Positions 1-64,000 of a stretch of 64,000 nucleotides of DNA are shown one piece after another. Both the position numbers and the translations under genes were made by a program. Origin of the DNA: Candidatus Puniceispirillum marinum IMCC1322 (GTDB lineage Bacteria; Pseudomonadota; Alphaproteobacteria; Puniceispirillales; Puniceispirillaceae); contig NC_014010.1 of assembly GCF_000024465.1 (NCBI RefSeq), forward strand, positions 1,302,001-1,366,000. The letters are read 5' to 3'. The notes below the pieces were generated by a model, which was not told the origin of the DNA, did not search any database, and saw only the letters and a list, made by a program, of their open reading frames with translations. Every line of letters begins with the position of its first letter. The first letter of the stretch is position 1.

Positions 1-23
1 GCAAGCGTTCTATTTCCAATCAT
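1..23 (-). CDS. possible 5' end of a divergently transcribed gene
   Basis: On the minus strand an ATG at position 23 follows a GGAGAG ribosome-binding-like motif (complement of 29-34) with 5 nt spacing, and reads M-I-G-N-R-T-L to the window edge. A second ATG at 36, behind AGGAGA, runs into a TAG after only eight codons. Only seven codons are visible, so no function can be assigned. A gene divergent from an acyl-CoA regulator is often its target, which is inference only. Confidence 0.3.
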
Positions 24-78
24 TTCCACTCTCCATTTGGTTATCTCCTATAATGAGCCTTAACCAAAACCTGATCGC

Positions 79-116
79 TTGCACGTATTTTAGTGTGAAT
101 GTGTATAAGGTGTATA
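79..116 (+). promoter_or_regulatory. candidate promoter/operator of the acyl-CoA regulator gene
   Basis: TTGCAC at 79-84 is followed after 17 nt by TGTATA at 102-107, a plausible sigma70-type pair. TGTATA occurs again at 111-116, so two direct copies nine bases apart lie just downstream of the -35-like box. Such direct repeats could be a regulator site, for instance for autoregulation, but nothing in the sequence proves it. Confidence 0.3.
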
Positions 117-170
117 TAACTAAAAAAATTTATGTTAATTTGTAAATATTCTACTATTCAAGAGGTCGTC

Positions 171-1577
171 ATGCGCAAAACATTCATCGGACCCAGACTT
201 CGTCAATTACGCCGTGACAGCGGGCAAACGCAGGCGCAAATGGCTGAAAAACTTGGCATCAGCCCTGCCTATGTAAATTTGCTGGAAAAAAACCAACGGA
301 GCCTGTCAGTTCAGGTTTTGATGGCCTTATCCGATGAATATAATGTTGATTGGCGCGATGTCGTTCTGGAAAAAAACACGACAGTTCTTTCCGATCTTCG
401 CAATATTTTGCAAGACCCTCTCTTTACAGGCACACCGCCCGATCTTGATGAATTACGTTCTGCCATCGATCATGCCCCGCGTTTGATAGATAATTTTATA
501 AAGCTTTATCACAGTCATCGCACATCGATGGAAAAGATCATGCAGCTTGGCAGCGAGCGCATGCCCAAAGAAATACTCGATACATCACCAGAAACCATGA
601 TTCATGATTTCTTCCGTGACAATCTGAACCATTTTGACACTTTGGAAAGGGCAGCAGAGACATTAGCCGCCGAAGAGAACTATGACTCAGACGATGCCTA
701 TGCGATGCTCAAGGCTCGTCTTAAAAACAAACATGGTATTTCGATCAGCATTATCCCTGTTGAATCGATGAATGGCGCTTTGCGTGTTTTTGACACCGCA
801 TCAAATGAGATTCAGCTTTCCGAAGCGCTAGATCACAAGAACCGCACCTTTCAGCTGGCACATACTTTATGTTTTGTCGAATTTAGCGATATCTTGGACA
901 AAATAACAGCCAATAGCAATTTTGGGACGCCAACGAATATAGCGCGCTGTCAGGTGGAACTGGCCAATTATTTTGCCGCCGCCTTTCTGATGCCATATGA
1001 AAAATTCATCTCTTTGGCCGAAAAAAGTCGCTATGACATTGATCGTCTTGCTTCTGGATTTCTGGTGTCCTTTGAACAAGTCTGTCACCGGCTTACAACC
1101 CTGCAACGGCATGGACGCCGCGGTGTGCCTTTCTTCTTTCTGCGTGTCGATAAGGCAGGCAATGTCACCAAGCGATTTAACGCGACGAGCTTTAACATCG
1201 CTGAACATGGGGGATCTTGTCCTGTATGGAATATCCATACTGCCTTTCGCATGCCTGGCGTGATTCTGCCCCAATTTGTCGAGCTTCCAGATGGTGAACA
1301 ATTCTTTACGCTAAGCTGTACAACTGAGCGACCGGTTTACAGTCATGATACGCAGGATCGCCGGCTATCAATATCTCTTGGATGCGAGATTAAACATGCT
1401 GACAAATTGATTTACACCTCGGGCCTTGCCAATTCAGCCGAGCGATCTTTCAGCCAGATTGGTATTAACTGCCATCTTTGCCTTAGAAAAGCCTGCTCAC
1501 AGCGCGCCCATGCTCCGCTATTCACCGAACTGACAACCGATACAAGTCGGCGCGGCGAAACGCGCTATGAAAGCTAG
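171..1577 (+). CDS. XRE-family short-chain fatty acyl-CoA transcriptional regulator (PccR/RamB type)
   Basis: This is a 468-residue DNA-binding regulator. An N-terminal XRE helix-turn-helix (about residues 4-60, with RLRQLRRDSGQTQAQMAEKL and SPAYVNLLEKNQR) is followed by an IrrE/ImmA-like domain (LAHTLCFVEF, NYFAAAFLMPYEKF). The C-terminal DUF2083-type region has a Cys cluster (CHLCLRKAC) and the usual RAHAP-like end. Family members such as PccR and RamB sense short-chain acyl-CoAs and control propionate or acetate assimilation genes. The IrrE-like part lacks a complete HExxH motif, as is usual in this family, so it is probably not a protease. The ATG at 171 was chosen over the ATG at 132 because AGAGG lies 6 nt upstream and the helix-turn-helix starts right after it. 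No assimilation genes lie downstream. The specific ligand is unknown. Confidence 0.85.
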   Translation: MRKTFIGPRLRQLRRDSGQTQAQMAEKLGISPAYVNLLEKNQRSLSVQVLMALSDEYNVDWRDVVLEKNTTVLSDLRNILQDPLFTGTPPDLDELRSAIDHAPRLIDNFIKLYHSHRTSMEKIMQLGSERMPKEILDTSPETMIHDFFRDNLNHFDTLERAAETLAAEENYDSDDAYAMLKARLKNKHGISISIIPVESMNGALRVFDTASNEIQLSEALDHKNRTFQLAHTLCFVEFSDILDKITANSNFGTPTNIARCQVELANYFAAAFLMPYEKFISLAEKSRYDIDRLASGFLVSFEQVCHRLTTLQRHGRRGVPFFFLRVDKAGNVTKRFNATSFNIAEHGGSCPVWNIHTAFRMPGVILPQFVELPDGEQFFTLSCTTERPVYSHDTQDRRLSISLGCEIKHADKLIYTSGLANSAERSFSQIGINCHLCLRKACSQRAHAPLFTELTTDTSRRGETRYES

Positions 1578-1711
1578 ACCCACACAACCAGATTTAATGA
1601 TTTAGGTATATGGCAGTGGTACAGGCTTCAAGGCGTCTGTAAGCCGGCGAACTAAAGTATGAATTCTAGCCACCCAATCCGGACTTCATATTGAACTCCA
1701 CATTCGATCAC

Positions 1712-1768
1712 GGTTACTGATCCCGTAGCCTGTTTCAAAACGACTTGCTCAACGGGGTGGGGCTTGGA
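1712..1768 (+). repeat. dispersed repeat B, copy 1 (~57 bp)
   Basis: The segment starting GGTTACTGATCCCGTAGCCT and ending TGGGGCTTGG recurs in the same orientation at 4245-4302 with a handful of substitutions and a one-base length difference. The two copies bracket the ATP-grasp/small-protein cassette. It may be the remnant of a mobile element. Confidence 0.8.
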
Positions 1769-1962
1769 TCTGTGACCTTGGCACTCGGGCCTCGCAGTTT
1801 ACTTGATTGTTTGGTGGAACGGCGGGCTGGTGGGCTATTATGAAATGATGAGTTTATAGGTTAAAGTGAGTGCCAACATTCTATTTTCTGACACCCACTA
1901 TACACTTAATCATCCCTAGCTGGTCTGCATTGGCGAACAATAGCAGGACGATTTTGTATTTG

Positions 1963-1977
1963 AGGGAATTTATCCCT
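1963..1977 (-). terminator. weak hairpin after the ATP-grasp gene
   Basis: AGGGA-ATTTA-TCCCT forms a 5-bp stem with a 5-nt loop a few bases beyond the stop codon on the minus strand. The following sequence is AT-rich but has no real T-run, so termination is uncertain. Confidence 0.3.
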
Positions 1978-1980
1978 TAA

Positions 1981-3042
1981 TCAACTATTTAGTCGATTGC
2001 TGCATAGTAATAAAATCATGTCATCGTAAGTCATGTTTAGGTTTAGGGCACAAGATCGATAGAAATAGCCTTTGGACAAGCCAGGCATTAAATTAGCTTC
2101 AACAAAATGTGGCAATCCCTTTGCGCATAACCTTATGTCTATTCTGCCAAAGGACCGACCACCAAGAGCTTTAAACGCAGATTTTCCTACCTCTGATAGT
2201 TTCTTATGAAGAGTTTTGTTTTTAACTTTTCTGACAGTCTCTTGATCTAATCTTTTGATCTCATGGTCTAATACTCTATGACCACGTTCGTTTTTAGGGG
2301 CTATTATCTCAATCGGCATAGCGGTTAGTAAGTTGGTTCTTTCGTCTTCAAGGATTCCAACACTAAACTCTCTACCGGTTAAATAACTTTCTACTAGAGC
2401 GTCACAATTTAGGACGTTACAAATTTGATCGACTTTAGCGTCAAGTTGTTTTCGGTCGAAAACAAGTGATAAATCGTCAATCCCAATGCTATCCCCACCC
2501 CTTACAGGTTTTACGAAAACCGGATAAGGAATGTTCATATTGTTATCTACAGAGACTTTGTTGGTATTTATTATGACATAATCTGCAGTGAGAATCCCGG
2601 CTTGTTTTACAATTGATTTTGCAAAGCCTTTATGGTGCTCACGATCTAAAGCGGCATGGTTCGATCCGATATAACGAATATGATTTAGTTCAAGAAAATC
2701 ATTCAGCCAAATTTGATTTTCTTCAAATTCGAAATACTTTACACCCGAAAAAACCAAATCTGGTTTTCTTTTTGCCAATTTAGTTAAGCATTCAAGTGTA
2801 CTAATTTCTGTGATGCTAACTTTTGAATATTTTTTCGAGAGAATGCTATGAATTAATTTTGCATTAATTGTGATCGCAACATTTTTTTGGTTTTTACGTC
2901 CATCAGGGTTGGGTACTGTTATTATCTCAATTATCTGGTTTGTCTTTAGCTTTCTTTGATTTTGAGAGTTGGTAAAGTCTATCTTTATTATGTTTTCTGA
3001 GCCACTCACTGTTGAGGGTACAGGATGAAGTTGTTTTATCAC
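1981..3042 (-). CDS. ATP-grasp ligase, D-alanine-D-alanine-ligase-like
   Basis: This 353-residue protein has the ATP-grasp fold of the Ddl superfamily. Visible motifs are the ATP-binding YPVFVKPVRGGDSIGI (about residues 172-187), GREFSVGIL (about 223-231), DHEIKRLD in the place of the Ddl DYxxKY segment, and the metal/ATP-binding GRIDIRL...HFVEANLMPGL near 300-321. ATP-grasp enzymes join a carboxylate to an amine through an acyl-phosphate. The substrate is unknown, and it is not a normal housekeeping Ddl: the N-terminus (about 1-95) is divergent and it is not near mur/fts genes. The start is GTG, supported by AAGGAG about 9 nt upstream. It is the last gene of a minus-strand row with three very small genes, and the whole cassette lies between two repeat-B copies. 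Base composition is clearly more AT-rich than the leuA or lepA region, suggesting acquisition. Confidence 0.75.
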   Translation of the reverse strand: MIKQLHPVPSTVSGSENIIKIDFTNSQNQRKLKTNQIIEIITVPNPDGRKNQKNVAITINAKLIHSILSKKYSKVSITEISTLECLTKLAKRKPDLVFSGVKYFEFEENQIWLNDFLELNHIRYIGSNHAALDREHHKGFAKSIVKQAGILTADYVIINTNKVSVDNNMNIPYPVFVKPVRGGDSIGIDDLSLVFDRKQLDAKVDQICNVLNCDALVESYLTGREFSVGILEDERTNLLTAMPIEIIAPKNERGHRVLDHEIKRLDQETVRKVKNKTLHKKLSEVGKSAFKALGGRSFGRIDIRLCAKGLPHFVEANLMPGLSKGYFYRSCALNLNMTYDDMILLLCSNRLNS

Positions 3043-3144
3043 AATTTCAGGTCTCCTTTCGTCATGAGAACATCCCAGAAGTGCCCAAGGCCGCTTTGAT
3101 TTCTCCAGAATTAAAAACTACCAAACGCTTAGAGCAATATTCTA

Positions 3145-3315
3145 TCATTGCGAGGTTGAACTATTTTTCTTCTCACTAGCTCGCTTTGCTTCCGCTAGGG
3201 CATCATCTAGCCTTAAATATTTATATGTGCCTACGTGATAGCTATCTGACGAAACCCGTTTAACACCAAGTTTTTTTAGCGCAGCATCGTTCATATTTTT
3301 ACGTTCATTAGACAT
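3145..3315 (-). CDS. small conserved-looking protein, 56 aa
   Basis: ATG at 3315 opens a 56-codon frame ending TGA at 3145. The product is charged and soluble, with MSNERKNMNDAALKKLGVK at the N-terminus and GTYKYLRLDDALAEAKR near the middle, ending in a polar tail (SEKKNSSTSQ). The motif (Y/K)Y-x-x-L-x-D-A-x-A-x-A-K-R looks like a conserved small-protein motif, but I cannot name the family. A purine-rich GATGGGAT lies about 7 nt upstream as a mediocre ribosome-binding site. It lies between the 83-aa secreted protein and the ATP-grasp ligase on the same strand. Confidence 0.5.
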   Translation of the reverse strand: MSNERKNMNDAALKKLGVKRVSSDSYHVGTYKYLRLDDALAEAKRASEKKNSSTSQ

Positions 3316-3369
3316 ACTTTATCCCATCTCGATTTTCAGGTTATACACATCAATTATGTAAGGAATTTC

Positions 3370-3621
3370 TTATTCAATTAGCTCACCTATCAACTCGCAA
3401 TCAAATGTTTGCTCTTTGTTAAAAGACATGTCGTAGACACTGTTGTTATAAATAAAAACCTCTCCATCTCCTTTTAAAAGTCTGGTGCCCTTTGATAAGG
3501 CATAGAGGCACTCGCTTAAGGAAACGTAGCTATCATTTGATTTGCTAAAATTAAATTGTTCCGCTTGCGCGGCGACTGAAAGAAATAGTGAGACGATTGA
3601 AAATATGAGGATATTCTTCAT
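3370..3621 (-). CDS. small secreted protein of unknown function, 83 aa
   Basis: The frame begins MKNILIFSIVSLFLSVAAQA, a textbook Sec signal peptide with probable cleavage after AQA. It leaves a mature acidic protein of about 63 residues containing two Cys (in the SECLYAL and FDCELIGE segments), which could form a disulfide in the periplasm. An earlier TTG start at 3645 is possible, but the ATG at 3621 gives the proper signal peptide. It is one base downstream of the stop of the 44-aa gene, so the two are probably translationally coupled. No family recognised. Confidence 0.6.
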   Translation of the reverse strand: MKNILIFSIVSLFLSVAAQAEQFNFSKSNDSYVSLSECLYALSKGTRLLKGDGEVFIYNNSVYDMSFNKEQTFDCELIGELIE

Positions 3622-3622
3622 T

Positions 3623-3757
3623 TCATTTACCTTTTTTTGAACCAAGTTCCAGCAGTGCTGATTTAGTCATCGTGTTGGATGTTGCCAAAACTTTCGGTTT
3701 TTCTTTTTTTGTTTTTTTGGTTTCTCGATTGCCTTTGCGACTGTTGCCCTTTGACAT
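3623..3757 (-). CDS. small Lys-rich protein, 44 aa
   Basis: ATG at 3757, with GGAGAT about 6 nt upstream, opens a 44-codon frame. The product is very basic, with N-terminal MSKGNSRKGNRET then Lys-rich sequence and KPKVLATSN. This resembles a widespread family of tiny proteins with an MSKGNxRKGNKEAKK...KPKVLATAN-type sequence whose role is unknown. The stop codon TGA is separated by one base from the ATG of the secreted 83-aa protein, so the pair reads as a small operon leading towards the ATP-grasp gene. Confidence 0.6.
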   Translation of the reverse strand: MSKGNSRKGNRETKKTKKEKPKVLATSNTMTKSALLELGSKKGK

Positions 3758-4395
3758 TTCATTTATCTCCAAATGGTAATTTTGATTGGCAAAAGATATT
3801 CCCTTGACCCACAGTCAAAAAGTGGTTCAGGGAAATTGGCTATCTCTGATGCGTGACAAATCATCATCAAAATTCCAAACAACACAAAGGGTTGCTTGTA
3901 AAAGCTTGATAGTGATTAAACTGTATCTAATGCACGATAGTTTGCTTATGTTGATTTTTACTAAGCAATCAGTTGCAACGGTTTGCATTGCACTGCTTTA
4001 ATTTTCTGCGCTAAGACACATACTAATTAAATCTCAGATTACACTGGGCCTTTTCATGAACTAAAGCAAGGTTATTGTTTCAGCAAGAAACAAACAAACC
4101 TTTAGTTTCGTTTTGAAGTCGTCAAATTTCGATGAGGATGGTGGCCTAGATCGGCTGGCGACCCTGCCGTACCATTGGCTCGTGCAAAGGCTCCGGAGCC
4201 AAGAACCACATACTATAGCCCTAAAGCTGGGTAATTTGGGGCAGGGTTACTGATCCCGTAGCCTATTTCGGAAAGACTTGCTCAACGTTGTGGGGGCTTG
4301 GAGGACAATATAATTTCTGGCAATCAGTGAGGACTCATAAAACATCACACCTGATTAAGCCTAAGCCGAAGGGCTCACGGTTCCCAGACAAGGGA
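3758..4395. other. 638-bp intergenic stretch with repeat-B copy 2
   Basis: No convincing gene. A TTG-initiated frame (3786-4001) has no ribosome-binding site and an unremarkable translation. The second repeat-B copy lies at 4245-4302, and a perfect 12-bp palindrome GGCTCCGGAGCC lies at 4189-4200. The sequence resembles decayed mobile DNA. Confidence 0.6.
4245..4302 (+). repeat. dispersed repeat B, copy 2 (~58 bp)
   Basis: Same-orientation copy of 1712-1768: GGTTACTGATCCCGTAGCCT is identical and GACTTGCTCAACG is shared. Changes are scattered, and a G is added in the G-run before CTTGG. Confidence 0.8.
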
Positions 4396-5133
4396 CTACT
4401 TCATCTCAAAACCCTGATCAGCAAGAAATTGTTTCATGTGAGGCCGTGACTCTTTCTCAAGAAGACCCGCCATTTGTTCGCTCCAACTTTGAGATTTTTT
4501 ATTGCCACTCCGAGTCGCATAATACTCTCGTGCGATACTGTCATAAGCGTCAATCTGCTCTGCCTCTTCTGAAGCATCATAAATATTGTCTTTTAATATA
4601 ACTGAAAGGGGCAATCGCGGCTTAACTTCAGGGTTTTCAGCCGGATGACCAATGCACAAACCAAACACTGGATACACATTTAATGGTAACTTTAGCAGGG
4701 CGCTAGTTTCTGACGGATCATTGCGAATAGCGCCAATATAGCAAATGCCCAATCCGAGTGCTTCCGCCGCAACAACAACATTCTGAGCATAAAGCGCTGT
4801 ATCGACAGTTGAGATTATAAACTGCTCAGTAAAACCTTTTGTGGGCGTACCACCATGTGCCTCACAACACTTTATTGGACGGTTAAGATCAGCACAAAAG
4901 ACCAAAAATTCCGGCGCGGACATAACTTGAGCTTGATTTCCTGCGACTGCCGCCAATTGCTTGCGTTTGGTCATATCTGTTACTCTAATAATCGTAACAC
5001 CTTGCAGAAAGCTTGAACTAGCGGCAGCTTGACCTGCTTTAACGATAGTTTGCAGAACGTCATTTCCTATGGGTTCATCAGTAAATTTTCTAATTGATTT
5101 ATGCGCCATCAAAATATCGATTGTTTGGTTCAT
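4396..5133 (-). CDS. NfsA-like NADPH-dependent nitroreductase/flavin reductase
   Basis: This 245-residue FMN enzyme of the oxygen-insensitive nitroreductase family (NfsA/FRP subfamily) transfers electrons from NAD(P)H to nitroaromatics, quinones or flavins in the cytoplasm. Evidence is the N-terminal HKSIRKFTDEPI (FMN-binding S-x-R-x-F/Y), AAASSSFLQGVTIIRV, the central VDTALYAQNVVVAAEALGLG, CYIGAIRNDP, and FGLCIGHP followed by P-x-x-KPRLPLSVI, which is typical of NfsA. The basic C-terminus (SWSEQMAGLL...LADQGF) is also as in NfsA, and length matches the family (about 240-250). ATG at 5133 was chosen because AGGAG lies 6 nt upstream; an upstream in-frame start at 5157 lacks this. It is a single gene between repeat-B copy 2 and repeat-A copy 1. 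Physiological substrate unknown. Confidence 0.85.
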   Translation of the reverse strand: MNQTIDILMAHKSIRKFTDEPIGNDVLQTIVKAGQAAASSSFLQGVTIIRVTDMTKRKQLAAVAGNQAQVMSAPEFLVFCADLNRPIKCCEAHGGTPTKGFTEQFIISTVDTALYAQNVVVAAEALGLGICYIGAIRNDPSETSALLKLPLNVYPVFGLCIGHPAENPEVKPRLPLSVILKDNIYDASEEAEQIDAYDSIAREYYATRSGNKKSQSWSEQMAGLLEKESRPHMKQFLADQGFEMK

Positions 5134-5247
5134 TCTTAACTCCTGACTATACAACACCTCAATATTCAGTAACGTTTGTAATTCAAAAGTAAAGCTGATT
5201 AAGTATCATTATAATTGCAGTGCCTTTAGTTTGTATATGTTACCTGA

Positions 5248-5295
5248 TGACATGTTGGGCCCCACATTTTAGCCCTGATGGAATGGATTGCAGCA
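5248..5295 (+). repeat. dispersed repeat A, copy 1 (48 bp)
   Basis: TGACATGTTGG(G)CCCCACATT followed by TTAGCCCTGAT and ATGGATTGCAGCA recurs at 7369-7429. This copy lacks a 12-bp internal duplication (CGATCCCACATT) present in the other. It abuts the start of the downstream secreted-protein gene. Confidence 0.8.
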
Positions 5296-5297
5296 CC

Positions 5298-6176
5298 ATG
5301 TTTTATTTTGGCTCCTCACCTTTTACCCTTGCACCAATTTTGAATGTGCCAATTTTGAAGGTGGGCTCAATCAGGTTCGCCTGCCTATTTGTAGTCGCGG
5401 GTCTACTCGCCCCTTTTGGCGCATTTGCCACCGGAACGCAGATTGATCTTCGCCACGAAGTACAATGGGGAAATGTGAATGTTGGTGAAGTCGAGACCAG
5501 TTGGCTCTTTGACCAGACGACGTTCGAGATGGTTGGTAAATCGAGGACAGTTGGCATCTCAGAAAAGTTGCGAAAATATCGAGGTAACAGCACAGCTAAA
5601 GGCCACATACATGACAACCGTCACATGCCCGTACAAATCGACATTAATGGGATTTACAAAGGTATGGAAAGGAATGCCACTGCAATCTGGAACCCCAAAA
5701 ATGGCCGCATACGTACCGTCAGAACACCATCACTGAATCTTAAAAAGGTTCATCCTTTGGATGATAAAGTCATCCAAGGATCGATAGATCCCTATACTGC
5801 CATGCTGCGTGCGCTTCATACGATAAAACAGACAGGATCATGTAACAGTAGCCACAATATCTATGACGGCCTTAGGACTGCCGAATTGACGCTACACGAT
5901 CTTGAAGATGATCTCAGGCCTAATTTCCTGACCGCAGATAGGCCAGACGCCTATGATGGTGCCGTGATAGCGTGCGGCTTGACCAGCAAGCCGACAGGCG
6001 GGCATCAGCTAAAATCGCGCTGGAACAAGAAAAAGCGTAACATTGATGACACAATCATTTTCATTGCCGAAATTGAACCCGACATCTTTCTGCCAGTACG
6101 TATCGAGATCAAAACATTCCTTGGCACAATCACCACAAGGCTTGTCATGACCAGCTTATCAATAAAGAATAGCTGA
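5298..6176 (+). CDS. secreted DUF3108-like protein
   Basis: As annotated the protein is 292 residues. A hydrophobic signal sequence (FACLFVVAGLLAPFGAFA) is followed by a beta-rich mature part with features seen in DUF3108-type periplasmic proteins: an ING-Y-K-G segment near one third, a QGSIDPYTAML motif, and a C-terminal FLPVRIEIKT...TRLVMTSL. Function of that family is unclear. The start is ambiguous. ATG at 5298 is used here, but TTG at 5355 (M-K-V-G-S-I-R) would give a cleaner signal peptide, and longer readings run back through repeat A. A near-tandem duplication CCAATTTTGAA(T/G)GTG lies at 5334-5363. No operon partner. Confidence 0.6.
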   Translation: MFYFGSSPFTLAPILNVPILKVGSIRFACLFVVAGLLAPFGAFATGTQIDLRHEVQWGNVNVGEVETSWLFDQTTFEMVGKSRTVGISEKLRKYRGNSTAKGHIHDNRHMPVQIDINGIYKGMERNATAIWNPKNGRIRTVRTPSLNLKKVHPLDDKVIQGSIDPYTAMLRALHTIKQTGSCNSSHNIYDGLRTAELTLHDLEDDLRPNFLTADRPDAYDGAVIACGLTSKPTGGHQLKSRWNKKKRNIDDTIIFIAEIEPDIFLPVRIEIKTFLGTITTRLVMTSLSIKNS

Positions 6177-6380
6177 TGATATTGCTGACCAAATTTGGCT
6201 GGCATCTCCATGACAAGCCAAAGATAAAAGGTGCCCCAATGTTGCGGCATGATGGTGACCCTAACAAAAGGTCAGATTATCAGGGGTGAAAACACTCACG
6301 GTACCTAGGCCAGCGACTATTGGGCCTTTTGCCGCCCCGATATGGCCTAATTTTTGTTGATGTCGCACTTCATAATAGCC

Positions 6381-7265
6381 TTACACTTCACCGCGCCAAT
6401 CATGAACAGGCCTAAATCCGAGCATGTCTTTCATTTTCTGATTTGAAAAAAGACATTCATCATCTGCCAGTGGTCGCTTTACAGGAACATCGGAATAGAA
6501 TTGTTTGATTATCTCGGCATTGCCAAGATCGACAGAGTTTTGATCATTTGAAACATTGAAAATTTCAAACCCAAGATCATCCTTTAACAGGCAACATTCA
6601 ACTGCCTGACCAAGGTCACGACCATCGATATAGTTAAAAGCGTTTGGTAAGCGGACTTCAGGATCTTTGCAGAAATCGGCAAACAGGCCATATTCATCGG
6701 GTTCAATCACGTTGCCAATCCGCAACCCGTAAATGTCAAAATCAGTACGAAGCTGGAACGCGCGTGCTGTTTCCTCATTAACGACCTTTGAGGTGGCATA
6801 GGCGTCCATCGGACGAGGTTGATCGTCTTCATCGACCGGCAAGGCCAGCGGCTTTGGCACGCCATGCGAGAAGCATAACCCGTAAACAGTTTCAGAGGAT
6901 GCAAAAATGACTTTGCGGATATTCAATTTTGCGGCGGCTTCAAGAATATTATAAGTGCCCATCACATTGGTCTTGTATGTCTCAACATCAGTCGTCTGCA
7001 TAATTCGTGGCACCGCAGCAAAATGCACAATGGCATCAAAGCCAAGCGGCCATTGCCTTTCACGGATTTCATCGCGATTCATATGACCCGATAGCGCCGA
7101 GAAAACTTGCCCTGTATCAGTAATGTCAACTTGCAGATAATCAACCCCGTCCTGATGCAGGTTAACAAGGTCAGCATTCAATACCCGATGCCCCTTATCA
7201 GCAAGATAACGAACAGCATGGCGACCAGCCTTACCACTACCACCGGTAAAAAATACGCGCTTCAT
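6381..7265 (-). CDS. NAD-dependent epimerase/dehydratase (extended SDR)
   Basis: This is a 294-residue extended short-chain dehydrogenase/reductase. It starts with the Rossmann motif VFFTGGSGKAGRHAVRYL (Gly-rich loop), has DIT and HFAAVP motifs, an SSETVYG segment (catalytic Ser/Thr region) and the YATSK active-site Tyr-Lys. Such enzymes epimerise or dehydrate nucleotide sugars, or oxidise sugar acids. The substrate cannot be read from the sequence. The ATG at 7265 begins directly before the nucleotide-binding motif; an upstream in-frame start at 7328 adds 21 unconvincing residues. It is monocistronic and convergent with the DUF3108-like gene. Confidence 0.8.
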   Translation of the reverse strand: MKRVFFTGGSGKAGRHAVRYLADKGHRVLNADLVNLHQDGVDYLQVDITDTGQVFSALSGHMNRDEIRERQWPLGFDAIVHFAAVPRIMQTTDVETYKTNVMGTYNILEAAAKLNIRKVIFASSETVYGLCFSHGVPKPLALPVDEDDQPRPMDAYATSKVVNEETARAFQLRTDFDIYGLRIGNVIEPDEYGLFADFCKDPEVRLPNAFNYIDGRDLGQAVECCLLKDDLGFEIFNVSNDQNSVDLGNAEIIKQFYSDVPVKRPLADDECLFSNQKMKDMLGFRPVHDWRGEV

Positions 7266-7368
7266 CAAAATTTTCACCCCAAAACTATTGTAAAATATGT
7301 TTGGGATTATGTTCGATAACATTGTCACGGGGCAAGAGTTTAAAATCCCATTACCCGATTTAAATTAC

Positions 7369-7429
7369 TGACATGTTGGACCCCACATTCGATCCCACAT
7401 TTTAGCCCTGATTGGTATGGATTGCAGCA
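7369..7429 (+). repeat. dispersed repeat A, copy 2 (61 bp)
   Basis: Same orientation as 5248-5295, containing TGACATGTTGGACCCCACAT, an internal tandem CCCACATT, then TTAGCCCTGAT and ATGGATTGCAGCA. The CCACATTCGATC part also occurs next to repeat B at about 1697-1709, so repeats A and B may derive from one element family. It lies about 100 bp from the tRNA-Ser 3' end. Confidence 0.8.
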
Positions 7430-7526
7430 GCCAACAAATAACTTATATACCAAGAAATATCCCATATAATCAGAGACCAACGGGGATAAATTTAGCGAAT
7501 TACAAGATAAAGATAAGGGGGGGGGC

Positions 7527-17455: not shown

Positions 17456-17611
17456 TCAATAGGTGGCGCTCAATGCAATGAAATGTTTTTTAAAACTCAA
17501 ACCTGCATTTGCACCCACTGTCACAATGCCAAAAGGATTGAACATATTGCGGCGCATCACTGCATCAACCCCTTTGGGATCGGGCTGTGCATATATCACA
17601 AGAGAGTCTGT
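17456..17611 (-). pseudogene. possible beta-barrel C-terminal fragment fused in frame upstream, cut by TGA
   Basis: In the same frame as the 1,444-aa gene, but ended by a TGA immediately before its GTG, the minus strand encodes a short peptide. From ATG 17557 it reads 33 residues ending AGLSFKKHFIALSATY. Alternating aromatic/hydrophobic residues and a terminal Tyr are typical of outer-membrane beta-barrel C-termini. Upstream of 17611 the frame is closed by another TGA. It may be a gene remnant or chance; it is too short to decide. Confidence 0.25.
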
Positions 17612-17930
17612 TCAGTTCCTGCCTATTTACCCGAGAGCTGTTATATTCAACAGGCAACCCGACAGATGTTCTCTTTGATGTATGCAATTCAAGATTGCAG
17701 TGCGTTAACCATTAAACGCAACTATATTCATAATAAGCAGTAAGTTAGGTTATATATCTATAGTGCAGGATCAAATTAATATAAAAGTTATAATACTTTT
17801 TCACGTAACCGGCCTGACAGAATTCGGGTATAGCCCCTACGGGGCATGCATATCACAGTGATCGGCAATTATGACGCCAAAACACATAGCCGGCATTCAT
17901 CGAAAAATGTAGATTTGGTTTTGTTCACGA

Positions 17931-17950
17931 AATGTTTCACGTGAAACATT
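17931..17950. promoter_or_regulatory. parS site (ParB centromere)
   Basis: AATGTTTCACGTGAAACATT is a perfect 20-bp palindrome. Its central 16 bases, TGTTTCACGTGAAACA (17933-17948), match the conserved chromosomal parS consensus TGTTNCACGTGAAACA exactly. ParB binds such sites, spreads and loads SMC/condensin, and parS sites cluster near the replication origin in most bacteria. The site is intergenic, just beyond the terminator of the giant gene. parA/parB are not in the window. Confidence 0.9.
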
Positions 17951-17970
17951 TTGGCTTCATGCTCGCGCGC

Positions 17971-18007
17971 CAAAGATAAACCCCCGCCAGAGATGACCAG
18001 GCGGGGG
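17971..18007 (-). terminator. intrinsic terminator of the giant gene
   Basis: On the minus strand an 8-bp GC-only stem (18000-18007 pairing with 17981-17988) with an 11-nt loop is followed by TTTATCTTTG. It begins about 50 nt after the stop codon of the 24.7-kb gene. A second C/G-rich block at 18021-18031 could pair alternatively with the 18000-18008 arm. Confidence 0.75.
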
Positions 18008-18057
18008 GCAGAGATCGTGCACCCCGCCCCCCTAAAGTAAGTTTCGAGAGCAAATTT

Positions 18058-18900
18058 CTATAGAACCGTGGGCGTGAAGTCTTCGATCGTGGCATCTTCC
18101 CAGACATCATCATCTGTCAGCACAAAGTCGGTGCCGACATCCCGTAACACAGCAAGGGCTGAACTGGTGTCTCCTTGTCTATCGTAAATTGCGAGATCGT
18201 TCACACCACTACCAAACCGTTCTATCAGCCTTACATAAAGTGTTATCTCGGTGCTATCTGCTACAGCACCATCTTGTTTGAAGCGTAGCATGTCACCGTC
18301 GCTACGTGAAAAATTGCGGGGCATATCAACGGCGCCATTTTCAGCTGTTGGCCTATCATCAATCAGAAACAGATCCTTACTTGACGTGCCAGTTAAATCT
18401 TGCGGGTAGGGTAGCGTAGAATCAGTGGCACCATCTATCTGATTGAATTCTCCAATGGCTGTGAATAACCGAATCGTCGCGTTCTCCCAGACATCGTCAT
18501 CTGTCAGCACGAAGTCGGTGCCGACATCCTGCAGGATGGCAAGAACCGAGTTGGGGTTACCCTGCTCCGCAAATATGTACAGATCGTTATTGGTGGATCC
18601 CTCATCCATATTCTGCAATTGCGTAAAGAGGGTTTTGGCTGTCGTGTCGGCCGCCGCGTCATCATGAATGAAGCGCAGCATGTCACCAAGGACCGCCGGA
18701 TTACCCCCTTGCGCGGCTTTGCTTTGTGTGAAGTTCGTCACAACATCAGCAGTAATTTCGACGGTTCCATCATCGTCGATCAGGAACAATTCACGGCTCC
18801 CGGTTCCAGTTAGAAATTGTGGGCTAGGAACTCCGGGAATAGAACCATCTGTACTCTTGCCATCGACCGGAGTGAAGTCACTCAGTTGCGGGCCCGCCGG
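18058..18900 (-). repeat. tandemly duplicated C-terminal module of the giant protein
   Basis: Two adjacent units of about 130-150 residues end with DVGTDFVLTDDDVWEDATI (coding about 18085-18140) and DVGTDFVLTDDDVWENATI (about 18475-18535). Each begins with an LTGT-x-S-(K/R)-(D/E)-LFLIDD block. The DNA is closely similar as well, for example ATCTGTCAGCAC and AAGTCGGTGCCGACATCC, which indicates a fairly recent duplication. A more diverged third unit (ADVITKFEDGRDKVKF...ILAVIENFDG) precedes them at about 18950-19240. Confidence 0.85.
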
Positions 18901-21900
18901 GGGCTGAGAACCGCCGGGGGCAGGCGATTGTTGGGCGGGGGCAAAGGTCACGCCGGTCAGCGTTTCAAAGTCATTCGCATCAAAGTTACCGTCAAAATTC
19001 TCGATCACAGCGAGGATCTTGTTCGCATCCTCCGCATTGCCGGCATAGATTGTGATGTCGTTCTTTGTTGGATCGGTTGTATCGGCAACGGACTTCCACG
19101 AAACCGTATTACTGTTGCTGGCAATGTCGCCGTCGGCGGTAGAGAATTTCACCTTGTCGCGCCCATCCTCGAATTTGGTGATCACGTCGGCCTGCTCCCT
19201 GTTACCGGCGGTCGTGTCAACGGTGAAGATGTCGGAAATCAGATCATATCCTTGCATCTCTGCCTTGTCAGTGGGGGAGGATGGCGCTGTATCGACAAAC
19301 CCGTCATGCGTTAGCACCAGAGGTACAAAATTACCATTTCCGCCCGTGGCAATAGTGGCGGTCATCACTTGTGACCAGCTCTTTCCATTATCAAAGGTTA
19401 TGTTGAACGACATATTTGTTCCGTCGTTGACCTGCCTTTGTCTGCTTGTTTCTGGGTAATCGGCCGACCATTCCTTCAATCCGGAGCTACTGCCCCAGTT
19501 TGAAGCCGGCGCAGTATGGACGTAAATATGGGTGATCTCCTGAGCGGGCGCGTCCCTGAAATCAAGGAACGTACCTTTGCTATCCTGAATTTTAAATCGC
19601 TCCCAAAAACCTCCAAAATCAGTGCTTGTTGCCCTGAAGTTAGGGCGCACGGCCGCCGGCGTCCCCACCCCGTCGACCGCGACGGTCAGGGTCTGAGGCT
19701 GCAACTCGTCACCCGCCCCCGTCGTCGATGGCGTCAGGGTGATCTCGAATTTCTGATCGCTGTCAACCCCACCGACATTGACACCCCGCATCTGGATTTC
19801 GTTGCCCTGGATACGCACCTCGGCCGTGCCTAACTGGCCTGATGGCGAGCTGGCAATCCTCGCCGCCATATTATTTGTTCCCTGCGCCGGATTGTCGGGG
19901 TCGGTGAAAGCAAAGGTCGCCACCGTCACCCAACCGGCGTCATCAAAAGTCTCGTCAAAGCGGACATCTGCGGTGGTGCCGGCCTTGTCCTTGGCACCGG
20001 TCGTGGTCGGCGTGACGGTGAACGCCGTCGGACGTTCATCCTCGTTGGTGATGTTCACCGTCAGCACCATTTCGCTGTGCGTGTTGTCTTCCTCGCTGTC
20101 CGTCGCGCGGATCGTCAGTTCGAGGCTGCTGTCCGGGTTAGAGGTGTCCTGGTTCGCAAAAGTGCCACCAGTCTTGGTGATCCGGCCAGTCGCCGCATCA
20201 ATCGTGAAATTGACGCCCTCAACCTGTATCGTTGTCGCCGTCGTGCCACTGTCCGTCACGAAGGCGTAGCGGATATTGGTGTCCACCGGTTTCTGGTTAG
20301 CCGAAGTCGATCCCGACTGACGCGCATTGGCGGTGTAGATTTCCTGACCGTCGGCAAGCAGTTCGCCCTTATTGACGATCGCGGTGGTGATCACCGTATC
20401 GTCGCTGGTGGCGGGGGTACCTTGGTTGTTGACAAATTCGGGCTTTGAAACTTGCACATTCACAGTCAGCGTGTAATTCGGCGCACCGGTGATATTAACT
20501 GTCAGATCATATTGATTATTCCCGTTATCGTTGAAGTTCGGCTTCTGGTTGGCTGCCCATTTCACGGTAACAACATAGGTGTTGTTTTGCTCCCCCCGCG
20601 CCACCTCATGCGTGAAGCGCGTGCTGTCGGAGAGTGAAATCAGGGAGGCATTCGTAGTATAGTCAGTGTCAACATCGGTGATCACGAATGTGGCAAGCAC
20701 CTCATCCTGATTGAGCGCCTGGGTATTCTTGGTCAAAGAAGTGGCCGAGAGCGTGCCGGGATCATCCACCACCGTTACATTGATGGTCATGGTGTGTTCT
20801 TCGGCACTGAGATTGTTATCAGTACCGCTATCTTTCAGCTGATAGGTAAATGTCGCATAACCATTACCATTTTCATTTGCCACAGGTTTGAAAATCAGGG
20901 TGGCAAGTTCCGTAAGTGTCAATGTCATGCCGTTGGTCACAACTGTATCAGAACCATTGCGCGTGAATGACAATGTGCCTTTAGTTGGAAGGCCAGTGAT
21001 TTTAATACCATCAAAGCTATGCCCATCCACATCGCTAAATGGTGCGCCACTACCACCAGTAAAATCAGCTTCGGTAAAGAACACGGATGTCCCGCCAACG
21101 GCACCGTTATCCTCGGCAACAGTCTTTGTCTTGTCACCACCCGTTGGTTTGTCATTCGCGCCATTGATGGTGATGGTGAAATTGACCGGCGCGCTGTCAT
21201 CGGTGCCATCATTCACCACAAGGGTGATAGTCTTGACGATGGACTGGCCAGCGTCAAGGCCGTTTACCTCGGCGTTGTCATCCTTAATGTCGAAGCGATA
21301 GCTGCCATCCTGATAGATAAAGAGGGTGCCATGCGTTAAGTCGTACTCACGATAGTCCATTCTCCCCTTGCCATCATGCAGACTTCCTACAGCTGGATTT
21401 GCCACAACAGTCCCAGAGGTGCCAGTTCCTTTATCCCCGTCGGTGCCGCCAGCCAAAGCAGTGCCTGTGGTTGAACTAACCACCGACGCCTTTACGCTGA
21501 AGCCATTATCAAACAGGTTTGAGGGATCATCATCACCATCGACATCGCTGATTCTGATCCGGCCATTAATGTGGGCGGCGGGCGTAGCATCAGCCCCTTC
21601 GGTGTCGACACCATTATCAATGGATTGAATGACAGGCGCGTCATTCGCGCCGTTGATGGTGACGGTGATGTAGACTTCATCCGACAGCGCCTCGCCATCC
21701 CAGACCCGCACGGCAAAACGTTCGGAAAGGGTATCGCCCACATCCAGCCACTGCACATATTGATTGGCTTGATCAACGGTATATGTCCAGGTGCCATCTG
21801 CACGGATTTGCAAGGTACCGAATTGACCAGCAACCGAATAATTGTCCTTGTCAGCATTGGCGGTGAACGCATTATCAGCCGGATTGTCATCTGCCGCGGT

Positions 21901-24900
21901 AACATTATTATCCGCCACGGAGCCATTAACAGTTGTGGCACTGGCCGCGGTAAAGGTGAAATCACGTGCCATCTGCGATGGGTCATCACCAGCGTCATCA
22001 TCGGTCACGGTCAGGCGGCCAGTTGCGGTCAGGCCATCATCGGTGCCATTGGATGCATTAGCAATACCGCCTTTTTCGCTGACCACCGAACCACCGACGC
22101 CATCAGCATGCGTCACAGCGCTGATCACCGGCCGGTCATTGGTGCCGGTGATGTTGATGGTGACCGGAACATTAACTTGAGCCCCGCGTGCATCGGTGAA
22201 GGTGAAGGTGAAGACATCGGTGACGGGCTGGTTCGCATTAAGTTCCTTTACACTGTCCCAGCTATTTTCCAGCACATATGACCAGCTGTGATCGCTCAGA
22301 TTATAGGTCAAAGTACCATAGAGGCCTTTAATCTCTAACCCTTCGGCGACATCGGCGTTAGCGCTATCCGGCTGGTTATCGGCATTGTCGGCAGCGTTAG
22401 GTGCCACCTTTTTGGCATAGCGCGCCACCACGGTGCGAACATCATTGCCGCCGCCATCAGCATCGGTTACGCCATCAGCCGTACGCGTTGTTGACACGAT
22501 AGAGACACCCAGATTTGCAGCGTCATTTTCGGCATCGTCATCACCTATGGTAAAGGTACCCGCGGCGGCATTATCACCAGCATTCACCGTCGATGGCGCC
22601 GCACCAATGGCGGCATTAACATGGCCAGCCTCGGTTACTGAATTATTATCAGCACCGCTTTCCTGTTCAAAATTATTCACCGCTGTCGGGTTATCATTAT
22701 CACCCGTGATGGTGATTTTGATATAGGCGGTTTTTGACACGCCGCCCTCGTCATCGCGGATGCGGATGGCGAATTTCTCATAGGCTTTTTCGTCATCATT
22801 CAGCGCCTGCGTCGCCGCACGACCCTGTTCCAGCGTGTAGGTCCAGGCGCCTGTTGCCTCATTGATACTGAAATAGCCATAGACGCCAGACAGCTCGTTG
22901 CCAGTGGGATTCACGACAAAGCCTACATCACTTCCGTTTAACTTCTCGCTAGCCGGATCAGCCTTGCTGCCCTTGCCGTTTGACCTTCCGTCATTGTTGC
23001 TGAGAAGACTTCTGACAAGGAAGTCGAAATCGGCACTCTTGTCGCCAGCGGTTGCGTCATGCTCGGCATCGTCGTCGGTGAAGGACAGGGTGCCTGTCGC
23101 GGTCGTGCCCTTGTCGGAAGCAACATCATCCCCAGTGCCATCGATACCGTCCACACCCTTTCCGTTGTTCAGCCCGCCAGCCTCAGTCACACCGACACCT
23201 GCCAGATCGCCCTGATCGGCGGTGGCGTCATAGGCGGCGTTCGTGGTCGTGTCGGAGATCACCGGCGCGTCATTCGACCCGCGAACCTTGATGGTGACAC
23301 TCTGTTCCCTGGTCGCACCTTCGGAATCGGTAACGATAAATTTGAATACCTCATTCGCCTTCGAATTGGCGTCGGCAATGTTATAGCCGTTCAGCTCACG
23401 CAGCGCGGTGATCATCGCCTGGGTTATGTTACCCGATGGGGTTGGCCCATTCGCCAACACATAAGTCCATTTCCAGCGCCCGCCGCCATCGGTGGAATCG
23501 TCACCGGTATAGCCAGCGTCCCATGCCAGCGTGATGACACCATATTTACCCGCGATGAACAGCGTGTTGTTGGTGGGATCGGAGTCCGGGCTCAATACCT
23601 TCGGGTTTCCGCCGCTTGCGGCAGTAACAAGCGTAGCCGGATCACGCATGACAGCGGCATTAGCAACGCTTCCGCCAGCCGTTACCGACCATCCCTTTAG
23701 CCCCAGATTGGCTGTGTTATCGACGGAATCACCATCCACCACCACAAAATAGCCATAGGCGTTGACTTTAGTGCCCGAGTCGGGCGAACCAGAACTGTGA
23801 CCGGCAAAGTCATTCACGAAGGCCAAATCACCCTCATTGACAACTGACACCTGCTGGCCGGGAAAGCCATCACCAGCGCTGTTGACACCCTTTGTGTCGC
23901 CAGACTCGGTTGCTTCTGTATCCTCACGAACATTCGAAAACGGACCGTCTGCAGGCAAGAAACCCTCAATCCGGCCTTCGACAAACTGACCAGCATCAAA
24001 AGCATCTGCTCCCGCAACATCCCTAATGAAAACAAATGCCCGCAATTTCGATATGTCGGTTGATAGAGGCTTCATACCTTTCGGGATGACGAGAGGGTCT
24101 TCATTTTTGCGAACAATCAACGCAACATTAATGTTAGCCACCGAATAATCATCGGCATTCAAAATCACCTCCAGCACTATGCTGTATCTAGGATGATCAT
24201 CCATCACCGAAGCTTGCGTCCCTAAAAATTTACCAAGATAATTAAACTTGCCCGTGTAAAGTGAGTTGTAATTATAACTCTTGTTGAACGACATTGTCCG
24301 AACCGTGCCATCCAGCATCTCCAGATCAAATCTCACTTCGTTCTGTAGTGTAACAGTAACTGGGGTATCAGCACCGTTTTGTTGACTGAATGACAGGCCG
24401 GACTTTACGTCATTGGTCAGTACCCCCGTATAGAAAGATGGTGGGATAAGGATGTCGGGCTGATCGTTGGTGCCTGAAATATTAATCGTCAGATGGATGA
24501 TATTCGACTTAAGACCAGTTTGATCATATACGCGGATCGCAAAATGGTCTTGGCGTGTTACATCCTGGCTGATCTTATTGACACGATCAACCTCGGTCTG
24601 GGTGACGCCATTATTGCCCAGCTGGCTGTCACCTTCATGCGCGCCAAACAAATAATAATCCCAGGTGCCATTACTTTGGATAACAAGAACACCATATTTG
24701 CCCCTGAAAGCAAGGTTATTTCCTGTGCCTGTTTCACCCTTGAGCCATTGTAGATCCGAGACCGCAAGCTGCTCACCAGCCGACTCGCCAGCGGCAGCGG
24801 CTGCATTTTCTGGGTTCTCGTCTGCATCCCCACCAATAATATCATCTAGAGGAATTCTACTCGCTATCTCAAAGGTAAAGTGTTTATTTATGTCTGTTTT

Positions 24901-27900
24901 TTGATGCGGTTGACCCAATGCCGACACACGGTAGTTTGTCAGCTGTGCACCATCGACACCATCATGATCATAGAAACCAAACTTTCCTGAGGCTGTTTGT
25001 GCCAGAACGGCGGCATTGCCTCTAGCGATACCCGCCTCGAGAGCCGTCCGGTCATCATCACCTAGGCCGTCATGCTCGTGATACATTACTGGCGCATCAT
25101 TTTCACCTGTGACGCGGACACGAACCTTTTTCTCGACAGCCGCGCCCTCTTCATCGGTCACGATGATGGTGAATTCATCATAGACGACATCGGCCTCACG
25201 CGCAGCCCATTCATTCCCATCCTCGGTGTCACCATCCCTATTTGAATCACGTGCAGCAAGCGCCCCATCAAGTGCCTGGGTATCAATATCGGCATTATCC
25301 AGAACATATTCCCATTCCCCCGAATGCTTGTTGAGGTAAAGCCAGCCATAGACACCCTTTTTCACCGTTTTGACATCGGCATCTTTAAGCGGGTTATTGT
25401 TACCGTTCGCATCATTACTGACGCGATCCGGATGCGGTAACGTGCCGCCCGGATCCCTCACCAGCGGCAACAACCCATCAGCTTCGGCATCTCTTGCCAG
25501 CACGGTAATATAGGCTTCAAACGCAGCGATGCGCGTCAGAATTTGAGCTTTAATGCGGGCAAAATCATTACCGAATTTGTTCATTCTGAAGGTCTTGCTG
25601 ACAACTGTATTAGCTAGCTTATTAGCCGTGTCCCAACCGCTCTGGGCGGTATCCAGTGCGGTGACCAGAGTTTCAATATCCGTGATATATTGAAGCAGAT
25701 TCTGGTGCAAAGCCCGGTTTCCGGCAGTATCGACCGGCAAGGCAGCCTTGGCATCTGTCAGTTTTGCCGCATAATCGCCTGTCAGATCGATATCGGCGTC
25801 AGGATTGCCCGCCATTGCAACCCTGACAGCAGCATTATAGCCGAAAAGAGGAATGATCGACGTAGGAGCCAGCCGGTCTGAATTTTTGATGACGAAGGTG
25901 TGCAGGTCGGCGGCGGCTGTTCCACCATCTGTGTCGACAAGATCAACATCCATACCATCAAAGGTTCCCCGCACCGTGTTGATGCCATCAAGTGCCTTGT
26001 TTGCCGATGCCGCAGACGGATCGGTTTCGTCACGCAATCGCCCATCATCACGGTAGCGGGCACCCGCCTCGAGGACATTCCCGATGATGATACCCTCATT
26101 GGCCACATCATCCTCACCATTTGGTCGACCATCCGGCCCGTTGGTGTCAACTTCTGTTGTCGGTGCCCGTACAACAATGGTGACCATATCATTCGCGTCA
26201 ACAGTGCCGTCACCATTAATGTCCGTAGTCGACTGGAAAGTGATTTTTACCTCGCCATTCGCCTCACGCACCAAAGTGAATTTCGGATCTGCCTGACTTT
26301 CAGCAGTGCCCGTCAGCTTATTGCTGGTGATATCGGTCAATGTCAGTTTGCCGCCATTGAAGGCAACATAAGCCGGACGAGCTACACCATCAGGTAGAGT
26401 TTCGGTGCCACCTGCGCTAGCGCCATAGGAAATTTTGTTCGGTAGAACCAAGGTACCGTCAGCGCGGACAATAATATCATCTGCGAGACTGGCGGTTCCC
26501 ATCGTGATACGCAGTTCGCCAAGGCTGTCCAGCACGGTCTCGACCAATGATACGCCCGCCACCATTGGTGCATTTTCCACATGCGTCCGTGTTGAAATAC
26601 CGTGCGGCGTATCATTTGATCCCACCACCTTGATTTTGATGGTTTTGGTGGCACTGCTGCCGCCATCTTCATCCTGAATACGGATATTGAGCGTTTCAGT
26701 GACAACCTCGTCTTTGGCAATTTTATCGGCCTCATGCGTCAGAACATATTTCCACTTGCCATCTTTGTAGAAAATAATGTCACCGTAATTCGCGGTATAA
26801 CGGCCTAATTCGGCGGCATTACTATCATCCAGAACAGTACCACCAGGACCACCATTCACACCAGACGTTGCACCACCAGGTGCCGCCTTTGCCGGTACAT
26901 TGATATCCTGATTATCAGGCAGAGTAATCTTATTATTGCCATTAACAAGGATCGTCAGCTTGGTTGCCCCCGCATCATAATTATCCGCATCGGTAACATT
27001 CCAAGTGCCCGTGACGCTGTTATTGTCGTTCTCAACCCGTCCATCTTCGCTTTTTTGGTCTTCTTGCAGGACAAACTCATCTGCCTTGGTAGTAGATATA
27101 ATATTGGTTGAACCATGACGAACCGCCGTGTACGAGGTCTCGCCACTTTCTCGTTGCGGCTGACCGGTGCTGGCATGATTTATGTCAGGCGTAAAGGTCA
27201 ATGTGGGGACATCATTTGTTCCAGTAATTTTGATCACAAGTTCCTTGATGACAGAGCGTGCTTGAAATTCATCCTCTACCTGCAGATAGAACTTATCGTC
27301 TTTAACCTCACCAGCACGTATCTGCTGGGTTTTGGTGGCGTCAGCCGTATATTTCCATGTGCCATCTTCATACAAGGTCAAGGTGCCGTATGTTCCATTA
27401 ATATCAAATCCGCGGCTTCTATCGGCATCATTGGCGGGATTCGTATCCACCAGATTACTGTTGTTCAAATTTGCCTGATTATTAATGGTGCCTGCATAAA
27501 GATTACTGATCCGTGAACCGATATCATCATCGCTGAAATTCCAGGTACCTTCGGCAATTTCTTCTGTTGTGCGTTGAGCCACGATCAATGCTTTTTCTGC
27601 TTCTACCGTGGTGCCTTGCTTGCGAGCATTTGCCGCTTCAGCCGCAGCGGTGAATTCAGCTTCAGTCCAGGCTTCCTGAACCGCACCATGATAATCCACT
27701 ACCTCGTTAACAGGTGGGATATCAACTGATGGTGCTTCGTTGACACCGGCGAAAGTGACCTTGACAAGTACATTGGTCGTGTACACAACCTGCTTGCCTG
27801 TCACTTTATCAGTCAAACCCGCTGGTTCGACATTAACCTTAATCGAATAGTCCTCGATATGTTTGTCGCCATCCTTAGCCAGAGCAATCAAATCGGGGTG

Positions 27901-30900
27901 GTTAGGTTTTGGCGTGAAATAGACAATAAATTTATTGCCCTCACCGCGCTCAGTACTTTTTTCAACCGTGATCGTACCCCACGGCACATCAACCGGATTA
28001 ATCGCCGTGAATATATCACCTGAGAAATAGGCATATCCCTTTTCCAGAACAACGGTGAATTCGCCCACTTTCTGTCTGCCTGTCTGTTTGCCATCGGCTG
28101 GCGCATAGTCATCGGCCTGATATTCAACAGCCTTTGGCCGGTCATCATAGTCAATATCGGCAGTGCCTGTGTAATCCCAGTCATAATCAAAGTTACGAAC
28201 AGCAAACTGGAATGTCTGTTCAAATACATTGTCCGCATTTGGGGTGTCTGGATCGCCAACAACTGGGAACCGGCCTGTAACCTCCTCTTCGGCTGAGCTT
28301 GCCGGGGTACTGGTATCAACCACGCGAATTTTAACTTTGTACTCTTCACCCTCACCCTTAAGCTGCAATCCCTGACTAACAATATCCTCACGTGATTTAA
28401 AGGTCATCACGCCGGTATTTTCATCTAATGTGAAGTAGACATGATCCCCAAAAGAACTATCATCCGTAACAAAGTAAAATTTATAGGTTGTAGCAACGCC
28501 AGCTTCGCTGTTTTCTTCATCGTCGCCTTTTACCCGCGTATAGATTTCTTGCCACAATAGCGCTTTTTCAGCCAAGAGATTGTTATTATTGAAGGCCGCA
28601 TGAGTGCCACCACCATCTACAACAGCCTGCGCCGCTGTTTTCAGCGTGCTGGCTGGTAATGCATTTACCGCATTAGTAAAGGCCAGAAGTGCCGCTGCAA
28701 AACCGTCAGAGTCAGCTTTGCTTAAAGCCTCAAATGTGCTTTCAACGAGGGCAAATACGGCGGGTACAACATCACCGACGCTAAAGGTCACAGCCGTTTT
28801 TAGGTAACCAGACGCATCCTCAGCCGCGCCTTGTACCTTAATTGAATTCCTATCTGTCGAGATATTGCTCGGCCTGTCATTTTCCGGCGTGATGACAATG
28901 GTAGCTGTCTTGGCTATCGGCGGTGTATCAGTATCGCGACCAACACCGTCAGCGTTATCGTCAATCGTGTAGCCGAATGTCAGCGTGCCCTTATCACCAA
29001 CAGCGTGTTCGCCAAGGTGACGCAGGCGGATGTTACCAGCCGCAAGGTCAGCGAGCGTGAAGCTGGCATCGGCATGGCCGATTTCAATAATCCGCCATCC
29101 AGACGGATCCGCGCCCGGCTGATCATTGCCAACATTACGCTCAAGCACCGCCTGAATGCGCCCATCCACAATAAATCCGGACAGGTCGGTAATTACATAT
29201 CTGATTTCAGCGGCACCATCAGCCTTGTCATAGTCTTCGGCACCTATTAAATCCGTATTCAAAACCAGATTGTCGCCTTCAATCAATTCGTTGAGTGGCA
29301 CTGAATTCGTGCCTGTTGCGTTGGGCGCGTCATTTTCCTCGGTGACAATCAGTTCAACTTCGGCTGTTTCCGCAAAGGCATCCTTTTCATTCTGTTGCGC
29401 ATCAGATGCCGGTGGCGTGAAGGTTATGGTATCCTCACCATCAGTGATGCTAAGCAACCGCAGGATAATTTTTGCCTCTTCATGGCTGATTTCATGCAGG
29501 AATACAACATGGCCATCCTGAAGCTGTTTCAGCGTGAAATGGTCAGTCTGCCAAGCCTCAAGATCGGTTCCTTCGGCAGGTGTTGCGACAAGAATTTTCC
29601 AGTCAGTAGCCGCGCCTGTGCTGGTGGTTTTTACCAAAATACGACCAGCTTTTCCGTCAGATGATTTGAGTAACACTTCACCTGCTGATGGCAGGCCGGT
29701 ATCAGCTTCACGCGTTACTTCGCTATTGGTTTGCGCCGTGTAATCCCGCTTTAGCAGCTGGCGCTGGTCAATATTGGCCATATCCAGTTTGATTTTAACC
29801 TGATCAGCTGGCGTATCCACATCGACGATACCGAACATTTTATGTGTCAGTGTGATGCCACCCTGGCTGGTATCATTACCGGGTACGATGCCGTTCACCG
29901 CCGCGCTTGGGTCAATATTCACCGTTTCCTGCGGCACATTTTCGGCAAAGGTACGCTCGTCATCGGTGGCGGTTTTCTGCGGCGCGTTGCCATCCAGCGC
30001 GCGCATCGCCGCCCTGATGCCGTCAATCAGGTCGGTATTCACATTGCGATCATCCGCCGCGATCACCGCCGCCTTGTCGGCAAGGCCAAGCAGACCGTTG
30101 ATCTGGGCACCATGCGATTCACCTGTCGTCTTGAACAATGCATCAAGGATTTGATCAACAGATTCACCGCCCAACACATGGATCGTGATCGTCGTGCCAG
30201 CAACAACAGATTTCACCGCCGCATCATTCGCCGCATCGCCAACCACCTTTATGGTGTAATTGGTGCCACCATTGGTGAAAGTGAAGCTGTGTGATTTCAC
30301 ATTATCAACCATTGGCGCGTCATTGACGTTGGTGATATTCACCGTTGCGGTCTGTTCGGGGCTGATTTTGCGTTCGGCCTCGGTATCGCGGTTGTCACGT
30401 ACGACATAGGTGAATGTCGCGGTGAAGGCATTGGTGCCGGGCTTCTGGTCCGCCCCCGAAGAGACAAAGCGTACATTACCCGCATTGACATCGGCCTGAG
30501 TAAAGGAGGCGTCGGTTTTAGAGGTGGCCGTGCCGATATCGAGCTTAACCCAGTTGGTGCCATCGAAACGTTCGATCCAGCCCATTTTGACATTGCGGTC
30601 ATCATCGGCGGTCTGGCTGTTTGTCTGGTGGTAATTGGCATCCTGATAACCGGTGATGATATAGACGATATTGGACGGAGACGTGGGGGTATTGCTCTCA
30701 GTGTTAATACCGTCCTCATCCGAGCTACGCAGATGCGCCGCGGTCAGGATGACAGATGACAGATTGGCACTGTCGCTACTATTCTCGCTACTCTCGTCCA
30801 CCGTTGCGGTGACACTGGCCACCTGCGCGGCCGGGGTAAAGGTACGAGCGGCGTTACCAGCACTATCCAGTGCTGTAGGCCCGCTGACTGTGCCGACCTG

Positions 30901-33900
30901 ATAGTAAGCCTCCCTAACATCAGCACTGAGCGCATCCCACGCTGTTTTCGTCATGGCATGAAGGCTCCAGCCATTTTCAGGCAGGTCAGGCACGGCAGGA
31001 TTAGCACCCTGTGCAACATATATTATGATAATGGCGGCATCACCCGTAGCAGCACCTGTATCAGGCAAGGCCAGCTTGCCATTTACCGGCACCATGAAGT
31101 AGAGCGGCTGGCCGACATTGGGGTTGGTATTGTCCGGATCGGTATTGGCATCACCATAACGCCAGATCACACCATCTTTCAGGCCTTCGAGGACATCATC
31201 ATCAGCATCGGTATTACCGCCGATATTGATCGCCGTTGTCGGATCTGTCCAGTCCAGCGCGATTTGAGATGTCGGCTGGCCAGACGTGGCGTCCACCGTC
31301 TGGCTGAGGATACGCAGATTATCGGGTGCCTCGTTCACATCGACCGGGCGCACCTGATAGGTTTCCGAACCCACCGTGGCATCATCGGCGATGGTTTTTA
31401 CCCGGCCGCCATTCACAAATTCGCCAGTGGCGCGGGTGATCGAGGTCACGGTGAATGTGGGGTTGCCTTCGCCGTCGTTCTCACCACGCGTGACTGTGAC
31501 CTCGGCAAAGCGATATTGATCAGCACCAACAGCTTTGACCAACGCAATAATGTTATCGGGGAGATCATTACCGGTGTGATTATGCACCAGATATAATGTC
31601 AGCGTTTCACCGACTTCATCAAAGTCTTCATGGGCAAGGTCTGCCGCTGTCAATGTAAGTGTGGCCGTTGCCGCCGTGCCCGAAGCAGAGTTATGACCAT
31701 TCACTTGCCCCGCGTGATAGAATGTACCGCCATTATGATGGATGGTAATAAGAAGGCTTGCGGGTGTTTCCACGGATTCGTCAACGTCAGGGGTCAATGG
31801 ATCATCCTCGACGGCTGGAATCTTTAACTCCTCTGCCGCATAGACCGCCGTCGGCGCGTTGGTATCCGCATCCGGCTGGGCAATGCCATCCCATGTCGCC
31901 TTGGTGAAGGCGAAGCGCGCGCCACCAGCCGTACCGTCAGCATCAACAAATTGCCAGCCGGTAAAGTTGGTTTCATTCCCCATATTGGTCGGTGCGGCAC
32001 TGCCATAGCCGATATCGAGATCATGGACATAACCTGCCTCAAAATTGCGGGCGTCCTCGCCGTTCTTCAGGAACAGGACGTAATATTTTTCATAATCTTG
32101 CGGTGGTGTACCGGCCGCAGGCGACAAACCTACCACCCTGATTTCAAACCTGCTGTTGATGTGGTCATCGCCATGGTCGACAAGCCAGAAATGTTCCGCG
32201 TCAGTCGTCGATTTCAGTATGCCGACAAATACCAGCATGCTGTTCGCCGGTTGTTCAGAAGACTTTGCCAATCCTCCCTGAAACCTTCCGTCCGGGAAGG
32301 CCAGAACACCTGTATGGTTCTCGTTCACGCCGACCTGGCCGGAAAATTCACCTTGCTCGACCTTGGCTTCGCTGAATACATTTTTCAGCGCGATATGGGC
32401 GAGCAGATCACCCTTGTTGCTGTCATTGTAAGTTCTGTAGGCGTCCTTGACGGTTGCATTCGCGACCAGTATCACCGTGCCGTTGACGATGGTGAAGTCG
32501 GTGTCCTTTGACAAATTGCCGCCATCACTGGTGCCAGCACCACTCAGCTGGCCGGTATCAGTCGCCGTGACCGTGACCTTGAAGCTGTCGCCACGCGCCA
32601 AGATATGCGTTGTCCCGTCGGCAAGCGTCAGTGTGCCGCCAACAAGATTGACGCCGCCTGGGGGTATGTCAGTGCCGATACCGCCCTTGAACTTTAGCGT
32701 ATAGGTTACTACACCATTGTTATTGCTTGACTCGACAAAGAAAAGGTCGGCAATCGGTACCTCTGTCCCATCCGGCAGGGTCGCACTTTGCACGGCGATT
32801 TCACGGCCATCGGCAAGGGTCAGCATCACGCCGCCTGCCTTGACGGCAAAGCCAGTACCCTCGCCGTTGTCGTTTGTGGCAGTCAGCGTACCGACAGTGC
32901 CATCATTACCGATACCGGTTGAGGAAATATCGACATTCCAAGGTGCTTCATCGCTGTCATTGACATTATAGTGATAGGTCTGGGTGGCTATTTGCTCACC
33001 AGCGCGGCTGGAACGGTCAGCCGGATCATCGCCCAGCTCGGATGTCGATGCCGCCTCGACAACAAAGACATAATTGCCATCTGTACGGCCATTGCGGACG
33101 GATTCAAAATCCGGGCCACCGGTCTTGAAGACGATGGTCAATTTGCCATTCACCACCGCCAGTGTGACAAGCGCATTATCGTTTTCATCAGGTTTGGCAG
33201 GATCAATGGCTTTTAGACGATAGACAATCGCATCACCATCGGCATCCTTTGCACCCTGTACGATAATGCCTGTGCTGGCACCGTCCACATACCCGCCGCC
33301 CTTATATTTGACGGTGGCATCGGCAGAATTAACTGGCGTTTCATTGGTGCTGGAGGTGATTGTTGCATCCTCTGGCGCAGTGACCTCGGACTCACCAACC
33401 GGATTGCTGTTTTCAACGATCTTGTTGTTGCTGTCATCACGCACATATTCGTCATAATGCGTGCCGGATTCCAGTAACGGATTAAGCGCTGTGAATATTT
33501 CCTGAACAGTCTGTTTGATCTGCGTGTCATCTTGCTCGGAAGTGTTTTTGGTAAGACCCAGCCGCTCTAGCTGCGGCACAGTCAATCCATGAATGGCGGT
33601 AATCAGGCTTGTAACCGTATGACCCGCATCAGCAGGCAACGTGATGGTGAGGGTGTTAACAGCCGCCGTAGCCGGATTAGCACTTGGGTCAGCCGCTACC
33701 CCCATTATTATCGGTGCGTTACCAGTTGCGATTGTAACAGTCCATTCCACACCATTGATCGTAAGCGTGAAGATGCCATCCTTTACCTGTGCGGCATTCA
33801 CTTCAGCATCTGTGGTCGCCAGCTTGAAATTCTGCAGGTCGGACACCAGCGTCACGCCATCATCAGCCTGATCAAAGGCTGGTTCCTCGTCATCCAGATT

Positions 33901-36900
33901 TTTCAGCGGCACGACATAGGGAAGTTTGACCTGTGACGGCAGATTTAGCGTACCGTCATCGACCGCCGTGCCACCCTCGGTGTTGCGGGTTGCGGTGCCG
34001 GTGGCAGTGGTACCGGGCGTTAACCCTTCGGTAAGTACATAGAATTCGCCACCGTCAGGTATTTGCCCCAGTTTCAGCACCCAGCCACCATTTTCGTCCT
34101 TAATGGCATAAACGACATCGCCCGCTGCGGGGACATAGGCTTCATAGCCGGTCTGACCAGTACCCAGCGTCGTGGCATTCAATTCGACCTTTTCGCCACT
34201 GGCGGTATAAAAGGTCACCGCGGCCACCGACACCGTCAATTCAGCAGAGGTGCCTGCGCCGGACTGCACCGTGTTGTCAGCAGGAGTCTTGATTGCAGTT
34301 GTGAGATCGGCCTTCGTGACTCCGCCACCAGTCAAGGGCGTTTTCTGTTGCGCGGTCAGGCCATCGATCGCATCAATCACATCAGACAGGTTCACACGAT
34401 TTGCGTTGATCGTTACGGTTATCGTTGTACCCTCTTGTGGAGTGGAGTGAACTGCTGTAGCAATGGGCTGTTGGCTGGCGTCCAAAACGATAATCAAGCG
34501 AACGGCACCAACGTTGAATCCATCGGCGTCCGTAACACCGATCGTATCTGCTCCGGCCTGTGCCGCCTTACTGGTATTCACCGTCACCGCACCGCCGCTA
34601 TAGCTGAATGTGCGGGCATCGGCATTTCCGGCATCACCATCGGCCTGAACCCCGGTCTGGCCGGTAAAGACAATCTTCCGGCCCCCGTCATCGACGGTGA
34701 AGGTCAGGTTCAGATCGGCCGCCAGTTTCCGCGCCTGGGCGGCGATTCCCGGCGTACCTTCCGGTGCCACATTTGGCGTGGTGGCGGCATCGTAATCCGG
34801 CGCACCAGAGCCTTTATACAGAAGCCACCACTGCCCAGTGGTGTCATCAGCAGTGAAGGTACCATTCACATCGACCCTACCCTGCATGACCTCGTAATCA
34901 TTGTTAGCCGTGCCATCCGCGTTTGTGACCTCGACGCCTTTGATTTTCGAGAGTGGCACGCCCGCGAGGCTGACCGCACCAATGACGATGGGTGTTCCAG
35001 AACCATCCGCATTTTCAAACAGGCCGCCAATGGTCTGCGGCACCGGTGTTCCCCCCTGAACCACCGGTTCGTTCTGGGCTTTGGTTTCACCCGATTTCAG
35101 TTTTTCAGGCGCAGCAACAGGCACCGCTATATCAGGCCCATTACCATCGCCATCAGCCACCGCAGGCAATGCAGGCGTGGTGACGAATGCCGTCTCGTAA
35201 ACGATGCTGAAATCGACTTCATGTGTTTCACCGCGCGCATCACTAACCGTGATCGGCAAGGTAAAGCGGCCACCAATGAAATCCGCCAGCCGCGGCAGAC
35301 CAGCCGTACCGCCAATATAAACCAGCGTATGAATGCCCGTGCCCTCATCCGTTTCCACGGTGAACAGATCACCAAGCGGCCCGCCAATGGTGAATTCATG
35401 CGTATCACCCGCGTCAATGTCCGAAACGGTTATCGTGCCGAGGGCAAGCCTGACAGGGTTGTCTTCGTAACCCGCCTCAATGGTCAGGCGTGCCTCGCGC
35501 CCCTGCATGCCCATTACCGCGTTGGTAAAGGCCAGTTTCAGCGGGGTGATGTCATTATTCTCACCGGCGGCAATATTCAGCGCCGTCAGTTTTTCGGCAG
35601 GGGTGGCAGGCGTACCCGCAGTGACTTCAGCATTAATGTGATCCAGCAATGCCTGTGCGGCAGTGACAAGGGCATTATAATCCGCCGCCAAAACCCCCTG
35701 TAGAAGCACCGCTTTTGCCGCAGCATCACCATTATCATAGGCGTTTTTCAAAGCTGTCAGGGCATTGGTTAGCGCTGTAAGGCGGGCGGCGATATTTGCC
35801 GCATCGGTGGCTGCGACAGAACCTGCGTCATTATCGATCAGCGTTTGATAGGCGTCATTCACCGCCGTCACCAGATCAGCAAGTTCGATACCATCATCGA
35901 TACGCAGATCGGTTGGTGCCTCATTCGCCTGTTGGACATAGATTTTGAATGTCTTGGTCGTGGTTTGCGGGGCACGCGCATTTGGCAAACTGGACGTTGA
36001 GGTCGCCTTGACCTGAATCAGGAAATATTTACCGCCTACATCCTCGCGCGCACGTTCATTTTCATAATCGAACACACCCGCATCAAAGGTCAGCACGCCG
36101 CTATTGCGGTCAATCGAGGCATATTCATTATCAATATTTGCCGTATCGGCAGTAAGTTCATAGGTGATAATCTCGGTCTTGGTCGCGATTGGCAGGCGCG
36201 CATTCGGATTGCGCCCCGCGACATTATCGGCATCGGTGGCGACAAGGGTAAAGCTTTTCTGTGCCGCGGTACCTGTTGCCTGTTCGTCGATTTCGGTGTT
36301 GGCAGGCAAGTCCTTGATGACAAAATCGGCGGCAGGTTCACCCGTCAGACCCTTTGCGACTTGACGCTGGCCAGGCGTTGCCACCGCTTCACCTGTTTCA
36401 TTGGGGGTCAATGTTACGGTAAATGTATCATCATCCAGATCCTGATCGGTGCCATTGTCACTGCGCGTAATCGTGAAGGTAGCCAAAACAAACTGGTCAG
36501 CGGTCAAAACCGCAGTGTCAGCAATGCTTTTTACCGTATCGTCGCTCCTATCAGCTACCAGCTTAAATTTATGATCCCCAACCGCCAGCGCATCCAAAGT
36601 AGCGTGATTCAGCGTCACATCAGTATCAGCGATTGTATTTTCGGTTTTGCCATCACCGGAATAGAGTTTGCCTCCGCCAATCTCAATAACAAGCGTGAGA
36701 TCATCACCAGCTACCGTGCCCGTAACCGCAGGTGTCTGTGTTGAATCAAACAGACTGGCATCATAAGCAAAGCTGTCCGTGTTTCCGGCGCCCTTATTCG
36801 TCGCGTCACCGTCCTTTTGCACGAGATGCCGACCAGTAAAGGCATCTGCCGCGCCGACATTTTTGCGGGCATCAGCGGCGTCTTGTTCATTCGGCGTGCG

Positions 36901-39900
36901 GAACCCGTTTTCGGCCTGGAATACGGCATCATTGTCATCGACATTGCGGGTATTGATAACATGTTTGATGGTACCCGGCATCGGGGTGGTGACAGTATAG
37001 GTTAGAACCTGCCCGTCAACATCTGCGGCAGTACCTGCACCATTCATCGTCACGGTGCCATCGGCGGCAACGGTGCCGATGACATAATATGTCGTCCCCG
37101 CCAGATCGCCAATATCCGGGGTGGCCTTGGCAGACCATGTACCGTCTTCATCCTGCGAGACATAGATGGTAAGTGCCACACGCTCGTCAGCGACCGTGCC
37201 CATATCGGCTACAGTGCCAAGCACAGTTTCGACAGCGGCGATTAATGCCGGAACCCCCGCAAAAGCGCGTGCAGCTTCTGCTGGTGTAGTTACTTCGTCA
37301 TCCGTATCTACCGCTTTGAGATTGTCAATGGCCGTTTGCAGGTCGGCTCGGTTTTCACCCCTGGTTCCGAATGCAATCCAGGCTGTTTCAAGGGCGTCAA
37401 GAAGGTCTTTTGTCCCTTGTACAAGATCGGTGTAGGTTTGTCCTGCACCTCTAATTGCAGTAAGTTTGGAGCCAAATTCTGCAACGGTTCTGGCGGCGGC
37501 CAACGTTGCCATATTCTCAGGCGTGACGTCATCGTCAGTGAAGGTGAAATTGGTGAAGGTTTTCGCCGCAAAGGTAATGCGCACGTCAGTGGACACAACC
37601 GTCCCATCCTTGGTGATCGCAGGCAGATAGATCACACCCGCATCAATATTATAAACTTGCTCTGCAAGGGTTGGTTGCTGCAACGTCAATTTGGTAAATT
37701 CTTCGTCTATGGCCGCCTTGTCCAACGCTGTTTTAAGGTTGGGAAGTGTATCGCCCGGAGATGTAATAGTTATAACAACATTGCCGTCTGCATCGGTTGC
37801 GGCCACGGCGTTGGCATTATTGATGTCAGCATCAATTTCCGAGACAAAACTCAACTTGGCAATATCGACCAGTGCAACAACATCCGTGTTTTCCTTGAAT
37901 GCTCCATTCAAATAGGTAAATACATCGGCAACCGAGGCATCAGCCGCAAATGTGACAGTGATTTCACGGCCATTTATCGAAACCACTGGATCTGTGCCAT
38001 TATCACCAGTATGCGCAAAAACAAACGTAACCGGATCAGGTGCGGCGGCAGGTGTCACCGAAACGGTGATCAGATTTTTGGCATCACCGCCGTCAGTAGC
38101 CGCATAGCTGAAGGTGGCGTCATTTGTGGCGTCATCATCGCCGGAATTGTCGACACCATCGACCTGAACATCTTTAAAGCCATTGAAATTCGCTTCATGC
38201 AGGCGGGTTTCGATCGTCGTACGGGTCAATTCGACCGTACGCGTCGGGTCAGCACCTTCATAATCAGGTGTTGTCCGGCCAACATGCGTCAGCGTCTGCT
38301 TTGCAGATACGCTCTCGCCAATACCGTGCTGGCCGCCCCGTTCCAAAAGGTGAAATTCATCATTATTGTTGCTGTCGCTTTTCGGCGCCAGCGCATATTC
38401 ATAGGAGATCGCAAGCGTATCATCCACCTCATTAGAGTCCGTCGGAGTGGTGTTGAAATCCTCAGGTTCCAAACCGTCCTCATGCACTGTCCAGCTGGTG
38501 GTTGGCGCGGCCATGTTCGGGCTGTAGGTGCCATCGGCGGCAACGGTGCCAATGACATAATGGGTGCCTTGAACGTTGCCGATATTGGCTGTGGCGATGG
38601 CCTTGACAACCCAGTTAGGTACCTGTGTGCCGGTGCCATCATCACGCGTGCCGTCCTGAATGACATAGATGGTCATGGCAGGGCGTTCACCGGCCTCTAT
38701 CGTACCATCGCCGTTATCATCCGTGGCGATTGTCACCACGGTTTCGGCAAAAGACATTTTGGTACCATCAGCCAGCGTGATTTCACCCGCGCCGATGGTG
38801 ATGGTTTCGGTGGCTTTGTCAGGGTTGCGCGCTTTAAGCAAAGCGTCCAGATTGGTTTTTGCCGCTTCAATGGCAGTAACATCATTGGCAGCAACATTTG
38901 TACCTGCCAAGGTAATGGTAATATTATCACTATCGGCACTTTCAATGCCTGCGGTTCCATTTTGGTCAACTGTAAATGTAATGCCACCATCCAACGATAA
39001 GATGGCTTTTAACGCAGCTCGCTGGGCATTTATGGTTTCGGCGGCTAGTTTGGCCGCTCCTTGATCATCAGATCCATCCGAAGCTGGAACAGGCTCATCA
39101 TTAGCCCCAAAGAGTTTATCAAGTGCTGTTTTCACCTCAAGAGCAGTTGCACCAACCCATAGCGTGATCGTAATTTCCCGGCCATTTACGTCGATAATAG
39201 CGGCTGAACCTGCATCATCCTTTTCCGCAAAGACTATGGTCACTGGCGTTGCATCAACGGGCGCGTTCTCCGCCCGCGGTACCTCAATAAACGTGCCATT
39301 GACCTGCAGATCACCACCAACAGGCAGACCGCCTGTAAAGGAGAAAGTATCGCTATTCACGTCATTGGGTTGACCAGCGGCGATGTTATCCGCCTGTCGG
39401 TTAGCACCGCGATCCTGCCCTTCAGCCAGTGTCGGGCCGCCCGCATTCGGATTCAGCACATCATGCTGGCCGGAATATTCGCGCGTATTACCGCTAGTGG
39501 GCGTTAAATACAGGCCGGTTTGCGATACGTCCTGCACCAGAACGTAGGTTTCCGGATATGAGCCGCCATCGGCATCATTGTAGGTGACAATGATTTTATA
39601 GGTTGCGCCAACAGGTTTAGCATCCCCCGTCAGAACCAGTTGCCATTGATAGACATTGTCAAGCAATGTAGCGGCATCATTGTCGGCACCGTTACCTATC
39701 TTGACCAGTACCGCCCTAAACAGTGCGCCATCGGGGGTACCACCAATGGTGAAAGGCGGTATTGCCTCATTAACATCCGTTTGCGCATTAATCAGCGTTT
39801 CCAACGCATCATTGTAACCCCCCCGCGCCGTATTTGTATGCGCCGGATCAAATAATTCCTGAAGCATGGTTGTTGCCGCCGCAATAACAGCCGCCGATTG

Positions 39901-42798
39901 CGCGGCATTTCCATCACCCGCATCAAGTTTGCCCAGCGCATCAGCAAACGCCTTTAGCCGCGCGACAATATTTGTGGCATCGGCACTTTTCAGCATGGCA
40001 AAGGCATCATCAACATCAACAACCAGCTTCATAATGGCCGGATTGGCCGTTGCCGGGGTAGAAAAGAACGTTTTGGCGTCGGTCAATTTGGCGACAACAT
40101 CTGCCCGTTCATCGGCCAGACCAGTTGCATCATAGGCTGTATCTAGTGCGGCCAGCACGGCATCGGCCTTGGCCACCAGATCATCCATATAGCCAAGATT
40201 TGTCGCCGCTTTTACCGCAGACAGCGCGTTATGAAATGCTTCAAATGCGGTCAGGGCGGCATTTGAATCAGCTAGATTTGCCGGCAAAGCATCAATCGCT
40301 TTTTTGGCCGCATTAAGTGCAGACAAACGTTCAAGACCTGCATCCTCTACATCCGTTGATGTCAAATTACCGCCCGGATTACCGCCCAGATGGACAACAC
40401 CGTCAGCAACACGATATACCTCGGCGACTTTAAGCGCCCTCGTCTCAGTGGCAAGAGTGGTAAAGGCACCATCGTTTGTTATGGCCGCATCATCATCTGT
40501 ACGCGCGGTTGCTGCCGCTCGGAAGACGTCATAAGCGGCTTTATCCGCGGCCTCATCACCTGCGGTGGTGCCCGCTACGATCAGCGCCTTTGTCGCGTTG
40601 ATGAATTCGGCGATTTTATTCTTGTCACCCTGACCCTGGCTGACCTCACTAACCGGACGACCGCCAATATTCAGATCGATCAGCGCATCCAGCGCCTTTT
40701 GCAAGGCCGCCTGTGCCGTAGCAAAGGCACCATCTGCCAGCGCGTCGTCCAATGTATCTTTTGCGGTGATCACACCCTGAATAGCCCTTAGCACAGCAAC
40801 ACCTGATAATGCGGTATCTGTCGGGGTGTCATTCACCGGATTGACCGTAATGGTCATCGTCACTGGTGCGGATTGCAAATTTGTACCGGCATTGTTCGGG
40901 TCTTCATCAACAGGACTATCAGAATTATAGGCTTGGCCTTTTTCCTTGGCCTCAACCCGGTAGGTCAGTTGCGCATCACCGCTTTGGTTGTTGCTAGGGG
41001 TGTAGGTGAAGACACCACCCTTTATCCAGGCGATGTTAATTTTCTGACCTGCTACGACCGCTACATTTTCTTGCCCTGCGTTTATGGTGTTGTTATTATA
41101 TGTAAATGAAGCTATGCCATCTACCACGTTGAATGTCAGAGTGCCATTCAGCGTGGTAAAAGTGATCGCGCCAAATTCCTCGTTCAATTCCGAATCAGAA
41201 AAACCCAAATCAGATAGCGAAATTTCCCGCGACGTGTCTTCATTCGTGGATAGGTTATTATTTGGCGCGGCCGATGGGCGACCACCACCATAATTTTCTG
41301 CCTGCTCTATCTGATGTTGAACTTCGGATTCGGATTTCAAACCGACAACATCATCCAGCGTCTGCTTTGGATTATTATCATTCTTGTTGTTATCGATGAC
41401 CTTATTGATCTCATTTACAAGCTTTTTAATAGCCTCGCTGGCCTTTTCAGCCGATGATCTGTTAGGTGTCGAATCTTCGCTGACAAACCGTTCCAAAGTC
41501 GCCATAACGCGAATTGCTATTTTTTCAATGATATTTGATTTTGCGTCAAAACCATCCATCATAGCTTCTGGCACTAACCGATAATTCAAATGCGTCAGGA
41601 TATCATTGATTGTGACACCCGAATCCGGAAACAGAAGATCAAGAACATCCTGTCGAGCGCTAGAATTCACGCTATCCAATAATGTTGTCAGAGGCGAAGA
41701 AAATGTAGCTGACTGACCTGGTATAGAACGTACGGAGCCACCCGTATAAATCTCGCCTGTCATCGCATCAACTGAGCCTGTCAAATCAGCCTCATAGCCA
41801 TAGGTCGCAAGTTGCACACGCTGTGCCGGAGTCAGGTTGGAAATATTAAACTGACCATTCACATCGGTGACAATCTGGTTGCCATCGCTATCAAGCAAAG
41901 GCACACGGTTTCCATCCTTATCCAACAAATAGATTTTTGCTCCACGCGGCAGACCCTTTGATACCTGACCCGTATTGCCAAGCACATTTGCAAGCGCTTT
42001 TTGCGTTTCGGTAAGCGTGCTCTTGACTTCAGCTAGCTCTGCGGGGTCCGCTGAGCCACTAGCACCTTTTGTACCAGGCAAGTTCGTAGGATCGCCCACA
42101 GGATCACCCGGCACTTCCTTAGTTACCGGCCTATCGACATAGGACGTGCCACCCGCACAGGCGGCAAGGCCAATACCCAGCAATGTCCAGACAATGCCGG
42201 TACCCGCCGCTTCAGCACCTTTTTTCGCGGCATCTTTTTTCAACGGCGCGCCTTTTGATGACATGCCTTTAAGCGCTTCACGCCGTGCGGAGCTATTTGC
42301 GACCAGTTCCTGTTGCGCCAGCGCCTTCATCACTGTTTCCTTCGACAAAGCGGTTTTACCAACACGGTTTGTCTGGGCACGGTTTGTCTGGGCACGGTTT
42401 GTCTGGGCACGGTTTGTCTGGGCACGGTTTGTCTGGGCACGGTTTGTCGTGGCGCGGTTGGTTGCGGTTTTTTTAGCTGCCACCTTAACGGCAGGCTTTT
42501 TTACGGCAGTCTTTGCCTTAACAGATTTAGCCGTGGTGTTTGCCCCGGCTTTCTGTCTGTCCTGCTTGCTATCCGTATCGCTATCCATCCGCCTTGCGCG
42601 GGCGGCGACAGTGCCAGACGAGGACGCCTTTGGCTTGCGCTTAGCCGCGTTAGGCGATTTACGCTTGCCAGCTACGGGCTTGGTTCCCGCCTTGGTTTTT
42701 TTGGCCTTGGCTTTTACTGTGCCCTGATGCTCGACGATATCTTCGTCAATCTGATCAGTATTATAATCATCAGGTGAATAGCGATCTGAATTCGTCAT
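18058..42798 (-). CDS. giant 8,246-aa cadherin/VCBS-repeat, RTX-like surface protein
   Basis: One uninterrupted 24.7-kb frame. Order along the protein: residues 1-195, Lys/Arg/Ala-rich histone-like tail with five perfect TNRAQ repeats (about 119-144); 199-214, hydrophobic GTGIVWTLLGIGLAAC; about 275-325, CarboxypepD_reg-like domain (GAKIYLLDKDGNRVPLLDSD); SPLTTLLDS near 370; from about 530 to 5,150, cadherin-like and related repeats (linkers such as V-N-D-T-P, E-N-D-R-P-S) interrupted by long Ala-rich helical stretches (notably about 690-1,080 and 2,300-2,420); about 5,190-7,215, a block with nine VCBS linkers (GTNDVPT, GSNDTPH, GENDAPV and similar); then Ig/cadherin units; and last about 320 residues, RTX/serralysin-like modules (DLTGTSSKDLFLIDD...GDMLRF). 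Acidic, almost Cys-free repeats fit secreted Ca-binding adhesins exported by type I secretion. ATG 42798 has CGGAG 7 nt upstream. Function (attachment, biofilm, defence against grazers) is inference. Confidence 0.85.
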   Translation of the reverse strand: MTNSDRYSPDDYNTDQIDEDIVEHQGTVKAKAKKTKAGTKPVAGKRKSPNAAKRKPKASSSGTVAARARRMDSDTDSKQDRQKAGANTTAKSVKAKTAVKKPAVKVAAKKTATNRATTNRAQTNRAQTNRAQTNRAQTNRAQTNRVGKTALSKETVMKALAQQELVANSSARREALKGMSSKGAPLKKDAAKKGAEAAGTGIVWTLLGIGLAACAGGTSYVDRPVTKEVPGDPVGDPTNLPGTKGASGSADPAELAEVKSTLTETQKALANVLGNTGQVSKGLPRGAKIYLLDKDGNRVPLLDSDGNQIVTDVNGQFNISNLTPAQRVQLATYGYEADLTGSVDAMTGEIYTGGSVRSIPGQSATFSSPLTTLLDSVNSSARQDVLDLLFPDSGVTINDILTHLNYRLVPEAMMDGFDAKSNIIEKIAIRVMATLERFVSEDSTPNRSSAEKASEAIKKLVNEINKVIDNNKNDNNPKQTLDDVVGLKSESEVQHQIEQAENYGGGRPSAAPNNNLSTNEDTSREISLSDLGFSDSELNEEFGAITFTTLNGTLTFNVVDGIASFTYNNNTINAGQENVAVVAGQKINIAWIKGGVFTYTPSNNQSGDAQLTYRVEAKEKGQAYNSDSPVDEDPNNAGTNLQSAPVTMTITVNPVNDTPTDTALSGVAVLRAIQGVITAKDTLDDALADGAFATAQAALQKALDALIDLNIGGRPVSEVSQGQGDKNKIAEFINATKALIVAGTTAGDEAADKAAYDVFRAAATARTDDDAAITNDGAFTTLATETRALKVAEVYRVADGVVHLGGNPGGNLTSTDVEDAGLERLSALNAAKKAIDALPANLADSNAALTAFEAFHNALSAVKAATNLGYMDDLVAKADAVLAALDTAYDATGLADERADVVAKLTDAKTFFSTPATANPAIMKLVVDVDDAFAMLKSADATNIVARLKAFADALGKLDAGDGNAAQSAAVIAAATTMLQELFDPAHTNTARGGYNDALETLINAQTDVNEAIPPFTIGGTPDGALFRAVLVKIGNGADNDAATLLDNVYQWQLVLTGDAKPVGATYKIIVTYNDADGGSYPETYVLVQDVSQTGLYLTPTSGNTREYSGQHDVLNPNAGGPTLAEGQDRGANRQADNIAAGQPNDVNSDTFSFTGGLPVGGDLQVNGTFIEVPRAENAPVDATPVTIVFAEKDDAGSAAIIDVNGREITITLWVGATALEVKTALDKLFGANDEPVPASDGSDDQGAAKLAAETINAQRAALKAILSLDGGITFTVDQNGTAGIESADSDNITITLAGTNVAANDVTAIEAAKTNLDALLKARNPDKATETITIGAGEITLADGTKMSFAETVVTIATDDNGDGTIEAGERPAMTIYVIQDGTRDDGTGTQVPNWVVKAIATANIGNVQGTHYVIGTVAADGTYSPNMAAPTTSWTVHEDGLEPEDFNTTPTDSNEVDDTLAISYEYALAPKSDSNNNDEFHLLERGGQHGIGESVSAKQTLTHVGRTTPDYEGADPTRTVELTRTTIETRLHEANFNGFKDVQVDGVDNSGDDDATNDATFSYAATDGGDAKNLITVSVTPAAAPDPVTFVFAHTGDNGTDPVVSINGREITVTFAADASVADVFTYLNGAFKENTDVVALVDIAKLSFVSEIDADINNANAVAATDADGNVVITITSPGDTLPNLKTALDKAAIDEEFTKLTLQQPTLAEQVYNIDAGVIYLPAITKDGTVVSTDVRITFAAKTFTNFTFTDDDVTPENMATLAAARTVAEFGSKLTAIRGAGQTYTDLVQGTKDLLDALETAWIAFGTRGENRADLQTAIDNLKAVDTDDEVTTPAEAARAFAGVPALIAAVETVLGTVADMGTVADERVALTIYVSQDEDGTWSAKATPDIGDLAGTTYYVIGTVAADGTVTMNGAGTAADVDGQVLTYTVTTPMPGTIKHVINTRNVDDNDAVFQAENGFRTPNEQDAADARKNVGAADAFTGRHLVQKDGDATNKGAGNTDSFAYDASLFDSTQTPAVTGTVAGDDLTLVIEIGGGKLYSGDGKTENTIADTDVTLNHATLDALAVGDHKFKLVADRSDDTVKSIADTAVLTADQFVLATFTITRSDNGTDQDLDDDTFTVTLTPNETGEAVATPGQRQVAKGLTGEPAADFVIKDLPANTEIDEQATGTAAQKSFTLVATDADNVAGRNPNARLPIATKTEIITYELTADTANIDNEYASIDRNSGVLTFDAGVFDYENERAREDVGGKYFLIQVKATSTSSLPNARAPQTTTKTFKIYVQQANEAPTDLRIDDGIELADLVTAVNDAYQTLIDNDAGSVAATDAANIAARLTALTNALTALKNAYDNGDAAAKAVLLQGVLAADYNALVTAAQALLDHINAEVTAGTPATPAEKLTALNIAAGENNDITPLKLAFTNAVMGMQGREARLTIEAGYEDNPVRLALGTITVSDIDAGDTHEFTIGGPLGDLFTVETDEGTGIHTLVYIGGTAGLPRLADFIGGRFTLPITVSDARGETHEVDFSIVYETAFVTTPALPAVADGDGNGPDIAVPVAAPEKLKSGETKAQNEPVVQGGTPVPQTIGGLFENADGSGTPIVIGAVSLAGVPLSKIKGVEVTNADGTANNDYEVMQGRVDVNGTFTADDTTGQWWLLYKGSGAPDYDAATTPNVAPEGTPGIAAQARKLAADLNLTFTVDDGGRKIVFTGQTGVQADGDAGNADARTFSYSGGAVTVNTSKAAQAGADTIGVTDADGFNVGAVRLIIVLDASQQPIATAVHSTPQEGTTITVTINANRVNLSDVIDAIDGLTAQQKTPLTGGGVTKADLTTAIKTPADNTVQSGAGTSAELTVSVAAVTFYTASGEKVELNATTLGTGQTGYEAYVPAAGDVVYAIKDENGGWVLKLGQIPDGGEFYVLTEGLTPGTTATGTATRNTEGGTAVDDGTLNLPSQVKLPYVVPLKNLDDEEPAFDQADDGVTLVSDLQNFKLATTDAEVNAAQVKDGIFTLTINGVEWTVTIATGNAPIIMGVAADPSANPATAAVNTLTITLPADAGHTVTSLITAIHGLTVPQLERLGLTKNTSEQDDTQIKQTVQEIFTALNPLLESGTHYDEYVRDDSNNKIVENSNPVGESEVTAPEDATITSSTNETPVNSADATVKYKGGGYVDGASTGIIVQGAKDADGDAIVYRLKAIDPAKPDENDNALVTLAVVNGKLTIVFKTGGPDFESVRNGRTDGNYVFVVEAASTSELGDDPADRSSRAGEQIATQTYHYNVNDSDEAPWNVDISSTGIGNDGTVGTLTATNDNGEGTGFAVKAGGVMLTLADGREIAVQSATLPDGTEVPIADLFFVESSNNNGVVTYTLKFKGGIGTDIPPGGVNLVGGTLTLADGTTHILARGDSFKVTVTATDTGQLSGAGTSDGGNLSKDTDFTIVNGTVILVANATVKDAYRTYNDSNKGDLLAHIALKNVFSEAKVEQGEFSGQVGVNENHTGVLAFPDGRFQGGLAKSSEQPANSMLVFVGILKSTTDAEHFWLVDHGDDHINSRFEIRVVGLSPAAGTPPQDYEKYYVLFLKNGEDARNFEAGYVHDLDIGYGSAAPTNMGNETNFTGWQFVDADGTAGGARFAFTKATWDGIAQPDADTNAPTAVYAAEELKIPAVEDDPLTPDVDESVETPASLLITIHHNGGTFYHAGQVNGHNSASGTAATATLTLTAADLAHEDFDEVGETLTLYLVHNHTGNDLPDNIIALVKAVGADQYRFAEVTVTRGENDGEGNPTFTVTSITRATGEFVNGGRVKTIADDATVGSETYQVRPVDVNEAPDNLRILSQTVDATSGQPTSQIALDWTDPTTAINIGGNTDADDDVLEGLKDGVIWRYGDANTDPDNTNPNVGQPLYFMVPVNGKLALPDTGAATGDAAIIIIYVAQGANPAVPDLPENGWSLHAMTKTAWDALSADVREAYYQVGTVSGPTALDSAGNAARTFTPAAQVASVTATVDESSENSSDSANLSSVILTAAHLRSSDEDGINTESNTPTSPSNIVYIITGYQDANYHQTNSQTADDDRNVKMGWIERFDGTNWVKLDIGTATSKTDASFTQADVNAGNVRFVSSGADQKPGTNAFTATFTYVVRDNRDTEAERKISPEQTATVNITNVNDAPMVDNVKSHSFTFTNGGTNYTIKVVGDAANDAAVKSVVAGTTITIHVLGGESVDQILDALFKTTGESHGAQINGLLGLADKAAVIAADDRNVNTDLIDGIRAAMRALDGNAPQKTATDDERTFAENVPQETVNIDPSAAVNGIVPGNDTSQGGITLTHKMFGIVDVDTPADQVKIKLDMANIDQRQLLKRDYTAQTNSEVTREADTGLPSAGEVLLKSSDGKAGRILVKTTSTGAATDWKILVATPAEGTDLEAWQTDHFTLKQLQDGHVVFLHEISHEEAKIILRLLSITDGEDTITFTPPASDAQQNEKDAFAETAEVELIVTEENDAPNATGTNSVPLNELIEGDNLVLNTDLIGAEDYDKADGAAEIRYVITDLSGFIVDGRIQAVLERNVGNDQPGADPSGWRIIEIGHADASFTLADLAAGNIRLRHLGEHAVGDKGTLTFGYTIDDNADGVGRDTDTPPIAKTATIVITPENDRPSNISTDRNSIKVQGAAEDASGYLKTAVTFSVGDVVPAVFALVESTFEALSKADSDGFAAALLAFTNAVNALPASTLKTAAQAVVDGGGTHAAFNNNNLLAEKALLWQEIYTRVKGDDEENSEAGVATTYKFYFVTDDSSFGDHVYFTLDENTGVMTFKSREDIVSQGLQLKGEGEEYKVKIRVVDTSTPASSAEEEVTGRFPVVGDPDTPNADNVFEQTFQFAVRNFDYDWDYTGTADIDYDDRPKAVEYQADDYAPADGKQTGRQKVGEFTVVLEKGYAYFSGDIFTAINPVDVPWGTITVEKSTERGEGNKFIVYFTPKPNHPDLIALAKDGDKHIEDYSIKVNVEPAGLTDKVTGKQVVYTTNVLVKVTFAGVNEAPSVDIPPVNEVVDYHGAVQEAWTEAEFTAAAEAANARKQGTTVEAEKALIVAQRTTEEIAEGTWNFSDDDIGSRISNLYAGTINNQANLNNSNLVDTNPANDADRSRGFDINGTYGTLTLYEDGTWKYTADATKTQQIRAGEVKDDKFYLQVEDEFQARSVIKELVIKITGTNDVPTLTFTPDINHASTGQPQRESGETSYTAVRHGSTNIISTTKADEFVLQEDQKSEDGRVENDNNSVTGTWNVTDADNYDAGATKLTILVNGNNKITLPDNQDINVPAKAAPGGATSGVNGGPGGTVLDDSNAAELGRYTANYGDIIFYKDGKWKYVLTHEADKIAKDEVVTETLNIRIQDEDGGSSATKTIKIKVVGSNDTPHGISTRTHVENAPMVAGVSLVETVLDSLGELRITMGTASLADDIIVRADGTLVLPNKISYGASAGGTETLPDGVARPAYVAFNGGKLTLTDITSNKLTGTAESQADPKFTLVREANGEVKITFQSTTDINGDGTVDANDMVTIVVRAPTTEVDTNGPDGRPNGEDDVANEGIIIGNVLEAGARYRDDGRLRDETDPSAASANKALDGINTVRGTFDGMDVDLVDTDGGTAAADLHTFVIKNSDRLAPTSIIPLFGYNAAVRVAMAGNPDADIDLTGDYAAKLTDAKAALPVDTAGNRALHQNLLQYITDIETLVTALDTAQSGWDTANKLANTVVSKTFRMNKFGNDFARIKAQILTRIAAFEAYITVLARDAEADGLLPLVRDPGGTLPHPDRVSNDANGNNNPLKDADVKTVKKGVYGWLYLNKHSGEWEYVLDNADIDTQALDGALAARDSNRDGDTEDGNEWAAREADVVYDEFTIIVTDEEGAAVEKKVRVRVTGENDAPVMYHEHDGLGDDDRTALEAGIARGNAAVLAQTASGKFGFYDHDGVDGAQLTNYRVSALGQPHQKTDINKHFTFEIASRIPLDDIIGGDADENPENAAAAAGESAGEQLAVSDLQWLKGETGTGNNLAFRGKYGVLVIQSNGTWDYYLFGAHEGDSQLGNNGVTQTEVDRVNKISQDVTRQDHFAIRVYDQTGLKSNIIHLTINISGTNDQPDILIPPSFYTGVLTNDVKSGLSFSQQNGADTPVTVTLQNEVRFDLEMLDGTVRTMSFNKSYNYNSLYTGKFNYLGKFLGTQASVMDDHPRYSIVLEVILNADDYSVANINVALIVRKNEDPLVIPKGMKPLSTDISKLRAFVFIRDVAGADAFDAGQFVEGRIEGFLPADGPFSNVREDTEATESGDTKGVNSAGDGFPGQQVSVVNEGDLAFVNDFAGHSSGSPDSGTKVNAYGYFVVVDGDSVDNTANLGLKGWSVTAGGSVANAAVMRDPATLVTAASGGNPKVLSPDSDPTNNTLFIAGKYGVITLAWDAGYTGDDSTDGGGRWKWTYVLANGPTPSGNITQAMITALRELNGYNIADANSKANEVFKFIVTDSEGATREQSVTIKVRGSNDAPVISDTTTNAAYDATADQGDLAGVGVTEAGGLNNGKGVDGIDGTGDDVASDKGTTATGTLSFTDDDAEHDATAGDKSADFDFLVRSLLSNNDGRSNGKGSKADPASEKLNGSDVGFVVNPTGNELSGVYGYFSINEATGAWTYTLEQGRAATQALNDDEKAYEKFAIRIRDDEGGVSKTAYIKITITGDNDNPTAVNNFEQESGADNNSVTEAGHVNAAIGAAPSTVNAGDNAAAGTFTIGDDDAENDAANLGVSIVSTTRTADGVTDADGGGNDVRTVVARYAKKVAPNAADNADNQPDSANADVAEGLEIKGLYGTLTYNLSDHSWSYVLENSWDSVKELNANQPVTDVFTFTFTDARGAQVNVPVTINITGTNDRPVISAVTHADGVGGSVVSEKGGIANASNGTDDGLTATGRLTVTDDDAGDDPSQMARDFTFTAASATTVNGSVADNNVTAADDNPADNAFTANADKDNYSVAGQFGTLQIRADGTWTYTVDQANQYVQWLDVGDTLSERFAVRVWDGEALSDEVYITVTINGANDAPVIQSIDNGVDTEGADATPAAHINGRIRISDVDGDDDPSNLFDNGFSVKASVVSSTTGTALAGGTDGDKGTGTSGTVVANPAVGSLHDGKGRMDYREYDLTHGTLFIYQDGSYRFDIKDDNAEVNGLDAGQSIVKTITLVVNDGTDDSAPVNFTITINGANDKPTGGDKTKTVAEDNGAVGGTSVFFTEADFTGGSGAPFSDVDGHSFDGIKITGLPTKGTLSFTRNGSDTVVTNGMTLTLTELATLIFKPVANENGNGYATFTYQLKDSGTDNNLSAEEHTMTINVTVVDDPGTLSATSLTKNTQALNQDEVLATFVITDVDTDYTTNASLISLSDSTRFTHEVARGEQNNTYVVTVKWAANQKPNFNDNGNNQYDLTVNITGAPNYTLTVNVQVSKPEFVNNQGTPATSDDTVITTAIVNKGELLADGQEIYTANARQSGSTSANQKPVDTNIRYAFVTDSGTTATTIQVEGVNFTIDAATGRITKTGGTFANQDTSNPDSSLELTIRATDSEEDNTHSEMVLTVNITNEDERPTAFTVTPTTTGAKDKAGTTADVRFDETFDDAGWVTVATFAFTDPDNPAQGTNNMAARIASSPSGQLGTAEVRIQGNEIQMRGVNVGGVDSDQKFEITLTPSTTGAGDELQPQTLTVAVDGVGTPAAVRPNFRATSTDFGGFWERFKIQDSKGTFLDFRDAPAQEITHIYVHTAPASNWGSSSGLKEWSADYPETSRQRQVNDGTNMSFNITFDNGKSWSQVMTATIATGGNGNFVPLVLTHDGFVDTAPSSPTDKAEMQGYDLISDIFTVDTTAGNREQADVITKFEDGRDKVKFSTADGDIASNSNTVSWKSVADTTDPTKNDITIYAGNAEDANKILAVIENFDGNFDANDFETLTGVTFAPAQQSPAPGGSQPPAGPQLSDFTPVDGKSTDGSIPGVPSPQFLTGTGSRELFLIDDDGTVEITADVVTNFTQSKAAQGGNPAVLGDMLRFIHDDAAADTTAKTLFTQLQNMDEGSTNNDLYIFAEQGNPNSVLAILQDVGTDFVLTDDDVWENATIRLFTAIGEFNQIDGATDSTLPYPQDLTGTSSKDLFLIDDRPTAENGAVDMPRNFSRSDGDMLRFKQDGAVADSTEITLYVRLIERFGSGVNDLAIYDRQGDTSSALAVLRDVGTDFVLTDDDVWEDATIEDFTPTVL
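42363..42452 (-). repeat. 15-bp tandem repeats encoding TNRAQ
   Basis: The plus-strand unit CACGGTTTGTCTGGG occurs five times perfectly (42363-42437), followed by one degenerate copy. It lies in the basic N-terminal tail of the giant protein. Copy changes would keep the frame, so length polymorphism between strains is likely. Confidence 0.95.
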
Positions 42799-43175
42799 AA
42801 ATAACTCCGTTGGACAATCCGAGTTTGAGTTTCACACACTCCCTCAGTTCTGAAGTTACGGGACACCTCGTTAAAAAAAAGTTAATGGCCGCAAAAAAAT
42901 TGATATTTTTTCTTTTTTTTAAATTAGAAAAATGCAATATATACAGGTATTTAATCTTAATTACACCGTTGCAATCTGATCTGGCCATACGCCTATGCGT
43001 ATATGTATGACGACCCCATAACAGCAAATCCGATGATAGAATCATCGGATTTAAACTAGTCTAAACTATATGAAAAATAATGATTTTTTGACGCAGAATG
43101 CCTATGGCGTATGGTGCCGGAATGGCACCCAGAATAAAGCCATTAAGAGACATTGTGGCACGGTTAAAACGATAA
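42799..43175. promoter_or_regulatory. 377-bp AT-rich upstream region of the giant gene
   Basis: No gene is supported here. Minus-strand frames at 42770-43045 and 43061-43252 have no ribosome-binding sites and overlap neighbours. Upstream of ATG 42798 are CGGAG (Shine-Dalgarno) and several A/T tracts (42870-42925), suggestive of bent DNA or an UP-type element. No -35/-10 pair is good enough to name. A terminator-like hairpin at 43026-43052 separates this region from pheT. Confidence 0.5.
43026..43052. terminator. perfect 12-bp hairpin downstream of pheT
   Basis: AAATCCGATGAT (43026-43037), a 3-nt loop, and ATCATCGGATTT (43041-43052) form a perfect stem whose ends are A3/T3. It lies about 125 nt past the pheT stop and could end the translation-gene transcript before the giant gene. 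The T-run is short, so efficiency is uncertain. Confidence 0.55.
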
Positions 43176-45575
43176 TTAACCGCGCAATACAGCACCGCAA
43201 TTTTTGGCCGCCAGGGCGATGACAGATGCAGAAATTTTTTCAATCTCTTCATCGGTCAGCGTTGCCTTGGTCGGGCTTAGCGTAATCGTTATAGCGACTG
43301 ATTTTTTGCCAGCTTCGATATTGTCGCCCTGATAGACGTCAAAGACACGCATATCAGCCAGCAAAGAACCAGCCCCCGATTTCACCGCACGAAGCAGATC
43401 ACCGGCCGACACATCGGCATTGACGATAAAGGCAAAGTCACGTGAAACAGGCTGAAATACCGACATGGACAGCAATGATTTGGCAGGCCCTTTTGATTTT
43501 GGCATCGGCACATCATCGACATGGATTTCAAAACCAACGGCAGTACCGCGTAACCCGAACATATCGGCAATACGCGGATGGAATTCGCCAAAGCTGGCTA
43601 GTTTTGTGCGTCCCTGAATCAAGCTGCCGGAACGGCCAGGATGAAAATAGTCCAGTGCTTCAGTACTCGTCTGGATGCCTGCGGCGCGGATACCAAGAGC
43701 CGCAAGAGCCGCTTCGGCATCGGCCTTGGCATCAAACACATCAATTTTGCGCATAGTGCCATGCCATTCCCGCGGCGCACTTGCCCCATGCCGGATACCG
43801 CTACAGGCTGTCCGTTGTTCATCCGGCTTGTCACCCAGAAATACGGGGCCGATCTCAAACATGGCCACATCAGCCTCGCCACGATCCTGATTACGTGCGG
43901 CGGCGGCAAGCAAATTCGGCAAAATAGACGGCCGCATATCGGACAGATCAGCACTGATCGGATTCACCAGTTTCAGGTGATCCGCACCACCGCCAAAAGC
44001 CTGTGCGTGCGATTCGGACAGGAAGGAAAATGTCACCGCTTCCATCAGACCACGGCCAGCAAGCGCACGGCGCGCCCGGAACAGACGTGCCTGAGCTGGC
44101 GATAATGATGGTTGTGCCACCACATGTTCACGCGGCAAATGTGCCATCGTCAAATTATCATAGCCATGAATGCGGCCGATTTCCTCGACCAGATCGGCAG
44201 CACCATCAATGTCGCCGCGCCATGGTGGCGGGCTGACTGTCCAGCCGCCTTCTTTGGCATCAACAGTAAAGCCGAGGATTTCCAGAATCTGCTGCTGTCT
44301 GGCCACGGGAACATCCATGCCGGTCAGCTTTTCTACCTTGTCATGGCTCAGGAAAATCTGACGTTGCCAGTTGGCACCATCACCAGCGCTGACCATATGA
44401 CTGGCTTCGCCGCCACAGATTGACAGCACTAGCCGCGCCACATGCCCCTGTACCCAGTCAGGCGAGGTCACATCCAACCCACGCTCAAAGCGATAGCGGG
44501 CGTCCGAATTAATATTCAGCTTGCGCGCCGTGGTCGCCACCGAAATCGGATCAAAAATAGCTGATTCGAGGAACATCTCGGTTGTTTCGTCACTAACGCC
44601 GGTACGTTCGCCGCCCATAATGCCTGCCAAATCATCAGCACCGTGGCTATCGGCGATGATGCCCATGCTGCTGTCTAATTTGTATTCTTTCTCATTAAGC
44701 GCTGTCAGCGTCTCGCCATCCTTGGCCGGACGAATGGTCAAAGTGTCACCATTAATCTTGGCTACATCATAGGCATGTAACGGGCGACCAAGATCGATCA
44801 TCACATAATTGGTGATATCAACCAGTGCATTGATCGGGCGCTGGCCAACAGCGTTCAGACGACCAGCCATCCAGCTTGGGCTGGGACCATTTTTCAGGCC
44901 ACGAAAACCGCGTCCGGTAATACGCGGGCAAAGCGCACTCGCCGCCGGATCGATCGCCCAGTTAACCGGACTGTCATAACTGCCGTCATGCGCCGCAAAA
45001 TCAACATCTTTCAAACGGCCATATCCCGCCGCCGCCAGATCACGGGCAACACCGCGCACGCCAAGGCAATCGGCACGGTTTGGCGTGATAGCAATCTCGA
45101 TGACCGGATCATCAAGACCCGCATAAGGCGCAAAGGCCGCGCCAACCGGCGCATCAGCAGGCAGATCGATAATGCCATCATGTTCATCGGATAACTGCAT
45201 TTCGCGTTCCGAACAGAGCATGCCATTTGACGCCTCGCCGCGGATTTCACCCACTTTGAGCGTCAGATCAATACCTGGCACATAGGCACCAGCCGGTGCA
45301 AATACGCCCTTCATACCTGCGCGCGCATTGGGCGCACCGCACACCACCTGAATCGGGTCGCCAGATCCGGTATTGACCATACAAACACGCAATTTATCGG
45401 CATTCGGATGCTGTTCTGCCGATATCACCTCGGCAATGGTAAAAGGTGCCAGTGCCGCCGCACGGTCAGTTACCGATTCAACCTCAAGGCCAAGCATGGG
45501 CAGAATGTCGAGAATCTCATCAAGGCTACGATCCGTATCAAGATGGTCAAATAACCAGTCACGGGTAAATTTCAT
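43176..45575 (-). CDS. pheT: phenylalanine-tRNA ligase beta subunit
   Basis: This 799-residue subunit of the alpha2-beta2 cytoplasmic enzyme charges tRNA-Phe and edits misactivated tyrosine. Visible domains are an N-terminal tRNA-binding OB fold (about 39-150, starting TIAEVISAEQHPNADKLRVC), B3/4 editing domain (about 205-380, with LVDITNYVMIDLGRPLHAYD), B5 domain (about 400-475), a degenerate class II core, and C-terminal FDX-ACB anticodon-binding domain (about 705-798, FQPVSRDFAFIV). Length is normal. The ATG shares its A with the TGA stop of pheS (TGATG), so the two are translationally coupled. Confidence 0.98.
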   Translation of the reverse strand: MKFTRDWLFDHLDTDRSLDEILDILPMLGLEVESVTDRAAALAPFTIAEVISAEQHPNADKLRVCMVNTGSGDPIQVVCGAPNARAGMKGVFAPAGAYVPGIDLTLKVGEIRGEASNGMLCSEREMQLSDEHDGIIDLPADAPVGAAFAPYAGLDDPVIEIAITPNRADCLGVRGVARDLAAAGYGRLKDVDFAAHDGSYDSPVNWAIDPAASALCPRITGRGFRGLKNGPSPSWMAGRLNAVGQRPINALVDITNYVMIDLGRPLHAYDVAKINGDTLTIRPAKDGETLTALNEKEYKLDSSMGIIADSHGADDLAGIMGGERTGVSDETTEMFLESAIFDPISVATTARKLNINSDARYRFERGLDVTSPDWVQGHVARLVLSICGGEASHMVSAGDGANWQRQIFLSHDKVEKLTGMDVPVARQQQILEILGFTVDAKEGGWTVSPPPWRGDIDGAADLVEEIGRIHGYDNLTMAHLPREHVVAQPSLSPAQARLFRARRALAGRGLMEAVTFSFLSESHAQAFGGGADHLKLVNPISADLSDMRPSILPNLLAAAARNQDRGEADVAMFEIGPVFLGDKPDEQRTACSGIRHGASAPREWHGTMRKIDVFDAKADAEAALAALGIRAAGIQTSTEALDYFHPGRSGSLIQGRTKLASFGEFHPRIADMFGLRGTAVGFEIHVDDVPMPKSKGPAKSLLSMSVFQPVSRDFAFIVNADVSAGDLLRAVKSGAGSLLADMRVFDVYQGDNIEAGKKSVAITITLSPTKATLTDEEIEKISASVIALAAKNCGAVLRG

Positions 45576-46660
45576 CAGACACTACCCCCTACCAGACCAG
45601 CGTGTATCGACGGCGCATCAAACGGCAAAAATCCATAATGCCGCATCCAGCGCAGATCACTGTCATAAAATGTCCGCAAATCGGGAATGCCATATTTCAA
45701 CATCGCAATGCGTTCGATTCCCATGCCAAAGGCAAAGCCCTGATATTTGTCAGGGTCATAGCCACAGTTTTCCAGCACCCGCGGATTGACCATGCCAGAG
45801 CCAAGAATTTCCAGCCAGTCATCACCAGCGCCAATTTTCAGGCCACCCCCATCGCGCGTACAGCCAATATCAACTTCGGCAGATGGCTCAGTGAACGGGA
45901 AATAACTGGGGCGGAAACGTACCGGCAGATCATCAACACCAAAGAATGCGCGGCAGAAATCGATCAGACAACCTTTGAGATGCCCCATATGGATGCCATC
46001 CCCAATCACCAGACCTTCGCATTGATGGAACATCGGCGAATGGGTGGCGTCATGATCCGAACGATAGGTGCGGCCCGGTACGATAATCCGGATGGGTGGT
46101 TCGCTGGTTTCCATAGTTCGCACCTGCACCGGCGAGGTATGTGTCCGCAAGACCTTGCGTTTGCCATCAGCATCAGGCGGCAGATAGAAGGTATCATGTT
46201 CCTGACGCGCGGGATGTTCTTCGGGAATATTCAGCGCGGTGAAATTATAATAATCCGACTCGATATCGGGGCCTTCGGCAACCGTGAAACCCATTTCGGC
46301 AAAGATGGCGACAACTTCTTCGATTGTGCGCGAAAGCGGGTGCAGGCTTGCGTCACTATGCGGACGCGATGGCAAACTCACATCAACACGCTGGGCAGAC
46401 AGCTTTTCGGCAAGCGCCGCATCAGCCAGAATTGTCTGGCGCGTCTCAATCGCATGGGCGATCGTGTCCTTGAGGACGTTCAGATCCTGTCCGGCCTGTT
46501 TGCGCGCTTCGGGTTCCATCCCGCCAAGATCACGCATCATCAATGACACACGGCCTTTTTTACCCAATGCCTCAATGCGCACATTGTCCAGCGCTTCGAG
46601 TGTTTCAGCCGCATCTATAGCTGCCAGAATTTCCGATGATAGAGGTTCCAGATTTTGCAT
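45575..46660 (-). CDS. pheS: phenylalanine-tRNA ligase alpha subunit
   Basis: This 361-residue catalytic subunit has an N-terminal coiled-coil arm (about 1-90) and a class II synthetase core. Motifs are [55 protein letters not shown] (motif 2) and [17 protein letters not shown] (motif 3). It catalyses ATP-dependent attachment of phenylalanine to tRNA-Phe. It follows rplT after 145 nt that contain a long hairpin (46725-46782) and overlaps pheT by one base. Confidence 0.98.
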
Positions 46661-46724
46661 AATATCCGTTCCAGCAAGGTTAGTATCATCACAGAGGGGC
46701 GATAAATAATCAGTTCAAAATAGA

Positions 46725-46782
46725 ACAGGCCGCCGCCTTGAACCACCAAATAACGATCTGGCGCCGTTCAAAGCTGCGGCCT
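46725..46782 (-). promoter_or_regulatory. long stem-loop between rplT and pheS
   Basis: CAGGCCGC (46725-46732) pairs with GCGGCCTG (46775-46782), and TTGAAC (46737-46742) pairs with GTTCAA (46765-46770), enclosing a two-pair internal bulge region and a 22-nt loop. On the minus strand it is followed by TTCTATTTTG, a poor T-run. It could be a partial terminator, an attenuator-like leader for pheST, or an RNA-processing site. No Phe-rich leader peptide is apparent. Confidence 0.5.
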
Positions 46783-46805
46783 GAATATTCAGGTATGAAG
46801 CGTGT

Positions 46806-47159
46806 TTAGCTTGCCGCGCGTGAACGTTCCACCAGCGCGGTAAAGGCTGCTGGTTCATTCACAGCAAGATCAGCAAGCATCTTGCGGTCAATTTCGATCC
46901 CAGCCTTGATCAAACCACCCATCATCTGTGAATAGGTGATGCCATGGATGCGAGCAGCCGCATTGATCCGCTGAATCCACAAAGCGCGGAATTCCCGCTT
47001 GCGAACACGGCGGTCACGATACGCGTATTGACGGGCTTTATCGACCGCCTGCGTAGCTGTCCGGAAAGTATTTTTACGACGTCCATAATAGCCTTTGGCA
47101 GCCTTGATGACTTTGCCGTGACGTGCATGGGTTGTAGTGCCTCTTTTAACGCGTGCCAT
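46806..47159 (-). CDS. rplT: 50S ribosomal protein L20
   Basis: 117 residues, the usual size. The basic N-terminal [19 protein letters not shown] and [20 protein letters not shown], followed by [20 protein letters not shown], are diagnostic of bL20, an early 23S rRNA assembly protein. It lies 12 nt after rpmI in the usual order. In several bacteria L20 represses its own operon by binding the leader RNA; no such site can be demonstrated here. Confidence 0.99.
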
Positions 47160-47171
47160 CTATCAGCTCCC

Positions 47172-47369
47172 TTATGCGTATGGAATGAAACGTTTTACAA
47201 TACGAGCATCGGCATCACTAAGAATCATGGTGCCACGCGCTTTGCGTTTCATTTTCTGGGAACGACGGCGGAGATTGTGGCTGAGAAACGCGGCTGAGCC
47301 ACGAACCTTGCCACTTGCGGTCAGGCGAAAGCGTTTTTTCGCACCGCTTTTGGTCTTCATCTTGGGCAT
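47172..47369 (-). CDS. rpmI: 50S ribosomal protein L35
   Basis: 65 residues beginning [14 protein letters not shown], the universal bL35 N-terminus, and ending with [15 protein letters not shown]. The frame extends upstream to 47402, but the conserved start is the ATG at 47369, preceded by AAGAGGTC. Transcription probably begins at a dedicated promoter (47512-47540) because the upstream islet separates it from infC. Confidence 0.98.
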
Positions 47370-47511
47370 TTTGACCTCTTTCTTCATAAAGGTGACCTGC
47401 ATATCCCAAACCCCTCATATCACGAAGCGAGGGTCGGTCAGTCAGGCGATAAGCCGGCCGGGCATGCCCTGTTATTTCAGGCCCGGACGCGACAAATAAC
47501 GCGAAGCGCCG

Positions 47512-47540
47512 TTTATAGGCGCATTACGCTGGGGAATCAA
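47512..47540 (-). promoter_or_regulatory. sigma70-type promoter of rpmI-rplT-pheST
   Basis: On the minus strand TTGATT (complement of 47535-47540) and TATAAA (complement of 47512-47517) are spaced by exactly 17 nt. The implied start near 47505 leaves a leader of about 135 nt before rpmI. That leader contains complementary CCGGGC/GCCCGG segments around 47452-47484 that could fold, as expected for an autoregulated ribosomal-protein leader. Confidence 0.6.
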
Positions 47541-47580
47541 CCCAAGAAACAACCGAATTATCGTTAACGCTAATTTAATC

Positions 47581-47595
47581 ACTATAAATTATAGT
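47581..47595. promoter_or_regulatory. AT-rich palindrome before the immunity-like gene
   Basis: ACTATAA-A-TTATAGT is a perfect 15-bp palindrome located about 34 bp before the start of the small plus-strand gene, overlapping where its -10 (TATAAA) would be. It is a candidate operator or core promoter for the islet. Confidence 0.4.
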
Positions 47596-47628
47596 TTCTA
47601 AAATCAAAGAATTATTTTGGAGTTTCAA

Positions 47629-47820
47629 TTGGATGAGTCACATTTTACAGGATTACTACTCACTTTAGCTTTTATCTATTTTTTGCCATCGATAATTGGC
47701 ATTACCAGAGGAGTTCGTAACCTAGGGTCAATTATAGTCATTAATCTTTTCCTTGGCTGGTCACTGATCGGATGGGTATTCGCTCTTGCAATGGCTTTTG
47801 CTACTGTCGATAAAAATTAA
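47629..47820 (+). CDS. superinfection-immunity-like small membrane protein, 63 aa
   Basis: This small protein has two membrane segments: FTGLLLTLAFIYFLPSIIG (about residues 6-24) and LGSIIVINLFLGWSLIGWVF (about 32-51). The motif L-P-S-I-I-G-x-x-R-G...IVINLFLGWSLIGWVFALAMA matches the Imm_superinfect family (T4 Imm-like), also widespread as small bacterial membrane proteins often without a proven role in phage exclusion. The probable start is TTG at 47629 with GGAG 6 nt upstream; a TTG at 47617 is possible. It lies opposite in strand to the surrounding translation genes and next to the NYN gene. Confidence 0.65.
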   Translation: MDESHFTGLLLTLAFIYFLPSIIGITRGVRNLGSIIVINLFLGWSLIGWVFALAMAFATVDKN

Positions 47821-47852
47821 CGAGAATCACAAATTACAGCTAATCACGAAGG

Positions 47853-48656
47853 CTATGATAGTGGAAGTTTTTGTTCCAAACTCAATGCAGTTTGAAATTC
47901 CTGAAAAGAAATTTGCATTGACCAGTCCGTAACTTCATTTAGTTTTCGGGCTCCGCCAGGTAATAGTCCACCATCTATTTTTTGAAAACTGACATTGATT
48001 ACATGTTTACCAAGGTTTTTCACTTGCTGAACCGCAGGAACATAGTCTTGGTCGCCAGAAACTATGATTGCTGTATCGTATATTGGAGCTTTCAACACCA
48101 TGCCCAAAGATAAATTGACATCAACAGTTTTTTCTTTTCCATATTGTCTTTTTAGAAGGTTATATTGAATTTCACCTGAACGGCAGAACTCAATTGCGTT
48201 ATTGTCTTTAGCGATCAAGTCTTGTTTATGTCTGATACTTTTATGCGTACTGTCCACGCTACCTTTTAAACCAATCAAATCAGAACTTAGCTTATCCAAC
48301 TTTGTTTCTTTTTCGTCAGCGTTAGAACAAGCTTGCAATGCTTCAACGAATGATTTTTTTGTTTTATTCAAGTATGTCTCGTTTTTTGCAAACCAATTAA
48401 TTTTTTCAGATTGTTTCATATTTTGGTGGATTAGAGGAGGGTAAAATCCAACTTTATCAATAACATACCAATAGGTTCTGATGCGCTTAACTCTGTAGTC
48501 AGGCAATGCCTTAATAGCAATGTTATCAAAGAACTGATCCCAGTTGGTATCAATCGGCATATATTCTTTATGATTGAAAAATTTTGGTGAAAACAAATTT
48601 TTGATTGTAAATCTAAGATTTTCTCCATCAACGAAAATACAAACTCTGTTTTCCAT
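47853..48656 (-). CDS. NYN-domain (PIN-like) putative ribonuclease
   Basis: A 267-residue protein with a LabA/limkain-like NYN domain. The N-terminal strand NRVCIFVDGENLRFTIKNLF carries the first acidic residue. KTVDVNLSLGMVLKAPIYD supplies the conserved K-x-V-D...L, and DTAIIVSGDQDYVPAVQQVKNLGK carries the S-G-D-x-D-(Y/F) motif, completing the acidic cluster expected of a metal-dependent nuclease. An insertion of about 70 charged residues (about 95-165) lies between. The gene is AT-rich compared with infC and rplT and sits between infC and rpmI, normally adjacent genes. ATG at 48656 follows AGAGAT; an in-frame GTG at 48683 is possible. RNA cleavage and a defence role are inference from the family and position. 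Confidence 0.75.
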   Translation of the reverse strand: MENRVCIFVDGENLRFTIKNLFSPKFFNHKEYMPIDTNWDQFFDNIAIKALPDYRVKRIRTYWYVIDKVGFYPPLIHQNMKQSEKINWFAKNETYLNKTKKSFVEALQACSNADEKETKLDKLSSDLIGLKGSVDSTHKSIRHKQDLIAKDNNAIEFCRSGEIQYNLLKRQYGKEKTVDVNLSLGMVLKAPIYDTAIIVSGDQDYVPAVQQVKNLGKHVINVSFQKIDGGLLPGGARKLNEVTDWSMQISFQEFQTALSLEQKLPLS

Positions 48657-48682
48657 GACAACATCTCTGAATTTATTATTCA

Positions 48683-48729
48683 CAAATAAAAAAGGTGAGC
48701 CCCTATTTATAAAAACAAGAACTCACCTT
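48683..48729 (-). terminator. terminator downstream of infC
   Basis: On the minus strand AAGGTGAG (complement of 48722-48729) pairs with CTCACCTT (complement of 48692-48699) around a 22-nt loop and is followed by TTTTATTTG. It lies about 90 nt past the infC stop and just before the NYN gene, so thrS-infC transcripts probably end here. The loop is long for an intrinsic terminator. Confidence 0.55.
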
Positions 48730-48819
48730 ACAAATTTGCAGAGAGGTTAAAAACCTAACCGCTTATAAATTTATTCAAATATGAATGTAAAACTCTAAAT
48801 GTCAACCCTTCTATTATGT

Positions 48820-49356
48820 TTATTTCGGGGCGATGACCATAATCATCTGGCGGCCTTCCATCTTGGGATGCGATTCAACCTTTGCCACATCTTCGGTTTC
48901 ATCACGCACGCGTTTGAGCACATTAGCGCCTAATTCCTGATGCGCCATTTCACGGCCACGGAAGCGCAAGGTAACCTTTACCTTGTCACCGGAACCCAGA
49001 AACTTGTTCACAGCCCGCATTTTGACCTGATAATCATGCTCATCGATATTCGGCCGGAGTTTGATTTCTTTAACTTCAATTATTTTCTGTTTTTTACGGG
49101 TCTCGTTAGCACGCTTCTGCGCTTCATATTTATATTTGCCATAATCGAGAATTTTACATACGGGAGGATCAACATTTGGTTGAACCTCGACCAGATCAAG
49201 ACCAAAATCTTCGGCCTTATTGATGGCATCACGGGTATCGAGAACCCCTAGCTGACCCCCATCGGGATCAATGCAGCGTACTTGTGGTGCTCTGATAGCG
49301 CCATTCACGCGCGGGCCATCTTGTGCGGGCGGCACATTACTGTGTGGACGTACTAT
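48820..49356 (-). CDS. infC: translation initiation factor IF-3, probable AUA start
   Basis: IF-3 binds the 30S subunit and checks start codons. With the proposed start it is 178 residues. The N-domain contains [20 protein letters not shown] and [19 protein letters not shown], a Lys-rich linker [18 protein letters not shown], and C-domain [17 protein letters not shown]. The first ATG/GTG-type codon in frame is GTG at 49335. However, AGGAG ends 8 nt before an in-frame ATA at 49356, which directly follows an in-frame TAG two bases past the RBS and restores the typical alphaproteobacterial R-P-x-x-N-x-P-P N-terminus. IF-3 genes commonly use AUU/AUC/AUA starts for autoregulation. Confidence 0.9.
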
Positions 49357-49538
49357 CTAAACTTCTCCTGTTTTTGTCAAAAGGTTACGACTTTTGCCGT
49401 TTTATAAACCATATGGATGTTCTGTTAACATCAAATCATGCGGTATTACAGGCTTTTATTAACAAAACCAGCGTAATTAAGCCAGTTTTTTTAATTTTGT
49501 TATTTTTGCTTCGCTTTTGGCTATTGCGTCTTGCTGGA

Positions 49539-51464
49539 TCATCCAGCCTTTAGGTCAGGTGCCACACTTTCATCGCGCAACATCGCCAAGGCTTCTTTCA
49601 TGTCCAGTACGGTCTGGTCATTCGAGCCAAGACGACGCAAGGCAACGGTTCCGGCCTCAGCTTCACGGCCACCAACAGCCAGAATGAAAGGCACTTTCAT
49701 GACGCTATGCTCACGCACCTTGTAACTGATTTTCTCGTTACGAAAATCACGCTCGACCCGTAGCCCCATCGCTTCGGCAGTGCGAGCAACCTGTTCGGCA
49801 TAGTCATTCGCGCTATCAGTAATAGATGCGACAACAATCTGCACAGGCGCAAGCCAGTTTGGCATCCGCCCTGAATATTGTTCGATCAGAATACCAATCC
49901 ATCTTTCCATCGAACCAAGAATGGCGCGGTGTAGCATAACTGGCCGATGACGATTGCCATCTTCGCCGACATATTCGGCATCCAGACGCTCAGGTAACAC
50001 AAAATCCACCTGCAAAGTGCCGCACTGCCAGTCACGACCAATCGCGTCACGCAGAACAAATTCCAGCTTTGGCCCATAAAAGGCGCCTTCACCAGGGTTT
50101 AGAGTGGTCTCAAGCTTGGCCGCGCTACAGGCATCAGTAAGTGCGCTTTCGGCCTTGTCCCAAGTTGCATCATCTCCTGCGCGTACTTCTGGTCGGTCAG
50201 AAAATTTCACCCGTACGTCGGTAAATCCAAAATCGGCATATATTGATTGCAAGAGTGCACAGAATTGAACCGATTCTTCGGTAATCTGATCTTCAGTACA
50301 AAAAATATGGGCATCATCCTGCGTAAAGGCACGCACCCGCATGATACCATGCAAGGCTCCTGAAGGTTCATTCCGGTGACAGGATCCAAATTCAGCCATA
50401 CGCAATGGCAAATCACGATATGATTTTATGCCTTGGCGGAAAATCTGAACGTGACAGGGGCAATTCATTGGCTTTAACGCCAGAGTGCGCTCATCTTCAG
50501 ATTGCGCAGTGAACATATTCTCGCGGAATTTATCCCAATGGCCTGATTCTTCCCACAAGGTACGATCGACAAGCTGGGGGGTTTTAACCTCGCCGTAACC
50601 AGCCTGTTCAAGCCGACGGCGGACATAGGATTCAATCTCACGATAGATGAACCAGCCTTTTTGATGCCAGAATACCGATCCAGCCGCTTCTTCTTGGAGA
50701 TGAAACATATCCAGTTGCTTGCCAAGCTTGCGATGATCGCGCTTCTCGGCTTCTTCAAGCATATGCAGATAAGCGTTGAGTTCTTTTTCCGTCCGCCAAG
50801 CCGTTCCATAGATACGCTGTAGCATTGGCCGGTCTGAGTCACCGCGCCAGTAGGCGCCAGCCACCTTCATCAGTTTGAAGGCGTGTCCAAGCTTGCCAGT
50901 TGATGGCAAATGAGGCCCGCGGCACAAATCGATAAAATTACCCTGCTTATAAAAAGTAACGGTTTCTTCAGCCGGAATGGCGGCAACAAGTTCAACCTTG
51001 AAAGGCTCATTATTCTTTTCGTAGAAGGCAACCGCCTCATCGCGTGTCCAGACATCGCGTGTAATGGCTTCATCACGATCAACAATCTCATGCATGCGTT
51101 TTTCAATCAATGCCAGATCATCTTCGGAAAATGCCTTTTCACGGTGAAAGTCGTAATAGAACCCGTTTTCGATAGCCGGACCGATTGTGACCTGTGTTTC
51201 CGGATATAGTTCAAGTACGGCTTCAGCCATAACATGCGCGCAATCATGCCGAAGCAAAGCCAGTGCGGCATCATCCTTGGCCGTTATCAGCGCCATATTA
51301 ACGTCAGTATCAACAGCACGCGTCAAATCCCACTCTTCGCCATCGACAACAGCAAGCAAAGCCGCCTTGGCAAGACCGGGGCCAATATCGGCCGCCACAT
51401 CTGCCGGTGTTACCGGCGCGTCAAAGGAACGAACAGATCCGTCAGGAAGGGTAATATTTGGCAT
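49539..51464 (-). CDS. thrS: threonine-tRNA ligase
   Basis: 641 residues, full length. TGS domain (about 1-62), second additional domain for editing (about 65-225, with [12 protein letters not shown] and [23 protein letters not shown]), class II catalytic core with the Zn ligand region [10 protein letters not shown] and RIAEFG-like motif 2 ([21 protein letters not shown]), motif 3 ([19 protein letters not shown]), and C-terminal anticodon-binding domain (about 540-641). It charges tRNA-Thr. AAGG lies 5 nt before the ATG. It is first in the thrS-infC unit, with a 182-nt AT-rich gap before infC. Confidence 0.98.
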
Positions 51465-51591
51465 GTAACCTTTTCACAATCTTTAGTCTGGGGCGCATTT
51501 ATTAGGACACACTTAACAATTTTTACGAGCGAGATGCTACCTGTTGATGTTAGCAAACTCAAGCCAAGAGCGACAATTAGCCATTGGACAT

Positions 51592-52788
51592 TTAGCCAGT
51601 GTTAGCAAGCTGTGATTTTTGCAGGATTCGACGATATATCTTAACCGTTTCATTACACATTCGCGTTGTTGAAAAGTTGCGCTCGATATGCGTGCGTGAC
51701 TTGTCTGCTAGCACTTGGCGATTGGAACCTTGCAATTCCAATGCCTGACGGATGCAGTCAGCCAAACTTTCCGCATCCCCCGGTGTTGCCAGCCAGCCGG
51801 TCTGGCCATGCTTGATCGATTCAACGGCACCGCCATGATCAAAAGCGACAACGGGTCGTCCCATCGCCTGGGCTTCAAGTGAAATGCGGCCAAAGGGCTC
51901 GGGGGTTATTGAGGGCATCACAACCACATCAGCAACCATCAAAGCAGCGGGCATATCATCAACCGCGTGCGATAGACGAAACCGTCCTTCAAGTCCCAGA
52001 TCAGTGCCGTGTCTGGAAATTCTATCAATAAAGGCCTGCTTGCCATCAGCAGCGCCGACAAACAGACAAATAAAGGGCATATCCTTGATCAAGGCCAAGG
52101 CATCAAGCAAAATTTCATGCCCTTTCCACAATGTTGGTCGGGCTGGCAACATCACCACTGGCATTTCTTCGGGCAACGCAACTGAATCTGCGAAATTAAT
52201 GATCCGCGTCTGATTAACCGCCTGTGGATCGAAAACATCAACATCAACACCACGATGAATAACAGTCATACGCTCTTCCACGCCAACAAACTGACTGGTA
52301 ATCAACTGCTTTACATATTTAGAGATGGCGATGACATGATCTACTTTGATGATCTTTCCATTATAAATTCGTTTGAAAATGGAATGTGCCTGAAACCGGC
52401 CATGAACAGTGCTGACGGTAGGAATACGGAGCGTCTTGGCCACTGGCAAAGCGATCCAGGCTGGTGCGCGCGAACGGACATGAACGATATCAGCATCCTC
52501 ATCCTGTAAAATCTTTTGCAAGCGCCGACGGATCGAACCCCATTTCAGAGGATTCTTTACATTCACAGGCAATGTATGATGCGTTGCCCCACAACGCACA
52601 ATATGTCGTTCAAGCGGCCCACCAGCCGAAATCACCACAGCACGGCCACCAGCTTTTTCGATAGCTTGCGCCATTTCGATTGTGCCGCGTTCGACTCCTC
52701 CGCGACCAAGAGCTGGCAGTATCTGCACAATCACGGGCCGTTGATCCTGAGGCGTATTCGTTTTGCTTAAGCGAGGCGTATTAGCCAT
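51592..52788 (-). CDS. GT4-family glycosyltransferase
   Basis: 398 residues with a GT-B fold. The N-terminal donor/acceptor half begins VIVQILPALGRGGVERGTIEMA (Gly-rich loop). HVRSRAPAWIAL and VSTVHGRF precede the C-terminal glycosyl_transf_1 domain with LPARPTLWKGHEILLDAL and the EPFGRISLEAQAMGRPVVAFDHGG signature (E-x7-E). Such enzymes use nucleotide sugars to extend lipopolysaccharide or exopolysaccharide. Acceptor unknown. ATG at 52788 is used; a TTG at 52812 would add eight residues, and neither has a clear ribosome-binding site. It is divergent from the alpha/beta hydrolase over about 66 bp. Confidence 0.85.
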   Translation of the reverse strand: MANTPRLSKTNTPQDQRPVIVQILPALGRGGVERGTIEMAQAIEKAGGRAVVISAGGPLERHIVRCGATHHTLPVNVKNPLKWGSIRRRLQKILQDEDADIVHVRSRAPAWIALPVAKTLRIPTVSTVHGRFQAHSIFKRIYNGKIIKVDHVIAISKYVKQLITSQFVGVEERMTVIHRGVDVDVFDPQAVNQTRIINFADSVALPEEMPVVMLPARPTLWKGHEILLDALALIKDMPFICLFVGAADGKQAFIDRISRHGTDLGLEGRFRLSHAVDDMPAALMVADVVVMPSITPEPFGRISLEAQAMGRPVVAFDHGGAVESIKHGQTGWLATPGDAESLADCIRQALELQGSNRQVLADKSRTHIERNFSTTRMCNETVKIYRRILQKSQLANTG

Positions 52789-52854
52789 AAATTCAATGAA
52801 CTTTTCGATCAAAATGTCTAAGATACTTCAAATTCATAACGACGATTAGAGCCA

Positions 52855-53625
52855 ATGACAATGGATGAACCTGATTTTCTTGATATAAATGACACCCAGC
52901 GCATAGCTTATCACAAGATAGATGGACAAAAACCAGGCATCATATTTCTATGTGGACATGGGTCTGACATGCAGGGCACTAAGTCTATTTATATGGAAAA
53001 CTGGGCACGCGCACAGGGGCATGCGTTTATCCGGTTCGACTATCGCGGGCATGGCGCGTCGGATGGCAACTTTCTTGACCTAGCGATTTCCGATTGGACT
53101 GCAGATGCGCTAGCGGTCATAGATCAACTGACTGCGGGACCACAAATCCTTGTTGGCTCATCGCTTGGTGGCTGGATCATGTTGAACGCGGCCTGTAGCC
53201 GGCCGGAGCGCATTGCGGGTCTGATTGGCATTGCCGCCGCCCCCGATTTCACCAAAGAATTGATATGGGACAAGCTGGATAAGGATGCACAATCAGCCAT
53301 GAAGCAAACCGGCTTTCTGTCGGTTCCCAACCCTTATGCTGATGAGCCTGTCATCTATCCCTATCATCTGGTTGAAGATGGCGCAGGGCATTTGCACCTG
53401 CAAGGTGACATGATCAAGATCAATGCGCCGGTGCGCCTGTTACATGGTATGCAGGATGAGGAGGTGCCATGGCAGGTTGCCAGCCGGATTATGGAAAAGC
53501 TTGTTTCCGATGATGTGCTTCTGCATCTCGACAAAACCGCAACGCATCGGTTTTCAGAACCAGCTCAGCTTGATTTGCTAGGGCAAACGATCGCCAATCT
53601 AGTGCGCTGCATCCAACATAACTAA
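52855..53625 (+). CDS. alpha/beta hydrolase, ABHD10-like
   Basis: 256 residues with the alpha/beta-hydrolase fold: HGSDM oxyanion region, RFDYRGHGASDG, nucleophile elbow GSSLGGW (Ser), acidic residue in LLHGMQDEEVPW and a C-terminal His in KTATHRFSEP. The overall pattern resembles the alphaproteobacterial homologues of mammalian ABHD10, an acyl-protein/acyl-glucuronide thioesterase or esterase. The substrate here is unknown. It is convergent with fzlA, 37 nt apart. Confidence 0.8.
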   Translation: MTMDEPDFLDINDTQRIAYHKIDGQKPGIIFLCGHGSDMQGTKSIYMENWARAQGHAFIRFDYRGHGASDGNFLDLAISDWTADALAVIDQLTAGPQILVGSSLGGWIMLNAACSRPERIAGLIGIAAAPDFTKELIWDKLDKDAQSAMKQTGFLSVPNPYADEPVIYPYHLVEDGAGHLHLQGDMIKINAPVRLLHGMQDEEVPWQVASRIMEKLVSDDVLLHLDKTATHRFSEPAQLDLLGQTIANLVRCIQHN

Positions 53626-53662
53626 ACTAAATAGATGCGTCCATAAAGCTAGCTAAAGCGGC

Positions 53663-54328
53663 CTAAAAATCGGTGTTGCTGTAATAGGCTGGGGGTTTCA
53701 GACCAATCACCTGATCCGCCAGCAATTCGCGGAATGACGGTCGTGACTTCATTTTAGCATACCATGTTTTGGCTTCTGGATGCTTTTCCCAATTTATGTC
53801 ACCAAGATAATCCAGAACCGACAAATGCGCCGACGCTGCCAGATCTGCCAGCGATAGTTGCTTGCCAGCCAGCCAGCTTCCCTGTTCGGCAAGCCAATCA
53901 ATATATTGCATATGGATGTTCAGATTGCTTAGCGCTGCCCGAATAACAGCTGAAGATGGCTGCCCTTCGCCAGAAAATCGTTTTATCACCCGCTCAGACA
54001 ATAAGGGGGTACCAACCTCGTTAGCAAACTTGACTTCAAACCAATGCACAAGACGCCGAATATCTGCCCGCGCCGCAATATCACCCCACAGCAAGGCTGG
54101 GCTTTCGCTTTCTTCGATATATTCAGCGATCACCATTGCCCCCGCAATCACGCCATGATTATCGGAAACCATAACAGGTACGTCACCAGCAGGATTGAGG
54201 CGCAGAAAATCTTCATTACGCTCCCATGGTATTTCCAGCTTTGGCAAATAAACCACATCCCTCTCGGCCAGAACCAAACGGATGAAACGCGATGCGGCGG
54301 ATAGCTGATAGTGATGCAGTACATGCAT
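53663..54328 (-). CDS. fzlA: FtsZ-localised GST-like protein FzlA
   Basis: 221 residues with a glutathione-S-transferase fold. LSAASRFIRLVLAERDV, IPWERNEDFLRLNPAGDVPV, VIAEYIEE, RLVHWFEVKF, GSWLAGKQLSLADLAASAHLS and KSRPSFRELLAD are followed by a short C-terminal tail GLKPPAYYSNTDF. This tail and the WERN-LNPAG pattern are characteristic of FzlA, which binds FtsZ and is needed for constriction in alphaproteobacteria such as Caulobacter, rather than a detoxifying GST. It is transcribed alone, about 140 bp downstream of the GNAT gene in the same orientation. Confidence 0.85.
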   Translation of the reverse strand: MHVLHHYQLSAASRFIRLVLAERDVVYLPKLEIPWERNEDFLRLNPAGDVPVMVSDNHGVIAGAMVIAEYIEESESPALLWGDIAARADIRRLVHWFEVKFANEVGTPLLSERVIKRFSGEGQPSSAVIRAALSNLNIHMQYIDWLAEQGSWLAGKQLSLADLAASAHLSVLDYLGDINWEKHPEAKTWYAKMKSRPSFRELLADQVIGLKPPAYYSNTDF

Positions 54329-54467
54329 GAAATTCAGGACACCTTCATAGTCTGCAACCCGAATGGGTATGTAGCGCTGTTGGTTATAGTTTACATATCG
54401 TGATGGATTTCACCAGTTCAAAACCACCTTATAGACCACTCTGGCAGATAGTTTATTACGGATGGCA

Positions 54468-54962
54468 TTACCCAACAGGGCGGACAGGTAAATTCTGCCC
54501 CACCAGACTAGCCAAAAAACCATTCTTGAGCTCAAAGAACTGAAGCCGTTCTGGCTCTATGAAACCCGGCCATTGAACATCGTATGGCGCGGCTGGAACA
54601 AATCCGAATTTCGGATAGTAATCAACTTCCCCAGATACCAAAATGGCTGGCCAATTGAAGGATTTGGCATGGGTAAGACCAGCAGACACCAATGCCTTGC
54701 CATAGCCTTTTCCTCGCAAATCAGGCCGCACAGCAAGCGGGCCAAGCAACAGAATGGGGTGCGTTCCCAGCATCACTTCCCAGAACCGCAAGGATCCCAC
54801 CGCAATGCCGTTATCCCGAAGCACAAAGCACATCTCAGCAACAGGCGCACCCGGACGCAAATTCCATACTGAGCGCGCATGCCGATTGAGGCCAAAGGCC
54901 TCATCCATCAACGCATCAACAATCTTGGTGTCGGCGTCGGTCTGTAGCGCAATTTCATACAT
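54468..54962 (-). CDS. GNAT-family N-acetyltransferase (YhbS-like)
   Basis: 164 residues. The acetyl-CoA-binding region ILLLGPLAVRPDLRGKGYGKALV carries the R/Q-x-x-G-x-G/A motif. The preceding FVLRDNGIAVGSLRFW and the following ILVSGEVDYYPKFGFVPA (motif with Y-x-K-F-G-F) are typical of the YhbS-type GNATs. It acetylates an unknown amine substrate. The ATG at 54962 starts the conserved fold; a TTG at 54989 would add nine residues. No operon partner. Confidence 0.8.
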   Translation of the reverse strand: MYEIALQTDADTKIVDALMDEAFGLNRHARSVWNLRPGAPVAEMCFVLRDNGIAVGSLRFWEVMLGTHPILLLGPLAVRPDLRGKGYGKALVSAGLTHAKSFNWPAILVSGEVDYYPKFGFVPAAPYDVQWPGFIEPERLQFFELKNGFLASLVGQNLPVRPVG

Positions 54963-55019
54963 AGCGACGCTCGATACATAAAACCGCAACAGAATGCAAC
55001 AACGTTTGGGACAAGCGCG

Positions 55020-55039
55020 GCCTAAATCACCATTTAGGC
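55020..55039 (-). terminator. hairpin at the gltB stop codon
   Basis: GCCTAAAT-CACC-ATTTAGGC is a perfect 8-bp stem with a 4-nt loop that includes the gltB stop codon. There is no T-run after it, so it may act as an mRNA 3'-end stabiliser or a Rho-associated end rather than an intrinsic terminator. Confidence 0.35.
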
Positions 55040-58000
55040 GGTTTGCTCGAGCGTCAGCTCATGATCTATGGGCTTGCCTAGCGAAGGAATAATTTCGGTT
55101 GGCACAACCTGCCAGAAATTTCCAATCTCGGAATCCCACTCATTCAGCAAGCGCAAAGCAAGAGCCGATTCAGTCTGTTTGGCATGATCTTCAACCAAGC
55201 CACGAAGCTTATCCGCCCAATGGGCATTGGAAATACGAACAATTTCAAGGGTTGCCGGATTAACCCGGTCGCGGAAGCTACCTGCCTTGTCATAGATAAA
55301 GGCCATACCGCCTGTCATGCCCGCCCCGAAATTATTGCCAACTTCACCAAGGATAACAACATCACCGCCTGTCATATATTCACAAGCATTCGAGCCGCTA
55401 CCTTCAACAATGGCTGTGGCACCCGAATTACGGACACATAGGCGTTCGCCAGCCCGGCCGGCGGCATAAAGCTGCCCCGAGGTCGCGCCGTAAAGAACCG
55501 TGTTACCAATAATTGTGTTCTCGCTGGCATTATAGGTAACCGATCCAGCTGGCCGGACCACGATCATACCACCAGACAGACCCTTACCAACATAGTCATT
55601 CGCATCACCAATCACATCAAGGCGCAGTCCCTGGGTGGCAAAAGCACCAATCGATTGCCCCGCCGACCCACGAAGCCGGACTGAAATATGCCCAGGCTTT
55701 AGACCCGTCATGCCGAACCGGCGCACGATATGCGATGACAAGCGTGTGCCAATCGCGCGTTGGGTATTTTCGATATTGTAGGAAAGCTGCATTTTTGACC
55801 CATATTCAAGTGCCCGGCTGGCATCTTTTACCATCAAGGCATCGAGTGTGTCCGGCACTTCGGTACGCGGTTTGTCACGCGCACTAATTTCGTCCTTATC
55901 CGCATCAGCACGGACAAGAATTGGATTCAAATCCAGATCGTCAAGCGCCGCATCGCCCCGGCTTACCTGGCTTAGCAAATCTGTTCTGCCAATAACATCT
56001 TCAAGCGAGGTAAAGCCAAGTGACGCCAAAATTTCGCGCACTTCTTCGGCTAGATGTGTGAAGAGCTGGACAACTTTTTCTGGCGTGCCTTCAAATTTAG
56101 CACGCAGATCATCACGTTGCGTACATACCCCGACCGGACAGGTGTTTGAATGGCACTGCCGTACCATGATACAGCCCATGGCGATCAGTGATGACGTACC
56201 AATGCCATATTCATCAGCACCCAGCATTGCCGCCATAACAATATCACGACCTGTTTTCAAACCACCATCGGTACGCAAAACAACCTTGTTGCGCAAATCA
56301 TTCATCGACAGCACCTGATGCACCTCGGACAGACCCATTTCCCATGGCAAACCAGCATATTTGATCGAAGATTGCGGGCTGGCACCAGTGCCACCGCCAT
56401 GACCCGATACCAGAATGGCATCAGCCTTGGCCTTGGCAACACCAGCGGCAATCGTACCGATACCTGTTGACGCCACCAGCTTGACGCATACTTTTGCATC
56501 AGGATTAATCTGTTTGAGGTCATAGATAAGCTGTGCCAGATCCTCAATCGAATAGATATCATGATGCGGTGGCGGTGAAATCAAAGTTACACCTGGCGTT
56601 GCATGACGCAAACGGGCAATCAAGCTATCAACTTTAATGCCTGGCAATTGCCCGCCTTCACCCGGTTTTGCACCCTGTGCGACCTTGATTTCGATTTCCT
56701 GACAATTATTCAGATACTCAGCGGTGACCCCAAATCGGCCTGATGCAATCTGTTTGATCGCACTTGACGGATTGTCACCATTGTCACGAAGTTTGAAGCG
56801 TGCAGGATCTTCGCCACCTTCGCCGGAGTCCGACTTTGCCCCAATGCGGTTCATCGCAATCGACAGGGTTTCATGCGCTTCAGGGCTTAGGGCACCAAGC
56901 GAAATACCAGGTGACACCAACCTTTTGCGGATATTGGTGATTGATTCGACACTTTCGATCCCAACGGCTTCACCACCCGGTTTGAAATCCATCAAATCGC
57001 GCAAATTCACTGGCCCCTGACCATCAACAAGGCTGGAATATTTCTTCCAACTTGCAAAGGAACCCGTATCACAAGCATGCTGCATCGCATGGATCATCTG
57101 GCCATCAAAAGCATGCCGTTCACCAGATTTACGGAACCGGAAAAATCCACCAACAGGTAGCGTTACATTATCATGCGCAAAGGCTTTTTGGTGCATATCC
57201 AGAATGCGGGTACGAATACCAGTCAATCCAAGACCGGACACGCGTGACGTCATGGTAGGAAAATATTTGGCTACCAACGCACGCGACAGACCGAGTGCCT
57301 CAAAATTATAGCCACCGCGATAGGAGGCAATAATAGAGATGCCCATCTTCGACATGATTTTCAGCAAGCCGTCTTCAACAGCTTTACGGTAATTACCAAC
57401 CGCATCATTAACGGTTAAATTCGGCAGCAGGCCACGTTCATGACGTTCGGCGATCGCTTCTTCAGCGATATACGCATTGACCGTTGTGGCACCAACACCG
57501 ATCAAAACGGCAAAATGATGCACATCAAGACATTCACCCGAAGCCACATTAACCGAGGCGAACGTCCGTAATTGCTGGCGTACCAGATGCGAATGAACAG
57601 CACCTGTTGCCAGTATCATAGGAATAGCAATGCGCGTTTCAGAGGCCGCACGGTCCGTTAGCATGACATGTTCACAGCCTGACCGAACCGCTTCTTCGGC
57701 TTCTGCCTGAATACGTTCTATAGCCGTGGTGAAATTATCTGCTTCGCCTTCTGCATCAAAGGTACAATCAATATGCGTTGCCTTCTTTCCAAGATGCAGA
57801 CATAGAGCATCCCATTCAGGAATCGTCAGTACCGGAGAATTAAGCAACAGATGATCACATTGTGTTGGTGACTCATCAAGAATATTACCAAGATTACCCA
57901 ACCGGGTGCGCAAGCTCATCACATGGCGTTCACGAAGCGAATCGATCGGCGGGTTTGTGACCTGAGAAAAATTCTGCCGGAAGAAATGATGCAAACCACG

Positions 58001-59581
58001 ATAGCGACTCGATAGCACCGCAAGCGGCGTATCATCACCCATGGATCCAATGGCTTCTTTGCCCGTTTCGGCCATGGGTTGGAGGACAAGTTCCATGTCT
58101 TCCATAGTCCAGCCAGCCATCATCTGGCGGCGGCGGGCATCCATCACTGGCAAGCGTTCTGAGCTCTTACCATTAGCCTTTGCCAGCACCATATCCATCT
58201 GCTCGGCGCGGCCAATCCACTTGCCATAATCATTCTGGTTAGCCATCACGTCTTTTAATTCATCATCACGATACAGCTTGCCTTCGGCTAGATTGATTCC
58301 GATCATCTCGCCTGGTCCAAGACCACCGCGCTCAAGAATGTTGGCGTCAGGCACAACGACCATACCTGTTTCAGACCCTGCAATCACCAGACCGTCATTG
58401 GTTACGACATAGCGCATTGGGCGCAAACCATTTCGATCCAGACCTGCGATAACCCAGTTATTAGCATAAGCGGCGATTGCCGCCGGACCATCCCATGGCT
58501 CCATAACAGAATTACAATAGGCATAGAGTTGGGCACGTTTACTGGTGCCACTGACATCAATGGCTTCAGGGATCATCATGGTTTTCACCATCGGCAAAGC
58601 ACGACCCGCATGACCCATGAGCTCGAATACAGCATCCAGTGCCGATGAATCCGAACTGCCTTTGGCAATCACCGGTTTCAGATCTCCGATCATATCGCCA
58701 AACAGATCAGATTCCATGCGGTCTTCATGGCACGTCATCCAGTTCTGGTTACCCCGGATCGTATTGATCTCGCCATTATGCGCAAGCACCCGAAATGGTT
58801 GTGCCAATTTCCATGTTGGCATGGTGTTTGTCGAATAGCGCTGATGATAAATCGCAAAAGATGAAATAAAGCGTGTGTCCAGCAAATCAGGGAAGAAGGC
58901 CGTGACCTGTTCGGCTAGGAACATACCCTTATAGATGATCGAACGGCTTGAAAGCGAACAGATGTAAAAGTCACTGATCAATTCATTCAATGCGGCCTTT
59001 TCAATACGGCGGCGGACAAGATAAAGCTGAATTTCAGCTTCTTCTTCGGACATATCGGCTGGCATAGAGAACATAATCTGTTCAATTTCAGGACGCGTTG
59101 CATTGGCTTTGTCACCAAGCGCCTGAATATCAACCGGCACTTGACGCCAGCCATAGATAGAATGGCCAAACGCCAGAATTTCCTGTTCAACAATACAGCG
59201 GCATCGTTCCTGAGCCGCAAGATCTGTACGGGGTAAAAACACCATACCTACGGCTAGCCGACCACCATCATCGTCATGTCCCGTACGGGCGATATGTTCA
59301 ATAAAGAAATCGCGCGGAATTTCGATATGAATACCAGCACCATCACCTGTCATACCATCAGCATCAACGGCACCACGATGCCAGATTGCCTGTAAAGCTT
59401 CGATAGCGGCATCAACAACAGCACGATTTGGCTTGCCATCACGGGTTGCAACAAAACCAACACCGCAAGCATCATGCTCCATCTCAGGGGCATAAACACC
59501 AGCTTCGGTGAGTTTGGCCTCATTTGCCTTGCGACGGGCAATGAAGGCGTCTGCATCAAAGTTTTTGTTATATTGTGACAT
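55034..59581 (-). CDS. gltB: glutamate synthase (NADPH) large subunit
   Basis: 1,515 residues. Ntn-type glutamine amidotransferase domain with catalytic Cys39 (EHDACGVGF) after a 38-residue propeptide. Central domain, FMN-binding TIM barrel (LISPPPHHDIYSIEDLAQLI, LVSGHGGGTGASP) and the 3Fe-4S motif GCIMVRQCHSNTCPVGVCTQ follow. The C-terminal GXGXG beta-helix has SGGMIVVRP and GNTVLYGATSGQLYAAG. With GltD it makes two glutamates from glutamine and 2-oxoglutarate, the GOGAT arm of ammonia assimilation. The ATG at 59581 is preceded by GGGAGC within the end of gltD, 2 nt after its stop, so the genes are coupled. The longer frame to 59641 is not needed. Confidence 0.97.
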   Translation of the reverse strand: MSQYNKNFDADAFIARRKANEAKLTEAGVYAPEMEHDACGVGFVATRDGKPNRAVVDAAIEALQAIWHRGAVDADGMTGDGAGIHIEIPRDFFIEHIARTGHDDDGGRLAVGMVFLPRTDLAAQERCRCIVEQEILAFGHSIYGWRQVPVDIQALGDKANATRPEIEQIMFSMPADMSEEEAEIQLYLVRRRIEKAALNELISDFYICSLSSRSIIYKGMFLAEQVTAFFPDLLDTRFISSFAIYHQRYSTNTMPTWKLAQPFRVLAHNGEINTIRGNQNWMTCHEDRMESDLFGDMIGDLKPVIAKGSSDSSALDAVFELMGHAGRALPMVKTMMIPEAIDVSGTSKRAQLYAYCNSVMEPWDGPAAIAAYANNWVIAGLDRNGLRPMRYVVTNDGLVIAGSETGMVVVPDANILERGGLGPGEMIGINLAEGKLYRDDELKDVMANQNDYGKWIGRAEQMDMVLAKANGKSSERLPVMDARRRQMMAGWTMEDMELVLQPMAETGKEAIGSMGDDTPLAVLSSRYRGLHHFFRQNFSQVTNPPIDSLRERHVMSLRTRLGNLGNILDESPTQCDHLLLNSPVLTIPEWDALCLHLGKKATHIDCTFDAEGEADNFTTAIERIQAEAEEAVRSGCEHVMLTDRAASETRIAIPMILATGAVHSHLVRQQLRTFASVNVASGECLDVHHFAVLIGVGATTVNAYIAEEAIAERHERGLLPNLTVNDAVGNYRKAVEDGLLKIMSKMGISIIASYRGGYNFEALGLSRALVAKYFPTMTSRVSGLGLTGIRTRILDMHQKAFAHDNVTLPVGGFFRFRKSGERHAFDGQMIHAMQHACDTGSFASWKKYSSLVDGQGPVNLRDLMDFKPGGEAVGIESVESITNIRKRLVSPGISLGALSPEAHETLSIAMNRIGAKSDSGEGGEDPARFKLRDNGDNPSSAIKQIASGRFGVTAEYLNNCQEIEIKVAQGAKPGEGGQLPGIKVDSLIARLRHATPGVTLISPPPHHDIYSIEDLAQLIYDLKQINPDAKVCVKLVASTGIGTIAAGVAKAKADAILVSGHGGGTGASPQSSIKYAGLPWEMGLSEVHQVLSMNDLRNKVVLRTDGGLKTGRDIVMAAMLGADEYGIGTSSLIAMGCIMVRQCHSNTCPVGVCTQRDDLRAKFEGTPEKVVQLFTHLAEEVREILASLGFTSLEDVIGRTDLLSQVSRGDAALDDLDLNPILVRADADKDEISARDKPRTEVPDTLDALMVKDASRALEYGSKMQLSYNIENTQRAIGTRLSSHIVRRFGMTGLKPGHISVRLRGSAGQSIGAFATQGLRLDVIGDANDYVGKGLSGGMIVVRPAGSVTYNASENTIIGNTVLYGATSGQLYAAGRAGERLCVRNSGATAIVEGSGSNACEYMTGGDVVILGEVGNNFGAGMTGGMAFIYDKAGSFRDRVNPATLEIVRISNAHWADKLRGLVEDHAKQTESALALRLLNEWDSEIGNFWQVVPTEIIPSLGKPIDHELTLEQTA

Positions 59582-59583
59582 TA

Positions 59584-61035
59584 TTAGCTCCCTGATCCAG
59601 CGCGGCGTGGCGCATTGGCCTCTGCCTGCTGCATGATCCACGCATCAATCTGTTCAGCTGCATCGCGCCCATCGCGGACACCCCAGACAACCAAAGACGC
59701 GCCACGCACAATGTCACCAGCGGCAAATACACCCTGCTGACTGGTCATCATGGTTTTCCAATCAATGCTGATCGTGCCCCATTTAGACACGCTCAATCCA
59801 TCATCACCAAACATCTTTGGCATATCCTCTGGATCAAAACCAAGCGCTTTGACGACCAGATCAGCCGGCATGTCATGCGAAGATCCGTCAATGACTTGTG
59901 GCACCTGGCGTCCGGTTGCGTCTGGTTGACCCAAATGGATTGACTGGGCTTGTACTGCCGAAACCTTATCATCACCTAAAAAGGCCTGTGGCGCTGAAAG
60001 CCATTTGAAAACAACACCCTCTTCTTCAGCATTCTGCACTTCACGCTGTGACCCCGGCATATTCGCCTTGTCACGACGATACAGGCAACTGACCGATTTG
60101 GCTTTCTGGCGAATGGCGGTACGTACACAATCCATCGCCGTATCACCGCCACCGATTACAACGACATTTTTGCCTTCAGCATTGAGGCGGCCATCATCAA
60201 AAGCAGGCACTTCGTCACCAAGGCTTTTGCGATTTGAGGCGGTCAGATAATCAAGCGCTGGCACAATGCCATCAAGTCCACTTCCCGGCGTGCTGATGTC
60301 ACGGGCTTTATAAACCCCCGTTGCCACCAGAACTGCATCATGCTTTTTGCGGATATCGCTGAAGGTTATGTCAGACCCAATATCAACATTAAGATGAAAA
60401 TGCACGCCACCATCACGAAGTAATTGACCACGGCGCTCAACAACTGATTTTTCCAGCTTGAAACCGGGGATTCCGTAAATCAGCAGGCCGCCGATTCTGT
60501 CGTAACGATCATAGACATGCACCTGATAGCCACGGTGGCGCAACATTTCGGCTGCCGCCAGACCGGCTGGTCCGGCACCGATGATACCAACCGATTCGTC
60601 AAGCTCAACGCGCGGCGCGGCGGGCTTGACCCACCCCTCGGCAAAGGCTGTTTCGGTTATATGTTTTTCAACCGCACCAATGGTGACTGATTCGAAACCC
60701 TTTTCAATGACACAACTACCTTCACACAAACGATCCTGCGGGCAAATACGACCACAGATTTCGGGAAAATTATTGGTTTGCGAGGATAATTCATAGGCCT
60801 CCTGCATCCGCCCTTCGGCAGTCATCATCAACCAATCCGGTATGTTATTATGCAAAGGGCAGTTCGTTTGGCAGAATGGCACACCACATTGTGAACAGCG
60901 TGATGCTTGGGTTTCAGCTGCCTCTACATTGAAATCGTCATAGATTTCGTCAAAATCGGCAACCCGGGCATCGGCCTTGCGCTTTGACGGCATGGCTTTT
61001 TCAGTTACCACAAATTTCAACATTTTTGATGACAT
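59584..61035 (-). CDS. gltD: glutamate synthase (NADPH) small subunit
   Basis: 483 residues. N-terminal 4Fe-4S ligands CSQCGVPFCQTNCPLHNNIP and CGRICPQDRLCEGSC, FAD-binding GAGPAGLAAAEMLRHRGY with YDRYDRIGGLLIYG, and NADPH-binding VVIGGGDTAMDC. It passes electrons from NADPH to GltB. The ATG at 61035 has a perfect AGGAGG 5 nt upstream, so the longer frame from 61107 is rejected. gltD precedes gltB here. The promoter at 61121-61149 should drive both. Confidence 0.97.
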   Translation of the reverse strand: MSSKMLKFVVTEKAMPSKRKADARVADFDEIYDDFNVEAAETQASRCSQCGVPFCQTNCPLHNNIPDWLMMTAEGRMQEAYELSSQTNNFPEICGRICPQDRLCEGSCVIEKGFESVTIGAVEKHITETAFAEGWVKPAAPRVELDESVGIIGAGPAGLAAAEMLRHRGYQVHVYDRYDRIGGLLIYGIPGFKLEKSVVERRGQLLRDGGVHFHLNVDIGSDITFSDIRKKHDAVLVATGVYKARDISTPGSGLDGIVPALDYLTASNRKSLGDEVPAFDDGRLNAEGKNVVVIGGGDTAMDCVRTAIRQKAKSVSCLYRRDKANMPGSQREVQNAEEEGVVFKWLSAPQAFLGDDKVSAVQAQSIHLGQPDATGRQVPQVIDGSSHDMPADLVVKALGFDPEDMPKMFGDDGLSVSKWGTISIDWKTMMTSQQGVFAAGDIVRGASLVVWGVRDGRDAAEQIDAWIMQQAEANAPRRAGSGS

Positions 61036-61120
61036 CTCTGCCTCCTGTAATTCCGACACAATCGGGCGCCACGCTGTGACAGCGTACGCCGCAGAATAAA
61101 AAGTCAATGATTGTTACCTT

Positions 61121-61149
61121 TTTATACCTAGTATTTGACAAATCGTCAA
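61121..61149 (-). promoter_or_regulatory. gltDB promoter with overlapping inverted repeat
   Basis: On the minus strand TTGACG (complement of 61144-61149) and TATAAA (complement of 61121-61126) are 17 nt apart. TTGAC-GATTT-GTCAA (complement of 61135-61149) is an inverted repeat covering the -35 and part of the spacer, a typical place for an activator or repressor site. The predicted start near 61114 leaves about 80 nt of leader. Confidence 0.6.
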
Positions 61150-61355
61150 GCAATGTAGGTAATTAGCCTTGATATTCTTTAATTTAGTCTCAATACGGTA
61201 CTATTATGATAACAGCGGTGGTGAGTTGCGAAATAAAGGCAAATTCGATAAGAACAAACATGAAAGTCCGGTGCGGCCGGGTCGATTACTCTGCAATTGC
61301 GTTTCAGACCGCCATTATGAGCAGATATGGCCATAAAATAGAGAAGCCTTAACCA

Positions 61356-62162
61356 ATGCCCATTTTTATGATCATTCTTGTAGCACTTGTACAGGGCGTA
61401 ACTGAATTTCTGCCCATATCATCTTCCGGGCATCTGGTTTTGATTCCGGTTCTAACCGACCAGCCCTATCAAGGACGAACAATCGATGTCGCCGCGCATG
61501 TTGGCACCTTCTTTGCGGTTCTGTTTTTTTTGCGCGCTGACATTACACGCATCATCATCGGCATCCTTAGTTTTGGTAAACATAACCCAAATGATGCCCG
61601 TTTTGGTCTGATGCTGATGGCAGCCACAATACCTGTTATTGGTGCGGGGTTTTATGTCAATTATGCCAACTGGAACTGGCTAACAATGATTGAAACGCTG
61701 GCATGGTCAAATCTGCTCTTTGCGATGCTGTTGTGGGGTGCGGATCGCTATGGAGTGGCGCTAAAGAATATGGATGATGTGCGTTTTTCATCTGCCATAT
61801 TCATTGGCCTGACACAGATTTGCGCGCTGATTCCCGGTGCATCGCGTTCAGGTGTCACCATGACAGCGGCGCGGATGTTAGGCTTTGACCGCATTACCGC
61901 GGCACGGTTTTCATTATTGTTGTCTTTGCCAACGATCGCTGGCGCAGGCATTCTTAAAACCCATGATCTGATCAAAGATGGCGATCTCGCGCTGGGAAGC
62001 GACGCGGCGCTGGTGGCTTTGCTTTCGGGTCTGATGGCGTTCCTTGCCATGCGGGCAATGATGGCGTGGCTAGCGCGCGCCAATTTCAATATTTTTGTAT
62101 ATTACCGGCTGATTCTTGGTGCCGTTTTGCTATGGGCAATCCAGAATCATATGATCGCATAG
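61356..62162 (+). CDS. uppP: undecaprenyl-diphosphatase (BacA/UppP)
   Basis: 268 residues, an integral membrane protein with about eight hydrophobic segments. The two catalytic signatures are VQGVTEFLPISSSGHL (residues 12-27) and ALIPGASRSGVTMTAARM (about 156-173). It dephosphorylates undecaprenyl pyrophosphate to recycle the lipid carrier for peptidoglycan and other surface polymers, and gives bacitracin tolerance. GAGAAG lies about 8 nt before the ATG. It is divergent from gltD across 320 bp and convergent with the NDUFA9-like gene. Confidence 0.96.
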   Translation: MPIFMIILVALVQGVTEFLPISSSGHLVLIPVLTDQPYQGRTIDVAAHVGTFFAVLFFLRADITRIIIGILSFGKHNPNDARFGLMLMAATIPVIGAGFYVNYANWNWLTMIETLAWSNLLFAMLLWGADRYGVALKNMDDVRFSSAIFIGLTQICALIPGASRSGVTMTAARMLGFDRITAARFSLLLSLPTIAGAGILKTHDLIKDGDLALGSDAALVALLSGLMAFLAMRAMMAWLARANFNIFVYYRLILGAVLLWAIQNHMIA

Positions 62163-62195
62163 CCAGTCATTGTCTGGTATCACTTCACATTAAAA

Positions 62196-63143
62196 TCAGC
62201 GCGAAAACTGGCCACCCGGACGAAACCGTGCAAGATAGCTTGGCAAAATCGCATCCATGCTGGTCGGCGTGATACCCATAGCCGCCAAACCAAGAGCATT
62301 CTTGGCAACAATATTGTCGATCTTCAATAGCTTGACCTGATCGACCGTAATGGGCGGTGATGGCAATAACCCAGCAAAGATAGCGCCAAAAGACATCAAG
62401 CTCAGTGGCACAGGTATCAGCAAACGCCGACGGCGAATTTGCAGTAAGGTGATTTCCATCAACTGCCGAAATGAATAGATATCAGGGCCGCCTAGTTCAA
62501 AAAACTTGCCACGCGGATTTATCTTTGTCTTGCCTATACCAATGCTGGCTTCAATGGCGGCGACAACATCCCCAACATAAACCGGCTGCATCCGCATCGT
62601 ACCACCCCCAGGCAATGGCAAGGCTGGTGCCGTCAACGCCATATTAGCAAAGCGGTTAAAGAAACCGTCACGGGGGCCAAAAACAATTGACGGGCGCAGA
62701 ATAACGGCATCTGGAAATTCGTTATGCAAGCCTGCTTCGCCAGCTGCTTTAGTACGCGCATACAGACTAGGGGAGTCCGCATCCGCACCGATGGCCGAAA
62801 TATGTACAACATCAGCTACATCATTTTGACGCGCCAGCATGCCAATCTTGCCTGGCAATTCACCCTGCAGGGCCTCAAAGCGCTGGCTACCTGTTTCCGC
62901 AAGAATACCCACAAAATTAATGACCGCATCAGCTGGCTTTATAACCGAGGCCAGTGTTTCATCATTTAATGCATCGCCTGATACCAGTGTGATCTGACCA
63001 ACATCACCCATCGGCTTTAGATATTTGGCGCGCTCAGCATTCCGGCATAAAACAATGACACGCATTTTAGCACGCGCCAGCATTTCAACCGTAGCGCGCC
63101 CGATAAAGCCTGAACCACCAATTACTGTCACTGTCTTTTGCAT
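62196..63143 (-). CDS. NAD(P)H-binding SDR, complex-I NDUFA9-like
   Basis: 315 residues of the atypical SDR type. VTVIGGSGFIGRATVEML (Rossmann loop), INFVGIL, VVHISAIGADADS, Y-A-R-T-K-A-A-G-E, VILRPSIVFGPRDGFFNRFA and MQPVYVGDVVAAI match the family of the mitochondrial complex I accessory subunit NDUFA9 and its alphaproteobacterial homologues. They bind NADPH without a typical catalytic triad and may link to complex I assembly or quinone metabolism. ATG at 63143 (GAG about 7 nt upstream) is preferred over ATG at 63176, which would add 11 residues. Confidence 0.85.
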   Translation of the reverse strand: MQKTVTVIGGSGFIGRATVEMLARAKMRVIVLCRNAERAKYLKPMGDVGQITLVSGDALNDETLASVIKPADAVINFVGILAETGSQRFEALQGELPGKIGMLARQNDVADVVHISAIGADADSPSLYARTKAAGEAGLHNEFPDAVILRPSIVFGPRDGFFNRFANMALTAPALPLPGGGTMRMQPVYVGDVVAAIEASIGIGKTKINPRGKFFELGGPDIYSFRQLMEITLLQIRRRRLLIPVPLSLMSFGAIFAGLLPSPPITVDQVKLLKIDNIVAKNALGLAAMGITPTSMDAILPSYLARFRPGGQFSR

Positions 63144-63418
63144 ATCATCACTCTTGAATTTAATCACTTTAGCCATTTTGACAGGCTAGTGCTCTGCTAT
63201 ATTATAAACCCATGCGCGCTGAAAATGGTCTATCCCCCATATGTACAATGGCGAGAGCCAAAGCAACAAGCAAAAACCGGTGCAGAAAAGCAATGAAAAA
63301 CAAAAGCTGTCATTATACCGTCAAAATCCAGCCTATCCTCGGGGAAATTGTTTGACAGTTAGGCTTTTAAGACTATTCTCTCGCACTTATTCGCAGCAGA
63401 ATAATGATGTTGATAAAT

Positions 63419-63505
<87 letters not shown>

Positions 63506-63588
63506 TTTACAGTTGGTATCTGTATCCGCATACTGATTCAGAAATATCCAGCCGGAATAATTAATGCAGAACGAGGCAGGTAATAGCG

Positions 63589-64000
63589 ATGGCCGTTAAC
63601 ATCTATAAAGACGATCTACCTGCCGATATTGACCTCGGTTCGATTGTCGCTATAGATACCGAAACAATGGGTTTGAAAACCCAGCGTGATCGCTTGTGTC
63701 TGGTGCAATTATCTAGTGGTGACGGCAATGCGCATCTGGTTCAGATTGCTCAGCCAGCCAAGCCAAGCCCTGTTCTAGCGGCTTTACTTGCTGACCCTGC
63801 GGTAACCAAATTATTCCATTTTGCGCGTTTTGATCTCGCCGCTCTGATCCATTATATCGGCGCTGTCGAAGGCGATATTTACTGCACTAAAATCGCCTCA
63901 AAACTAGCCCGCACCTATACTGACCGACATGGGCTCAAAGAATTATGCCGCGAGCTGTTGCAGATTGATATTTCCAAACAGCAACAATCATCAGATTGGG
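63589..64000 (+). CDS. rnd: ribonuclease D-like 3'-5' exonuclease (cut by window end)
   Basis: The first 137 residues are visible. IVAIDTETMGLKTQRDRLCLVQLS contains the DEDD-family Exo I motif (D-x-E). FHFARFDLAAL has the Exo II motif (F-D), and RTYTDRHGLKELCRELL follows as in RNase D. Alphaproteobacteria often have a short (about 200-residue) form without HRDC domains; whether this is one cannot be seen. The role is tRNA and stable-RNA 3' trimming. GAGGCAGG upstream serves as ribosome-binding site. The frame is open to the window edge. Confidence 0.9.
   Translation, partial: MAVNIYKDDLPADIDLGSIVAIDTETMGLKTQRDRLCLVQLSSGDGNAHLVQIAQPAKPSPVLAALLADPAVTKLFHFARFDLAALIHYIGAVEGDIYCTKIASKLARTYTDRHGLKELCRELLQIDISKQQQSSDW

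Follow-up and report, generated by a model that had tools for sequence, protein, structure and literature searches.

At the infC-rpmI junction of Candidatus Puniceispirillum marinum IMCC1322, a member of the SAR116 clade (PMC3368413), lies an insert that we tentatively read as a horizontally acquired cassette, in which a small structured RNA is combined with a NYN-type ribonuclease between two transcription units and which would work in a type III toxin-antitoxin-like manner. The DNA analysed here is a stretch of 64,000 nucleotides from this genome, referred to as the window, and its features are listed in Table 1.

AT-rich DNA separates infC from rpmI

On the minus strand of the window, the genes follow each other in the order thrS, infC, NYN gene, rpmI, rplT, pheS and pheT, and a small immunity open reading frame (ORF) is located on the plus strand. 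With the exception of infC, the names of the core genes come from our reading and from matches in relatives. Between infC and rpmI lies a stretch of ~1.27 kb of AT-rich DNA, with a GC content of 0.32-0.38 in 500-base windows, compared to ~0.52 on the rpmI side and 0.42-0.51 for infC and the end of thrS. Pfam matches and GC content confirm the insert as described in an earlier note on this DNA, namely a NYN gene and a phage-type immunity ORF on opposite strands of AT-rich DNA that separates infC and rpmI. While the insert and its two genes stand, of the boundary elements named in that note the rpmI promoter is not new and the terminator on the infC side most likely belongs to the NYN transcript, as detailed below. 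The infC gene probably starts with an AUA codon at 49356-49354, and GTG 49335 sits 7 codons downstream. This codon and an upstream GGAG-type site are present in the window and in all 14 relatives compared with it. Rare start codons of infC are known in other bacteria.

Table 1. Features of the infC-rpmI junction in the window
Feature	Position	Strand	Basis and remarks
rpmI leader, CCGGGC...GCCCGG	47453..47493	-	conserved in an alignment of the window with 20 relatives (L048 incomplete); outside the insert
rpmI promoter-like site, TTGATT-17-TATAAA	47512..47540	-	read in the sequence; outside the insert
Two-helix Imm_superinfect-like membrane protein	47617..47820	+	PF14373; probable start TTG 47629
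NYN-domain RNase-like protein, 267 aa	47853..48656	-	Pfam PF01936, AF2 model, alignment
Leader hairpin HP2, 17 bp stem then U-run, terminator-like	48692..48729	-	scan and folding
Leader hairpin HP1, 25 nt	48738..48762	-	distance downstream of the -10: 15 nt (window), 14 nt (G001)
NYN promoter-like site, TTGACA-16-CATATT	48778..48805	-	consensus match, just after the infC stop
infC (IF3)	48820..49356	-	IF3_N and IF3_C domains

The junction is empty in nearly all relatives

We searched 60 relatives, own genome aside, found an infC match in 54 of them and fetched all 54 infC regions. Both infC and rpmI were in view in 53 of these; the stretch of the 54th (L077) had no rpmI match. The junction was empty in 52 of the 53 relatives, with 90-282 bases between the matched gene ends. 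The remaining one, G001, belongs to another genus of the same family and has ~1.17 kb at the junction with a NYN gene 57% identical to that of the window. The usual state of the junction in relatives is empty, and where it is filled, it holds the same NYN gene. The suggested check for different accessory genes at this site accordingly came out negative, and a variable defence hotspot was ruled out, because 52 of 53 relatives are empty and the last one carries a NYN homologue. Remnants of the insert in empty junctions were limited to matches from the rpmI-promoter side of the G001 stretch to L047, L048 and L052, and other matches between insert and empty junctions were short words of 10-18 bases, taken for chance. 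A tree of five core genes with 28 of the 55 available tips placed the window, g8 and g2 in one clade (support 0.99), in which the inner order has a support of 0.49 and two of the eight tips have the insert. Either one gain with several losses or a second transfer may account for this.

The NYN protein has a predicted ribonuclease fold

The NYN gene probably starts at ATG 48656. Its product matched PF01936 with 46.9 bits (cut-off 24.2), and the L100 homologue reached 58.8 bits. An AlphaFold2 model calculated from seven sequences (pLDDT 84, pTM 0.81) was most similar to 2qip (Z 16.0, rmsd 3.5, 157 aligned) and to the NYN domain of MARF1 (Z 14.4, rmsd 2.7, 146 aligned), followed by structures with a Z of 8.0 and below. 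The residues D10, E12, D179, D202 and D204 are invariant in 8/8 homologues, and we take them to be the catalytic ones. The model also contains an insertion of ~100 residues, most of it helical. As modelled, the protein is of the PIN/NYN fold with conserved acidic residues, and ribonuclease activity is predicted.

The insert does not split a compact operon

In all ten insert-free relatives examined, a TTGATT- or TTGCCA-type site with TATAA was found at the matching distance from rpmI. The idea that a new promoter keeps the essential genes expressed is therefore wrong in detail, since the rpmI promoter is common to the insert-free relatives. In the conserved rpmI leader, both partners of a pair are changed together in some rows for three of the six predicted pairs (2, 6 and 5 rows), and positions 47453 to 47493 gave no Rfam match up to E 1. 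This element is probably a ribosomal-protein leader, which we assume is perhaps of the L20 autoregulatory type. Because insert-free relatives already have both the rpmI promoter and the leader, the insert lies between two transcription units. In G001, the stop codon of the NYN gene (L049 7027-7029) falls inside the -35 hexamer of the rpmI promoter.

A two-hairpin leader candidate precedes the NYN gene in the window and in G001

G001 has a TTGACT-16-TATATT site at the place that matches the NYN promoter-like site of the window. The scans of the window returned numbers at the shuffled expectation, both for promoter-like (8 versus 6.9) and terminator-like elements (3 versus 3.0), as did the promoter scan of G001, and the reading as promoter and leader therefore rests on the agreement of the two loci. 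In the window, the promoter-like site is followed by 15 nt, HP1 with 25 nt, 8 nt, HP2 with 38 nt, 35 nt and the ATG; the same order of elements in G001 has lengths of 14, 24, 7, 30 and 27. The folding z of the window leader is -7.2. Among 58 upstream regions compared, which include six NYN leaders, this one and that of G001 show the strongest structure. Control leaders of other NYN-type genes (6 of the 9 loci L004-L012; L004 and L012 dropped) ranged from -2.6 to 1.8.

When the stems of both loci were lined up by hand in a register chosen by the analyst, 10 of 22 pairs were changed on both sides with pairing kept, 1 was changed on one side and 11 were identical. MAFFT alignments of the two leaders mis-set the stems, and for this reason they are not represented by a covariance model. 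The similarity of the two leaders from the -10 to the ATG was reached by 0/1000 shuffles and by 10/500 when 105 nt were taken, showing that the value depends on the cut. For the similarity to the leader of L098, the corresponding numbers were 23/500 (window) and 5/500 (G001), and for L097 127/500 and 114/500, respectively.

The hairpin at 48729-48692, previously regarded as a terminator on the infC side, is downstream of the promoter-like site that follows the infC stop, and HP2 is for this reason most likely part of the NYN transcript, within the gene's own two-hairpin leader. The alternative that HP2 is an infC terminator, which was kept when the NYN gene landed, with HP1 as a chance structure, is very unlikely. 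It would account for a hairpin and U-run after infC on the same strand, and two of ten insert-free relatives (L048, L069) have five T in a row in the 120 bases that follow infC. However, a scan of the insert-free L043 detected no terminator in the junction on the infC strand, and no hairpin with a T-run was seen by eye in the other nine insert-free junctions. Moreover, both carriers have the promoter-like site after infC but ahead of the hairpins, and both keep HP1 and HP2 with changed pairs.

A structured RNA family is found beside distant NYN homologues

Altogether, the NYN family comprises eight homologues, of which three (Binatia) are close to each other. Those at 40-42% are from MAGs of Gammaproteobacteria (L097), Binatia (L098-L100) and Pirellulales (L101), and L111 is from the same family as L101. 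The phyla concerned are Pseudomonadota, Ca. Binatota and Planctomycetota.

In L097-L100, two hairpins with UGCG loops stand ahead of the NYN ATG, namely HP1 with 8 bp and, after a spacer of 13 nt, HP2 with 9 bp. They are followed by a U-rich stretch, which is weakest in L097. A covariance model (R1) was built from these four plus-strand RNAs and run on 35 sources with 400 kb. It matched the minus strand of L111 at 3567-3510 (43.8 bits, E 6e-9) and of L101 at 4874-4819 (38.8 bits, E 1.4e-7). Both RNAs are located upstream of the NYN gene on the opposite strand and have their own U-run after HP2. Of the other seven hits, four were echoes of the training hairpins on the reverse strand (E 0.013-0.04), and three had an E of at least 0.4. 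On 43 sources with 357 kb, eight of them shared with the 400-kb search, the best match was 12.3 bits, and nothing was found beside nine other NYN-type genes (L004-L012). An R1-type RNA is accordingly present upstream of the NYN gene in six of eight loci, with the nearest ends within ~150 nt; these loci belong to three phyla and include both orientations of the RNA.

In an alignment of the six RNAs, 102/102 pair cells are standard and 7 of 17 pairs are changed on both sides, values which were each reached by 0/500 shuffles; for further pair types, 23/500 shuffles came up to the observed number. Sliding the partner by 1-3 columns reduced the pairing to 32-60%. The alignment was fitted to R1 and four of its six rows built R1, which leaves the two opposite-strand matches as independent evidence. 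The folding z of the 110 nt upstream of the NYN gene was -1.1 to -2.2 in L097-L100 and 0.2 on the plus strand of L101. Rfam contained nothing at gathering score for the window region and the RNA loci searched (L099 aside), apart from Acido-Lenti-1 far off in L101, and the exact HP1 pattern was absent from the viral contigs.

The L101 cassette lies between dnaN- and gyrB-like genes and the L111 cassette before a dapB-like gene, all named by reading of the translations. Since the two sites differ, RNA and NYN gene appear to move together, and the RNA resembles a small-RNA gene of its own that accompanies the RNase. The earlier note does not mention this RNA. In the surroundings of the L101 cassette, matches to the PADLOC candidate PDC-S13 (5856-6194 and 9399-10265) flank the gyrB-like gene, the second with a Bro-N domain. 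A restriction-like gene with a GmrSD C-terminal domain is found at 261-1916 of L097, ~3 kb from the NYN cassette.

The orientation of the RNA bears on a further explanation, in which the hairpins are a cis-acting leader that controls NYN expression, by attenuation or by autoregulatory cleavage, without any trans-acting RNA. In the window, G001 and L097-L100 the RNA is on the NYN strand directly ahead of the ATG, HP2 is terminator-like in the window and L098-L100, and NYN enzymes are RNases that could cut their own leader. The terminator-like element between RNA and NYN gene is weaker in L097 and lacks a U-run in G001, and in L101 and L111 the RNA is divergent. A pure cis leader is argued against by the R1-type RNAs on the opposite strand in L101 and L111, where the same RNA family has its own U-run; this argument reaches the window by analogy only. 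Overall, we consider the cis-acting leader unlikely.

With filters off, R1 did not find the window leader, and the G001 leader scored 2.9 bits, which is noise. As this leader of the same plan does not match R1, the link of the window to the R1-type RNA is only positional, and the SAR116 leader RNA may be unrelated to it. HP1 and HP2 share a loop only in the R1-type RNAs. Judged from sequence, a structured RNA is linked to and conserved with the protein gene for the family, and for the window by plan only. That the NYN family has an RNA partner is highly probable; for the IMCC1322 locus, we regard a partner as somewhat probable.

The NYN family is patchy and low in GC

Searches with an E of 1e-20 or below (A2) detected the NYN protein in 2/61 genomes of the family, 1/398 of the phylum sample and 3/148 of the Binatia class; further samples gave 1/246, 1/297, 1/9 and 2/119. 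Beyond the own genome and the loci already found, these searches added one new member, L110. Each carrier genome has a single NYN-family match. A looser search (E of 0.001 or below) produced matches in 11/61 genomes, with whole-length matches only in the window and G001; the other nine were rejected as family members because only ~54-72 core residues matched. No full NYN relative was found in phages, plasmids or viral contigs, for which the viral-contig scans rest on short exact patterns, and the sole hits of this kind were weak and limited to the NYN core, on two small plasmids. The GC content of the NYN gene is below its surroundings in the six loci computed (window, G001, L097, L098, L101 and L110). 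Patchy presence, low NYN GC in six loci and the same family in distant phyla support the view of the earlier note that the islet is an acquired accessory element.

These data also bear on the idea of an accessory RNA-processing enzyme with a substrate or cofactor RNA, which would be neither toxin nor defence. NYN enzymes process RNA elsewhere, as has been proposed for the CRISPR-associated NYN (PMC11346440), and the single match per carrier genome would fit. However, a patchy occurrence at two sites together with a low GC content suits a selfish or defence cassette better than a housekeeping enzyme, and we judge this explanation to be quite unlikely.

The small immunity ORF appears to be a separate passenger

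The 67-codon immunity ORF matched PF14373 with 54.8 bits (cut-off 27.9) and PHROG 1039 'immunity to superinfection' with an E of 2.4e-18. Similar ORFs are present in 717 phage records at <60% identity. GGAG precedes the start candidate TTG 47629. Because the ORF is the only such gene found in the IMCC1322 genome and was not found in stretches of 8-11 kb around the other seven NYN genes, we treated it as a separate passenger, and the proposed pairing with the NYN gene is not supported.

It is very unlikely that the NYN protein and the superinfection-immunity protein act together as an anti-phage pair, making the insert a defence islet. The PADLOC candidate HEC-09 matched all seven NYN members scanned together, and the eighth alone, over the C-terminal ~50 residues only; a whole-profile match was not obtained, and the best stretch covers positions 99-147 of the 203 in the profile. 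This partial match and the resemblance of the small ORF to phage superinfection proteins speak for a pair, and so may the GmrSD-type gene near the L097 cassette and a SoFic-like gene in L101. Against it stand the single occurrence of the ORF, which was not found around the other seven NYN genes, and the junction, which is not a hotspot. A role of the NYN cassette itself in phage defence is plausible only.

A possible mode of action

The best reading of the cassette is, at slightly less than even confidence, a type III toxin-antitoxin-like pair of RNase and RNA. Transcription from the promoter would in most cases stop at HP2 and yield a short RNA with two hairpins, and the RNase would be produced by occasional read-through, or from a separate divergent promoter in the Pirellulales-type loci. 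The abundant RNA would then bind the RNase and keep it inactive. If transcription in the host comes to a halt, as it does in phage infection, the RNA would decay first and the RNase would be freed. Several parts of this scheme we infer, namely the production of the RNA, its binding to the RNase and the resulting inhibition, the toxicity of the free RNase, the functional equivalence of the window leader to the RNA found elsewhere, and the link to phages. An RNA antitoxin is the simplest reading, to be held with reserve, and a cis leader and a substrate or cofactor RNA are its main rivals. The tandem direct repeats typical of type III antitoxins appear to be absent, as no direct repeat of at least 14 bases was found within the RNA in five regions scanned (L099 and L100 left out) and none of at least 12 bases within HP1-HP2 of the window.

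More tentatively still, the cassette may represent an undescribed module, in which a trans-acting RNA of two hairpins with UGCG loops keeps a NYN/PIN-fold ribonuclease in check and which is mobile among Gammaproteobacteria, Binatia and Planctomycetota with the RNA in either orientation, the SAR116 RNA being replaced or strongly diverged. Among the titles and abstract starts listed from the open-access literature, with subscription papers mostly outside, we recognised no NYN RNase paired with an RNA antitoxin. Passages of an IMCC1322 paper (PMC11813361) and of PMC7180214 contained nothing on a NYN-RNA pair, and those of PMC12262181 nothing on the locus.

If true, RNA-antitoxin systems would gain a new toxin fold, and NYN/PIN, which is familiar from mRNA decay and CRISPR-linked RNA trimming, would be added to the small number of folds whose toxins are controlled by an RNA. 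A seemingly lone inserted gene would then be part of a protein-RNA pair that is invisible to protein-based annotation. The RNA family provides a small testable system of one protein and one ~60 nt RNA, together with a search model for further members.

Comparison with known systems

The toxins of ToxIN, CptIN and TenpIN share one fold. According to PMC12373285, these type III systems carry the antitoxin RNA in front of the toxin gene and have a terminator in between, a layout that the NYN cassette resembles where HP2 is terminator-like, as in the window and L098-L100. They differ in that their antitoxins are tandem repeats, whereas the NYN RNA has two hairpins without direct repeats and the protein has the NYN fold. 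The same source describes AbiF/RCd22 of C. difficile, which is composed of a promoter, a structured RNA of ~100-130 nt, a terminator and the toxin gene, with the RNA neutralising the protein (PMC12373285). The layout and the two RNA motifs are alike. In contrast, AbiF is an Abi_2/AbiD/F protein and not of the NYN fold, its RNA is ahead of the gene while the NYN RNA is also found on the opposite strand, and inhibition is only proposed for NYN.

In AvcID, a noncoding RNA keeps the enzyme inactive and is lost when a phage stops transcription, which is the working model proposed here for the NYN cassette. The AvcID toxin, however, is a deoxycytidylate deaminase, and no terminator is predicted between RNA and gene (PMC10511110). 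On the protein side, MARF1 and VPA0982 (2qip) share the fold of the NYN protein, and the CRISPR-associated NYN, which is proposed in PMC11346440 to trim crRNA intermediates, has an RNase domain of the same name. From all three, the NYN protein differs by its mostly helical insertion of ~100 residues and by the linked small RNA.
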